A stretch of 53,648 nucleotides of DNA. It comes from Ignavibacteria bacterium (GTDB lineage: Bacteria; Bacteroidota; Ignavibacteria; Kapaibacteriales; UBA961). This document shows, piece after piece, positions 1-53,648 of the stretch. Numbering within the stretch: the first letter of the stretch is position 1; each line of letters starts with the position of its first letter. The DNA lies in assembly GCA_016873735.1 (NCBI GenBank), contig VGWD01000014.1:1-53648 (forward strand), written 5' to 3'. The position numbers and the translations under genes are program-made. The notes beneath the pieces are model-generated. The model was not told where the DNA came from. It saw nothing but the letters and a program-made list of their open reading frames with translations, and searched no databases.

Positions 1-1094
1 GATTCATGTTCTTCAACACTAACAAAGGATTCTGCATATCTATAAAGACCGGCTTCCGAAGCAGCATACAGAATGATCTCATTCGAAGTTGCAATAGATC
101 GCATCATCCAAACATTCCTTCGTGGTTTTATTCCACCGGGATTTGTAAACCAAGGAATATCATTATCGAATAGTCTCGTGAAATTTGATGCCAAATCTTT
201 TTTCAAAATGAGACCAGGGCCGGGAATGACATCATTTGCATCAGAAAAGCCACCTAAAAAAAAATAATCTTTGTCTTTGTTGTCTGCAAAACAAATCGAC
301 CAAAAACTTGTGTCTCTCAATGAATGTTCATTCCAAGTATATCCACCATCTGTGGTTTTGAAGACTCCACCATTTGGGATATTACCCGGAAGAAAATATG
401 CAATGATTGCAAATCCTAGTAATGGGTCTTTTTTGCTGAACACAATTTTGGGAATTTCGGCATCTTGAAAGTTACGCAGAATCGTCACACGATTCCAAGT
501 AATTCCGGCGTCGGTGGAACGCTCAATTATTCCGGTTTTGCAACCAGCATACATGATATTCGAGCTGTCAGTACGGAAAGCAATCGTACATAGGGAAGGC
601 ACATTCAAAGTTCCCAAGGTATCCCAAGTCAATCCCAAATCACGGCTTCTAAACACTCTATTCGAAGCATTGTCTCCGGCATATATGATATTGGCATCAT
701 TCGGCATTTCCATGATTGTTTCACCGGGTGAAAGAAATTGTGGCTTTTCTGTTTCAAAAACCGTTTCCCAATCTCTTCCCTGATTTGTACTTCTCCGAAT
801 GGAATTGAAAACACCACCGATGAGAACAATATTTGTGTCTTTGGATGATATCAATACATTGGTCAATTGAGAACTTCCGCTTCTGAATTCGATGCTGTCA
901 ACAGACCAAGTTCTTCCGGCATCATGCGATCTATAGAGCGTTCTTCCCAAACCACCAACTATCATAGTATTTGGATTTTTCGGATTGATTGAAAGTCCAT
1001 ATGCCGGTTGATCAAGAAGACGCGTCCAAATTCCTTGTGCATGCAAAAGTTGCCCACACAATAAACACATGACTATCATCATGTTATTTTTCAT
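1..1094 (-). CDS. BNR/sortilin-type repeat secreted protein (3' end outside window)
   Basis: Reading the minus strand from the ATG at 1094 gives one open frame of about 364 codons that runs off the left edge. It opens with a short signal-peptide-like stretch (basic start, hydrophobic segment, LLHAQG). It then shows repeated blocks of the form 'S.D.G.TW', for example SHDAGRTW, STNQGRDW, SRDLGLTW, STDAGITW and TTDGGYTW. These are Asp-box/BNR repeats of the kind that build beta-propellers in secreted or surface proteins. The frame overlaps the end of the PIG-L gene by 11 bases, so the two are probably cotranscribed. The missing C-terminus could carry a sorting domain, such as a type IX secretion signal in this phylum; this cannot be checked here. 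The molecular function is unknown. Confidence 0.85.
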   Translation of the reverse strand, partial: MKNNMMIVMCLLCGQLLHAQGIWTRLLDQPAYGLSINPKNPNTMIVGGLGRTLYRSHDAGRTWSVDSIEFRSGSSQLTNVLISSKDTNIVLIGGVFNSIRRSTNQGRDWETVFETEKPQFLSPGETIMEMPNDANIIYAGDNASNRVFRSRDLGLTWDTLGTLNVPSLCTIAFRTDSSNIMYAGCKTGIIERSTDAGITWNRVTILRNFQDAEIPKIVFSKKDPLLGFAIIAYFLPGNIPNGGVFKTTDGGYTWNEHSLRDTSFWSICFADNKDKDYFFLGGFSDANDVIPGPGLILKKDLASNFTRLFDNDIPWFTNPGGIKPRRNVWMMRSIATSNEIILYAASEAGLYRYAESFVSVEEHE

Positions 1095-2001
1095 TTCGAT
1101 ATCCTTTGAATGAAGTATTGCGTAGCAATTGTGCAAATCCACGTATTGCTTGTTCTGCCTTGTCGGGATTTAAAGCATAATTCCAAAAATATTCCAAATG
1201 ACCTTTCCCCATTGCCAATTGCATTGCACCTTGAGATTTATGCTCGGCGATCAACCAATTTACAATGACTGAATAGTTTAGTTTATTTTGATAACCAAAT
1301 GATGTCAAGCGATTGAAATAATCAATCGGTTTGGATTGATGCATGGAAGTCAGTGGATATGAAGCTAGACCATTAAATGACAACAATGTTTGATCGCTGG
1401 TATCACGTACACTACAGCCAATAATGATCGGCCTTTGTTCTAAAGGTATTGAAGATACTGCCCGCAAAGCAAGTATTGTGGCTGCTTTGTGATGACCATG
1501 TGTTGATTCTGTCGGAAGTAACGTGAACACGAAATCATATGCATGTTTTGTCTGAAGGTCTTTGATTTTTGCAATGACTCTTGATGTATCCCATACCAGA
1601 TTCAACACAGTATCAGCATAAAGGGTATATCCTGTATCCTGTTCATCCATGAAATGATAATCACGTAATCCGATATATGCTCCTCCTGACATCATTTCCT
1701 TTTTACGAATTGTAGGGAGCGCCATTCTTCCGGATTGTTCATTCGTCAATTCTTGATGATAAACTTCTTCGGCGAGTGTTGAATATTTGTATCCGCCTTC
1801 CCCATTGGTAACAATCAAGATATCAGCGATGCCATCCAATTCATGGGTCACTTTATATATTGTAGCAGCAAATGCGGTTTCATCATCCGGATGAGCGGTT
1901 ACGATAAGAATCTTCGGACCATTGGAGAATGCAGTCGAGACTACCATCACAAGGTTGATCAGGACTGATAAGAACAATTGATTGTTGTTATTGATCATCA
2001 T
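1084..2001 (-). CDS. PIG-L/LmbE family deacetylase, exported
   Basis: 305 aa. After a hydrophobic signal-like N-terminus (residues 8-26) comes the family motif AHPDDE at 36-41. H37, D39 and D40 are the expected zinc/catalytic residues, and the partner histidines lie in STHGHH at 166-171. PIG-L family enzymes remove N-acetyl groups from GlcNAc-type substrates (GlcNAc-PI, mycothiol and bacillithiol precursors, chitooligosaccharides); the substrate here cannot be told. The putative signal peptide suggests action in the periplasm or outside the cell, which argues against a cytosolic thiol-biosynthesis role. It is followed by the overlapping BNR-repeat gene, probably in one operon. Two adjacent ATG codons (2001 and 1998) are possible starts. 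Confidence 0.85.
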   Translation of the reverse strand: MMINNNNQLFLSVLINLVMVVSTAFSNGPKILIVTAHPDDETAFAATIYKVTHELDGIADILIVTNGEGGYKYSTLAEEVYHQELTNEQSGRMALPTIRKKEMMSGGAYIGLRDYHFMDEQDTGYTLYADTVLNLVWDTSRVIAKIKDLQTKHAYDFVFTLLPTESTHGHHKAATILALRAVSSIPLEQRPIIIGCSVRDTSDQTLLSFNGLASYPLTSMHQSKPIDYFNRLTSFGYQNKLNYSVIVNWLIAEHKSQGAMQLAMGKGHLEYFWNYALNPDKAEQAIRGFAQLLRNTSFKGYRNEK

Positions 2002-2042
2002 ATGGTAAAATTCGAGAATATGATTGGCAAATCAAAAAGAAG

Positions 2043-2077
2043 CAAAACAAAAAAGCCCGATCTCAGCGATCGGGCTT
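2043..2077 (-). terminator. Rho-independent terminator of the sigma factor gene
   Basis: A perfect 10-bp stem (AAGCCCGATC at 2053-2062 with its complement at 2068-2077) and a 5-base loop are followed on the minus strand by a T-rich run (TTTTTTTGTTTTG). It sits 19 bases past the sigma factor stop codon. Confidence 0.9.
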
Positions 2078-2096
2078 CAACTCTATTTGTGTTGGA

Positions 2097-2813
2097 TTAG
2101 TCGTCCATGCCTTCATATAAATGCTGGAGGCGTCCGCGAAGATGGAGGACGGCATAGCGCTTTCTTGCGAGGAGCGTATTGATATTCACTCCGCTTTCTG
2201 CAGACATTTCTCTGAATGAAACTCCGTGAAATTCATTTCTTTCAAACACTTCTCGCTGCTCTGTTGGCAATTCCTTGAGTGCATCCTGAACGGTATCCCA
2301 AATAGTTTTACGGAATAAATCTCCGTCAGGATTATAGGACATGTCACCGAGTAAGTAGTCGAGTGAATCATTCCCTTCTTCTATCTGGCGAGGAGTTGCC
2401 AAGTCTGAAAATGACTCTGCTCTTTTCTTGCGATAGAAATCAATGATTTTGTTTCTGACAGCAGTGAATACCCAGGAAGCAAGATTCTCAATCGGCTTCT
2501 GAACATGCTCAGCGGCAGCCAAAACATTTGTGAACACTTCTTGCAGAATGTCTTCCGCATCTTCCTGTGTTCGAACTCGCTGGCGTATAAAACTTAAAAA
2601 ACGCTTACGATCAGCTTTGAACAAAGCCTCGATTTGCAATACCAAGTCCATTTTCTCTCCTCCAAGAACTGTGGTGGAAATAGCTACTTCATCCTTAGTA
2701 CCCCCAAATCGCTCATCATCAACATAGATGATGTGAGGAGTTGGTGTCTCCGGCCCTGCCACAGGCCCGGTAGGATTCATGTCTGATGTAGACCCTTGAT
2801 TAAATTCCAGCAT
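2097..2813 (-). CDS. ECF-type RNA polymerase sigma-70 factor with N-terminal extension
   Basis: 238 aa from the ATG at 2813. That start is chosen because AAGGAG lies 7 bases upstream; longer versions starting at 2861 or 2864 have no such site. Residues 62-131 fit sigma region 2 (EDAEDILQEVF, then LASWVFTAVRNKIIDFYRKKR). Residues 173-228 fit region 4, with a helix-turn-helix at about 197-222 (VSFREMSAESGVNINTLLARK). There is no region 3, as in ECF factors. The first 60 or so residues are extra to the family, Pro/Gly rich and probably disordered. No anti-sigma gene is adjacent: the next gene downstream is PIG-L and the upstream one is hutU. The upstream region holds a cluster of TGACA/TGTCA pentamers that may be its own control region. 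Confidence 0.9.
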   Translation of the reverse strand: MLEFNQGSTSDMNPTGPVAGPETPTPHIIYVDDERFGGTKDEVAISTTVLGGEKMDLVLQIEALFKADRKRFLSFIRQRVRTQEDAEDILQEVFTNVLAAAEHVQKPIENLASWVFTAVRNKIIDFYRKKRAESFSDLATPRQIEEGNDSLDYLLGDMSYNPDGDLFRKTIWDTVQDALKELPTEQREVFERNEFHGVSFREMSAESGVNINTLLARKRYAVLHLRGRLQHLYEGMDD

Positions 2814-2922
2814 GATGATGCTCCTTAAAAGCAGTGGATGAATTCGCTGACCTATTGTCATCACGAAATGTTGTAGCTAATCGAACCATTCAGTCCTTTC
2901 ATAAGTGAGAAAAATCTTTATC

Positions 2923-2997
2923 TGTCATTTTTGCAGAATCTGACACATTTTTTGACAATTTGACATTGCATTGTCATTTTGTCCGAAATTCATGTCA
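2923..2997. promoter_or_regulatory. Cluster of six TGACA/TGTCA pentamers upstream of the sigma gene
   Basis: TGTCA occurs at 2923, 2972 and 2993, and TGACA at 2941, 2953 and 2961: six copies in 75 bases. One pair (2961-2976) is arranged as an inverted repeat around TTGCAT. The region lies between the hutU stop and the sigma factor start, where a promoter or operator would be expected. Autoregulation is an inference. Confidence 0.4.
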
Positions 2998-3016
2998 AAT
3001 TTGCTAAATCAATACC

Positions 3017-4693
3017 TTAATCTCGAACAATAGGGTATAAAGGAATTTTTATGCCAAACTTTTCCGAATTGCCCAGAGCCCGCTTGTACCCTGCATCTGT
3101 ATGACGTAAAATACCCATAAGTGGGTCATAGGTAAGGACGCGTTGAAGTCTTTGTTCGGCGGCATCGGTACCATCCGCAACGATCACCATTCCGGCATGG
3201 AGTGATAGTCCCATGCCGACCCCACCTCCATGATGCAATGAAACCCAAGTGGCGCCACCAAGAGTATTGAGTGCAAAATTGAGATAGACCCAATCTGCGA
3301 TTGCATCGGATCCATCGAGCATTGCCTCTGTTTCGCGATATGGAGAGGCCACTGAACCGCAATCGAGGTGATCTCTTCCAATGACTATTGGTGCTGACAC
3401 TTTTCCTTCGCGAACCAGGTTATTGAACATGATGCCGGCTTTTGCTCTTTCACCATAATTAAGCCAACAGATTCTCGCAGGCAATCCTTGATATCCGATT
3501 CTTGATTGTGCATTCTTGATCCATCGATGCAATCCTTGATGTTCAGGGAATAATTCCATGATTGCTCTATCTGTCATGGCAATATCATCCGGATCACCGG
3601 AGAGCGCAACCCAGCGGAATGGACCATTGCCATCGCAGAACAATTGTCTGATGTAAGCCGGAACAAATCCTGGGAAATCAAATGCATTCTGCACGCCGGC
3701 TTTGTCTTTGGCCACACCTCTGAGATTATTTCCATAATCAAAAACAACAGATCCCATTTGTTGAAAAGCCAGCATGGCTTTCACATGTTCGCCAATTGAA
3801 TGATGAGTTTTGTCCAGATATGTTACAGGATCGGTTGATCGCAGCACATCTGCTTCCACTTTGGACACACCTGCAGGATAATACCCATTCAAGGGATCAT
3901 GAGCAGCTGTTTGATCAGTGACGATATCTGGTTTGATATTTCTTTTCACAAGTTCGGGAAGTATTTCTGCTGCATTTCCAAGTAGTCCGATTGACAATGC
4001 TTTTTTTGATTCAATGCACTCTTGTACAAGTGTCAAGGCCTCGTTCAAGTCATGCATTTTCACATCGCAGTATCCATCATGAATTCGCTTGTCGATACGG
4101 GATTCATCTATTTCAATGCACAATGCTACAGCACCATTGAATGTAGCAGCAAGTGGTTGAGCGCCACCCATTCCACCCAATCCCGCGGTAAGAACGAATC
4201 TTCCGTGCAAATCACCACCAAAATGCTGTCTGGCACATTCGGCGAATGTCTCATATGTTCCTTGCACGATTCCTTGGGTTCCGATATAGATCCAGCTACC
4301 GGCTGTCATTTGACCATACATCATGAGTCCGAGTTCATCCAATCGACGAAACTCTTCCCAATTGGCCCATTGTCCAACAAGATTGGAGTTAGCAATGATC
4401 ACTCTTGGTGCATGTTCATGCGTGGGTACAATCCCAACGGGCTTACCTGACTGAACAAGCAATGTTTCATCAGGATTCATGGCACGGAGTGAGTCCAAAA
4501 TAGCATATAAGGATTCGGGATTTCTTGCGGCCTTTCCATATCCGCCATATACAATAAGCTGTTCGGGATGCTCAGCAACTTCCGGATCCAGATTGTTTTG
4601 AATCATTCTATATGCTGCTTCAATTTGCCAATTGGCGCAATGAAGAGTAGAACCTTTTGGGGATAAAATGGTTGAAAGGGAAACTTGTGACAT
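3017..4693 (-). CDS. hutU: Urocanate hydratase (urocanase)
   Basis: 558 aa, the normal length for the family. It converts urocanate to imidazolonepropionate, the second step of histidine degradation, using tightly bound NAD+ as electrophile, in the cytosol. Diagnostic segments are [10 protein letters not shown] (49-58), [13 protein letters not shown] (168-180), [17 protein letters not shown] (352-368), [14 protein letters not shown] (403-416, with C409 at the position of the active-site cysteine) and [15 protein letters not shown] (487-501). No hutH, hutI or hutG is nearby, so the rest of the pathway must lie elsewhere. A hairpin terminator separates it from the TldD-like gene upstream, so it probably has its own promoter. 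Confidence 0.97.
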
Positions 4694-4720
4694 GATTAAT
4701 GCGACCTATTAAAAATGACA

Positions 4721-4742
4721 GTGGGAGGATAACTCCTCCCAC
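4721..4742 (-). terminator. Hairpin terminator after the TldD-like gene
   Basis: A perfect 9-bp stem (GTGGGAGGA at 4721-4729, complement at 4734-4742) with a 4-base loop is followed on the minus strand by TGTCATTTTTAAT. It lies 17 bases past the stop of the TldD-like gene and would separate it from hutU. Confidence 0.8.
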
Positions 4743-4759
4743 ACATAAAAAGTTCACTA

Positions 4760-6517
4760 TTATTCTATTGGCGAGGCGATCAAGGGTGGTTTTGGAAAAT
4801 CACTTTCAATGGGCTTAAATTCAAGATCTTCAAACATCAAGTCCGTCGTGATGATTGAAGCTGAAACAAATTGAGCTCCACCTGTCATGAATGAAGAAAC
4901 CACAGAGGACGCCAGTAAATTATATGCTCTGCTCTTTTTTCCTACAAGAATGATATCCTTGAATGATGCAGGACTAATGCCCGCCAATTCACCGCCGCGA
5001 ACACGTTCTTCTCTACCATCGGGATAAACCTTGTATGCTTCCAATACACTCATTTTGGAATCACCTTGAGCAAAGGGATATTCACCGGATGTTTGTTCAT
5101 ATAAAACGGTGTACAAAATATTTTGATTCAATGCTTTGCGTATGATGATGCCATAAGGTAATTCTCTTGCTTTGCATAAAGACATCATTTTGGATTTCAT
5201 TGCTTTTGCTTCAACTTCCTTTTTCTTGTCCAAGCACATCATTTGCATTATGCCATAAATAGGTGCGCCACTACGAGAGTGTCCATTACTTGAACGAATG
5301 CGTTTTGTTGGAATTCTTCCTGATAGTAGCGTTTTCAAATAACCTCTTTCAACAACATTCACCATTTGAGCAGGGATTCCTTCATCATCGATTGAATAAT
5401 GCCCGACCAATGATGTTTCATCAAACTTTTGCAAAATCGGATTATCAATCATGGAAAGAAATTCAGGCAATACCCTACCGCCAATCTTATTCTGGAAAGC
5501 GGTATATCTATCATTGTCTTGCACACCTCTGTCAGTAAGCGGAGGTCTTTGAACAATGCATTGAGGAGCGAAGATTTGCGCAATGATTTCATGCGCAGCT
5601 TGACCTTCCATGATGATCGGACCTGAATATGGATCGGATAATCTTGGAGCAGAATAGAGCGTTTCAAATGAAGTTGCAAGTGCTTTCACCGCCTTTATCA
5701 GTGAATCTTTGGCGGGAAGATCAGCATAAGTACGGGCATATGAGGTATAGGTTTCCGCAATGGGCATTCCATCTTGGCATTGCCCGGAAGCAATGACTTC
5801 AATGCCAATCATATGTTTTGTTTTGATGTATTCTCTACCTTCGGTATTGACATAGAGCAAAGTTTCGGGAAGATGCTCCATACTAACCGAGCTTGAAGAA
5901 ATCGTGCGTGAATTTCTCAAATGCGAGGATAATTCCTGAACCAACATTTCTGCTTTTTCGAAATTGAATATTCCATGCTCGGGAATATCTCGTAATTGCG
6001 CGGCCCCGAGCAGATTGAAATCATGCGTGGTATCGGTACGCAATCTATTCTTGATTGCAGCTTCCTTTTTTGCAAGCAATTCTGCTGATTGTTTATAGCA
6101 TGCATCAGTTGCGAGCCATAATTCTCTTCGCAGTGTGGGATAATCAAGCTCAATCGGGATGCGTCGATTCTTGAATGATTCTTCATCGTCCCCGCTTCCA
6201 AAAAATCCAAGACTAACATCAAAAAAGTTTGTATTGTCAAAGGTGGGATTTCCAACACGGATACCGACTGTCAGAACTGCCGACATTCCTTTTTTGGTAT
6301 TCACCGTACCACCCAGAGTGGCCTTGACTGATACCGTGTTTTTGATTGTCAAAAGATATTCGACATAATAGGGTTTTTGCAGTGATTCAACATGCAATTC
6401 AGTCAGAGCCCTCTTTGCTTCGTCACGCATTGCGCGCATCAATTCATCATGTGTTGATGCATGAAGGGTATACAAAGAAGCTGAAAAAAAGAATATGCTC
6501 AATAATCGTAAAGACAT
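4760..6517 (-). CDS. TldD/PmbA-like exported protein with degenerate metal motif
   Basis: 585 aa. The N-terminus (LLSIFFFSASLYTLHAS) looks like a signal peptide, unlike cytosolic E. coli TldD and TldE. Family features include the C-terminal half with GPIIMEGQAAHEIIAQIF (299-316), a long 'ERGYLKTLLSGRIPTKR...NGHSR' segment and a terminal region matching the TldD/PmbA C-domain. In true TldD the zinc site is HExxxH; here it reads HEIIAQ at 309-314, so the second histidine is replaced by glutamine. The protein may therefore be a non-catalytic or altered member, like the PmbA/TldE partner. No second TldD-type gene is adjacent. The role is unknown; peptide processing in the periplasm is only a guess. 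Confidence 0.8.
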   Translation of the reverse strand: MSLRLLSIFFFSASLYTLHASTHDELMRAMRDEAKRALTELHVESLQKPYYVEYLLTIKNTVSVKATLGGTVNTKKGMSAVLTVGIRVGNPTFDNTNFFDVSLGFFGSGDDEESFKNRRIPIELDYPTLRRELWLATDACYKQSAELLAKKEAAIKNRLRTDTTHDFNLLGAAQLRDIPEHGIFNFEKAEMLVQELSSHLRNSRTISSSSVSMEHLPETLLYVNTEGREYIKTKHMIGIEVIASGQCQDGMPIAETYTSYARTYADLPAKDSLIKAVKALATSFETLYSAPRLSDPYSGPIIMEGQAAHEIIAQIFAPQCIVQRPPLTDRGVQDNDRYTAFQNKIGGRVLPEFLSMIDNPILQKFDETSLVGHYSIDDEGIPAQMVNVVERGYLKTLLSGRIPTKRIRSSNGHSRSGAPIYGIMQMMCLDKKKEVEAKAMKSKMMSLCKARELPYGIIIRKALNQNILYTVLYEQTSGEYPFAQGDSKMSVLEAYKVYPDGREERVRGGELAGISPASFKDIILVGKKSRAYNLLASSVVSSFMTGGAQFVSASIITTDLMFEDLEFKPIESDFPKPPLIASPIE

Positions 6518-6542
6518 GAAATTTCCATTGTTTGAATGAATA

Positions 6543-6550
6543 CAAAGCTA
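6543..6550 (-). promoter_or_regulatory. Bacteroidota-type -7 box (TAGCTTTG) for the TldD-like gene
   Basis: A perfect TAnnTTTG match on the minus strand, 25 bases before the ATG at 6517. No convincing -33 element is visible. Confidence 0.5.
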
Positions 6551-6562
6551 CAAAAGCTGTTG

Positions 6563-7270
6563 CTATTGCTTTTGTTCATTGCCATGAACAAATCGACGAA
6601 GCGTAACGATTCTTCTCACCGGGGCAATGTCTTTTTGATGCATGATTGCCTCGTTTTTCACCATTCCAATTCCTTTTGACAACCAGACATGATTCTCAAA
6701 CATCACATTTCCGGGAGCCTTTGAAAATGAAACATAATAATAACAGGGAAAAGAACCTGCAGTCACAGATATCAACGCCGCGGTGTCTCGCACTTCAACT
6801 TTAACTCCATTTGAAGTATAGGTTTCGCCTTTATCGGCAGGATACTTATATGTCAGACTGAATACAGGAATCTTGGTCGTATCATCCGGATCTTGAGGCC
6901 AGCTGTATATTCCCTTGGCTCTCACTGTATACCAAGTACCACCATTTGGTGAAGCAGATGTTCGTATCAGTGAACAAGGATTGCTATCCAACATAGTGGA
7001 TCCATGAACATATAATGTATCCCCTTGTGGGAAAGGAAACTCTGCGTTTGGTTGCAGAAATGTGCCTGTTGCAATATCTTGATATGCTATGTCAAAAAAC
7101 CAGGCATTGTTCGTTGCCAATGGCATCATCAATGTGTCATCTCTCTGTTTTAAGGGATGTTTCATCGATTGTTGCTGTGAATCCAAGGGTACTTCTTTTC
7201 TTTTTATGCGCTCATCAGAGCAAGAGATCAAGAAAAAGGTAAAGAATAGGCATGCCAAGATTGTGGTCAT
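6563..7270 (-). CDS. Predicted lipoprotein of unknown function
   Basis: 235 aa. The N-terminus is a short hydrophobic helix ending in the lipobox LISC (cysteine at residue 17), so the mature protein should be lipid-anchored. The rest contains no motif I recognise: a serine/threonine- and aromatic-rich, probably beta-rich body ending in a basic tail (RRIVTLRRFVHG). It lies 45 bases upstream of the TldD-like gene in the same direction, but a -7 box between them suggests the latter can be transcribed separately. It is divergent from the trans-sulfuration gene. Confidence 0.7.
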   Translation of the reverse strand: MTTILACLFFTFFLISCSDERIKRKEVPLDSQQQSMKHPLKQRDDTLMMPLATNNAWFFDIAYQDIATGTFLQPNAEFPFPQGDTLYVHGSTMLDSNPCSLIRTSASPNGGTWYTVRAKGIYSWPQDPDDTTKIPVFSLTYKYPADKGETYTSNGVKVEVRDTAALISVTAGSFPCYYYVSFSKAPGNVMFENHVWLSKGIGMVKNEAIMHQKDIAPVRRIVTLRRFVHGNEQKQ

Positions 7271-7354
7271 AGATTAGGCAGAACGGTAAATATTTCTCGA
7301 TTTTTTGGCCAAATTACGGCTAAGCCGCAACCCAAAAAAGTGCTTTTTTTCCCG

Positions 7355-7362
7355 TATCTTTG
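7355..7362 (+). promoter_or_regulatory. Bacteroidota-type -7 box (TATCTTTG) for the trans-sulfuration/ftsW operon
   Basis: A perfect TAnnTTTG match 35 bases before the ATG at 7398, giving a short 5' leader. It supports starting translation at 7398 rather than at the upstream in-frame TTG at 7305, which would lie before the promoter. Confidence 0.55.
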
Positions 7363-7397
7363 TCAGCAGCATCATCTTACTCTCATTCAGAGCTTAT

Positions 7398-8561
7398 ATG
7401 TCGAATTCGAACAAACTGTCGATTCCTTCCGGAATGAATTCAAAGGCTGTCCATGCAGGCACGCAACGTGATCATTTCGGTGGCGTGAATACGCCTGTGC
7501 AGCCTTCAACCGCCATAGAGTATTTGAATGAATCGGGATCTGTGCCATATCCGAGAAATTTCACGATACCCAATCATGAAGCGGTGGCAACCAAGATTGC
7601 AGCTTTGGAGGGCGGTGAAGCTGCGCTTGTATTGGCCACGGGCATGTCTGCAATAACAATAGGAATATTGGCGGCAGTTCAACCTGGACAACATGTGCTG
7701 ATGCAAAGCAATATCTATGGTGGAACAAGGGCATTTGTTGACATACTGCGATATAAACATGATATACAGGTGACATTGATCGATCGCATGGTGCCGGAAG
7801 AATTGGATGCGAAAATGACTGGCGACACAACTTTGGTGTATATGGAAACGCCAGCAAACCCTTTGCTTGACATCATCGATATTTCACCGATATGCCAATG
7901 GGCGAAGGACAATCGCATTCTTACGATGATTGACAATACATTTGCATCTCCGGTAAATCAACAGCCACTGAAACTGGGATGTGATATCATCATGCATAGT
8001 GCCACAAAATACATGGGTGGTCATAGTGATCTTATGGCCGGGGCTTTGATCGGTAAAAAAGATTTCATTGAACGATGCAGAACATTGTCTTCAATCTATG
8101 GCATGTCTCTCAATGCGGTTGATTTGTCCTTGCTCGAGCGAAGCATCAAAACAATGGTATTGAGAGTGCGGCAACAAAATTCCAATGCAATGGAAATCGC
8201 ACAATGGTTGAGCAAACATCCTTTGATTGCGAAAGTGCATTATCCTGGATTGACATCACATCCGGGTCATGAAATAGCGGCAAGACAAATGTCCGGATTC
8301 GGAGGAATGATGTCTTTCGAACTTGCCGGCAATGATACCTCATTTCGAGATGCTTTTCTGAGATCATTATCCATGATTTCAGTTGCGACAAGTTTGGGAG
8401 GTGTCGAATCCACGATGACGATTCCGGCACAGACATCTCATTCCCTTCTCACTCCGGAAGAACGTTCTGCAATGGGGATTCATGATTTGCTCATTCGTTT
8501 CAGCATCGGTATTGAAGATCCCGAGGATTTGATTCAAGATCTTGAAAGGGCTCTTCAATGA
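7398..8561 (+). CDS. PLP-dependent trans-sulfuration enzyme (cystathionine synthase/lyase family)
   Basis: 387 aa from the ATG at 7398. It belongs to the Cys/Met metabolism PLP family (cystathionine gamma-synthase, cystathionine beta- or gamma-lyase, methionine gamma-lyase). Seen: the N-terminal 'KAVHAGTQRDHFGGVNTPV' block typical of the family, the YMETPANP segment, and the PLP-lysine motif SATKYMGGHSD with the Schiff-base lysine at residue 204. The C-terminal SLGGVESTMTIPAQTSH is also typical. The exact reaction cannot be assigned from sequence alone. The stop codon overlaps the ftsW start by 4 bases (ATGA), so the two are translationally coupled, although the functional link is not obvious. 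Confidence 0.9.
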   Translation: MSNSNKLSIPSGMNSKAVHAGTQRDHFGGVNTPVQPSTAIEYLNESGSVPYPRNFTIPNHEAVATKIAALEGGEAALVLATGMSAITIGILAAVQPGQHVLMQSNIYGGTRAFVDILRYKHDIQVTLIDRMVPEELDAKMTGDTTLVYMETPANPLLDIIDISPICQWAKDNRILTMIDNTFASPVNQQPLKLGCDIIMHSATKYMGGHSDLMAGALIGKKDFIERCRTLSSIYGMSLNAVDLSLLERSIKTMVLRVRQQNSNAMEIAQWLSKHPLIAKVHYPGLTSHPGHEIAARQMSGFGGMMSFELAGNDTSFRDAFLRSLSMISVATSLGGVESTMTIPAQTSHSLLTPEERSAMGIHDLLIRFSIGIEDPEDLIQDLERALQ

Positions 8562-9676
8562 AATCCACGGAAATTCCCGGTAAAATTGATTGGTTGATAT
8601 TTTTTATAGCAACAGCATTATTGCTGTTTTCAGTCCCCTTCGTATATAGTGCAAGTGCATATGTTGCATCACAAAAATTCGGATCTACAGAAGGGATAGT
8701 GATGGGGCAAATTTTCCGTGTGGGAATTTCGCTTGGGTGCATCATCTTGTTTGCTCGCATTGACTATCATCGGTACAAACATTATTCCAAATTATTGTAT
8801 ATCATAGGAATTGGGGCATTACTATTGGTTTTGGCAGTCGGCGTAAAAACCAAAGGGGCGGCTCGTTGGATTGACTTGGGCGGATTGAGCATACAACCAT
8901 CTGAATATGCAAAATATGCGCTCGTGATTTTCATGTCCACATGGTTATCCGATAATTTCAATAAACTGCATGACTTCAAAAAAGGACTTCTCCCGGTTCT
9001 TGCAGCCGGCGGACTGGTGATTGGATTGATTGCATTGCAACCGAATTTTTCATCGGCAATGGTCATTTCCATCATCATGCTATGCATGCTATTTGTGGGA
9101 AATGTAAAAATGCAGTATTTCCTTACGATATTTGGAATCGGTATTTCCCTTCTTGGCGTTTATGGTGTTTCAGCCGCTTATCGGATGAAACGCATCATGT
9201 CCTATATAGGCCTTGGTGATGATGGGTCTTCCAATTATCAATTGAAACAAGCATTGATTGCCTTTGCCAATGGAGGACTCTTCGGAGTCGGCCCCGGGCA
9301 AAGCAATCAAAGAGATAAATTTCTTCCTGAAAGTTATAGCGATTTCATCTCATCCATCATTGGTGAGGAATATGGTTTCTTCGGCATATTGGTGATGATG
9401 ACGCTCTTTGCATTATTCCTGTTCAGAGGATTGCGGATAGCGAGATTTGCTCCCGATCGATTCGGAAGCATGCTTGCTTTCGGCATTACCATCACGATAT
9501 CAGCATATGCATTTGTGAATGTCGGTGTCAATTGCGGAGTACTTCCAACCACCGGATTGCCATTGCCTTTTTTGAGCTATGGAGGAACCGCTGTGTTTTT
9601 CTCGGCCTGTGCTGTGGGAATATTATTGAATATCGCATCTCAATCAGGAATGTTTCCCAAAGCCGGTAAAGTCTAA
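8558..9676 (+). CDS. ftsW: FtsW-type peptidoglycan glycosyltransferase (SEDS family)
   Basis: 372 aa, about ten membrane spans. SEDS proteins polymerise lipid II into glycan strands in the inner membrane, paired with a class B PBP. The signature GAARWIDLGGLSIQPSE comes early. The loop LPESYSDFISSIIGEEYGFFG carries the conserved Asp, and the IIGEE wording favours FtsW over RodA. LPLPFLSYGGTAVFF lies near the end. It is not in a dcw (division/cell wall) cluster here; it sits in an operon with a trans-sulfuration enzyme and asparagine synthetase. GAAAGG lies about 8 bases before the ATG. FtsW is more likely than RodA or SpoVE, but a second copy elsewhere cannot be excluded. Confidence 0.85.
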   Translation: MKSTEIPGKIDWLIFFIATALLLFSVPFVYSASAYVASQKFGSTEGIVMGQIFRVGISLGCIILFARIDYHRYKHYSKLLYIIGIGALLLVLAVGVKTKGAARWIDLGGLSIQPSEYAKYALVIFMSTWLSDNFNKLHDFKKGLLPVLAAGGLVIGLIALQPNFSSAMVISIIMLCMLFVGNVKMQYFLTIFGIGISLLGVYGVSAAYRMKRIMSYIGLGDDGSSNYQLKQALIAFANGGLFGVGPGQSNQRDKFLPESYSDFISSIIGEEYGFFGILVMMTLFALFLFRGLRIARFAPDRFGSMLAFGITITISAYAFVNVGVNCGVLPTTGLPLPFLSYGGTAVFFSACAVGILLNIASQSGMFPKAGKV

Positions 9677-9700
9677 TTCATTTTTTGTGAGCAATTGAAT

Positions 9701-11620
9701 ATGTGTGGAATTGCGGGTATCGTAGAATATGCGGTTTCTGACTCCGGGATTCATCATGAATTATTGAAATCCATGAGTGATGTGATACAGCATCGCGGTC
9801 CCGATGATGAAGGACAATGGATTTCCCCTTCACGAAAAGCCGGATTTGCATTTCGCAGATTGGCCATCATAGATTTAACACCGGCAGGGCATCAACCGAT
9901 GTCTACGCCTGATGGACGCTTCACGATTGTTTTCAATGGTGAAATTTACAATCATGCGCAATTGAGATTGGAATTGGAGTCTAAAGGGCATGTCTATCAT
10001 TCACATTCCGACACAGAAACAATTCTCTATGGCTTTGCGGAATTTGGTCCGGCCTTTTTAGAGAAGATGGTTGGCATGTGGGGCATTGCGATTTGGGATG
10101 AACATGATCAATCATTGTTTGTGGCAAGAGATCGTATTGGTATCAAACCTCTGTATTATCATCATGCGAATGGTCGATTCATGTTTGGATCGGAAATCAA
10201 ATCCATTCTCAAACATCCTTCGATTTCTCGCTCCATCAATCATCATGAATTTGCAAATTATCTCACATTTTCGATGTCGAGTGATACAGATACGATGTTC
10301 ACCGGCATAAATAAATTACCTGCAGGACATTTTGGCATTCTTCGCAATGAAGATTTCACCACTCATCATTATTGGCAACCACTTCAGCAAGGGGCGGAAT
10401 ACTGGGATCATGATGAATCAGCAACCGTTAATGAAATCATGCGTCTTCTACGGCAAGCTGTAAAAGACCGCATGATGAGTGATGTGCCTTTTGGGGTTTT
10501 CTTGAGCGGTGGCATTGACTCGAGCACCAATGTTGCTTTGATGTCCGAGCTCATGGATCGGCCGGTTGATACGTTCACGGTGGGCTTCAAGGAATTGCAG
10601 AAATACAATGAATTGGATCAGGCACGATTCATTGCCCGAACATTCAATACCAATCATCATGAAATCCTGATTGATCACAAAGATGCATTGCCTGTGCTAG
10701 AACAATTAGTTTGGCATGAGGATGAACCGAATGGAGATCCCGTTTGCATTCCGCTAAATTTTCTAAGCAAATTGACAAGGGAGTCAGGAACGACTGTTAT
10801 TCAAGTGGGCGAAGGCAGCGATGAACAATTCATCGGATATTCATGGATGATTAGAGATCTGAAATTTCACGAAAAAGAATGGAAACGATTTCTTTCCTAT
10901 TCTCGGCAAATCCAAAAAATGATCTATGAATTAGTGAAGCCATTTCTCATGGCATCAAAGAGATATCTTATTTTGGATTATATGCGCAGAGCAATTGAAG
11001 GACATCCTTTGTATTGGGGCGGAGCGGTGGATTATACTCCGTCACATTTGCGTCAAGCTCTCGGCCCTTCATTCAAATATCTTGCCGAAGAAGTAAGTGA
11101 AATGCCTCTTCGATTGGATAAAGAAATTGCTGGGATTCAAGCACATCCGGAAGATTATGCTCAACGCATCGCCAATTATGAATTGTTGCATCGTCTTCCC
11201 GAGTTATTGCTCATGCGCGTCGATAAAATCACGATGGCGCATTCTCTCGAGGCAAGAGTTCCCTTTCTTGACCATCGTCTTGTTGAATATACAATGCGCA
11301 TTCGTCCGGAGCTTAAGAGAAAATCGTACAATGAGTCAAAGTACTTACTCAAAAAAGGTGTGGATGCTTTGCTTCCGCATGAAATCATATATCGAAAGAA
11401 GCAAGGATTTGCCGCACCTGTTGCAGAATGGATTAGGGGTCCATGGTATAATTATACGATGAGCACCATCCTGCAATCACCTCTTACTACATCAGGCATA
11501 TTCAATGATGCATATTTCCGCGTGATGCTGAATGATCACAAACAACATCGTGGCAAGAATGCAAAGGCATTGTATACCGCTTTAAATGCTGCCCTTTGGC
11601 ATAGGGTATGGATGGAGTGA
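9701..11620 (+). CDS. asnB: Asparagine synthetase, glutamine-hydrolysing
   Basis: 639 aa. The start is the ATG at 9701 because the enzyme needs Cys2 as its glutaminase nucleophile after Met removal (MCGIAGIVEY); an in-frame TTG six bases upstream is not credible. The N-terminal class II glutamine amidotransferase domain (about 1-200, with RGPDDEG and FNGEIYNH) is followed by the ATP-pyrophosphatase synthetase domain with the P-loop SGGIDSS beginning at residue 269, EGSDEQFIGY and LEARVPFLDHRLVEY. The protein is longer than E. coli AsnB (about 554 aa), like many cell-surface-polysaccharide-associated asnB paralogues. It could amidate aspartate or another carboxylate. It lies 24 bases after ftsW, and its end overlaps the next gene by 13 bases. 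Confidence 0.92.
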   Translation: MCGIAGIVEYAVSDSGIHHELLKSMSDVIQHRGPDDEGQWISPSRKAGFAFRRLAIIDLTPAGHQPMSTPDGRFTIVFNGEIYNHAQLRLELESKGHVYHSHSDTETILYGFAEFGPAFLEKMVGMWGIAIWDEHDQSLFVARDRIGIKPLYYHHANGRFMFGSEIKSILKHPSISRSINHHEFANYLTFSMSSDTDTMFTGINKLPAGHFGILRNEDFTTHHYWQPLQQGAEYWDHDESATVNEIMRLLRQAVKDRMMSDVPFGVFLSGGIDSSTNVALMSELMDRPVDTFTVGFKELQKYNELDQARFIARTFNTNHHEILIDHKDALPVLEQLVWHEDEPNGDPVCIPLNFLSKLTRESGTTVIQVGEGSDEQFIGYSWMIRDLKFHEKEWKRFLSYSRQIQKMIYELVKPFLMASKRYLILDYMRRAIEGHPLYWGGAVDYTPSHLRQALGPSFKYLAEEVSEMPLRLDKEIAGIQAHPEDYAQRIANYELLHRLPELLLMRVDKITMAHSLEARVPFLDHRLVEYTMRIRPELKRKSYNESKYLLKKGVDALLPHEIIYRKKQGFAAPVAEWIRGPWYNYTMSTILQSPLTTSGIFNDAYFRVMLNDHKQHRGKNAKALYTALNAALWHRVWME

Positions 11621-13035
11621 GTCGTTCATTTCACTTCACGGTTTTAGGAGGCGCTGAAGAAATTGGTGCCAATTGCTTATACCTTTCATTTGGCGGAACA
11701 GGCATCATCATTGATGCCGGTTTACATCCCAAAGAACGCGATATTCGTGCTTTCCCGAAAATTGATGCACTTGCTTATCAAGACATCGATGCCCTGCTGA
11801 TCACCCATGCTCATACCGATCATATCGGTGGCATGCCATTTCTACTTAAACAGCATCCATATTTGTCGATGCACACAACAGCTCTCACAAGAGACATAGC
11901 ATCTGTGATGCTGAAAAACACCGTTTCATTGATTCGAGTTCAGATTGAATTAACCAATGAAATGCATGATGCGATTTCTTTGTATGACAAGTCAATCATA
12001 GAATATATCAGCACAGTATTCGAGACACATGGTTATGAAGAAACATTTGAAATCTTCGGAAAACGTTCTCAGCATGCAGTCGAGTGTACATTCCATGATG
12101 CGGGTCATATTCCCGGTTCGGTAGGAGTACTTATGGAGTGGAATGGAATGTCGGTGTTTCACACGGGTGATACATGTTTGCATGATCAATGGCTGATTCC
12201 AAAAGCATCATTTCCAAAACATCATGTGGATGTAATGTTTTGCGAAAGTACGAATGGATCCGAAGAATCACATCCGACAAAAGATACCATCATGAAAGAA
12301 TGCGCACAATTCATCAATGATGTGTCGAATGCGAATGGAAGCATATTGATACCTTGTTTTGCTTTGGGAAAAACGCAAGAAACATTGATTATGCTTCATG
12401 AAATGCAAAGAAAGGGAATGATTCCACATTTGCCTATATATTCGGGTGGCATGAGCAAAAGTATTTCTTCTGTGTTTGATCGATACTGCTATACATCCCC
12501 TCGCATGAATCCGGGTTTTGAAATCTCCGACATCGCCGTGCATCCAATACCATATGAGGATCTTTCGAGGGCAGCTTTCTTCTCCACACCTTCCATTGTG
12601 ATTGCCTCAAGCGGTATGATGCATGCTCAGACTACGAGTCATAAGCTTGCAATGCAATGGATGCAAAAACCATCTTTCGGCATCTTATTCAATGGATGGC
12701 AGGAACCAGATTCACCAGGATATGCACTGAGCAATTCCGAACTCGGCATACCGTTTTTGTTCTCCGGACATCGCATTGAACGCAAATGCAAAGTCGCATC
12801 TATTCGAATGAGTGCTCATGCCAGAAAACGCGATCTCTTGACATTGATTCGGGATATACGACCTAAAACACTTGTCTTGATACACGGAGAAACCTCTTCA
12901 TGCGAAGCCATTGCCATGGAAGCCATGGACATGTTCGATGGGGATGTGAAGATCATTCTCCCACAGCAAGGGAAAGCATATGATGCCGAAGGAAGAAAAC
13001 TATCAAACAGAAGCAATCATTTCGATCTCGATTAA
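11608..13035 (+). CDS. Metallo-beta-lactamase/beta-CASP RNA hydrolase-like protein
   Basis: 475 aa. The N-terminal metallo-beta-lactamase domain carries HAHTDH at 67-72, the two-zinc motif, followed by the later conserved blocks HIPGSVG and HTGDT. The middle holds a beta-CASP region ([43 protein letters not shown]). The C-terminal part has [16 protein letters not shown] and LVLIHGE. This is the layout of CPSF73/YSH1-type and archaeal-type RNA nucleases (COG1236), distinct from RNase J. It probably cleaves RNA in the cytosol. The ATG lies inside the end of asnB; an alternative GTG at 11617 would give a 4-base overlap. Its 3' end overlaps the convergent ridA gene by 33 bases. Confidence 0.85.
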
Positions 13036-13380
13036 GACATCTTTTGGCAAACGACTTACCTCAACCGTGCTTCTCGCAGGCTTTGATTCTCCGAAATATT
13101 CAGCATAAACAGCATTCATTGCCGCAAAGTCATTCATGTTTTTTAGAAAAACCGTGGTTTTCACCACATGCAAAGCTGAGAGACCACTGGATGTGAGTAA
13201 TCCATTGCAATTTGCAATCACTTGTCTGGTTTGTTCAATTATATCGGACCCAATGATCGAAGCACCATCGGCTGAAAGAGGAATTACCCCTGAAAAGAAA
13301 TACAGGTTTCCCACTTTGATTCCTTGGGAATATGGGCCTATTGGTGCCGGAGCTTTATCTGTGAGGATGAATTCTTTCAT
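13003..13380 (-). CDS. RidA/YjgF/YER057c family enamine/imine deaminase
   Basis: 125 aa from the third of three close ATG codons (13389, 13386, 13380). AAGGA directly abuts the first ATG but is 9 bases from the third, so 13380 is preferred. The family motifs are present: [11 protein letters not shown] near the start and the C-terminal [23 protein letters not shown], with the conserved arginine that binds the substrate carboxylate. RidA hydrolyses reactive 2-aminoacrylate; relatives act as 2-aminomuconate deaminase in the kynurenine/2-nitrobenzoate pathways. ACMSD of the same pathway lies 2 kb away on the other strand, so that second role is possible but unproven. The symbol ridA would fit only if it is the housekeeping version. 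Confidence 0.88.
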
Positions 13381-13531
13381 GTTCATCATTCCTTGATAAT
13401 TAACGAATACCCTTGCAAAATAGAGAATTCATCAATCATTTTTCCCCAATGTAGTATTCAGCCATTCAATCATTCTCCACCCTCGAAAAAAGTCGTATTT
13501 TACGCCATATGTTCATCCATTTGCAAGCATT

Positions 13532-15304
13532 ATGAATTCTACTCTTTTGGAAGTCAAAGATCTGATCACCGAGTTTCGCAGTGATGATCGCGTGCATCAG
13601 GCCGTTCGCTCCATCAGTTTTACTGTTGAACGTGGAAAAACACTCGGAATCGTTGGTGAATCAGGTTCAGGAAAAAGCGTCACTTCTCTTTCAGTGATGC
13701 GATTGATACCGAATCCCCCGGGCAGAATTGCAGGTGGGTCCATTCTCTTTCATGAAGATGATGGTACAATAACCGAATTGCTGACTCTTCCGGAAGAGCG
13801 CATGAGGACATATCGTGGAAATCGCATTTCCATGATTTTTCAAGAGCCAATGACTTCGCTCAATCCCGTATTCAAATGTGGTGATCAAATCATGGAAGCA
13901 ATCATGCTTCACGAACATGTGAATAAGGAGATTGCTCGTGAACGTGCATTGCAATTAATGAAGGAAGTGCAATTGCCAAGACCCGAGGCAATGCTGGATC
14001 AATATCCGCATCAATTGTCCGGCGGGCAAAAACAACGCGTCATGATTGCCATGGCGATGTCTTGCAATCCTGCATTACTCATTGCAGATGAACCGACCAC
14101 TGCATTGGATGTAACCGTTCAGGCGACTATTCTTGATTTGATGCATGAATTGCAAAAGAAGCATAATATGGGGATGATGTTCATCACACATGATTTGGGA
14201 GTGATAAAAGCTATAGCCGATGATATCATCGTGATGTATAAGGGCAAAATTGTAGAACAAGGAAGCGTTCAAGAAATTTTCGAGAACCCTCAACATCCTT
14301 ATACCAAAGGATTATTGGCCTGCAGACCACGCATGGACAAAAAACTCCTCATTCTACCAACAGTCCGTGATTTCATGGATGAACATGCCGATGGCACCAT
14401 CACCCCGAAAGCTCTGGCGCATGAAACCATTAATACTGTGATTGAAAGCAATGTAATTTCATCCGAAGCAATATCACAACGCAATGCGGAATTGTCTGCG
14501 CAGAAGCCAATTCTTTCTGTCAGGGATTTACAAGTTCATTTTCCCATTCGTTCTGGTGGCGTATTTGGTCAAACCAAAGGATTCGTCAAAGCTGTTGATG
14601 ATATATCTTTTGATGTATATCCCGGTGAAACATTGGGTCTTGTGGGTGAATCCGGTTGCGGAAAAACTACCACCGGAAGAGCCATCTTGTGTCTTGTGGA
14701 ACCCACCGGTGGATCTATTGAATTCGATGGGAAAGATATTCGCGGTTTGTCCAAACATGCATTGAAGACACTTCGTAAAGATTTTCAAATCATTTTCCAG
14801 GATCCGTATAGTTCTCTTAATCCTCGGTTAAGCGTAGGAAGTGCCATCATGGAAGTGCTTAAGGTTCATAATGTGATGGACAATGATGCTCAGCGCAGGG
14901 AATATATCTACTACTTGCTGGACAAAGTAAATCTCGAGCCCCATCATTATGGAAATTATCCTCATGAGTTTTCAGGCGGACAAAGGCAACGTATTTGCAT
15001 CGCTAGAGCGCTTGCATTGAAGCCGTCATTTTTGATTTGCGATGAATCAGTCTCTGCATTGGATGTATCCGTTCAAGCACAGGTTTTGAACCTGCTCGTA
15101 ACATTGAGAGAAGAATTCAACTTGACCTATATTTTCATTTCACATGATTTGAGTGTCGTGAAATTCATCAGCGATCGCATTGCTGTGATGAATGCAGGAA
15201 AGATCATTGAATTGGGAACAGCTCAAGAAATCTATGCTTCTCCAAAAAATGAGTATACACGCAGACTCATTGAATCCATACCCGGAACTCGTTCATTTTC
15301 CTGA
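13532..15304 (+). CDS. Fused dipeptide/oligopeptide ABC transporter ATPase (DppD-DppF type)
   Basis: 590 aa containing two complete ABC ATPase domains. Domain 1 has Walker A GESGSGKS (42-49), the signature LSGGQKQR and Walker B LLIADEP. Domain 2 has Walker A GESGCGKT (starting at about 372), FSGGQRQR and FLICDES. Both have the extra region after the ATPase typical of the Opp/Dpp/Nik family (YTKGLLACRPR, YTRRLIESIPG). It energises import of peptides, glutathione or similar solutes through membrane permeases, as GsiA does. No permease or binding-protein gene is adjacent. In domain 2 the Walker B residue after Asp is Glu, as required. ACMSD follows 10 bases later. Confidence 0.92.
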   Translation: MNSTLLEVKDLITEFRSDDRVHQAVRSISFTVERGKTLGIVGESGSGKSVTSLSVMRLIPNPPGRIAGGSILFHEDDGTITELLTLPEERMRTYRGNRISMIFQEPMTSLNPVFKCGDQIMEAIMLHEHVNKEIARERALQLMKEVQLPRPEAMLDQYPHQLSGGQKQRVMIAMAMSCNPALLIADEPTTALDVTVQATILDLMHELQKKHNMGMMFITHDLGVIKAIADDIIVMYKGKIVEQGSVQEIFENPQHPYTKGLLACRPRMDKKLLILPTVRDFMDEHADGTITPKALAHETINTVIESNVISSEAISQRNAELSAQKPILSVRDLQVHFPIRSGGVFGQTKGFVKAVDDISFDVYPGETLGLVGESGCGKTTTGRAILCLVEPTGGSIEFDGKDIRGLSKHALKTLRKDFQIIFQDPYSSLNPRLSVGSAIMEVLKVHNVMDNDAQRREYIYYLLDKVNLEPHHYGNYPHEFSGGQRQRICIARALALKPSFLICDESVSALDVSVQAQVLNLLVTLREEFNLTYIFISHDLSVVKFISDRIAVMNAGKIIELGTAQEIYASPKNEYTRRLIESIPGTRSFS

Positions 15305-15314
15305 CCGACCTATC

Positions 15315-16310
15315 ATGAAACTCGACATACATGCACATATACTTCCAAAGACCTGGCCTTCATTGAAAGAGCGTTATGGTTATGGAGGATTTATCGAGCT
15401 TAATCATTTTCGTGAAGGTTCCGCAAAAATGATGCGCGATGATGGATATTTCTTTCGCGAGATTCAAGAGAATTGCTGGAATCCGGAAGTGATTCTCAAA
15501 GACATGGACAAGCATTCGGTTGATTATATGACGCTTTGCACCGTTCCTGTCCTGTTCAATTATTGGGCAAAGCCTGAACATGGCGCTGATTGGTCGCGAT
15601 TCTTGAATGACCATCTTGCAGATGTGTGCAGAGAATATCCTCGATTCATTGGTCTGGGAACTGCACCCATGCAGGACATTCCACTTGCAATCAAAGAAAT
15701 GGAGTATGTCAAGAACACACTCAATATGCCCGGTTTGCAAATCGGTTCCAATATCAATGGATTGAATCTTGATGATCCTGCACTTCATCCATTTTGGGAG
15801 GCAGCCGAATCAATGAGTGCTTGCATTATGGTGCATCCTTGGGAAATGGCCGGAGCCGATCGCATGGAACGGTATTTTCAGGAATGGCTTGTGGGTATGC
15901 CTGCCGAGACCACACTTGCAATCACATCGATGATATTCGGCGGAGTATTCGACAAGTTCCCCAAACTGCGTGTCCTATTTGCTCATGCAGGTGGATCATT
16001 CCCTTTCACGATGGGAAGAATTTCACATGGATGGCATGCCAGACCGGATTTATGCGATGTGCATCACATCAAGGATCCTCGTTCTTATGCAGGTGCATTT
16101 TGGGTTGACGGAATCACGCATGATGAACAAGCATTCAAGTACTTGTTGAATATCATAGGACCTGATCGGATATGTTATGGAACCGATTATCCATTCCCTC
16201 TCGGTGATTTGGAACATGGGGCATTCATAGAGGCAATGGATATTTCAGATGATATAAAGAGAAAAGTTCGAGCTGATTCCGCGCTGGAATTTTTGGGAAT
16301 TCAACTATGA
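15315..16310 (+). CDS. 2-amino-3-carboxymuconate-6-semialdehyde decarboxylase (ACMSD)
   Basis: 331 aa from the ATG at 15315; a longer frame starting at 15192 would sit inside the ABC gene and is rejected. It is a metal-dependent amidohydrolase-superfamily decarboxylase (EC 4.1.1.45) of the kynurenine branch of tryptophan degradation, acting on the 3-hydroxyanthranilate ring-cleavage product. The similarity to animal ACMSD is very strong: MKLDIHAHILPKTWP at the start, ENCWNPEV, WLVGMPAETT, FAHAGGSFPF, GTDYPFPLG. The metal ligands fall at H6, H8, H174 and D291 with H224 also present, the same numbers as I recall for the human enzyme. No kynureninase or 3-hydroxyanthranilate dioxygenase is in the window. 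The gene abuts the convergent pdxB exactly: the stops share the palindrome TGATCA. Confidence 0.95.
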   Translation: MKLDIHAHILPKTWPSLKERYGYGGFIELNHFREGSAKMMRDDGYFFREIQENCWNPEVILKDMDKHSVDYMTLCTVPVLFNYWAKPEHGADWSRFLNDHLADVCREYPRFIGLGTAPMQDIPLAIKEMEYVKNTLNMPGLQIGSNINGLNLDDPALHPFWEAAESMSACIMVHPWEMAGADRMERYFQEWLVGMPAETTLAITSMIFGGVFDKFPKLRVLFAHAGGSFPFTMGRISHGWHARPDLCDVHHIKDPRSYAGAFWVDGITHDEQAFKYLLNIIGPDRICYGTDYPFPLGDLEHGAFIEAMDISDDIKRKVRADSALEFLGIQL

Positions 16311-17363
16311 TCACATCAACATGATGTCTGACAATGTTTCAAGATCATGCATGAATGTCCTTCTCCCCTCATCAAATACATTCCCCTGTTTACCCTGAAG
16401 CCATAGAATCTTTTGCTCTCCGAATCTTCGCTCTTTTATCAAATTCACTGCTTTGGGATCAGCTACTGAAGTTCCCTTCATATCATTGGATTGAGAAGTG
16501 AATTGTTTATCCATGAGATTGCAATATGCTTGAACAATCATGTCAATTCCTCTTTTTCTTGCATCTTCCGTATACCCTGCAATATGAGGTGTAGCCATGA
16601 TTGTTCGAGGATGACCGGCCAATTCTCTATTCCATGATGGCTCCTGTTTCCAGACATCAATGGCAACATGAATATCGGAATCATTCATTGCCTTGAGAAG
16701 TGCATGCTCATCAACCATTCCACCTCTTGCTGCATGTATGAACAAGCTTGATGAGTTCATAAGAGAGCAATGATATTCCTTGATGAGATTTTGGGTTGGG
16801 AACAAATCATGAGTATTCATGGCAGCATGAACAGAAATGCAATTCGACTGCATAAAGAGCATATTCAAACTGACCCATTCAACTCCTTCTGTGACGTTTT
16901 TTCCATAAGATTCAAGCGGTGGATCTGAAGCAAGAACGCGCATGCCGAGCAATTGACACATCATTGCAACTCTTGTTCCTATTTGCCCCATGCCGATGAT
17001 GCCAATTGTAAGATTTGGGAACTGTGCATTCGTCTTTTTCTTCCATTCATGCAATGCAGTAAGAACATATTCCACAACAGGCATGGCATTCGATCCCGGA
17101 GCATGAGCAAATGCGATTCCTTTATTTCTCAGTGATTGAACATCTACATGCTCATATCCGGCAGTGCAAGTTCCGATGAATCGCAATTGCGTTCCTGTAA
17201 TCAGTGATTGATCGATTTTCGTGACTGAGCGAATGAACAAAGCACGAGCTCCCGATGCGAGTATATCTTTCTTCGTCAGGTTTCGACCATCAAATGGCAC
17301 CAATTCTTCATCAAGCTGATGCGCATAATTGGTCAATGGAATATGTGAGTCATAGAGAATCAC
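16311..17363 (-). CDS. pdxB: Erythronate-4-phosphate dehydrogenase
   Basis: 350 aa. It is a D-2-hydroxyacid dehydrogenase of the DXP-dependent pyridoxal 5'-phosphate pathway, oxidising 4-phosphoerythronate with NAD. It follows E. coli PdxB closely: LFIRSVTKIDQSL, FIGTCTAGYEHVD, APGSNAMPVVEYV, the Rossmann motif GIIGMGQIGTRV, the catalytic Arg in HAARGG, Glu in WKQEP and His in PHIAGYT. The start is the GTG at 17363 (GTG ATT CTC), which aligns with the family N-terminus; no in-frame ATG exists upstream. A perfect -7 box only 23 bases before the GTG implies a very short leader and no Shine-Dalgarno. The C-terminal extension after about residue 290 is longer than in E. coli but keeps the family dimerisation region. 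Confidence 0.88.
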   Translation of the reverse strand: MILYDSHIPLTNYAHQLDEELVPFDGRNLTKKDILASGARALFIRSVTKIDQSLITGTQLRFIGTCTAGYEHVDVQSLRNKGIAFAHAPGSNAMPVVEYVLTALHEWKKKTNAQFPNLTIGIIGMGQIGTRVAMMCQLLGMRVLASDPPLESYGKNVTEGVEWVSLNMLFMQSNCISVHAAMNTHDLFPTQNLIKEYHCSLMNSSSLFIHAARGGMVDEHALLKAMNDSDIHVAIDVWKQEPSWNRELAGHPRTIMATPHIAGYTEDARKRGIDMIVQAYCNLMDKQFTSQSNDMKGTSVADPKAVNLIKERRFGEQKILWLQGKQGNVFDEGRRTFMHDLETLSDIMLM

Positions 17364-17386
17364 GGCAGGCCATTGAGAAGTGCATA

Positions 17387-17394
17387 CAAATATA
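17387..17394 (-). promoter_or_regulatory. Bacteroidota-type -7 box (TATATTTG) for pdxB
   Basis: A perfect TAnnTTTG match on the minus strand, 23 bases before the GTG start of pdxB. An AAGGAGG just upstream of it would not be in the transcript. Confidence 0.5.
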
Positions 17395-17428
17395 CCTCCT
17401 TCACCATAGATTTTCCATCAATGCTCCG

Positions 17429-17436
17429 TAATTTTG
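17429..17436 (+). promoter_or_regulatory. Bacteroidota-type -7 box (TAATTTTG) for the TPR gene
   Basis: A perfect TAnnTTTG match 22 bases before the ATG at 17459. It is back-to-back with the pdxB box in a 95-base divergent region. Confidence 0.5.
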
Positions 17437-17458
17437 TGGTATCAATAGGAATAAAGCC

Positions 17459-18442
17459 ATGATCAATATTGTGTTATGTATACTTCTTTCAATCTGCATA
17501 TTGAGTGAAAGTAAGGCTCAAACCACTGCTAAGGAATTCATTTCCGCGGCAGCACTGAAGCAAGGCATGCAAGACTTGAATGGAGCCATTTCTGATTATA
17601 CGCATGCTTTGGAATTGGATTCCACTCGCTTTGATGTTCTCATCGGGCGTGGCACATGCTATATGAATGTCGGGAAACAACAAGAGGCGCGATCTGATTT
17701 TCTGAAATATCTCGAAAAAGATCCAATGAATTTAGATCTCTATTATTCAATAGCGATTACGTATTTATATGAGAACAATCATGCAGGGGCTTTACCTCAT
17801 CTGGACAAGGCAATTGCATTAAATCAGGATTATCCACCGAATCGGACTATGCGTGGACAGATTTTATCCTATTTGGGATATACAGTCACGGCATGCAATG
17901 ACTTCATGCATGCAATGAACATGGGAGATAAAGAAGGCGCTGATCTCTATCACAAACATTGTGGAAATAGTTGGGATTCTACCGAAGGATATGTTTTGAC
18001 ATGGCCTGTGGAAGAAGGATGGAAGATGCAGTCATCCATGGAAGACTCAACCTTCCGTTTGATAGAGTTTCTGAAAGAACATGAAAGTCCTGATACATGG
18101 ACGGAATATGGAGCAATGTTGACCCTTCGAGGATTTGAACCGGGAACGACATTGCATTCGTTTTCAGCATCGATAAAGAATGAGTTTACAGCAAGAGCAC
18201 CTAAAGCAACAATGCGCATCATTGCTCAACAAAAGAACGGTCCAAATCCTTGGATGATCATTGCTCTTGAAGCACCAATGACCACCAATCACAAAAAACC
18301 CGAATCGCAATTGTGGCATCTGGTGATGGGAAAATCTACCATTTATGGAAATTTCAGGGCCGTCAAGGAGAAAAAGCTCACCCATAAACTCATCAGTTCA
18401 TGGACTTCATTTTTCCGGTCGGGTACAATCATTGAGAAATAA
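17459..18442 (+). CDS. Exported TPR-repeat protein
   Basis: 327 aa. A clear signal peptide (hydrophobic residues 3-16, then SKAQT) is followed by three or four tetratricopeptide repeats between about 25 and 160. Typical wording includes 'GAISDYTHALELDSTRFDVLIGRG' (repeat 1), 'YYSIAITYLYENNHAGALPHLDKAI' and 'GQILSYLGYTVTACNDFMHAM', all pieces of one helical array. The C-terminal 150 residues form a separate domain without a motif I know. TPR arrays bind other proteins, so a periplasmic scaffold role is likely. AGGA sits 9 bases before the ATG. The 3' end overlaps the convergent pseudouridine synthase remnant by 14 bases. Confidence 0.8.
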   Translation: MINIVLCILLSICILSESKAQTTAKEFISAAALKQGMQDLNGAISDYTHALELDSTRFDVLIGRGTCYMNVGKQQEARSDFLKYLEKDPMNLDLYYSIAITYLYENNHAGALPHLDKAIALNQDYPPNRTMRGQILSYLGYTVTACNDFMHAMNMGDKEGADLYHKHCGNSWDSTEGYVLTWPVEEGWKMQSSMEDSTFRLIEFLKEHESPDTWTEYGAMLTLRGFEPGTTLHSFSASIKNEFTARAPKATMRIIAQQKNGPNPWMIIALEAPMTTNHKKPESQLWHLVMGKSTIYGNFRAVKEKKLTHKLISSWTSFFRSGTIIEK

Positions 18443-19133
18443 TCAATTGATACCGTTCGAAAAAAGTCTGTAAGGATGTATCATCCCGGATTGGGTCATA
18501 GGTAATAAGCACTTCTTCTTGCGTGATGGGATGCGTGAATTGAAGAGATGTTGCAAAAAGCAATAAACGATGCAATCCAAAATGCTCTCTGAACAAACGA
18601 TTGAATGCTCCGTCTCCGTATCGAACATCACCTGCGATGGGATGTCGTGTATGTGCACAATGCTTTCTGATTTGATGCCGCCTCCCTGTTTTCAAATCCA
18701 CCTCCATCAATGAAATCCTCGTCGTATCAAATTGACTTGAAGGATACTCCACTTCTTTGTGTGCTCTCATGAAAAAATGAGTTTCCGCTTCTCTTAGTTT
18801 ATCATCGATGGCAATAGGTGAATCTCAAATACATGATTCCATCCATCCCCTTACAATAACATGATAGCGCTTTTTTATGCTACCTTCCCGCATGCAAACA
18901 TTCAATGCGAAATGCGATTCTTGATTCAAGGCAAACAGTACGATCCCGCTTGTTGCTCTATCAATGCGATGTATGGGATATACAAATGTTCCCAGCATAT
19001 CACGTAGCAAAGGCATGCAGGATTGTTCATTTGGAGACAAAGCAGAATGATGAACATGAATGCCGGGGCTTTTTGCAATGGCAATGCAATATTCATCGTG
19101 ATAGAGAATGCTAAATGGAATCGATTCAGTCAT
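18429..19133 (-). pseudogene. TruC-like tRNA pseudouridine synthase interrupted by an in-frame TGA
   Basis: The frame opens at the ATG at 19133 and stops at a TGA (18825-18827) after 102 residues. The same frame then continues without interruption for 18 codons to an internal ATG (18770) and on to the stop at 18429. The two parts make one RluA/TruC-type enzyme. Part 1 has the catalytic motif HRIDRATSG (Asp58) and KKRYHVIVRGW; part 2 has the RNA-binding motif TGRRHQIRKHCAHTRHPIAGD and FGLHRLLLFA. The TGA falls where E. coli TruC has a leucine (VLDYPL against I-stop-DSPI), one base away from TTA. TGA ends many intact neighbours, so a changed genetic code is unlikely. Either a recent nonsense mutation, a sequencing error or read-through. 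Its start overlaps the nfu-like gene by 8 bases. Confidence 0.85.
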
Positions 19134-19368
19134 CCGCCAAATGAGCAGAAGTAATTTCGGGAAAACGTTTGCGAAGTATGCGTTCTATTCCACCATGTAA
19201 TGTGATCGATGATGCACTGCATTTCGAGCATGCTCCTTGCAAACGCACATGGACTCTTCCTTGTTCATCAATCGAGACAAGTTTTATTGAACCACCATCA
19301 CGTTCGATGCCCGGTTTGATCTCTTGATCAATAACCTGTTCAACACGAGTGAATAAATCGGATATCAT
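19126..19368 (-). CDS. NifU C-terminal-domain (Nfu-type) iron-sulfur carrier
   Basis: 80 aa, a free-standing NifU C-terminal domain. It carries the cluster-binding CxxC as GACSKCSAS, after the typical '[12 protein letters not shown]' stretch. Such proteins transiently hold and deliver Fe-S clusters in the cytosol. It lacks the degenerate A-type domain found in NfuA, hence no symbol. Its start overlaps the end of the UDP-glucuronate decarboxylase gene (ATGA), and its end overlaps the pseudouridine synthase, so it sits inside a tightly coupled operon. In Bacteroidota such small NifU proteins are often near SUF or Mrp genes; none is present here. Confidence 0.88.
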
Positions 19369-20309
19369 GACTGTTTTCCAAGAGCATCTTTAAAATAGTC
19401 CAATGTCTTTACCAAGCCCTCGCGCCTCTGAACACTTGGCTCCCATTTCAATATTGCACGTGCTCTGGTGATATCAGGTTGACGTACTCTGGGATCATCC
19501 TGGGGCAAATCTTTATAGGATATTTTGGACATGGATCCTGAAATTTCCAATATTTCTTTTGCAAGGTCCAGCATCGATAATTCATCCGGATTCCCAATAT
19601 TCACGGGGTCTGATTCATCAGAAAGTAGTAATCGATAAATACCTTCAACCAAATCATCAACATAACACACAGAGCGAGTTTGTGAACCATCACCAAAGAC
19701 TGTCAAGTCTTCACCACGCAATGCTTGCGACATGAATGCGGGAATGGCTCTTCCGTCTTCAATGCGCATGCGCGGACCATATGTATTGAAAATCCGAACG
19801 ATGCGTGTTTCGAGTCCGTGATATCTATGATAAGCCATAGTCATTGCTTCGGCAAAGCGCTTTGCCTCATCATACACACCACGAATTCCAACGGGATTCA
19901 CATTCCCCCAATATGATTCTTCCTGAGGATGTGTAAGTGGATCACCATAGACTTCGCTTGTACTGGCAAGAAGAAAGCGTGCTTTTTTTGCTTTTGCCAA
20001 TCCGAGTGCTTTATGAGTTCCCAAAGAACCAACCTTCAAAGTTTGGATGGGATAGCGAAGATAATCCACGGGTGATGCCGGAGACGCAAAATGAAGGATT
20101 GCATCAAGTTCACCATCGATGTACATATATTCAGTGACATCATGATGAATGAAACGAAAATGTTCATTTCCTATAAGGTGAGCTATATTGTCAGTGGAAC
20201 CTGTGATGAGATTATCCATGCAAATCACATCATATCCTTTTCCGATGAATTTGTCACAGAGATGTGAGCCCAAAAAACCTGCACCGCCTGTTATGAGTAT
20301 GCGTGGCAT
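19365..20309 (-). CDS. UDP-glucuronic acid decarboxylase (UDP-xylose synthase)
   Basis: 314 aa, a short-chain dehydrogenase/reductase of the extended type. The NAD motif GGAGFLGSH is at 8-16, the catalytic Ser/Thr in [11 protein letters not shown] and the YxxxK in [28 protein letters not shown] and [14 protein letters not shown] match the UXS subfamily closely. It converts UDP-glucuronate to UDP-xylose in the cytosol, supplying a sugar for surface polysaccharide. It shares one base with the FAH-family gene upstream and four with the nfu-like gene downstream. The link with the glycosyltransferase 1 kb away is plausible but not shown. Confidence 0.93.
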
Positions 20310-21289
20310 CAGCGTTGTACCTCAATTGTATTGGACAATGCACCAAGCGCATCAATTGTACACACCACAGTATCGCCCTCTTTCACCCACAATGGTGGAT
20401 CATACACTTTGCTTCCATTCAATTCAAGGAAACATCCGGTTCCACAAGTACCTGAACCGATGACATCACCCGGATGGAGTGTGACTCCATAACTTGCGCG
20501 CTCGATGATTTGTGCAAAAGTCCATGACATGTCTTTGACATTTCCAAGAGATACGGGCTCACCATTCAAAGTGCATGTCATTTGCAAATCATATGTAGCA
20601 CCATTTGGAGTATCTATTTTCTTGGAGGCGAGTTCCTCTTTAGTCACGAGCCATGGGCCTAATGTGGTTGCAAAGTCTTTTCCTTTTGCCGGTCCAAGAT
20701 TAAGTTTCATTTCATGCATTTGCATGGCACGTGCACTCCAATCATTCATCACCATGAATCCTGCGATATACTCATCGGCTTTCGAAGCAGGAATGTCTGT
20801 ACCTTTCTTTCCGATGACGATTGCTACTTCCAATTCAAAATCCAATTGCTCCAAATGCATCGGGCGAACGGTGATCGGCCCAGGACCAAATACCGCTTGA
20901 TGATTTGTGAAATAAAAAATTGGAATCTCATCAAATTCAGGAATCATGTCGAGACCTCTATTCCGGCGAGCTGCTTCAACATGCTGTCTGAAAGCATATC
21001 CATCACGCATCGATGTTGGATGCGGTACAGGTGAAAGCAATGTTACGATTTGTTCAGGAATGCCAAGATGCATTATATCACCCGTCATAGTTTCGAGCAA
21101 TTTTGCATCATGCATCGCTGCATCCCCCAAGCGGAGGAAAGAAAGGATATCGGAAGGAAGATATGGCAAAGTGAATCCGGCATCAGACTTCACATTTGCG
21201 CGCATGACAGCAAGATCATATACAAGATGATTGCAGAACATGCCCAAACGTTCAATATTCGGAGCCGGTTGAAAAGTGATGAGTTTCAT
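20309..21289 (-). CDS. Fumarylacetoacetate hydrolase family protein
   Basis: 326 aa. The C-terminal FAH domain has the acidic metal ligands in [16 protein letters not shown] and [12 protein letters not shown], and the [19 protein letters not shown] block. The N-terminal part contains [18 protein letters not shown] and [13 protein letters not shown], as in bacterial FAH proteins of about 330 residues linked to homogentisate breakdown. Likely reaction: hydrolysis of a C-C bond in a 1,3-diketo acid, possibly fumarylacetoacetate in tyrosine degradation. No homogentisate dioxygenase or maleylacetoacetate isomerase is in the window, so the substrate is open. It is the first gene of the FAH-UXS-nfu-truC operon and starts just after the terminator of the glycosyltransferase gene. 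Confidence 0.88.
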
Positions 21290-21307
21290 GATTGTTCCTT
21301 AATAAAA

Positions 21308-21335
21308 AAGGTGTCCGTTTTCATTCGAACACCTT
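21308..21335 (-). terminator. Rho-independent terminator of the glycosyltransferase operon
   Basis: A 7-bp stem (AAGGTGT at 21308-21314 with ACACCTT at 21329-21335) is followed on the minus strand by TTTTTTATT. It lies about 40 bases past the GT2 stop and immediately before the FAH-family gene. Confidence 0.8.
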
Positions 21336-21374
21336 CAAAATTACTGAATTTCAGAGTCAATGCTGAATGGAATA

Positions 21375-22826
21375 TTAACTCTCAAGGGCATGACGCAAGG
21401 ATAATGCACCAACTGTTCCAAATCCTGCCAAAAAGAGCAATTGGAAAGGAATGGCCGCTATTTCCAGATAAAACAATGAAATGGAAATACCAATGATGAA
21501 ATAGATCGTGAAGAACAATTCAACCAATACCGCTCCACCAATTTTCTTCTGAACATATTTTTTCTTTTTCCACTCGCCATCAGCGCCAACGATTTTATAT
21601 TTCGGAGTGCGTAGAAATGCTGTTTTCTTACCGGTCAATGCTTCAAACACCGCTCTGGTATTATTAACTGCAAAACCCATGCTTCCTGCCATGAAAACCG
21701 GGAATAACATAAGTCTTCTACGCCAGTCCAAATGTATCGCTCTTTGTGCATACATGTAAAACATGAATGTGCTCACAGAGGCAAGCACGAAGATTCCCAT
21801 CATCGTGAAAATTGAATCATAACCTTCAACGGTATTTTTGATCACCACCAAAGGAACATTCAAAAATGCGGTCAAGAGAATAAATGGAAATACGATATTG
21901 CTCGTGAGATGCACGGTACATTCCAATTTCACTTTAAGTGGAAGCGAGGAGCTCCAAACCATCGGCAATAATTTCTTTGCTGTTTCAACCGCGCCTTTGG
22001 TCCAACGGAATTGCTGGGTTTTCAATCCATTGATGTCTGCAGGCAATTCAGCAGGTGATGTGACATCATTCAAGAACACGAATTTCCAACCGCGAAGTTG
22101 AGCGCGATAGCTAAGATCCAAATCTTCTGCCAATGTGTCTGCATGCCAATTTCCCGCATCTTCGATACAAGACTTCCTCCAAATTCCGGCCGTACCATTG
22201 AAATTTATAAAGAATCCTGCTTTATTGCGCACTTGCTGTTCAATCACGAAATGACCATCCAGAGCCAATGCCTGAGCTCTTGTCAAATAAGAATAATCTT
22301 CATTCAAATGTTCCCAACGTGTTTGCACCATTCCAACGCCTTCATTGCGAAAATGCGGAACGGTTTTCATCAAGAAGTCTTTCTTGGGAACGAAATCGGC
22401 ATCGAAAATAGCAACAAATTCACCCCTGGCTTTTTCTAGCCCGCTTTTCAAAGCACCCGCCTTATAGCCGGTACGATCTATGCGATGAATATGCTTGATG
22501 TCGAAACCACGTGCTGCCCATTCGGCAACCAATCGACGTGATACTTCAACAGTTTCATCAGTCGAATCATCAAGAAGTTGTATTTCCAATTTGTCTTTGG
22601 GATATTCCATTTCGCACACTGCATTCACAAGGCGTTCTATGACATAGACCTCATTGAAAACAGGCAATTGTACGGTGACCAATGGTAATTCTGTAGGAGT
22701 TTCAATATTAGGAGTTGCATATGCTCTGGTTTTGTGATAGTAGTATATCATCACAAGACCGTGAAGACCGAATGCAAAAAGGATGCTTAATGAGATAAAG
22801 TACACAATGAGTATTGCAACTTCCAT
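21375..22826 (-). CDS. Cellulose-synthase-like family 2 glycosyltransferase (membrane)
   Basis: 483 aa. An N-terminal membrane helix (about 4-28) precedes a GT-A domain with the processive-synthase signature: LLDDSTDET (first Asp), DADF (DxD), AEDLDL (catalytic base region TLAED) and QQFRW (QxxRW). Three or four further membrane helices follow from about residue 300. This pattern is shared with bacterial and plant beta-glycan synthases (CslA-like, glucomannan/glucan). It probably polymerises or transfers a sugar across the inner membrane; the product cannot be named. It lies 47 bases downstream of the LptE gene and is the last gene of the DUF4286-MBL-LptE-GT operon. Confidence 0.9.
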   Translation of the reverse strand: MEVAILIVYFISLSILFAFGLHGLVMIYYYHKTRAYATPNIETPTELPLVTVQLPVFNEVYVIERLVNAVCEMEYPKDKLEIQLLDDSTDETVEVSRRLVAEWAARGFDIKHIHRIDRTGYKAGALKSGLEKARGEFVAIFDADFVPKKDFLMKTVPHFRNEGVGMVQTRWEHLNEDYSYLTRAQALALDGHFVIEQQVRNKAGFFINFNGTAGIWRKSCIEDAGNWHADTLAEDLDLSYRAQLRGWKFVFLNDVTSPAELPADINGLKTQQFRWTKGAVETAKKLLPMVWSSSLPLKVKLECTVHLTSNIVFPFILLTAFLNVPLVVIKNTVEGYDSIFTMMGIFVLASVSTFMFYMYAQRAIHLDWRRRLMLFPVFMAGSMGFAVNNTRAVFEALTGKKTAFLRTPKYKIVGADGEWKKKKYVQKKIGGAVLVELFFTIYFIIGISISLFYLEIAAIPFQLLFLAGFGTVGALSLRHALES

Positions 22827-22873
22827 GGTATTTGTTTGGAATTAGAGTGAGTGAATGGTTGCCCGATACGGGA

Positions 22874-23392
22874 TTACCATCCCGATACCACGGCAAGAAG
22901 AATATCTTCGCCAATTTGCTGCAGAGCTGCGATAACCGCATCTTCTCTTGCTTGTTGCCCCTGACTTATGAGATAGACTTGAAAGTTGGAGAATGTTCTT
23001 TTCCAGACTTGCTTTCGCTTGACAATATCTGTGTATTCTGTCTCGACAGAAACGGTGATTCTTCTCTCTCTTTCAACTTCACCAGGGCTGACAGACACAA
23101 CAACATCTTCAATTCTGACAATTGTCGATTGTAATTGCGCATCGCCGTTGGCATCCACAAGCACAAGGGTATTGTCATTACGGAATTTGTCAAGCAATCG
23201 CCTCGTCAGCACATCTCTGAATCGAGGATTTCCAAAACCGCTATTGTCTTGCACCGCAGAAAGACTAATCGTCTTGAGATGATCCGGTATGGATCCGCCG
23301 GTGAAAGAATAGCATCCCGACAACAACAAGATGCAAATTATGGAAAGGATGGTGAGTAGTCTATTACTGATATATGAATAGTTGTTCATCAT
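22874..23392 (-). CDS. lptE: LptE-like LPS-assembly lipoprotein
   Basis: 172 aa. Signal peptide with lipobox LLSGC (mature start CYSFTGGSIPDHLKTI), the usual opening of LptE in Bacteroidota. The body has the small alpha/beta LptE layout with a basic RRLLDKF region and a long VERERRITVSVETEY strand. LptE plugs the LptD barrel and helps place lipopolysaccharide in the outer leaflet of the outer membrane. Two ATG codons (23392, 23389) are possible. It lies 19 bases after the MBL-fold gene. Confidence 0.8.
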   Translation of the reverse strand: MMNNYSYISNRLLTILSIICILLLSGCYSFTGGSIPDHLKTISLSAVQDNSGFGNPRFRDVLTRRLLDKFRNDNTLVLVDANGDAQLQSTIVRIEDVVVSVSPGEVERERRITVSVETEYTDIVKRKQVWKRTFSNFQVYLISQGQQAREDAVIAALQQIGEDILLAVVSGW

Positions 23393-23411
23393 TATTATTC
23401 TCGATGATTAT

Positions 23412-24083
23412 TCACTGCAAAAATGGATTGTTGAGTTGTTCTTCGCCTATGGTTGTCAAAGGCCCATGGCCGGGAAATACCACTGTTTCTTCCGGCAATG
23501 GCAAAAGGTATTGTGCTATAGAACTCAATAATGTTTCGGTATCTCCGCCGGGCAAATCCGTTCTTCCTATACTTCCCGCAAATAATGTGTCTCCCACGAA
23601 AGCACATGAATGCTCATGATCCACGAAACAGACTCCTCCTTCCGTATGTCCGGGAGTGTGAATCACTTGGCAAGTCCAATCTCCGCAAGTAAGTATATCT
23701 CCATGATTGATCATACCCGTTGGATTCACATTTTCCAGCTTGAAAGGTAATGGCCATACGGTATGGGCTTGTTGATCAAGCAATCTATATGCATCCAGCG
23801 GATGGACCAAAATTTCCCAATGCTTTTCGGCGCAAAGTTCAGCATCAGCTGTATGATCCCAATGTGAGTGTGTGAGCCACAAAGCTTCAATGTTCACTCC
23901 CTTCTCAGCAGCAAAAGTAGAAAACACGTGTATACTTTCATGTGGCGCATCGATGACTATAGCACATCCCTTTGACATATCGAGCAGCATATACCCATTT
24001 GTGGCCACCGGTCCGGATTCAAGTGCAAGAACTTGTAAATGCTCTGCATCGGGCAATGAATAACAATGCATTCCATCCATCAT
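23412..24083 (-). CDS. MBL-fold hydrolase, glyoxalase II-like
   Basis: 223 aa metallo-beta-lactamase fold. The motif THSHWDHTAD provides the two-metal site, with the later ligands in HTPGHTEGG, FVGDTLFAGSIGRTDLPGG and FPGHGPLTTIGEE. This order and length fit the glyoxalase II-like group (hydroxyacylglutathione hydrolase-related, YcbL type). It probably hydrolyses a thioester or related substrate in the cytosol. It overlaps the DUF4286 gene by 4 bases (ATGA), so translation is coupled. Confidence 0.88.
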   Translation of the reverse strand: MMDGMHCYSLPDAEHLQVLALESGPVATNGYMLLDMSKGCAIVIDAPHESIHVFSTFAAEKGVNIEALWLTHSHWDHTADAELCAEKHWEILVHPLDAYRLLDQQAHTVWPLPFKLENVNPTGMINHGDILTCGDWTCQVIHTPGHTEGGVCFVDHEHSCAFVGDTLFAGSIGRTDLPGGDTETLLSSIAQYLLPLPEETVVFPGHGPLTTIGEEQLNNPFLQ

Positions 24084-24412
24084 GCTTGCTCCTGTAATCG
24101 TAAGGTAAATTCAGTGATCATTTCGCGTCTATTTCCTTTTGCGAGATCACCATATCGGGCATCATGTTTCTCTCGGAGTGCAGGTGAAAGAGCAATGCGA
24201 TATTCCTGAATCGCAGATAGATTCTTCGCTTCATAGGTAATCCTGAATGAATCATGACCTTCCATTGCGGGTTCTATCACTCTGAGGAATTGGCATGATT
24301 GAAATACACCCGTTTGCATCACTTCGGGTATATGCTCGGTTCTCATCCATTCCACCCATTCTTCGGCAATGGATGAGTCCACATGCATGGATACTTCATA
24401 AAAAGCAGACAT
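24080..24412 (-). CDS. DUF4286 family protein
   Basis: 110 aa. Matches the small family seen widely in Bacteroidota: starts YEVSMHVDSSIAEEWVEWM, then HIPEVMQTGVF and a C-terminal Y...LR..H..RYG...REM segment. The fold is expected to be ferredoxin-like, as in antibiotic-biosynthesis-monooxygenase-type proteins, but the function is unknown. It has one of the few strong Shine-Dalgarno sites in the window (AAGGAGG, 5 bases before the ATG). It is the first gene of a four-gene operon. Confidence 0.8.
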   Translation of the reverse strand: MSAFYEVSMHVDSSIAEEWVEWMRTEHIPEVMQTGVFQSCQFLRVIEPAMEGHDSFRITYEAKNLSAIQEYRIALSPALREKHDARYGDLAKGNRREMITEFTLRLQEQA

Positions 24413-24515
24413 TCAATCCTCCTTCAATACCAATAATCCTCTTTCAATATCACTGATTATGAGCCACATTGAAAAGAAATGGCAGAATCGTGAATGCAGA
24501 GGTGTGATTTCATCG

Positions 24516-24523
24516 TAATTTTG
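24516..24523 (+). promoter_or_regulatory. Bacteroidota-type -7 box (TAATTTTG) for the MsbA-like gene
   Basis: A perfect TAnnTTTG match 96 bases before the ATG at 24620, in the 207-base divergent gap. The gap also holds a 23-codon open frame (24541-24612) that I regard as chance. Confidence 0.45.
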
Positions 24524-24619
24524 TATCCGATTGCACAAAAATGGGAATTCCTTACGGATTCACCGACATACATGATGGAATCTCTTTGACATGCAATCCC
24601 GGAGATATGTAAACTTTGT

Positions 24620-26407
24620 ATGAAAACTGAACCAAATCAACGCTTGGAGCGAGGCGAAGCAGGCGCTCAAATCAGATTCCTCTTGTCATTTTACAAACCC
24701 CATGCCCTGAAAGGCCTGGTGGCATTGGTCACGATGTTGTTCACTGCATCGATAGGACTCTTGTTCCCCGCCATGATAGGGACAATGTTGGATGGTTTTA
24801 TTCATCCCGAAACATCATTCTCCGTATTCGGCATTGCGCCATCCCCGGGAATGCTCGCCATCGGTTTGCTGATCCTGATTGCATTGCAAAGCACGATACG
24901 TTTTTTTGCTTCGATGACGATAACTCGCATCACGGAAACTTCACTGGCCGAATTGCGCACCAAAGCATTCAATCATATCATACGACTGCCCATGCATTTC
25001 TTTGCGGAACGGCGTGTGGGAGAATTATCATCTCGACTTTCATCCGATCTGTCTCAGATTCAGGAAACATTCGCATTCACGATACTTGAATTGCTAAGAC
25101 AAACAATTTTTCTGATAGGTGGCATAGCTTTCATCCTCACGGCAGGCTTGAATCTGGCTCTTCCTGTTTTGCTCTCTTTGCCGGTGCTTGTGTTGATTGC
25201 AGTATTGTTTGGCAGATTCATACGCAAACAAAGCATGAAAACTCAGGATGCATTGGCAATTTCTGCAACTATCATAGAAGAAACATTGCAGGCAATCGCA
25301 AGTGTAAAATCCTTTACAAATGAGCACTATGAAAAAGAACGTTATCGGGGTGCGCTTTCACATGTGATTGGCTTGGCAATTCGCACTGCTCGATTGCGAT
25401 CGGCTTTCGTTTCCTTCATTCTTTTTGCCTTCTTTGGAGGCATTGCAGGGGTCATATGGTATGGAGGAATGCTCGTGCAACAAGGAGACATTACGATTGG
25501 CACATTTGCCACTTTCTTGATTTATGCAATGTTTGTCGGGGGAGCAATGGGTAGCTTTGCTGAATTGCTCGGGCAAATTCAAAAAGCGCTTGGAGCTTCT
25601 TTCAGATTGAAAGAAATATTGGATACTCAAGTAGAAGACATGATCGAAGTCCAAGATACAGCAATGTTCAGACCATTGCATTCAGTTACTTTGAAGAATG
25701 TGGCATTTCGATATCCTTCACGTACGGACATCACGGCTTTACAGTCAATCAATCTGGAGATTGCATCAGGACAAAGAGTTGCATTTGTCGGTGAAAGCGG
25801 TGCGGGAAAAAGCACAACGGCTTCACTTATTCAACAGTTTTATCAGCCGACAGAGGGAATGATTTTGTTTGATGGAATTCCTGCCTCCGAGCTCGGACTG
25901 GCATGCATTCGCGCATCTATTGGCATTGTGCCACAAGACATCGTCTTATTTGGTGGTACCATCGCAGAAAACATTCGTTATGGCAATATCAATGCCGTCA
26001 TGGAAGAAGTGGAACATGCCGCTGAATTGGCTAATGCAAAAGAATTCATCGAACGATTTCCTGAAGGATATCAGACAATCGTGGGAGAAAGAGGCATCAC
26101 TCTTTCCGGTGGACAAAGACAAAGAATTGCAATTGCACGTGCCATTTTGAAAAATCCTCCTATTTTGATTTTGGATGAAGCAACAAGTTCTCTTGATTCT
26201 TCTTCTGAACATCTGATCAGCGAAGCATTGGAACGATTGATGGGATCAAGAACCACGATCATCATTGCACATCGACTTTCAACCATAAAAGATTGTGATG
26301 CAATTGCAGTGTTCTCCAAAGGAACAATCATTGAATACGGAACCCATGATGAATTGATTGCTCAACAAGGTGTATATGCTCATCTTTCAGCATTACAGTT
26401 ACGATGA
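24620..26407 (+). CDS. MsbA-like ABC exporter half-transporter
   Basis: 595 aa with an ABC transmembrane domain (about 30-310, six helices) and an ATPase domain (about 350-590). The ATPase has Walker A GESGAGKS, Q-loop PQDIVLFGG, signature LSGGQRQR, Walker B ILILDEATSS and the H-loop IIAHRLSTI. This is the homodimeric exporter type (MsbA/LmrA/BmrA), which flips lipids or drugs across the inner membrane. Whether it is the essential lipid A flippase cannot be told from sequence. It is followed after 22 bases by a MalK-type ATPase, so they are likely cotranscribed. Confidence 0.92.
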   Translation: MKTEPNQRLERGEAGAQIRFLLSFYKPHALKGLVALVTMLFTASIGLLFPAMIGTMLDGFIHPETSFSVFGIAPSPGMLAIGLLILIALQSTIRFFASMTITRITETSLAELRTKAFNHIIRLPMHFFAERRVGELSSRLSSDLSQIQETFAFTILELLRQTIFLIGGIAFILTAGLNLALPVLLSLPVLVLIAVLFGRFIRKQSMKTQDALAISATIIEETLQAIASVKSFTNEHYEKERYRGALSHVIGLAIRTARLRSAFVSFILFAFFGGIAGVIWYGGMLVQQGDITIGTFATFLIYAMFVGGAMGSFAELLGQIQKALGASFRLKEILDTQVEDMIEVQDTAMFRPLHSVTLKNVAFRYPSRTDITALQSINLEIASGQRVAFVGESGAGKSTTASLIQQFYQPTEGMILFDGIPASELGLACIRASIGIVPQDIVLFGGTIAENIRYGNINAVMEEVEHAAELANAKEFIERFPEGYQTIVGERGITLSGGQRQRIAIARAILKNPPILILDEATSSLDSSSEHLISEALERLMGSRTTIIIAHRLSTIKDCDAIAVFSKGTIIEYGTHDELIAQQGVYAHLSALQLR

Positions 26408-26429
26408 ATCCAATAAACGAGAAAATGTC

Positions 26430-27524
26430 ATGACTCAAGTAATACTCAATAATATTGTCAAGGAATATGAATCAGGCATACAAATCATTGCCGATTTGTC
26501 ATTATCCGTTGAGCCGGGAGAGTTGCTTGTGCTTGTAGGCCCATCAGGTTGTGGTAAAAGCACTGTATTACGCATGATTGCAGGTCTGGAAGAAATCACT
26601 GATGGTGAATTGCTATTCGATGATCAAAAAGTAAATGATATGCCTGCAAAATCACGAGATATCGGCATGGTATTTCAGAATTATGCTTTATATCCTCATT
26701 TGACTGTCGCAGAGAATCTGGCTTTTCCTCTGACCCTTCGTAAAGTTCAAAAAAAAGAAATTCAAGATAAGGTCAATGAGGTTTCCACCCTGGTTGGACT
26801 TGAATCATTATTGGATCGTAAACCAAAACAGTTGTCAGGCGGACAAAGACAACGCGTTGCTCTCGGGAGAGCCATCATTCGAACGCCTCGCGTCTTTTTA
26901 TTCGATGAACCCTTGTCCAATCTCGATGCTCAATTACGCGTACATATGCGCGCTGAAATAGTCAAACTGCAAAAGCGACTGGGAATCACCGGCATATATG
27001 TCACTCATGATCAAGCTGAAGCGATGACAATGGGAGACCGCATCGCTGTCCTGAATAAAGGCACATTGATGCAAATAGGCAAGCCCAAAGAAATCTATGA
27101 ATCACCGGCAAATGGATTTGTGGCAGGTTTTCTTGGTAGTCCAACAATGAATTTTTTCAAAGGCACTATCATCATGGAGCAAGATCACATGATCTTTATT
27201 GAAGAACATGATGGTGCGCGTTTTACATTGCCATCAATGTTAATCTCAGGCAAATCAACTCTTCCCCAACATATCATCTTGGGTATCAGACCGGAACATT
27301 GCTCCCCACAGTCTTTACATGAGGAAGATCCTTTATGGGAGACAATGATTGAACAACAAGAATATCATGGTCATGAGATGATACTGCACATGATGTCCGG
27401 TGGAACCAGAAAATCAATGCGCATCCCCGTATCCGAGGACTATAAACCCGATATGCGAATACATATTCGATTGGATCACAAACATATTTGTCTCTTTGAT
27501 GCTGATACAGGATTGCGTATATGA
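26430..27524 (+). CDS. MalK/UgpC-type ABC transporter ATP-binding protein
   Basis: 364 aa from the ATG at 26430; the 24 codons upstream in frame lie within the MsbA-like gene and are not family sequence. The ATPase domain has Walker A GPSGCGKS, Q-loop VFQNYALYPHLTV, signature LSGGQRQR, Walker B VFLFDEPLSNLD and VTHDQAEAM. A C-terminal TOBE-type regulatory domain follows (LGIRPEHC near residue 290). This subfamily powers sugar and polyol importers (CUT1), and one ATPase may serve several permeases. No permease or binding protein is nearby, which fits a shared ATPase. Its stop overlaps the next gene by 4 bases. Confidence 0.9.
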   Translation: MTQVILNNIVKEYESGIQIIADLSLSVEPGELLVLVGPSGCGKSTVLRMIAGLEEITDGELLFDDQKVNDMPAKSRDIGMVFQNYALYPHLTVAENLAFPLTLRKVQKKEIQDKVNEVSTLVGLESLLDRKPKQLSGGQRQRVALGRAIIRTPRVFLFDEPLSNLDAQLRVHMRAEIVKLQKRLGITGIYVTHDQAEAMTMGDRIAVLNKGTLMQIGKPKEIYESPANGFVAGFLGSPTMNFFKGTIIMEQDHMIFIEEHDGARFTLPSMLISGKSTLPQHIILGIRPEHCSPQSLHEEDPLWETMIEQQEYHGHEMILHMMSGGTRKSMRIPVSEDYKPDMRIHIRLDHKHICLFDADTGLRI

Positions 27525-28417
27525 ATTTCGCACCACATGAATTCGATCGTGAATGGAGATATCAAGATCCATTGGCCACTGAACTTGTGTTCAATGAATA
27601 TGAGAAATTGCTGAATGTTCATGATGATAGAACATTGTTACCGCAATTGTTTACTCAACTGGCTCGTTGCAGAAGCCTATTGAGAGATAAGGATGGAAGC
27701 GAGGTTTATTTACAAACAGCTCATTCACTTATTGAATCACTGGATGCATCTCAGCAAATAGTCCCTCGCATTCGATATCACCTTGAAAAGGGCAGATTAT
27801 TGAATGCATTGAACATTGAAGATAGGGGTGCGGAAGATTTCTTGTCTGCATGGAATGATGCAATCACCAATCATTGTGATTTTTATGCCATTGATGCAGC
27901 CCATATGTTGGGAATTGTAAAAAATGGCGATGAATCTCTTGATTGGAATTTCAAAGCGATGAAACACGCTGAGCAATCTCAAGACATGAAAGCAAAAAGT
28001 TGGCTTGGTGCTCTATATAACAATATTGGTTGGACATTGCATGGTCTTCAACGCTATGATGAGGCACTGCAATGTTTCCTGAATGATGAAGTATGGTATC
28101 GGGAAAGACATCGTTATGAAGAAGCATTGATTGCTCATTGGTCAATGGCAAAAATGCTGCGACTTCTCGATAGACCCGATGAAGCACTAAGGGAATTGTA
28201 TGTGATTGCAGAAGAGAGAAAAGAGCGCAATCTTCCAAATGATGGATATCTTTCAGAGGAAATTGCTGAATGTTTATTGGCAAAAGGTCAAGTGGATCAT
28301 TCAGCTCCGTTTTTTGCTTCGGCTTATGAGATTCTATGCGAAGATGAGTGGCTCATGCAGCATGAACAAGCCAGAATGGAGCGGCTAAAACTATTGGGGA
28401 ATGTCAAGACGCCTTGA
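27521..28417 (+). CDS. TPR-like helical repeat protein, function unknown
   Basis: 298 aa, no signal peptide. The sequence is almost wholly helical, with TPR-like pairs such as LYNNIGWTLHGLQRYDEAL and HWSMAKMLRLLDRPDEAL. The repeats cover about 40-280. I recognise no enzyme motif, so it is likely a cytosolic protein-binding scaffold. It begins inside the stop codon of the MalK-type gene (ATGA) and ends overlapping the convergent OsmC gene by 14 bases. Confidence 0.7.
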   Translation: MNFAPHEFDREWRYQDPLATELVFNEYEKLLNVHDDRTLLPQLFTQLARCRSLLRDKDGSEVYLQTAHSLIESLDASQQIVPRIRYHLEKGRLLNALNIEDRGAEDFLSAWNDAITNHCDFYAIDAAHMLGIVKNGDESLDWNFKAMKHAEQSQDMKAKSWLGALYNNIGWTLHGLQRYDEALQCFLNDEVWYRERHRYEEALIAHWSMAKMLRLLDRPDEALRELYVIAEERKERNLPNDGYLSEEIAECLLAKGQVDHSAPFFASAYEILCEDEWLMQHEQARMERLKLLGNVKTP

Positions 28418-28814
28418 CTATGCATGTCCAACTAACTGCACAGCCTGCCTTTTGAAACATTGCCGAAGCACTACAATATGAATGTTGAGATAACTCAACT
28501 GATCGTTCTAGATCCTTGATTTCAGCATCAGGGCTGATGAGTGTATAGGTCAATCGCACTGCTGTGAAGATTTTTGGGTGACTCTCAGCTCTATCGGAAT
28601 CAACTTCAACATGCAAAGCGATGATGGTTTTTCTTTTTTTCTCCAATATGCTGATAATATCCATGATGGAACATGAAGCCATTGCTTGCAACATGATTTC
28701 CATGGGAGTACCATAGCATTTTTCCGCATGATGTGAGTCGAAATAGGTTGACATGCCTTCAGCATTCTTCCCTTCCAATAACATTCCACCTTTCCATTCA
28801 ACTTGTGCTTTCAT
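28404..28814 (-). CDS. OsmC/Ohr family protein
   Basis: 136 aa from the ATG at 28814, chosen because GAGG lies 6 bases upstream and the longer frame would run into metG. It carries the two redox cysteines of the family, C48 in MASCSIMDI and C114 in HSYCSAS. This family reduces organic hydroperoxides or has related thiol-dependent roles in the cytosol; which branch is not decided. It starts 7 bases after the metG stop, so it is probably the last gene of that transcript. Confidence 0.85.
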   Translation of the reverse strand: MKAQVEWKGGMLLEGKNAEGMSTYFDSHHAEKCYGTPMEIMLQAMASCSIMDIISILEKKRKTIIALHVEVDSDRAESHPKIFTAVRLTYTLISPDAEIKDLERSVELSQHSYCSASAMFQKAGCAVSWTCIVKAS

Positions 28815-28821
28815 CTTTTCC

Positions 28822-30990
28822 TCAACGTACTTCTGATCCAATAGCATCAATTTCGGGAATCACCAATCCAAGCGAACCATCTTCAGCATTTGCAGCTAAT
28901 AACATTCCTTGCGATTCCATGCCCATGAGTTTTGCAGGCTTCAAATTGGCAACAATGACAATTGTCTTTCCTATGAGTGCTTCAGGTGTATAATGCTTCG
29001 CTATTCCAGCAAGGATCTGTCTTTGTTCATTACCCAAATCTACTTTGAGCTTTACCAATTTTTCACTTTTGGGAACTGCTTCAGCTTCAATGATTTTTGC
29101 TGTGCGCAATTTTACTTTTTTGAAGTCTTCAATCGATATCAATTCTTCCTCCGGAAGTGATTCTTGTTCCATGGATACTATCTTTTCTTCTATCACTGCA
29201 TCTTCCAATTTTGAAAATAATATTGGTGGTTGCTGTATATATTGTCCTTCAGACAATACAGGTTGAGCGATCCATTGCCAAGCATTCAAGCCAATGGTAT
29301 TATGATCGCCAATATATGCTTCTTTACCGCAGGACTCCGCAATCTTTCTTGCAGAATGGGGTATGATTGGTGCAAATACGATTGACAATGCATGCAGCAC
29401 TTGAGAGCATATGAACATGGTCTTTTCACATTCATCGTGATGTGATTTGATTGATTTCCATGGCTCTGCATCATTGAAATATTTATTTGCAGAACGAGCT
29501 ATGTTCATTGTTTCCATCACTGCATCGCGCAATCTAAAGGAATGATAATGCTGTGCTGTGATAGTCATGCCCCAGTGAAGAGAGGCAAGCATCAAACAAT
29601 CATGATCATTGAATTGCTGTTTGAATTCAGACGGAATTGAAGCAATCATTTCATCTTTTGAAGACCATGCTTGTTGATCAAAAAAGTGCATGAGTTTTTT
29701 CCAATCTTCCGTAAGATGTTGATATGTTCCGGACAGTGTTGGAACCTTCGAATCAAAATTCTTTGTCAGGAATTGCGTGACCCGATTGATGAAATTCCCA
29801 GGAATTGCAGCAAGTTCATTATTGGTCTTCGCCTGAAAATCTTTCCAAGTGAAATCACTGTCTTTGGTTTCAGGAAGATTTGTTGCAAGTGCATAACGAA
29901 GGATATCCGCATTGCTTTCGCCCGGAAAATCCTGTTGATAGTCTCGAAGGAAAATTCCCCAATTGTTTGATTTGGAGAACTTCTTTCCTTCAAAATTCAG
30001 GAATTCATTTGCCGGAACATATTGCGGAAGAATCATGTCACCTTTGGACATGAGGAGCATAGGAAAAATCAATGTATGAAAAACGATATTGTCTTTGCCA
30101 AGGAAGGCGACATAATTTCTGTCTTCGCCTTTTGGTTCAGACCACCAATCCTTCCATGCATGTTCATCAAGGCCATTATTTTGAGCCCAATGCTTGGTAG
30201 CTGAGATATATCCCAATACTGCTTCGAACCACACATAAATAACTTTTCCATCAGCACCATCAACAGGAACTTGAATTCCCCATTTCATGTCGCGAGTTGC
30301 TGCCCTGTCATTCAGGCCTTGCTTTAGCCATGAACGACTTTGTTGCAAAACATTGTCCTTCCAATCCCCGGAATGAGATTCAATATAATCTTCCAATTGT
30401 CGCTGAAAATCTCCCATCTTGAAATACCAATGCTTTGTGGATTTCACGATCGGTGTTTTTCCGCTGATGACACTCTTCGGAGAAATCAATGCGGTTTGTT
30501 CATAGGTGGCTCCACAACTGTCACATTGATCACCACGGGCACCGTCTTTCTTGCAATTCGGACATATTCCCTCCACATATCTATCGGGAAGAAACATATT
30601 AGCAGACTCATCAAAAAATTGTGGCTCTTCTTTTTCAATGAGCAATCCTTTTTTCAACCAATCTTTGAAAAATTCTTTGGCTGTTTCATGATGTGTTGGA
30701 AGAGAAGTGCGAGAGTAAATGTCGAAACTCATCCCAAAACCGGCAAATGCCTGTTCATTCATGGGATGATATTTGTCGATGATTCCTTGAGGGGTGGTCT
30801 TCTCTTTTTCCGCACTGATGGTTATTGCAACGCCATGTTCATCGGATCCACAGACAAATAACACTTCCCTTCCGGTGAGACGGAGAAATCTAGCATACAT
30901 GTCAGCAGGTAGATATGCACCTGCCAAATGTCCGAGATGGATATAACTGTTTACATACGGCAATGCCGCGGTGATGAGTGTTTTTGCCAT
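28822..30990 (-). CDS. metG: Methionyl-tRNA synthetase with C-terminal tRNA-binding domain
   Basis: 722 aa. Class I signature HLGH (in YVNSYIHLGHLAGA) and KFSKS (EGKKFSKSNNWG); a zinc knuckle CPNCKKDGARGDQCDSC; and the anticodon-binding helical domain (about 400-560). The last 105 residues are an EMAP II/tRBD-type tRNA-binding domain (RTAKIIEAEAVPKSEKL, KLMGMESQGMLLAA) fused in frame. It charges tRNA-Met and is essential. The start ATG at 30990 follows a 121-base gap in which I see no clear promoter. Confidence 0.97.
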   Translation of the reverse strand: MAKTLITAALPYVNSYIHLGHLAGAYLPADMYARFLRLTGREVLFVCGSDEHGVAITISAEKEKTTPQGIIDKYHPMNEQAFAGFGMSFDIYSRTSLPTHHETAKEFFKDWLKKGLLIEKEEPQFFDESANMFLPDRYVEGICPNCKKDGARGDQCDSCGATYEQTALISPKSVISGKTPIVKSTKHWYFKMGDFQRQLEDYIESHSGDWKDNVLQQSRSWLKQGLNDRAATRDMKWGIQVPVDGADGKVIYVWFEAVLGYISATKHWAQNNGLDEHAWKDWWSEPKGEDRNYVAFLGKDNIVFHTLIFPMLLMSKGDMILPQYVPANEFLNFEGKKFSKSNNWGIFLRDYQQDFPGESNADILRYALATNLPETKDSDFTWKDFQAKTNNELAAIPGNFINRVTQFLTKNFDSKVPTLSGTYQHLTEDWKKLMHFFDQQAWSSKDEMIASIPSEFKQQFNDHDCLMLASLHWGMTITAQHYHSFRLRDAVMETMNIARSANKYFNDAEPWKSIKSHHDECEKTMFICSQVLHALSIVFAPIIPHSARKIAESCGKEAYIGDHNTIGLNAWQWIAQPVLSEGQYIQQPPILFSKLEDAVIEEKIVSMEQESLPEEELISIEDFKKVKLRTAKIIEAEAVPKSEKLVKLKVDLGNEQRQILAGIAKHYTPEALIGKTIVIVANLKPAKLMGMESQGMLLAANAEDGSLGLVIPEIDAIGSEVR

Positions 30991-31111
30991 GAAATGTCTC
31001 TACATTAATCGGATGCAATTTACTCATTTTCAGGGAGTAGATGGCAATCACACAATGTACACACTCATTGATCTCGATGTGAATGTTGATCAACCTTTGA
31101 AGAAATGAATA

Positions 31112-32614
31112 TCACTCATACACTTCATCCCATGAACATGGTTTGAACTGATATTCCACTCTTCGATTTCTTTGCCTGCCCTCCGGGGTGGAATTCGAAG
31201 TGAGTGGATACCACTCACCCCTCCCTACTGTGCTTATACGCCACTCTTCAATTCCTGCATCAATCAATATCTCCTTGATCGATTCTGCTCTGCATTCAGA
31301 AAGCCTGAGATTATCTTCATCTTTCCCTATGCTGTCAGTATGTGTAATGATGGTGATGCATGTATCCGGAAAGTTCATCAAGAACTTAATGATTTCATCA
31401 ACCTTGGGGGGACAATCATTATAGGGTTGACATTCATTATATGGATATTCACATCCCTCAATAATGAATGTAGGTGGCATGACAGGCGGATCTACCGGTG
31501 GCGTGACAGGGGGTGCTACCGGTGGCGTGACAGGGGGTGCTACCGGTGGTGTGTCAGGTTGCGCTACCGGTGGTGTGACAGGTACCGTTCCCGGTTTACA
31601 ATCAGGACATTTTGGACATACCGTGCAATGAATGCAGGTAATTCCCTGGCAAAAAATACAGATCACATGAACACAATCATGAGGACAAAATCCGCAATCA
31701 TGACTTCCAACCTCGAGTTCTGTATGAATGATTTCAACTGTGTCAGTTTTATGATGAACATGCAATCCATCAGGTATTTCCGATATACCATCATGATCAG
31801 GTTCTGCACCATCGGATTGATATCTTAGCAAAAGATTTCCGCCATTGAATCTTCCTGATTGAGTATTGACTGTTGAAGCGTCATTGAGGAAGCCAAGTGA
31901 AATTGCACCAAAAGAAAATTCTATACCCAATCTTGCTTCACGCAATACGGGATTTACCATAAATGAGGTAGTGAATACATTGTTTCTAGCCCCTGCACAA
32001 AGACCGAATTCCATTGAATGATGCTCTCCACCAAACAAGGTGGAATCAGATGTGAATTGTAATTTTCCCAGTACGGAAAGCCAATCAAACACTGAATAGA
32101 CCAATGAAAAACTATATAACAAATCTGCAGAATTCACAGAATTGAAATTTGTCATTCCGGCAGATATGAGTAGATCATCAATGGGTTTATGAATCAAGGA
32201 TCCATTGAATCGAATGACGCTCGTTCCAAAGTCGGAATAGCGCAAAGAGGCACCAAGCCATGTATTGTTTTCGATGATGGGGAATCCATATCCACCATAG
32301 AAACTAAAAGGGGTATATGGATTGGAGGGCAATTGAGTGTTTTTTTGCGAGGTGATTCCCAATCCGATCCCATCTTGTGAATAGAACCCTCCGACTTGTC
32401 CATTATATTCAAAGTTCCGAGTATAAGGAAGCACAAGCACCAAATCGGAGTCGGGAACAAGTCCCAATAAAGCAGGATTCCAACCAACCGAAGTTGCATC
32501 ATTGAACAATGTGAGAGGTCGATTGGTAAAGCGCTCCGGTATGAATGAACCCTGCCCAAAAACCGAATGTGAAATACCCAATACAAATAAAAGAAGTAGC
32601 ACTGGTTTCTTCAT
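31112..32614 (-). CDS. OmpA-family outer membrane protein with Cys-array and proline-repeat linker
   Basis: 500 aa. Signal peptide 1-20; a PorV/PorP-like beta-barrel region (about 25-266, opening FTNRPLTLFNDATSVGWNPALLG); a linker; and an OmpA C-terminal peptidoglycan-binding domain (about 385-490; THTDSIG, NLRLSECRAESI, RRVEY). The linker holds ten cysteines between 307 and 339 (C307, 310, 314, 319, 322, 327, 330, 333, 336, 339) and then a PPVT/PPVA proline repeat (345-381). Probably anchors the outer membrane to peptidoglycan; the cysteines suggest disulfide or metal chemistry. Paralogue of the gene at 32738, sharing barrel and OmpA domains but not the linker. Four extra cysteines (388, 395, 401, 419) lie near or in the OmpA domain. 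Confidence 0.85.
   Translation of the reverse strand: MKKPVLLLLFVLGISHSVFGQGSFIPERFTNRPLTLFNDATSVGWNPALLGLVPDSDLVLVLPYTRNFEYNGQVGGFYSQDGIGLGITSQKNTQLPSNPYTPFSFYGGYGFPIIENNTWLGASLRYSDFGTSVIRFNGSLIHKPIDDLLISAGMTNFNSVNSADLLYSFSLVYSVFDWLSVLGKLQFTSDSTLFGGEHHSMEFGLCAGARNNVFTTSFMVNPVLREARLGIEFSFGAISLGFLNDASTVNTQSGRFNGGNLLLRYQSDGAEPDHDGISEIPDGLHVHHKTDTVEIIHTELEVGSHDCGFCPHDCVHVICIFCQGITCIHCTVCPKCPDCKPGTVPVTPPVAQPDTPPVAPPVTPPVAPPVTPPVDPPVMPPTFIIEGCEYPYNECQPYNDCPPKVDEIIKFLMNFPDTCITIITHTDSIGKDEDNLRLSECRAESIKEILIDAGIEEWRISTVGRGEWYPLTSNSTPEGRQRNRRVEYQFKPCSWDEVYE
31488..31583. repeat. 24-bp tandem repeat encoding the PPVTPPVA linker
   Basis: Four consecutive 24-base units (31488-31511, 31512-31535, 31536-31559, 31560-31583) share the core CTACCGGTGG. 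Units 1 and 2 differ by only a few bases near the start; units 3 and 4 have drifted. The reading frame keeps an 8-residue period. Such repeats can change copy number by slippage. Confidence 0.85.
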
Positions 32615-32737
32615 ACACCGCCCGGATTTACCAAAGAAATATCACTGAATATTAACAAGATAAACGCTTGATGTGAATATTAATTCAATCAATCGTTTTT
32701 CTTAAACATGTGTTCATGAGATCTATGATTGGCCCAC

Positions 32738-34636
32738 TCAGCAACCAATTTGTGTAAACTCCACCCTTCTGTTTTGCTCCCTGCCCGCAGGCGTATCATT
32801 ACTTGAAACCGGTAATTCTTCACCAAAACCTTGTGCTGACAATCGAATTGGATCTATACCCTTATCAACCAAAAAATCCATGACTGATTGAGCTCTTTTT
32901 TGAGAGAGATTCAAATTATAATCATTCGTTCCATCACTGTCTGTATGTGCATTCAAGCGGACACAGACATTCGGATTTTTATCCAAATAGGAATAAAGTA
33001 CATCAAGTTCTTCCTTGCTTTCTTCTTTTACATCCCATTTGTCATAATCGAAAAATACTTTGCGAAGCTTATATGTTTTTCCGGTCGATTGATTGCCACC
33101 TTTGCTAGAATTTGAACTACTTGCCAAGTTATCAGACAATGGTTCTTCTGCTTCTTCAAATGGAGGATCTTCATCGGTTTCTTCCGGCATCGATTTTTTA
33201 GGAGTTGGCTGTTCAGTTTCTTCATCATCAAGCCATGAATCTTCATCTTCCGTTTCTGACTCTTTTGGCGCAGGTGCAGGTGCCTCTTGGGGTTTTACTT
33301 TTTGTGCACCTGTCGAGGTTGATTCAGGAGTTGAAGTATCAGGATTCTCAGCCTGTTTCTGCATGACTTTATTCTGCTGATTCAATACGCCGCCATCATA
33401 ATTCATTACTTCGTGGCACGGAATTTTGCAACCACAATATCGACAGCCTACGGGGTGATTATGCCCACCATCATTCATTGGATGTTTATCGAAATCCTGT
33501 CCGTGACCATCATGACCTTTACCTTCATGTGTTTCGGGTTTACAATTTGGGCAAGCACCATGTCCATCATGCTTGTGGCGTGGGCCACCAGGGATGATTA
33601 CATCACCACCGTGTCTAGGTGTGATATGTCCGCCGGGCTTTCCATATGGACATGTCAGGCCATTGCATGTGCTGCGTGAGCACGCTCTACCCGGACAGTC
33701 AACTTTAATGCAACGATAAGCAGGGCAGCGAGCATCTCCACAACGTTCACCTTCGCAACCACGAACGCCACATGCTTGTGTTCTACATATTGGTCGTGGA
33801 TAGCGATAGTGATCATATGCAAATACATCATCATGATTGACTCGCAGCAGGATATTGCCACCGGTGAATCTTCCGCCTGAATTGTTTAGTGTAGATCCAT
33901 CATTGAGTAGTCCGAGAGAGAATACATCGAATGCAACTTCGAGTCCGAAACGTGCTTCACGAGCAACCGGATTGACGGAGAATGATGTTATGATTCTTCT
34001 ACGATTGATCGCTGCACTGATTCCGAATTCCGAAGAATGATTTTCTTCAAAATGTAATGGTGCATCTGCACAATAGCGCAATCTACCATACATTGAAAGC
34101 CAATCCCAGGGTGTATAGGTAGTTGACAATTCATAGACAATGTCTTTTGTGTTCACTGAATTCAAATTGGAAATGCCTGCAGAAAGATAAAGTCTGTTAT
34201 AAGGATTATAAATCACGGATCCGCTATAACGAACAGTTCTACCACCAAATTCTGAATATCTGAATGAAGCGCCTGTCCACACATTATAACCGGGAACTTT
34301 GATACCCAAACCACCATAGAAACTCCATGGTACAAATGAGAATTCAGGCATACGTTCATTTCTCATGGATGTATATCCCAAACCAATTCCCTGGGAAGAA
34401 AAGAAGCCACCAACCAAACGAGTTGATTGCCATGTTCTATCATATGGAATAACGAGCACAACATCGGTTTCACCATTCATTCCGAGCAAAGCGGGATTCC
34501 AACCAACTGATGTTGCATCATTCATTAATGTGAGAGGACGATTGGTAAATCTATCCGGAGTGAATTGTCCACGTAATTCACTGCTAAACCCCAAAACGAC
34601 GAGCAATAAAGCAAAGAAGTAAGAAAATGTTTTCAT
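32738..34636 (-). CDS. OmpA-family outer membrane protein with period-5 Cys array and His-rich linker
   Basis: 632 aa. Signal peptide 1-23; PorV-like barrel region (about 25-266, opening FTNRPLTLMNDATSVGWNPALLG); linker 270-520; OmpA domain 522-632 (VFFDYDKWDV, NAHTDSDGTNDY, NLSQKRAQSV, NRRVEF). The linker is extraordinary. Ten cysteines sit at exactly every fifth residue from 284 to 329, eight of the nine four-residue spacers hold Arg or Lys, then a His/Gly-rich stretch (337-394) with ACPNC (361-365), then GCRYCGCKIPCHE (397-409), then an acidic Ser/Glu/Asp tract (458-500). It is the tandem paralogue of the 31112 gene. Likely an envelope-anchoring protein with a metal-binding or disulfide-rich linker; function inferred only. 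Confidence 0.88.
   Translation of the reverse strand: MKTFSYFFALLLVVLGFSSELRGQFTPDRFTNRPLTLMNDATSVGWNPALLGMNGETDVVLVIPYDRTWQSTRLVGGFFSSQGIGLGYTSMRNERMPEFSFVPWSFYGGLGIKVPGYNVWTGASFRYSEFGGRTVRYSGSVIYNPYNRLYLSAGISNLNSVNTKDIVYELSTTYTPWDWLSMYGRLRYCADAPLHFEENHSSEFGISAAINRRRIITSFSVNPVAREARFGLEVAFDVFSLGLLNDGSTLNNSGGRFTGGNILLRVNHDDVFAYDHYRYPRPICRTQACGVRGCEGERCGDARCPAYRCIKVDCPGRACSRSTCNGLTCPYGKPGGHITPRHGGDVIIPGGPRHKHDGHGACPNCKPETHEGKGHDGHGQDFDKHPMNDGGHNHPVGCRYCGCKIPCHEVMNYDGGVLNQQNKVMQKQAENPDTSTPESTSTGAQKVKPQEAPAPAPKESETEDEDSWLDDEETEQPTPKKSMPEETDEDPPFEEAEEPLSDNLASSSNSSKGGNQSTGKTYKLRKVFFDYDKWDVKEESKEELDVLYSYLDKNPNVCVRLNAHTDSDGTNDYNLNLSQKRAQSVMDFLVDKGIDPIRLSAQGFGEELPVSSNDTPAGREQNRRVEFTQIGC
33413..33811 (-). 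other. Cys/His-rich linker segment of the OmpA-family protein
   Basis: Codes for residues 276-408: 16 cysteines and 13 histidines in 133 residues. The period-5 cysteine array is at 33650-33787. No CxxCH haem motif occurs; the closest, CKIPCH, has three residues between the cysteines. I know no domain with this spacing. Confidence 0.85.
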
Positions 34637-34696
34637 GAGTCATACCTGATTAAAAATGTCTTTTGTTTAGATAAAGCAATCGCCTTGCCAAACTAT

Positions 34697-34717
34697 GAAA
34701 AGTGGGCATAACTTTTC
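34697..34717. terminator. Weak hairpin downstream of the S41 protease gene
   Basis: A 7-bp stem (GAAAAGT at 34697-34703 with ACTTTTC at 34711-34717) and a 7-base loop, without a good T-run. It may slow or end transcription between the protease and the OmpA-family gene. Confidence 0.3.
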
Positions 34718-34742
34718 TGCAAAACATCGCATTTCTGTTGAA

Positions 34743-36374
34743 TCATCGTGGAGAAAGCAATGTTTTATATTGCTTACTTCGTAAAATCATGGCAGTTTTT
34801 TGAACTAAATAGTCATTATTGAAAAGTAGTGGAATCATTTCCTTTGCATCACGATATCTTGCCTGCATGAGCAATGTCAATGTTCGAAGAATATGGGGCT
34901 TCATTGCATTCAAACCTTTCAACATGTCCTTTTTGGATGAATTCCGAAGATTTCTTAATTGCTTTGCATATGCTGATGAATAACCGTTTTTTTGGGCAAT
35001 GCTGTCGGATTTTTCCAAAAGTGCATATGGTTCAGGTAAGGGTAAGTCATCTTGTTTTCCGAGCCATTGCTGCAATTTTTTGAGTTCTTTATCGCTTGCT
35101 TTCCAGTCTTTCGACAGTGTGTCGATGTTTGCACAGTATTCACTGACAAATCGGAAGAGCAATTGTTCTTCATCAAGCATTGTCAACAATTGAGAATTAT
35201 AGGGTGATTCCAATATCGTATCCGGAGCGATGCCATGTCTTGACGTTACGGGTCTTCCACCGACTGTTTTGAATTGTACTTCTCTTCCTTCTATGTCGAT
35301 GTTCTCTGCATATGTTGGAAGTTTCTGAATACAACGTCCTGAAGGAGTATAATATCTCGCCGTTGTCAATTTCAATGATTTGTTTCCCGGTAATGACATT
35401 ACGGTTTGTACCAGTCCTTTACCGAAAGATCTTGAACCGAGAATAATTCCTCTATCCAAATCCTGTATTGCACCTGCCATAACTTCACTTGCGCTGGCAC
35501 TTTCTCCATCGATGAGAATTGCAAGTGGAATATCGGGCTCTTGTGGATTATACTGTGAGAGATAGACGCGCTCTTCTTCGCTGCTTCTACCTTTTGTGAC
35601 CACGATTGTTGATTTCATGGGAACAAACAAATCACAAATATCAACTGCAGATTCCAGCAATCCACCGGGATTTCCACGGAGATCCAAAATCAAACCTGAA
35701 AATGCCGGATGTTCTCTTCGAAAGAGTGCGAGCGATCTTTTTACTTCATCTTTTGTTCCCGTAGAAAAACGTTCAATACTGATATACCCTATGCTGTCAT
35801 TCACCATGCCGGTGATTCCGAGAGATTTCACACGAATGATCTCACGCGTTAATGTCACACGAATAGTATCTGATTTTCCGGGACGAAGAAGAGCCACCTT
35901 CACACTACCACCAACATTTCCACGGCTGAAAGAACGAATGATATTGGTTGTGTCATGCAATACAGACAATGTGTCCACATAACAAATGCGATCGCCGGGT
36001 TTCAGACCATTCTTTTCTGCGGAATATCCGGGATATACTTCCATGATCGTCAGCATATCATCAATCACACCGATCACCATTCCGAATCCGGTATAGATAT
36101 TGGTTGACAATAATTCCATGTCATCTTCCCCGCTATCATCGAGTATTTCGGAATATGGGTCAAGTGAAGAAAGCATTGCTTTGGTGCCATCATTCACAAA
36201 ACTCATTGGGTCAACCGGGTCAACATAATGCAATGTCACTTCACGGAATACCGATCCAAACAACTCCAATGCATTCGTGATCCTCAAGAATAAATCTTGA
36301 TCGGAAAACTTGAATGCGATTGCTCCCGCAGTTATGCTCAGGATGGCAAAGAATATCAAGATGAGTTTTTTCAT
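34743..36374 (-). CDS. S41 family C-terminal processing protease with PDZ domain
   Basis: 543 aa from the ATG at 36374 (KKLILIFF signal/anchor helix); this start overlaps the AEC transporter stop by 4 bases and is preferred over one 12 codons upstream. A PDZ domain (about 95-165, PGYSAEKNGLKPGDRI) precedes the tail-specific protease domain. The Ser-Lys-Gln site is S294 (ESASASEV), K319 (SFGKGLVQ) and Q323. An extended C-terminal region after about residue 400 is helical. CtpA/Prc-type enzymes trim or degrade envelope proteins from their C-termini in the periplasm. Third gene of the DAO-AEC-protease operon. Confidence 0.92.
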   Translation of the reverse strand: MKKLILIFFAILSITAGAIAFKFSDQDLFLRITNALELFGSVFREVTLHYVDPVDPMSFVNDGTKAMLSSLDPYSEILDDSGEDDMELLSTNIYTGFGMVIGVIDDMLTIMEVYPGYSAEKNGLKPGDRICYVDTLSVLHDTTNIIRSFSRGNVGGSVKVALLRPGKSDTIRVTLTREIIRVKSLGITGMVNDSIGYISIERFSTGTKDEVKRSLALFRREHPAFSGLILDLRGNPGGLLESAVDICDLFVPMKSTIVVTKGRSSEEERVYLSQYNPQEPDIPLAILIDGESASASEVMAGAIQDLDRGIILGSRSFGKGLVQTVMSLPGNKSLKLTTARYYTPSGRCIQKLPTYAENIDIEGREVQFKTVGGRPVTSRHGIAPDTILESPYNSQLLTMLDEEQLLFRFVSEYCANIDTLSKDWKASDKELKKLQQWLGKQDDLPLPEPYALLEKSDSIAQKNGYSSAYAKQLRNLRNSSKKDMLKGLNAMKPHILRTLTLLMQARYRDAKEMIPLLFNNDYLVQKTAMILRSKQYKTLLSPR

Positions 36375-37306
36375 GCAAATGATTGTAACTGCAATGTGAT
36401 GAATGAACAAATCGTGGTTAAAGCTATCAAATGTGAGAGTATTTCAGAATCAAGTCCATACATGTCTATCAATGCCACCGTGAGAACCATCGTCGGCATA
36501 CCTGATTCCATGATCAAAGCATTGCCAATCTGTTGATCAATCGAAAACAACATGACGCATCCAAAGGCCATTGCCGGTGCTGCGAATAGTCGAATCATTA
36601 TCGCCGGAATCAATATGAACACTGAAGTCAATGTTGGCAATGTAAGGGCCATCCCTACTGAAATCATCATGATGGGAGGCACGGCTTTTCCGGCTATATC
36701 GGAAACCTGCAAGACAAATCCAGGCAATGCAATATCATTTGATCTCAATATCAATCCTATCACTACCGCATAGATTGGTGGCAATGTGATTATCCTTTTT
36801 GCAGCATGCAGCATGCGCTCCATTGTTGTACCTGAATCACCTCGGGCATAACCTGCAACAACTACACCGAGAGTCCATAACAATGGTGTAAGTGCAAGAA
36901 CATCATACATCACGGGCAGAAATGCCATCGAATCTCCGAATACACCCGTTATGAGGGGTAATCCAAGATAGGTGGCATTACACCAGGCCGCACCGATGAT
37001 GATGCTTCCCATTGTTTGATCATTCATGGTTTTGAAGATCGTTGATCGGCCAATGCGATACCATAAAAAAGCAAGCAGCAAACATCCAATTGTAACAATC
37101 ATTCCCGTCAGAGGAATCTGCCACAATACAGCATGCAATGGTGCTTTGGCAATGACAGATATAGTAAGCAATGGCAGGAGTATATGAATCACCAATGCAC
37201 TGATTGCATTTCTCATCGTTGAAGCAGAAGGTAGATTCGGTATGAATCTCCAGATTACTCCAAGAAGAATCAATGTGAGATATGCTGCGAAGACGGTCTG
37301 CATCAT
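36371..37306 (-). CDS. AEC (auxin efflux carrier) family transporter
   Basis: 311 aa, about ten membrane helices. Fits the bacterial AEC/MdcF-type family: an opening helix pair, HILLPLLTISVI, the polar turn 'AAWCNATYLGLPLITGVFG' in the fourth helix region, and a second half with VGMALTLPT and 'ESGMPTMVLTVALIDMYGLDSE'. These carriers move small organic acids such as malate, malonate or amino acids across the inner membrane. It overlaps both neighbours by 4 bases (ATGA), so it is translated together with the DAO oxidoreductase before it and the protease after it. The substrate is unknown. Confidence 0.88.
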   Translation of the reverse strand: MMQTVFAAYLTLILLGVIWRFIPNLPSASTMRNAISALVIHILLPLLTISVIAKAPLHAVLWQIPLTGMIVTIGCLLLAFLWYRIGRSTIFKTMNDQTMGSIIIGAAWCNATYLGLPLITGVFGDSMAFLPVMYDVLALTPLLWTLGVVVAGYARGDSGTTMERMLHAAKRIITLPPIYAVVIGLILRSNDIALPGFVLQVSDIAGKAVPPIMMISVGMALTLPTLTSVFILIPAIMIRLFAAPAMAFGCVMLFSIDQQIGNALIMESGMPTMVLTVALIDMYGLDSEILSHLIALTTICSFITLQLQSFA

Positions 37307-38415
37307 GAGTCCTCAAGCAATGATGCAATGCGTTCAGCAATTCTCGATGCCAGTGCAATACCCATTCCATTACATCCGAATGCACAATACACATGATTTG
37401 AAAGCGAAGACACACGTGGTTTTTTATCCGGTGTGAATCCCATCAGTCCAGACCATGCATAGTCAATGCAAAATTCTTTCTTTGGAAGAATGATTTCATG
37501 AAGCATTGTTTCCAGCGCTTCCATGATGATGCCGGAATGACCGAACTCAAACGTTTCTTCACCTTCGAAATCCAAATTTCTTCCACCTCCAAGCAATACT
37601 CTGTCACCCAAAGACCTGAAATAATAAAATCCCTCATCAATGTGAAAAGCACCTTGAAAAGGGAGATCCGGGATTGGGGAAGTAACGATCACCTGCCCTC
37701 TTCCCGGCTTGATATCGAGTTCCGGAGCCAATTTCGACATCATTGCATTCGTGCAAAGAATGATGGTTTGGGCATGCAATGTATATTCACCATGTTGACT
37801 TGAAACAAGCAATGTTCCATGTTCATCAATATCATTCACATGAAGCACATCACTTCCATGTTCAATACGGATATCTTCCGCTCTTGCAAGAGATTCCAAA
37901 GTGGCATGCAAATAGCCACTATGCAATTGACCTTCATATGTATTCACTATCACGGCTTGAACGGCTTGTGAAAATCCTAATCCTTGCTGTTCTTGAGCAG
38001 AAACAATACGATATGTCTGCGGATCACCGGTGATATTCTCTGCAAATGCATTAACTTCATCGATGCGATGAAGATATTGTAATTCACGTTCTCTGATGAG
38101 TTCCGCCCCACCCAATGGTTCATATTTGATTGCATCGGGTGCACATCGTTTCAATAATGAAGTTAATCCAAGAAATCGTTCATTTGCAATATTCAATGCA
38201 TGATCACTACCGAAAACATCAATGTCATGCAATAGTTCAGTTGCGCTACCAAAACATGCAAGACCCGCATTTCTCGTAGTGGCACCATGTCCATGAGGTG
38301 CTTTTTCTAGAATCGTTATGGATGCATTCGGAAATCGCTTGCGACACTCAAGTGCCGTCGAAAGACCAATGATGCCCGCTCCTACGATGCATATATCCAC
38401 ATGCTGGAATGCCAT
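37303..38415 (-). CDS. FAD-dependent DAO-family oxidoreductase (glycine/D-amino acid oxidase type)
   Basis: 370 aa from the ATG at 38415; upstream in-frame codons do not look like protein of this family. The FAD-binding motif is VGAGIIGLSTALE near the N-terminus, followed by EKAPHGHGATTRNAG, an oxidase-type loop. GRGQVIVTSP and the C-terminal GFTPDKKPRVSSL and CAFGCNGMGIALASR blocks complete the fold. DAO proteins oxidise amines or D-amino acids; some are tRNA-modification or dehydrogenase subunits. It could feed amino-acid catabolism. First gene of a coupled operon with the AEC carrier. Confidence 0.88.
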   Translation of the reverse strand: MAFQHVDICIVGAGIIGLSTALECRKRFPNASITILEKAPHGHGATTRNAGLACFGSATELLHDIDVFGSDHALNIANERFLGLTSLLKRCAPDAIKYEPLGGAELIRERELQYLHRIDEVNAFAENITGDPQTYRIVSAQEQQGLGFSQAVQAVIVNTYEGQLHSGYLHATLESLARAEDIRIEHGSDVLHVNDIDEHGTLLVSSQHGEYTLHAQTIILCTNAMMSKLAPELDIKPGRGQVIVTSPIPDLPFQGAFHIDEGFYYFRSLGDRVLLGGGRNLDFEGEETFEFGHSGIIMEALETMLHEIILPKKEFCIDYAWSGLMGFTPDKKPRVSSLSNHVYCAFGCNGMGIALASRIAERIASLLEDS

Positions 38416-38551
38416 ATACTCCCAATAACTTCGTATCGGGGAATCGGGCTTTGCAATGCATTCATTGATATTCATACAGGGATGGTTGCAATTTTCATTC
38501 CACTTTACCATTTTCTGCTGACTTCAAAAGGAGAAAATTGGCTCGAAAGCC

Positions 38552-38572
38552 TATATTTGCCATATATTTTTG
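38552..38572 (+). promoter_or_regulatory. Two overlapping-range -7 boxes (TATATTTG, TATTTTTG) for trpS
   Basis: Perfect TAnnTTTG matches at 38552-38559 and 38565-38572, 24 and 11 bases before the ATG. The first is the likelier one; the second would leave almost no leader. Confidence 0.5.
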
Positions 38573-38583
38573 ATAGTGAGACC

Positions 38584-39597
38584 ATGAATACTGACAATCA
38601 GACAAAGAAAATCATCTTGAGTGGAATTCAAGCAAGTGGCGATCTGACCATCGGGCATTATGCCGGGGCAATGAAAAATTGGGTTCAATTGCAAGATGAT
38701 TATGAGTGTTTTTTCATGGTTGCGGATATGCATGCAATCACAACACGCCAAGTCCCAGCCGACTTGAGAAGACGCTCCATGGATGTGGTGGCAATGTATG
38801 CTGCATGTGGAATCAATACCGAAAAATCTACCCTGTTCATACAATCACATGTACCGGAACATGCGCAACTCGCTTGGGTACTGAATTGCTTCACGGGTTT
38901 CGGGGAAGCTCAACGCATGACGCAATTCAAAGACAAATCCCAACAGCATAGCGAAAATGTGAATGTGGGATTATTCTCATATCCCGTTTTGATGGCCGCT
39001 GATATTTTGCTCTATCAAGCAGACTTGGTTCCTGTGGGCGAAGATCAAAAACAACATATTGAACTCACAAGAAATCTTGCCGAGCGATTCAATCATTTGT
39101 ATTCCCCTACATTTGCTATTCCGGAGCCATTCATTGCAAAAGAAGGTGCTCGAATCATGAGCTTACAAGAGCCCAGAAAGAAAATGTCGAAGTCTGATCC
39201 GAATCAAAATTCATGCATCTTCCTGCAAGACTCAGATGCGGTGATTCGCAATAAAATCAAAAGGGCGGTCACGGATTCAGGTACGGATATCATCTTTGAC
39301 ACGGAAAGCAGACCCGGGATTTCAAATTTGATGATGTTGCATCATGTTGCAACAGGTAATACTTTGCAGGAAATTTCCGATGAATTCAATGGAAAAGGTT
39401 ATGCCCCATTCAAAGAAGCGGTGGCTGAATCTGTCGCAGAGCTCATTTCCCCTATTCGCACACGTTTTGAAGAATTACGATCACGTCCCGATGAATTGTC
39501 TGCACTATTGAAAACCGGTACGGAAAAAGCAAGAAGGCAAGCATTCAAATCAGTCAGAAAAGTATATAAGAAGATTGGTTTTGTGGAACTATCATGA
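38584..39597 (+). CDS. trpS: Tryptophanyl-tRNA synthetase
   Basis: 337 aa from the ATG at 38584; the open frame extends upstream into the DAO gene but the family begins here (KKIILSGIQASGDLTIGHYAGAM). HIGH motif as TIGHY; KMSKS as KKMSKSDP. LLYQADLVPVGEDQKQHIELTR is the conserved tryptophan-binding segment region. It charges tRNA-Trp in the cytosol. The 3' end overlaps the convergent carbonic anhydrase gene by 6 bases. Confidence 0.97.
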   Translation: MNTDNQTKKIILSGIQASGDLTIGHYAGAMKNWVQLQDDYECFFMVADMHAITTRQVPADLRRRSMDVVAMYAACGINTEKSTLFIQSHVPEHAQLAWVLNCFTGFGEAQRMTQFKDKSQQHSENVNVGLFSYPVLMAADILLYQADLVPVGEDQKQHIELTRNLAERFNHLYSPTFAIPEPFIAKEGARIMSLQEPRKKMSKSDPNQNSCIFLQDSDAVIRNKIKRAVTDSGTDIIFDTESRPGISNLMMLHHVATGNTLQEISDEFNGKGYAPFKEAVAESVAELISPIRTRFEELRSRPDELSALLKTGTEKARRQAFKSVRKVYKKIGFVELS

Positions 39598-40143
39598 TTG
39601 ACCATACAGGGATCGATAGTGCACCGAGATTTCCCTGTAATGCTCCGCGCTGTCGATGAACCCTTGCTTTTCTTCTGGCTTGACTTCTCGAATGATGTTG
39701 GCTGGTATGCCGGCTACCATCATGCCTGCGGGAACCACCATTCCCGGTTTGACCACGGATCCCGCCGCTACAATTGCTTCATCACCAATCTTCGCAGCAT
39801 CAAGCACAATCGCGCCCATGCCTATCAAACAACGATTGCCGATTGTGGCTCCATGCAATATCGCATTATGTCCGACAGTCACATCATCTCCTATATTCAA
39901 TGCAAACAGGTCGGTTGTCACATGCAAAATCGATCCATCCTGAATATTGGTTCTCTTCCCGATTTTGATGGGAAATACATCCCCTCTCAATACTGCATTG
40001 AACCAGATATTGGAATCATCCCCGATTGTCACATTACCAATGATGCGCACTCCATCACAAATCAAGACATTTCTGCCGATAGTGGGCATGTTGCCTTGAT
40101 AGGGCAATATTGTGGCTTGAGCGGTACCAAGTGAATCTTGCAT
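39592..40143 (-). CDS. Gamma-carbonic-anhydrase-like left-handed beta-helix protein
   Basis: 183 aa from the ATG at 40143; the open frame could begin 44 codons further up, but the family sequence starts near here (QATILPYQGNMPTIG). It has the hexapeptide-repeat left-handed beta-helix (VRIIGNVTIGDDSNIWFN, IGDDVTVGHNAI) and a zinc-site histidine triad at H74, H92 and H97. YrdA/PaaY/CaiE relatives have carbonic anhydrase, thioesterase or unknown roles; PaaY is linked to phenylacetate, and a paaN-like gene lies 2 kb away, but the link is only suggestive. Confidence 0.88.
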   Translation of the reverse strand: MQDSLGTAQATILPYQGNMPTIGRNVLICDGVRIIGNVTIGDDSNIWFNAVLRGDVFPIKIGKRTNIQDGSILHVTTDLFALNIGDDVTVGHNAILHGATIGNRCLIGMGAIVLDAAKIGDEAIVAAGSVVKPGMVVPAGMMVAGIPANIIREVKPEEKQGFIDSAEHYREISVHYRSLYGQS

Positions 40144-40246
40144 GAACACTCCAAATTCAAGAACATGTGAATAAAATGATGTATAAAGTTGTTGAAAAAC
40201 ATCAATTGATCCCGGAAATTCAGTCCGCGAAGTCATCAAACAACCG

Positions 40247-40254
40247 TATTTTTG
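40247..40254 (+). promoter_or_regulatory. Bacteroidota-type -7 box (TATTTTTG) for the membrane protein/pruA pair
   Basis: A perfect TAnnTTTG match 42 bases before the ATG at 40297. Confidence 0.45.
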
Positions 40255-40296
40255 TGCATTGCCAAACAAGGCCATGCAAACTTAGCATATCTCATT

Positions 40297-40755
40297 ATGA
40301 AAACTACTCCCCTGTTTTCGGAATCGATCAGGTCATTATATGAACCACAAAGGAATCGACTGAAAAGAATTACATCTTTACTGTTTGCCTGTGCCGGCTG
40401 CCTGTGGTTTATTTTATATTTACCGGAATCAATCATTCCTTTTCAAGGGCATCAGGTATTCAGATTAAAACAGTATCAAGTATATGTGGTGTTACTGACT
40501 CTTTGGGGATTGGATTTCAGGAGAGAATATAAACGTCTTGACTGCATCGTCAGAAAATCCAAGGAACTCAACAAGGATATTTCACAGATAACAAAAGAAG
40601 ATATAGGTGATTCACTGCATTTGTTTGAAATATACTCATTGATTCCTGGTTCCAAAGGATATCACATTGCATTACTCATCAATTGGATATGCATCCTTGC
40701 CGGCATTGGTCTATTGACATTTCAAATACAACTCCTCTTGAAAACCATACTTTAA
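40297..40755 (+). CDS. Small membrane protein of unknown function
   Basis: 152 aa from the ATG at 40297. Hydrophobic stretches near residues 26-41 (ACAGCLWFILYLPES), about 56-70 and 128-150 predict two or three membrane helices, with a charged central region (REYKRLDCIVRKSKEL). I recognise no family. It lies 22 bases before pruA on the same strand, so it may be cotranscribed with it. Confidence 0.55.
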   Translation: MKTTPLFSESIRSLYEPQRNRLKRITSLLFACAGCLWFILYLPESIIPFQGHQVFRLKQYQVYVVLLTLWGLDFRREYKRLDCIVRKSKELNKDISQITKEDIGDSLHLFEIYSLIPGSKGYHIALLINWICILAGIGLLTFQIQLLLKTIL

Positions 40756-40777
40756 TTCAACATATCAAATAAGGCAT

Positions 40778-42322
40778 ATGAAAGAATTCACGAATGAGGT
40801 ATTCCTCAACTTTACAAATCAGAAAATTGCAAAAAAACAGAAAAAAACTCTTGAAGCCGTAAGAGCTCAATTCGGAAATGAATATCCGAATTTCATCAAT
40901 GGGAAAGTGGTGTACACCGATGCAAAAACAATTTCAATCAATCCATCAAATACCGATGAGCAAATCGGAGTTTTTCAAAAATCCGGGAAGGGTGATGCGG
41001 AAAAAGCGATGCAGGCAGCATTGAAAGCATTTGAAACATGGAGATTTGTTCCGGCAAAAGAAAGAGCCGCATTTCTGTTCAAAGCTGCAAATGTGATTCG
41101 CAAAAGAAGACTTGAAATCAATGCATGGATGATATCCGAAGTCGGCAAAAATTATCTCGAAGCAGATGCCGATACCTGTGAAGCCATAGACTTCCTTGAA
41201 TTCTATGGTCGTGAAGCTTTGCGCTATTCAGGCAAACAGCCAATCACACCGATCAAAGGTGAAAAAAATCAATTGACATATATTCCACTTGGAGTGGGAA
41301 TTGTGATTCCCCCCTGGAATTTCCCTTTTGCTATTTTGGTGGGTACTGCAAGCGCGGCTATCGCTACTGGAAACACGGTGGTATTGAAACCATCATCCGA
41401 ATCACCGATGATGGGTTGGCTTTTTGCTGATATCATGCGTTCTGTGGGATTGCCAAAAGGTGTGTTGAATTATCTCGTTGCTTCAGGTGCAGAGGCCGGC
41501 GACTATCTGGTTTCACATCCAAAGACGCGCTTCATATCATTCACGGGATCAATGGAAGTTGGTTTACATATCAATGAACTTGCTGCAAAAACAGTTCCCG
41601 GGCAAATATGGATCAAACGCATTGTCGCCGAAATGGGTGGTAAGGACAGCATGATCATTGATGATGATTGTGATATTGATGATGCAGTGAAAGGAACTGT
41701 GCAGGCAGCATTTGGTTTCCAAGGACAAAAATGCTCGGCATGCTCTCGCGTTATCGTTCATCAAAGCATCTATAAAGAATTTGTTTCGAAATTGAAAGTT
41801 GCTGTTGAAGCAATCAAACAAGGCGATGCAAAAGAAGATCATGCGATGGGTCCGGTGGTGTCCCAAAAAGCAGAGAAATCCATCTTGAATTATATCGAGA
41901 TTGGTAAGAAAGAGGGCAAACTTCTTTGTGGTGGAGGAAAAGCCGAAGGATTGAATGGATATTATATCAAGCCGACTGTGTTTACTGATATTAAACCTGA
42001 TGCTCGCATTTCACAAGAAGAAATTTTTGGTCCGGTTCTGGCGGTTATCAAAGCAAAGAATTTTGATAATGCATTATCAATCGCAAATAATACCATGTAT
42101 GGTTTGACCGGTGCTGTGTATACGAATGACAAAAAGAAATTGAATCGTGCAAGAGCGGAATTCCATTGTGGAAACTTGTACCTCAATCGTAAATGTACAG
42201 GTGCTCTTGTAGGTGTACATCCATTCGGTGGATTCAATATGAGCGGTACTGATTCAAAAGCCGGGGGAAGAGATTATCTCTTGCTATTTCTCCAGGCAAA
42301 AACGACCAGTGAGAAGAAGTAA
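40778..42322 (+). CDS. pruA: L-glutamate gamma-semialdehyde (1-pyrroline-5-carboxylate) dehydrogenase
   Basis: 514 aa, a monofunctional aldehyde dehydrogenase of the RocA/PruA type. It oxidises glutamate semialdehyde to glutamate with NAD, the second step of proline (and arginine/ornithine) degradation. Catalytic Glu in VAEMGGKDS and Cys in GFQGQKCSACSR; cofactor loop VIPPWNFPFAI. The ending NRKCTGALVGVHPFGGFNM is diagnostic for this group. No proline dehydrogenase (putA/prodh) is in the window. AAGG lies 5 bases before the ATG. Confidence 0.95.
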   Translation: MKEFTNEVFLNFTNQKIAKKQKKTLEAVRAQFGNEYPNFINGKVVYTDAKTISINPSNTDEQIGVFQKSGKGDAEKAMQAALKAFETWRFVPAKERAAFLFKAANVIRKRRLEINAWMISEVGKNYLEADADTCEAIDFLEFYGREALRYSGKQPITPIKGEKNQLTYIPLGVGIVIPPWNFPFAILVGTASAAIATGNTVVLKPSSESPMMGWLFADIMRSVGLPKGVLNYLVASGAEAGDYLVSHPKTRFISFTGSMEVGLHINELAAKTVPGQIWIKRIVAEMGGKDSMIIDDDCDIDDAVKGTVQAAFGFQGQKCSACSRVIVHQSIYKEFVSKLKVAVEAIKQGDAKEDHAMGPVVSQKAEKSILNYIEIGKKEGKLLCGGGKAEGLNGYYIKPTVFTDIKPDARISQEEIFGPVLAVIKAKNFDNALSIANNTMYGLTGAVYTNDKKKLNRARAEFHCGNLYLNRKCTGALVGVHPFGGFNMSGTDSKAGGRDYLLLFLQAKTTSEKK

Positions 42323-42337
42323 GTTTATGAAAGAAAT

Positions 42338-42362
42338 GAAGGCCATCCTCGGGATGGCCTTC
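42338..42362. terminator. Shared hairpin between convergent pruA and paaN
   Basis: A perfect 11-bp stem (GAAGGCCATCC at 42338-42348 with its complement at 42352-42362) and a 3-base loop lies between the two stop codons. Pyrimidine-rich sequence follows on the minus side (ATTTCTTTC), so it can serve both genes. Confidence 0.7.
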
Positions 42363-42367
42363 ATTGT

Positions 42368-44041
42368 TCATGGTCTGCGCATGCCTATTATATTGTATCG
42401 CATGGATACAAATGAAAGATCTGCAAATGATGCATTGCCTGCGGGATTAGCTCCTGTTCCGTGAAAATCACTGAATCCTGCCGATTGATTTACCCAAATT
42501 GGTCCTACAAGATTGCATGATATGTTCACGCCGGCATCGATTAATTGTTCTATTGCTTCTTCAATAAGATGTTCTTGTTGTAGATGAACCAATGCCGTTA
42601 AAGCTCCATGTTTGATGATGGATTGCTTCATTGCTTGTATACCCATTGTTATATCATCAACCGGAATCAAAAAACTGATCGGACCAAACCATTCTTCATT
42701 GATAATTGATTGATCTACGGAATCTGCTTTCAATATCAATGGTGAGCATGACAAAGCTTGATCAAATCCATGTTGTGCAACCGGTTCTGAATCTCTTATA
42801 ATTGTCAAACCTGAATTCCTGGCTTTTTCCACCCGCTCCTTTACTGCCGGCGAATGCAATGCTCCAAGCGTTCCGGGGCCCATTTTCTCATTATAGACAA
42901 GAGTATCAACCTTTTCTTTGAGTTTCATGCAAAGATCATCAAATGATATGATTCCATCCGGAGTTGAAACGCCATTTTTCGGAATATAGATATTCTGTGT
43001 TGTGGTGCACATTTGACCGCTATACAATGAAAGACTGAATGCGATATTGTCCAAAACAGCATCAAGTTGCGCTACTTCACCAATCAATGCGCAATTCACA
43101 CCGGCCTTTTCAGTAAATAACTCTTTGTTTGTTCCGGCTGTCAAAGACTCCAGATGATTTCCGAATGATGATGATCCCGTATAATCAATCGTTGTGATTT
43201 CAGGTCTTTCGGCAAGTGAAACTGTTATGGGAGCTTCTTTTGAATCCACTGCGATTTGAATGACATGTGGATTTATACCCAGCGAGGCAAGCGTGTCCTG
43301 AAAAGATTGTATGCAAAGGGCAATTGGCAGAATAGCCGAAGGATGAGATTTTGCTATGGTCACATTTCCTGTTATCAATGATGCGAACATACCCGGGAAT
43401 GAATTCCAGATAGGAAATGTAGAACAACCAATTGTAAGATTGATTCCTTTGGGTCTGATATGATATTCCTTTGTTAAATCAACCTGCATTTTACCCATAG
43501 GTTTTGTCCACTGAGCGGATTCGGCAAACGTGTTCAATGCCATATAACCGGATGCGATTGCTTCCAATGCTCGATCGAATGCATGCGGACCCGATGCTTG
43601 AAAAGCCATGATGAATCCCTGTCCTGTCGTATGCATGGTGGAAAAACCAATCGCGAAGAAATGCTTTGAGGCTCTTTCCAAACATTCGATCAGTATTCCT
43701 GCACGTTCCTGCAATGAAAGATTTTTCCATTGAGTCAATGCCTGTTGTGCATTGGTAATCAATGTGTCTGCAGTATAACCGGGATAATCTATGTTCAATG
43801 GAAAACCATATGGAGAATGTTCTCCGCCTATTGTTCCATTTGACCCATGTTGATTTGGCAATGCAAAAGGTCCATTCAATGAAGCTTTGAACGCATTGAG
43901 TCCATCTTCCTGAGCGGTCTCGCCATAGATCTTTCCACTTGGTGGCTCGGGCCAATGCGCATGAAACACTCTTGTACGATTTGCTTCAATCGCAGCATTC
44001 AATGTAGCTTGATGTTGTTCATATAGATGATGAAAAGGCAT
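42368..44041 (-). CDS. paaN: PaaN-type aldehyde dehydrogenase (phenylacetate degradation family)
   Basis: 557 aa. It fits the free-standing PaaN family: the N-terminus with HLYEQHQATLNAAIEAN and SPYGFPLNIDYPGYTAD, the diagnostic MHTTGQGFIMAFQASGPHAFDR, and the ALDH core with catalytic Glu (FTEKAGVN) and Cys (SGQMCTTTQN). The family has been proposed to act after ring-opening in phenylacetyl-CoA degradation. No paaABCDE or other paa gene is present, so the substrate here is uncertain; it could serve another CoA-linked aldehyde. It lies 42 bases after the methyltransferase/MTHFR fusion gene. Symbol given for the family, not a proven role. Confidence 0.82.
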   Translation of the reverse strand: MPFHHLYEQHQATLNAAIEANRTRVFHAHWPEPPSGKIYGETAQEDGLNAFKASLNGPFALPNQHGSNGTIGGEHSPYGFPLNIDYPGYTADTLITNAQQALTQWKNLSLQERAGILIECLERASKHFFAIGFSTMHTTGQGFIMAFQASGPHAFDRALEAIASGYMALNTFAESAQWTKPMGKMQVDLTKEYHIRPKGINLTIGCSTFPIWNSFPGMFASLITGNVTIAKSHPSAILPIALCIQSFQDTLASLGINPHVIQIAVDSKEAPITVSLAERPEITTIDYTGSSSFGNHLESLTAGTNKELFTEKAGVNCALIGEVAQLDAVLDNIAFSLSLYSGQMCTTTQNIYIPKNGVSTPDGIISFDDLCMKLKEKVDTLVYNEKMGPGTLGALHSPAVKERVEKARNSGLTIIRDSEPVAQHGFDQALSCSPLILKADSVDQSIINEEWFGPISFLIPVDDITMGIQAMKQSIIKHGALTALVHLQQEHLIEEAIEQLIDAGVNISCNLVGPIWVNQSAGFSDFHGTGANPAGNASFADLSFVSMRYNIIGMRRP

Positions 44042-44083
44042 ATCATGTATTCCATTGATTTTATGATGATTCGATACGATAAT

Positions 44084-45907
44084 TTATAAAATTCCACTCC
44101 GTTTACACATATCAATCGCCATGTCATAACGCTTTGCAGGTGGCATGATATATACACCTTGCACATGTTCTTTAGCTTGCGACAATAATTCTGTCGCAAT
44201 ATTCAACCCGATTTCTCCGGCAGAATTACCTGCATTGTGCATAGCTTTGCGAACCCATGAAGGAACAATCATGCCGGGTACTTCATAATGCAAGAAATCT
44301 GCATGACGAGCACTTCTGAGCGGAATGATGCCAAGCATGATGGAAATATTGAGCAACTTGATGTTATCAAGAAAAAGTGATAATGTATCCATGTCGAATA
44401 CAGGTTGAGTGAATGCAATGGATGCGCCCTCCTCGACTTTTTTGCGCAGTCGATTCAATTCTGTTTCCATGTCATCAGCACATGGATTCACTGCACAAGC
44501 AATCGTAAATTGAGTTGCTCTTCCAAGTGCATTGCCGAGCAAGTCCCTGCCTTGATTCATGTGATTCAATGCCCTACATAAACCAATTGAATCAACATCA
44601 TACACAGATGTTGCAAATGGATAATCTCCGATTGTTGTGGGATCACCGGTCACGGCGAGAATATTTCTCACACCCAAAGAATATGCACCAATCAAATCAC
44701 TTTGCAATCCAACCATATTACGATCTCTGCAAGCCATATGCGTGATGCATTCCATGCCTGTTTCCTGCATGATCATGTGTGAGGCAGTAATGGGATTGAT
44801 TCTGACTCTTGCACGTGCTCCATCGAATACATTCACTGCATCAATGCCATTATCATTTAAAAACCGTGAAGCCTCCAATACGGAAGACATATCCAATCCG
44901 CGTGGAATTTCTACTTCCACAGTGGTGAGGAATTTTGATTCTATGTTCTGAGCAAATTGACTTTTCTTGTCACTTTCCAAAGGATGAACATCTATTGTCT
45001 TGCTTGGTTTTGGGTCAATTTTTTCACTTCCGGGAATTTCATTGCTCACTGCTTTTGCAATCGCACGTATATGTTCTACAGTTGCACCTCCATCGGCACC
45101 GATGATGCATGCACCTTGACGAACGAGTTTTACGGCCACACTCGCAACATACTCGGGCTCGGCATTATAATTAGGTCTGCCATGAAACAATGTAGGAATT
45201 GCAATATCAGGAAGGATGCATAATGGAATGGTTGCGCCGGAAAGAGCACGCAATATGTCGGTCATGCGCTGAGGTCCGACAATACCATTGCTCCCCAATG
45301 CTATCAATGTTTTCTCTTGCAAACGTGAAGCAATATCAGCCGGATATGAAGTGGCCAATACTGTGCCGTCTTCCGGAAAAGATTTAAGTGCAATGATTGG
45401 AATATCAGTATTCAATGCTCTTACTGCATCGATTGCAATGATCAATTCTTCAATGTCTATGAATGATGACAACATGATGATGTCAGCACCGCTGTCGAGC
45501 AAAGCCATTGCTTGTTCAGCAAATACTTGATGCGCTTCTTCTTGTGTAAGATCACCAATGGGTGAAAAAAAATGTCCTGTCGGGCCAATGACTCCAGCCA
45601 CCAATGCTTTCCCCAATGCAGCGGTGCGAGCAATCCATACCGCTTTCCTATTGATTTCATACACTTTGTCGCTAAGAGAATATGCATCCAATGCAAGACG
45701 ATTTGATTTCAATGTATTCGTGAGCAACAGGGTTGCGCCTGCATCAACAAATTCTCGATATATTGATTCAATCGTGACCGGATCTTTGAGATTCCATATA
45801 TCAGCAGGAATATCGGATTTGTCGCGCAATGATAATTCCATCGCAATGGATCCCGATGCGATAATTGGTATCGTACCTAATATGTCTTTGAATGTGCTTG
45901 TTAACAC
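44084..45907 (-). CDS. Homocysteine S-methyltransferase-like / methylenetetrahydrofolate reductase fusion
   Basis: 607 aa, YitJ-like layout: an N-terminal homocysteine methyltransferase TIM barrel (about 10-290) and a C-terminal MTHFR (MetF) TIM barrel (about 325-607). The reductase half looks intact (VEVEIPRGLD, NVFDGARARVRIN, LAVTGDPTTIGDYP, IAFTQPVFDM). The methyltransferase half has lost its zinc site: the GxNC cysteine is G208 (GSNGIVGP) and the GGCCGT pair is D272-G273 (GADGGAT). DGAMGT is SGSIAM. So it may make methyl-THF but is unlikely to methylate homocysteine in the usual way. The GTG start (45907) has GGAG 7 bases upstream. Confidence 0.88.
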   Translation of the reverse strand: MLTSTFKDILGTIPIIASGSIAMELSLRDKSDIPADIWNLKDPVTIESIYREFVDAGATLLLTNTLKSNRLALDAYSLSDKVYEINRKAVWIARTAALGKALVAGVIGPTGHFFSPIGDLTQEEAHQVFAEQAMALLDSGADIIMLSSFIDIEELIIAIDAVRALNTDIPIIALKSFPEDGTVLATSYPADIASRLQEKTLIALGSNGIVGPQRMTDILRALSGATIPLCILPDIAIPTLFHGRPNYNAEPEYVASVAVKLVRQGACIIGADGGATVEHIRAIAKAVSNEIPGSEKIDPKPSKTIDVHPLESDKKSQFAQNIESKFLTTVEVEIPRGLDMSSVLEASRFLNDNGIDAVNVFDGARARVRINPITASHMIMQETGMECITHMACRDRNMVGLQSDLIGAYSLGVRNILAVTGDPTTIGDYPFATSVYDVDSIGLCRALNHMNQGRDLLGNALGRATQFTIACAVNPCADDMETELNRLRKKVEEGASIAFTQPVFDMDTLSLFLDNIKLLNISIMLGIIPLRSARHADFLHYEVPGMIVPSWVRKAMHNAGNSAGEIGLNIATELLSQAKEHVQGVYIMPPAKRYDMAIDMCKRSGIL

Positions 45908-45943
45908 TTCATTGCTCCATTATGAGAATAGCGTATGTAACAA

Positions 45944-45971
45944 AGGCATCCCAATCAATCATGAGATGCCT
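45944..45971 (-). terminator. Hairpin terminator of rpsA
   Basis: Stem of about 8 bp (AGGCATC at 45944-45950 with GATGCCT at 45965-45971) lying just past the S1 stop; a short T-rich tail (TTTGTT) follows on the minus strand. Confidence 0.6.
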
Positions 45972-45996
45972 CTGAAACAATTATCCGGAACTGCGA

Positions 45997-47799
45997 TTAT
46001 TCTTGATCGTCAATCTTTGGGGTAGTTTCCTCAAATACTGATTCGATGTCTTCAGCAAGAGTTGACAAATCTACAGCTTCGATGTTTTGTGTATACTTGT
46101 CCGCATTCGTAACGGGATGTTTTGCATTGTATGCATCGATGATTGCTTGATCTTTATCACGAAGATATTCCACTGCGGAAAGAACAATCTTCTTGGACTC
46201 ACGGTCGAATTCAACAACTTTGAGTGGAAGCGTGTCACCTGTGTGGAAGAACTCCGAAATATTGCGAACGGGTGCGAATGACAATTGAGATACAGGAACG
46301 AAACCATCAACGCCTTCAGGCAATTCAACGATGACACCTTTCTCAATGATGCGCTCAATTTTTCCTTCGGAGTCTGCACCGACAGCATAGCGCTCAGCGA
46401 AGAATTCCCAAGGATTTTCCGTGATTTGTTTGTGACCGAGTGCAATTCTGCGATTCTGTGAATCGATGCTGAGTACCACGACATCAAGCGCATCGCCTTT
46501 CTTGACAAATTCGCCCGGATGACGGATTTTCTTGGTCCATGACAAATCACTGATGTGTACAAGTCCATCAACACCAGGCTCGAGCTCAACAAAGAGACCA
46601 AAGTTTGTCAAATTGCGGACGACACCTTTATGAACTGAATCAACAGGATATTTCGCAAGTAAATCTGCCCATGGATCCGGCTCGAGTTGCTTCATGCCGA
46701 GAGCAAGTTTCTTATCGTTTTTATCGATGTTCAATACAATCGCATCGATGACCTGTCCCATGGAAACCATCTGTGATGGATGCTTCACATGTTGCGTCCA
46801 GCTCATCTCGCTGATATGAATCAAACCTTCTATTCCTTTTTCGATTTCAATAAATGCACCATAGTCAGTCAAGGAAACAACTTTACCTTGGACCTTGGTG
46901 CCGGGCTCATATTTCTCGCCAATTGTATCCCATGGATGTGAAGTCAATTGCTTCATGCCGAGAGAAATACGACGCTTTTCACCATCAAAATCAAGAATAA
47001 CTACTTTAACCATTTGGTCAAGTGTAACTATCTCTGAAGGATGGGTCACGCGGCCCCATGAAAGATCCGTGATGTGCACAAGACCATCAACTCCACCGAG
47101 ATCGACGAATACACCAAAATCGGAAATTGCTTTGACAGCACCTTGAAGAACCAAGCCTTTCTCAAGCGTTCCAAGAATCTTTGTACGCTGATCTGCCAAT
47201 TGTTCTTCAAGCAACACTTTATGTGATACGACAACATTTTCACTTGGATGATTTACCTTCACAACACGAACATCGATCATCTTTCCAACCCATGCATCGA
47301 AATCACGCACGGGACGAACATCGATTTGAGAACCGGGCAAAAATGCTTCAATGCCAAGTAAATCGACAACCATTCCACCTTTGATGCGACGAAGTATACG
47401 TACCTGAACTATTTGCTGGGTTTCATTCAACTTGAGAATTTCTTCCCATGTTTTCATGAAGTCGGCACGGCGACGAGATAAGAGCATACGACCATTGACG
47501 TCCTCTATCTTTTCGATGAACACATCAATTTCATCACCGGCTTTGAAGATGTCGGCTGTACCAAACTCAGCTCTGGGAATAACACCGAGTGACTTAAATC
47601 CTATGTCAACATAAATGTTGTCTTTGGTCACTTGAATAACATTGCCCTTCACCATTTGGTCTTCTTGCACTGCAGAAAAACTCTTCTGGAATAAGGTGTC
47701 AAATGTGCTATCATCCATCATGGGCACATTGAAATCGCCATTGAGCAAATCCGCGAGCGAGGGTCGCTTTCCTTCGTTGTTTGAGGTCAAATCAGACAT
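45997..47799 (-). CDS. rpsA: 30S ribosomal protein S1
   Basis: 600 aa with six S1 RNA-binding domains, the usual Gram-negative number. Repeats are recognisable by the 'GLVHISDLSW...HPSE' wording (GLVHITDLSWGRVTHPSE, GLIHISEMSWTQHVKHPS, GLVHISDLSWTKKIRHPG). S1 holds mRNA on the small subunit and is essential. AAAGGA lies just before the ATG. The 5' region holds an inverted repeat that may be a leader structure. Confidence 0.97.
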   Translation of the reverse strand: MSDLTSNNEGKRPSLADLLNGDFNVPMMDDSTFDTLFQKSFSAVQEDQMVKGNVIQVTKDNIYVDIGFKSLGVIPRAEFGTADIFKAGDEIDVFIEKIEDVNGRMLLSRRRADFMKTWEEILKLNETQQIVQVRILRRIKGGMVVDLLGIEAFLPGSQIDVRPVRDFDAWVGKMIDVRVVKVNHPSENVVVSHKVLLEEQLADQRTKILGTLEKGLVLQGAVKAISDFGVFVDLGGVDGLVHITDLSWGRVTHPSEIVTLDQMVKVVILDFDGEKRRISLGMKQLTSHPWDTIGEKYEPGTKVQGKVVSLTDYGAFIEIEKGIEGLIHISEMSWTQHVKHPSQMVSMGQVIDAIVLNIDKNDKKLALGMKQLEPDPWADLLAKYPVDSVHKGVVRNLTNFGLFVELEPGVDGLVHISDLSWTKKIRHPGEFVKKGDALDVVVLSIDSQNRRIALGHKQITENPWEFFAERYAVGADSEGKIERIIEKGVIVELPEGVDGFVPVSQLSFAPVRNISEFFHTGDTLPLKVVEFDRESKKIVLSAVEYLRDKDQAIIDAYNAKHPVTNADKYTQNIEAVDLSTLAEDIESVFEETTPKIDDQE

Positions 47800-47830
47800 A
47801 AATTCCTTTCATACTATGATGCGGAACAAA

Positions 47831-47871
47831 AAATTGATCGGCCGTTCACGATATTCGCATGTGATCAATTT
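47831..47871 (-). promoter_or_regulatory. Inverted repeat in the rpsA leader
   Basis: Perfect 9-base arms (AAATTGATC at 47831-47839 and GATCAATTT at 47863-47871) enclose 23 bases, 32 to 72 bases before the S1 start. E. coli rpsA is controlled by its own leader, so an autoregulatory RNA structure is plausible; a protein-binding operator is the alternative. Confidence 0.4.
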
Positions 47872-47975
47872 AAAAGCCATCCACATAGCAGGGATGTCAA
47901 AATAAATAAGAAGTGAACGATGCAAGTGTTTTGAGCTTGGCAAATTAGGGTATTTTGTGCTAAACACCAAGTAAT

Positions 47976-48917
47976 TCAGGCATCTGCATTGATCAGTTGG
48001 AGGGTTTTTTGCGTCATTTCTGCATTATCACCCTGTAGAAGTATCATCCCGTCCACCCTTTTCGACCATGTAATCTGCCTTTTTGCATAATGTCTTGTTG
48101 CCTGCTTCATCTCTTCTATGGCAATATTTTCGTCTATATCCCCATTAATAAATGCAATTACTTGTGCATATCCCACCGTGGCCAGGGATTGGGCCGATTG
48201 TGAAAGCCCTTTTTGGAGCAGGGTCCTTGTTTCATTGACCATCCCTTCCCACATTTCTTCACATCGTTTATTGATCCGAGCATAAAGCTCTGATCGTTCA
48301 TGATCGATCATAATATAGATGGTATTGAAAGAGGGGTGCTTCATCATTGCTGATTTTTCTTCAGAAAAACGCTTATCGGTTGCTTTATGAAACTCCAAAG
48401 CCCGCATCACTCGCCGAGGATTTTTATCGGGATAATCTCTACATGATTGAGGATCCACAAGTCTCAATTCTTCAAACAATGCATCTTTCCCCATATCTTG
48501 ATATGCTTGTTGTACGGCTTCCCTGGCATCCATGAATGACTGTTCCATTTCAGCTGGCATATCAAAAAATCCTTCGCATAAAGCTTGAACATACAGTCCG
48601 GAACCACCCACAATGATTGGCAAGATATTTCTTTGGAGCAATGAAGTGATGATGTCTTGAGCATCTTTGGCAAATTTCCCGGCATTATAGGATTCATCCG
48701 GCTCAAGAATGTCTATGAAATGATGCGGAATAGCTGACAATTCCACCTTGGACGGTTTTGCAGTTCCAATATCAAGGCCTCTATAAATTTGCCGAGAATC
48801 AGCACTGATGATTTCAGCTTCAATACCGGGTTCGGAGGCTATTGCCAGAGAAAGAGCGGTTTTACCCGAAGCGGTCGGACCGGTAATTGCTAGGACAGTA
48901 TTATGCTTCAAATGCAT
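47976..48917 (-). CDS. miaA: tRNA dimethylallyltransferase
   Basis: 313 aa. P-loop GPTASGKT at about 13-20, then DSRQIYRGLDIGTAKPS, DILEPDESYNAGKFAKD, IIVGGSGLYVQAL and the C-terminal TRHYAKRQITWSKR. It transfers a dimethylallyl group to A37 of tRNAs reading codons beginning with U. It starts 3 bases after the epimerase stop, so they share a transcript. Confidence 0.96.
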   Translation of the reverse strand: MHLKHNTVLAITGPTASGKTALSLAIASEPGIEAEIISADSRQIYRGLDIGTAKPSKVELSAIPHHFIDILEPDESYNAGKFAKDAQDIITSLLQRNILPIIVGGSGLYVQALCEGFFDMPAEMEQSFMDAREAVQQAYQDMGKDALFEELRLVDPQSCRDYPDKNPRRVMRALEFHKATDKRFSEEKSAMMKHPSFNTIYIMIDHERSELYARINKRCEEMWEGMVNETRTLLQKGLSQSAQSLATVGYAQVIAFINGDIDENIAIEEMKQATRHYAKRQITWSKRVDGMILLQGDNAEMTQKTLQLINADA

Positions 48918-48920
48918 GAT

Positions 48921-49835
48921 TCAAGACTTGAAAGAATCCACTGTTTTCGAGAGCCCTTCAATCAAACTCATGCGAGGGGTCCAACCAAATGCAGCGTGAA
49001 TGCGCTCATGTGACAATACGCTTCTCAGCTGTTCACCTTGTTTAGCAGGTGCATGTTGTTCTTCGCATTGTGATCCGGTAAGATCTCTCAAATGTCTGAA
49101 CAATGTATTCACATCAGTTTCGATTGCCGTACCAATGTTGTATGCGCCAATCATTTGAGGTTGAAGTGCAAGGACATTTGCTTGCACAACATCACCCACA
49201 TAGACATAATCTCTTGTCTGCAATCCATCACCATTGATGATCGGCTGCTCACCACGCAGTAATTTTTGCGTAAAAATTGCGATCACTCCTGCCTCACCAT
49301 GAGGATTCTGCCTTGGCCCATAGACATTCGCATAACGAAATGCCGCAAATGGCAAACCATGCACATGTGCATAATAGTAGAGGTATTGCTCATTGGAAAG
49401 TTTGGCAATTCCATAAGGGGATATCGGTTTGGTTGGATGATGTTCATCTGCAGGGAAATATTCTTGATCACCATAAACAGTTCCACCGCTTGAGGCAAAA
49501 ATGATCTTTTTAACACCACTTTTGAATGCGGATTCATACACATTAAGCCCGCCGAGAATATTGATGCGTGCATCAAAAGAAGGGTCTTGAACAGACACCC
49601 TAACATCCATTTGAGCAGCATGATGATTCACGATGTCAAATTTCTCATCCATGAATAATTCCGGCAATGCTGGATCATTCACATCCATCTCAATGAATGT
49701 GGCTTGAGAAGGTATATTTTCAAGTTTCCCGGTGGATAGATTGTCTATGATGAAAACCTCATGTCCAAGAGACACATAAGCATCCCCAATATGGGAGGCA
49801 ATGAAACCCGCCCCACCTGTTATGGCTATCTTCAT
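48921..49835 (-). CDS. NAD-dependent nucleotide-sugar epimerase (UDP-glucose 4-epimerase-like)
   Basis: 304 aa, extended SDR. NAD motif GGAGFIASH at about 7-15, catalytic S in FASSGGTVYGD and YxxxK in PYGIAKLSNEQ, then AAFRYANVYGPRQNPHGEAGVIAIF and DGLQTRDYVYVGDVV. This is the short GalE-like group often called WbpP/GalE-type; the sugar is not certain. It makes a sugar nucleotide for surface glycans. A -7 box 24 bases upstream marks the operon promoter for epimerase-miaA. Confidence 0.9.
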   Translation of the reverse strand: MKIAITGGAGFIASHIGDAYVSLGHEVFIIDNLSTGKLENIPSQATFIEMDVNDPALPELFMDEKFDIVNHHAAQMDVRVSVQDPSFDARINILGGLNVYESAFKSGVKKIIFASSGGTVYGDQEYFPADEHHPTKPISPYGIAKLSNEQYLYYYAHVHGLPFAAFRYANVYGPRQNPHGEAGVIAIFTQKLLRGEQPIINGDGLQTRDYVYVGDVVQANVLALQPQMIGAYNIGTAIETDVNTLFRHLRDLTGSQCEEQHAPAKQGEQLRSVLSHERIHAAFGWTPRMSLIEGLSKTVDSFKS

Positions 49836-49859
49836 TGATGACCTTCTGATTAGTTATGA

Positions 49860-49867
49860 CAAATATA
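49860..49867 (-). promoter_or_regulatory. Bacteroidota-type -7 box (TATATTTG) for the epimerase-miaA pair
   Basis: A perfect TAnnTTTG match on the minus strand, 24 bases before the ATG at 49835. Confidence 0.5.
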
Positions 49868-49965
49868 CCGAAGTTCATACTTGATGCAGAGTCATGAATT
49901 GTGCAAATGAGGAAATACTCCACACTTTGATACGTCTAGATTCCCTAAAAATCAAGAAAATAGGC

Positions 49966-49973
49966 TAATTTTG
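49966..49973 (+). promoter_or_regulatory. Bacteroidota-type -7 box (TAATTTTG) for secA
   Basis: A perfect TAnnTTTG match 59 bases before the ATG at 50033, in the 197-base divergent gap. Confidence 0.5.
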
Positions 49974-50032
49974 GCCTTCGATGAATGTTGCATGACATTC
50001 AGGATCATTCATAGTATCTGGACTCTCAGCCC

Positions 50033-53000
50033 ATGATTTCAGTTCTCAAGAAAATATTCGGTGGAACCAAGCACGATAAGGATGTTCAATCCCTCAAACC
50101 GCTTGTATTACAAATCAATGAAGAATTTGCTCGCCTTTCAAGTCTTACCGATGAGCAGCTCCGTTCAAAGACACATGAATTCAAAGCTCTAATTCAATCA
50201 CGTACCGCACCTTTGCAAGAAGAGTTGAGCGGATTGCGCGAACAATTGGCAAGTCAAGATTTGAATCATGATGAAAGCTTGTCCATTCATGATAGAATAA
50301 AAGAAATCGGCTCCGAAGAGTTCGCCATCATTCAAGATACATTGGATGAAATTCTTCCTGAGGCGTTCGCCGTTGTAAAAGAAACATGTAGAAGACTTAC
50401 AGAAAGAACACACTCTTATGATGTTGTTGGTCAGCATCATGTATGGGCTATGATTCCATATGATGTTCAGCTCATCGGCGGAATTGTTATTCATCAAGGA
50501 AAAATCTCCGAGATGGCCACAGGTGAAGGTAAGACTTTGGTTGCTGTTTCCCCTATGTATCTCAATGCATTGTCCGGAAAGGGTGTCCACCTTGTCACAG
50601 TCAATGACTATCTCGCAAAACGTGATAGTGAGTGGATGAAGCCGGTTTTTGATTTTCTTGATATAAGAATTGGATGCATTCAGTCGAATATGCAACCCCA
50701 TCAACGTCATGCCGAATACTCTGCTGATATCACTTATGGAACAAACAATGAATTCGGCTTCGATTATCTTCGAGACAATATGGTGAGTGAAGCTGAAGAC
50801 ATGGTGCAAAGACCCCACTTCTTTGCAATCGTGGATGAGGTTGATTCCGTATTGATCGATGAAGCTAGAACTCCGCTTATCATCTCAGGGCCTGTCAGCC
50901 ACTCAAATGATCAACAATATGACCAACTCAATCCACGCGTGCGCAGACTCGTGGATGCGCAAAACAGATTGATCAACAAAATTGTGAATGATGCCGAAAA
51001 ACTTCTTCAATCTCAGGACAAAGAAAGCAAAATCCAAGCTGGCATCAATCTGCTTCGTGCTTATCGCGGGATGCCAAAACAGAAAAAGTTGTCAAAACTA
51101 TTGCAAGAGCCGGAATATCAAAAACTCATGCGCGATACGGAACTTGAATATCTCCGCGAACAAGGGACTAAAATGTCCATAATTGATGAAGAGATATTCT
51201 ATACAATCGATGAAAAAAATCATCAAATAGACATAACGGAAAAAGGTCGAGAACTCCTCACAAAAGTTGGAGAAGATCCAGAAATGTTCGTGATTCCTGA
51301 TATCACGGGCGAGCTAAGCATGGTGGAAGGAACCGCGGGATTGACCGCCGATGAAAAACAATCACAAAAAGATGAATTGATCAGACGCTATTCGATGAGA
51401 AGCGATATCATTCACACCGTGCATCAGTTATTAAGAGCATATTCTCTATATGATCGCGATGTGGAATATGTAGTTGATGGCGGTAAAATCAAAATCGTTG
51501 ATGAATTCACGGGACGTATCCTTGATGGACGAAGATATTCTGATGGACTTCATCAAGCAATCGAAGCAAAAGAAGGAGTAACCGTTGAAGCAGATACGCA
51601 AACTTATGCAACAATCACCCTTCAAAATTATTTCCGTCTGTACAGAAAACTAGCCGGTATGACAGGTACTGCCGAAACCGAAGCCGGTGAATTCGACAAG
51701 ATTTACAATCTCGACGTAGTCGTAATTCCTACAAATCGAGAAGTTGTAAGAAAAGATCTCGATGATTTGATTTTCAGAACCAAAAAAGAAAAGTTCAATG
51801 CTGTCATAGATGAAATTCAGAAACTCGTGAAAGATGGCAGAGCGGTTCTTGTTGGAACTACAAGTGTTGAAGTTTCCGAATTGCTCTCGAAAATGCTGAA
51901 GAGACTCAATGTAGATCATCGAGTATTGAATGCGAAACAGCATCAGCATGAAGCGGAAATTGTGGCAGAAGCGGGAAAGAAAGGAAAAGTGACAATTGCT
52001 ACAAATATGGCCGGACGTGGTACCGACATCAAACTTGATGCAGATGTGAGAGCGAATGGTGGTTTGGCAATCATTGGTACTGAAAGACATGATGCTCGCC
52101 GCATTGATAGACAGCTGAGAGGTCGTGCCGGTCGCCAGGGAGATCCCGGTTCATCACAATTCTTCCTGTCGCTTGAAGATAATCTCATGCGCCTTTTTGG
52201 TGGTGAACGAATAGCCTCGGTCATGCAAACATTCAAAGTTCCTGAAGGCGAACCGATCCAAGCCGGCATGGTCACAAAATCCGTTGAGAAAGCACAAAAG
52301 AAAGTGGAAGAAAACAATTTTGCCATACGTAAGCGCTTGATTGAATATGACAATGTGATGAATCAACAAAGAGAAGCCATTTATTCAATGAGACGCGTTG
52401 TGATTCAAGGCGAAAGAATGAAAGGCGAAGTCACTGAGTTCATGGAGCAATTGGCGGGTTATTGGTATGATCAATATCATGAAGAGCAACATATCGAAGG
52501 ATTGAAAGATCAGGTTCGTACACATATGCTTTGCGAAGTCGAAATCTCCGAACAGGATTTTCGCACCATGAAGGCCGATGATTGCATTGATTGCATTGTG
52601 ACTGTCGCCAAAGAGTTTCTCGAAAGAAAGGAACAACAATTCGGCACCGAATTCATGGCGGGTCTTGAACGCTTTGCCTTCCTTCGAGCAATTGATGACA
52701 AATGGCGTGAACATCTTGGAGTAATGGATGAATTGAAGGAAGGAATTCATCTTCGTGCTTATGGACAAAAAGATCCATTATTGGAATACAAAGGCGAAGC
52801 ATTGAATGCTTTCCAAAATCTTTTTGTGGAGATTCAAAAAGAAACGATAACAGCCGTTTTCAGATTTTATCCTCAACCGGTACATGCCCCCAATGCTCAG
52901 CCAATACGTCCTCAAGAAGGCGCATTGAACCATAAGAATGTGAATGTCATGAATTCACCATCCTTGAGCTTCATGGGGCAATCAAACAAAAGAACTTCCA

Positions 53001-53182
53001 CGACCGCTGGCATGAGAGCAATCAAACCTGAAATCGATGATTATGGTCATGAATCCCAAGATCGTGAATCATCCAATCCCGGACATACTGTTAGAAATAG
53101 CGATCCGAAAGTTGGTCGCAATGATCCTTGTCCATGTGGAAGCGGTAAGAAATATAAACAATGTCATGGTCAACATGCCTAA
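50033..53182 (+). CDS. secA: Preprotein translocase ATPase SecA
   Basis: 1049 aa, longer than E. coli SecA (901). It drives export of unfolded proteins through SecYEG at the inner membrane. Walker A is TGEGKT at 163-168, about 60 residues later than in E. coli because of an N-terminal insert (about 55-110, [18 protein letters not shown] region). [19 protein letters not shown] is the DEAD-type motif; [11 protein letters not shown] and [14 protein letters not shown] are in the second helicase half. A C-terminal linker ends in the zinc/SecB-binding tail with C1033, C1035, C1044 and H1045 ([13 protein letters not shown]). Long inserts of this kind are common in Bacteroidota and relatives. No Shine-Dalgarno is visible. 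Confidence 0.98.
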
Positions 53183-53187
53183 AGCAC

Positions 53188-53212
53188 AGCCCCGAATCTT
53201 CGGGGCTTTTTT
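53188..53212 (+). terminator. Rho-independent terminator of secA
   Basis: An 8-bp stem (AGCCCCGA at 53188-53195, complement at 53200-53207), a 4-base loop and a run of six T (53207-53212), 5 bases past the stop codon. Confidence 0.93.
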
Positions 53213-53254
53213 ATAAAAAAACCTTACATTGATCGAACTACATTTTATCATTGC

Positions 53255-53648
53255 ATGTCGACTAGCATCCCCAATAAAAAACATCGATTATTCGCGCTTG
53301 ACTTGGCGCGCTTGATGGCAATGCTCATGATGATGCAAGGTCATACCATCGATGCTTTGGTTCAACCTCAATTGATGCATCTCGATGAGTTTCCCTGGAA
53401 TGTTTGGCAATTCATGCGTGGACTTACAGCACCGATTTTTTTGATTGTATCCGGTACGGTGCATGTATTTGCCATGAAAAGAAATGAACTAGGGGCAATG
53501 TCGGAAGAAACTCGCAAAAGGCGAATGAATTGGGCATGGATCATTTTACTTTGCGGATACATGTTGGTCTTTCCGGCAAATAGATTGATTGACTTACCTT
53601 TTGTTCAACCTGATGCATTGGCGATGTTCTTTCAGGTGAATATTTTAC
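53255..53648 (+). CDS. DUF1624/HGSNAT-like membrane protein (3' end outside window)
   Basis: 131 codons from the ATG at 53255 remain open to the window edge. It opens RLFALDLARLMAMLMMMQGH, then WQFMRGLTAPIFLIVSGTVHVF and a third hydrophobic segment (WAWIILLCGYMLVFPANR). This resembles the start of the heparan-alpha-glucosaminide acetyltransferase-like / DUF1624 family, multi-pass membrane acyltransferase-type proteins; an acyltransferase-3-like protein is the alternative. It follows the secA terminator, and a near-match -7 box (TACATTTT) lies 17 bases before the ATG. Confidence 0.7.
   Translation, partial: MSTSIPNKKHRLFALDLARLMAMLMMMQGHTIDALVQPQLMHLDEFPWNVWQFMRGLTAPIFLIVSGTVHVFAMKRNELGAMSEETRKRRMNWAWIILLCGYMLVFPANRLIDLPFVQPDALAMFFQVNIL

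Follow-up and report, generated by a model that had tools for sequence, protein, structure and literature searches.

Proteins in which an outer-membrane barrel is joined by a linker to an OmpA domain are common, and their linkers are usually regarded as inert tethers. Some known systems serve for comparison. The updated consensus of the pentapeptide repeat has Leu or Phe at the central position i and a small residue at i-2, where Cys is allowed (PMC8145042). The hyperactive antifreeze protein of beetles is composed of TCTxSxNCxxAx coils with intra-repeat disulfides between C2 and C8 (PMC8038014). Chlamydia possesses a DsbA/DsbB pair (PMC6752827).

The protein discussed here, P0001, carries ten cysteines at an exact period of five residues in such a linker. 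It is encoded in the window, that is, the whole stretch of 53,648 nucleotides that was analysed, with a tandem paralogue, P0002, downstream. The features are:

32738..34636, minus strand: P0001, 632 aa, with signal peptide, predicted FadL-fold barrel, Cys array, His/Cys-rich and acidic low-complexity linker and OmpA domain
33833..34576, minus strand: predicted outer-membrane barrel of 14 strands with the FadL fold and a hatch at the N-terminus, residues 21-268 approximately; NPA is N47-P48-A49
33650..33787, minus strand: Cys array, residues 284-329, probably five decapeptides, CRTQACGVRG / CEGERCGDAR / CPAYRCIKVD / CPGRACSRST / CNGLTCPYGK
extending to 33638, minus strand: the last four array residues, PYGK
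33413..33553, minus strand: His-rich stretch with CPNC (362-365), CRYCGC (398-403) and then C407, from alignment and positions
32741..33055, minus strand: OmpA domain (528-623, PF00691) and C-terminal tail with the Cys pair C558/C632, whose coupling was followed in 32 domains
32741-32967, minus strand: codons of C558 and C632, the coupled OmpA Cys pair
31112..32614, minus strand: P0002, tandem paralogue, 500 aa, with the same barrel, an irregular Cys-rich linker (CGFCPHDCVHVICIFCQGITCIHCTVCPKCPDC), a Pro-rich repeat and an OmpA domain with six Cys

The OmpA domain of P0001 was clear from sequence. The PF00691 match (E=2e-20, residues 528-623) scored 73.4 bits against a cut-off of 27.2 and covered profile positions 1-98 of 98, and the NCBIfam matches of the protein fell on the same domain. 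HTD, NxxLSxxRA and NRRVEF features were present, and the residues of the peptidoglycan-binding region appear conserved. The Pfam FadL/TodX profile gave no match in P0001; up to E=1 only OmpA and a chance Med13_C match were found. AlphaFold2 with nine homologues predicted a beta-barrel and a confident OmpA domain, joined by a linker of some 250 residues which is mostly at pLDDT 22-37 and thus predicted to be disordered. Modelled alone with 18 homologues, the barrel reached pLDDT 75 and pTM 0.76 with 14 strands. For this model, VIA-align gave Z 22.7 against the FadL homologue 3dwo, with 233 residues aligned at an rmsd of 3.2 A; against 6h3i_F and 8gl6_F, chains of the type IX translocon which we take to be PorV-type, Z was about 20.6. 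The 14 strands, the hatch and the NPA that lies in the hatch (within a WNPALLG motif) of the predicted model are those of the FadL fold. Since the strand number is even and the N-terminus periplasmic, residue 268, after strand 14, should be periplasmic, so that the array would start about 16 residues below the barrel. The initial annotation had placed the array in the periplasm, in the linker that joins an outer-membrane barrel to the OmpA domain, and the architecture from Pfam and AlphaFold2 agrees with this; that architecture comes from the sequence and from a predicted structure, and is in part a prediction. The neighbours of P0001, an S41 protease, MetG and TrpS, gave no functional clue.

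The cysteines of P0001 are at residues 189, 284, 289, 294, 299, 304, 309, 314, 319, 324, 329, 362, 365, 398, 401, 403, 407, 558 and 632. The ten at exact period 5 between 284 and 329, with codons at 33787..33650 on the minus strand, thus lie where they were first noticed, and the Arg or Lys reported in eight of nine spacers was likewise found (RTQA, GVRG, EGER, GDAR, PAYR, IKVD, PGRA and SRST, the exception being NGLT). This regularity is not due to chance: when all 632 residues were shuffled 20,000 times the longest period-5 run was 4, and when only the surrounding 65 residues, with their 10 Cys, were shuffled 200,000 times and all periods from 2 to 12 were scored, it was 7, compared with 10 observed. 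A recent DNA tandem repeat was considered as the origin of the array and rejected. TRF found no tandem repeat there, and the lag-15 identity of the DNA was 0.44, much of it contributed by the TGY codons themselves. Because the array DNA is not a tandem repeat, the regularity sits at the protein level. The array is followed by the His-rich linker with its CxxC and CxxCxC motifs, in which C398 and C401 do not vary among the nine homologues aligned; a CxxCH haem-binding motif as in multihaem cytochromes c was absent from the P0001 sequence.

It had been supposed that no described domain has this spacing, and Pfam and PDB sequence searches without a match to the array bear this out. Literature searches turned up no described period-5 Cys domain, and those on keratin-associated pentapeptides and on Cys-rich Planctomycete walls were without a match. 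The 12-residue TCTxSxNCxxAx repeat of insect antifreeze proteins does not describe the array either, whose unit is 5 or 10 residues and which contains no TCT. No relatives were detected on viral contigs or plasmids. Scans of the phylum and of genome contigs for seven or eight Cys codons at period 5 returned, in nearly all matches listed, DNA tandem repeats, out-of-frame pentapeptide-repeat genes or poly-Cys artefacts; among the matches listed for a sample of 395 genomes of the phylum, those of P0001's own genome and of G004 alone could be assigned to the array family. The array therefore looks like a small undescribed repeat module, known so far from one genus only. Two separate observations belong to these surveys. 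A minus-strand ORF of 217 aa in a Pirellulales MAG (L174) has an apparent signal peptide and 28 consecutive period-5 Cys in pentads such as CRPRT and CEPVT; it is independent of the P0001 array and is also a repeat at the DNA level. Small metallothionein-like ORFs (MNNCKCTNCDCTKCNCKNC...) occur in four genomes of the phylum (L057, L061, L062 and L063), that of L057 having no Pfam match.

Homologues of P0001 were found in all seven genomes of the genus. The exact array of ten Cys was present in the orthologues of G002 (88% identical), G004 and G006 (both about 60%). In the six pairs formed by G000, G002, G004 and G006, the ten Cys codons had no replacing changes and 3-7 silent ones, and the other 36 codons showed 3-16 amino-acid changes. 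Judged by these codons, the Cys spacing is held by selection. The Cys count of the module is fixed at ten, an even number, in these four genomes, and the spacer residues retained across the exact arrays comprise several G and R, a P-A-[YF]-R-C-I-K core and the GR of CPGR. Pentads at a distance of two are alike (11/2000 permutations), which is not so for pentads at a distance of one or three. Pentad permutation of the even-minus-odd lag contrast gave 6/1500 for all four sequences, 5/1500 for G004, 1/1500 for G006 and 136/1500 for G000 alone; this contrast was picked after the lags had been seen, and the orthologues are not independent of each other. Since alternate pentads are alike, the repeat unit would be ten residues and the array five decapeptides. 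Given the post hoc contrast and the related sequences, a decapeptide rather than a pentad unit is likely, but not proven. An internal duplication of 25 residues was also considered and is unsupported, the outstanding lag being two pentads, i.e. 10 residues.

Other homologues depart from the exact spacing. The protein of G003 has one inserted residue, a Tyr in place of one array Cys and two extra Cys pentads upstream. G002_b, a paralogue, has Tyr at the same array Cys together with a deletion of one residue, so that period 5 is nearly kept in both. The proteins of G001 and G005 have the same barrel and OmpA domain and a linker which is Cys-rich without period 5; the second copy in each of these genomes, of about 900 aa, has no Cys-rich linker. 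P0002 is 48% identical to P0001 over residues 9-335. At window positions 31473-31595 its gene contains a 24-bp tandem repeat coding for a Pro-rich linker of the TPPVAPPV type. Conservation of the spacing thus holds for G002, G004 and G006, where it is exact, and fails for G001, G005 and P0002, whose Cys-rich linkers are aperiodic. The case that the initial annotation had named as a refutation, homologues which share barrel and OmpA domain but not the Cys spacing, has therefore in part come about. From these aperiodic linkers it follows that period 5 is, as far as the homologues compared can tell, the form which a more widespread type of Cys-rich linker has taken in a single lineage, and that the exact spacing is not essential to the family. 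In a barrel tree (midpoint root, some forks weak) P0002 and G002_b were outermost, followed by G001/G005 and then by a clade of the exact arrays that included G003. By this tree the array would either be older than the paralogue split, with local decay, or have spread by gene conversion between tandem copies. The Cys to Tyr change (YPAYR) that G003 and G002_b share, seen in L043 and L042 when compared with L041, L044 and L046, likewise suggests gene conversion between tandem copies or a parallel change.

A pattern match in G023 led to a second family, composed of tandem outer-membrane proteins in other genera of the same order (L209, L210, L212, L215, L226, L227 and L235). The segment directly after their barrel is extremely Cys-rich and irregular, with up to 25 Cys in 70 residues (examples are CCLPCCGNSDCPPCCCHTCWCSCCHCCCCCCSC and CNVCLCCYCRMCSACCCMPC), and the Cys runs are accompanied by His and acidic residues. 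No homology of this barrel to that of P0001 was detected by profile comparison (hhalign, probability 1.1%), and the gene neighbourhood offered no functional clue and no metal theme. Most of the other OmpA proteins of the order that were examined are Cys-poor. A Cys-rich segment beneath an outer-membrane barrel has apparently arisen at least twice in the order, and the exact period 5 belongs to one of these lineages.

In P0001's own genome, which is 99.9% complete, VKOR, DsbB and Thioredoxin_4 were all absent, and DSBA was not found in G000, G002 or G004. None of the 61 genomes of the order that were searched contained VKOR or DsbB (positive controls elsewhere). A DsbD-type membrane domain (DsbD_TM) is present in six of the seven congeners. 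All seven have a haem-copper oxidase, so the cells probably respire oxygen. Among 32 distinct OmpA domains, the Cys pair just before beta-2 and at the C-terminus was complete in 10 and missing in 22, and a single Cys was never seen; every Cys-bearing domain of this set had an even Cys count, and further coupled cases were found beyond it. Coupled domains occur at L011, L012, L042, L200, L211, L213, L219 and L221 as well as in P0001, shared ancestry reducing the independent events to perhaps four or five. The coupled pair is a sign, of the kind expected as the trace of a disulfide, against an all-reduced periplasm. Counted over the whole periplasmic part, the Cys come to an odd number in G002, G004 and G006.

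We tentatively favour the explanation that the array, situated where the barrel opens to the periplasm, is a repeat stapled by disulfides. P0001 would be an outer-membrane FadL-fold barrel tied to peptidoglycan by its C-terminal OmpA domain. Five degenerate decapeptides of the form C-x-[GA]-x-x-C-x-[DKR]-x-x would follow in the periplasm, about 16 residues beyond strand 14. In the periplasm of an aerobic cell their Cys would be oxidised and paired inside the module, for example i to i+5 within each decapeptide. Such staples could make of a hydrophilic repeat without a core a compact stalk or plug that resists proteases and sits at the barrel's opening to the periplasm. From there a flexible His/Cys-rich and acidic tether would run to the wall-binding domain. 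The oxidation, the pairing scheme and the role as stalk or plug are inferred. We put this explanation first because of the exact and selected spacing, the even Cys number, the probable ten-residue unit and the missing hydrophobic core. It is consistent with the lack of replacements at Cys codons while silent sites and neighbours change, with the coupled OmpA Cys pair and the even counts, with probable oxygen respiration, and with the intra-repeat disulfides of beetle antifreeze as a precedent (PMC8038014). Several observations argue against it. The 61 genomes searched contain neither DsbB nor VKOR, Thioredoxin_4 is missing in the own genome and DSBA in G000, G002 and G004, and the DsbD-type domain of six of seven congeners could keep thiols reduced. 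AlphaFold2 left the array structure-less (pLDDT 25-33), from a thin alignment of nine sequences. G003 and G002_b have replaced one array Cys by Tyr, total periplasmic Cys are odd in three genomes, and there are period-less relatives. A bolder version, in which five ten-residue coils each hold one C-x4-C disulfide in a lineage without a known disulfide-generating enzyme, so that both the fold and the route of oxidation would be new, we consider unlikely.

The main rival is that the whole linker is a thiolate/imidazole metal-binding segment of the periplasm, like a metallothionein tethered to the outer membrane. The array and the His-rich CxxC/CxxCxC stretch might then capture soft ions, e.g. 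Cu(I), Zn(II) or Cd(II), where the barrel opens to the periplasm. This is a possibility to be taken seriously, if somewhat doubtful. The array runs into the His-rich CPNC/CRYCGC stretch with the invariant C398/C401; the period-less lineages carry sequence rich in CC, CxC and CxxC, which are common in metal thiolates; and the second barrel family combines Cys runs with His and acidic residues. Moreover, in an order without DsbB and VKOR, and a genus with DsbD_TM, thiols may stay reduced. We keep metal binding close behind disulfide stapling because His, CxxC and CxxCxC lie near the array and the Dsb oxidants are missing. However, C-x4-C is an unusual chelating spacing, a loose chelator needs no exact spacing, the array is strongly basic (eight spacers with Arg or Lys), and neither S41 protease, MetG and TrpS nor the neighbours of the second family have a metal theme.

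Cross-linking of the envelope through intermolecular bonds of the array Cys is improbable. Tandem paralogues are Cys-rich at the same place after the barrel, both in G000 and in the second family, and chlamydial MOMP, OmcA and OmcB provide a precedent (PMC6752827). Random cross-links, however, need no exact spacing, the 900-aa copies of G001 and G005 have no Cys-rich linker, and DsbB was not found, unlike in Chlamydia. Improbable too, and ranked below cross-linking, is a reduced thiol buffer or low-complexity Cys-rich linker with little sequence-specific function, its regularity left over from an old repeat expansion. The fast divergence of the linkers and the tolerance of irregular Cys-rich versions would suit such a segment, but the absence of any replacement at the ten Cys codons, against changes at their silent positions and in their neighbours, would not, and the spacers are not recognisable as copies at the DNA level. 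A quadrilateral beta-helix of pentapeptide repeats (PF00805), already doubted in the initial annotation, shares the period of five and permits Cys at the inward i-2 position (PMC8145042), but can hardly be entertained: with Cys so placed, position i (Cys+2) is T, V, G, D, A, K, G, R, G and Y, that is, Leu or Phe in 0/10 pentads, Pfam gave no match at E up to 10 and AlphaFold2 no helix coil.

The significance of the array lies in what it says about linkers. In a single order, the linkers of two barrel families without detectable homology have reached an extreme Cys content, and one lineage has its Cys in an exact register that selection maintains. If oxidised, as in the disulfide-stapled repeat we favour, they would indicate disulfide chemistry in an order without DsbB or VKOR and offer a minimal stapled repeat for design. 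If loaded with metal, they would amount to an outer-membrane-tethered metallothionein at the mouth of a channel.

Compared with known systems, P0001 resembles FadL and PorV barrels in its predicted 14 strands, N-terminal hatch and NPA motif, but its barrel is much shorter (about 245 residues), has no Pfam FadL/TodX match and is fused to a linker and an OmpA domain. This domain is full-length, with HTD, NxxLSxxRA and NRRVEF as in the OmpA family (PF00691; Pal, YiaD and the C-terminal domain of PorE), from which it differs by its coupled Cys, one before beta-2 and one at the C-terminus; in P0002 there are six Cys. With the chlamydial outer membrane complex (MOMP, OmcA and OmcB) P0001 has in common that envelope proteins are Cys-rich; Chlamydia has DsbA and DsbB, whereas neither DsbB nor VKOR was found here. 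Like metallothioneins the array is Cys-rich and basic with variable spacers, and other linkers of the order have CC, CxC and CxxC; unlike them it is built solely of C-x4-C, lies in the linker of a secreted membrane protein and matches no Pfam family. Pentapeptide repeat proteins (PF00805) share the period of five, but 10/10 pentads of the array are without Leu or Phe at i. The beetle antifreeze beta-helix, like the array, has a short repeat with a pair of Cys in each unit and hardly any hydrophobic core (PMC8038014), but its coil is of 12 residues with a six-residue Cys spacing and a TCT ice face, and the sequences are not related. The parts of P0001, namely a FadL fold, an OmpA domain and a Cys-rich linker, are of known kinds; their arrangement is new.
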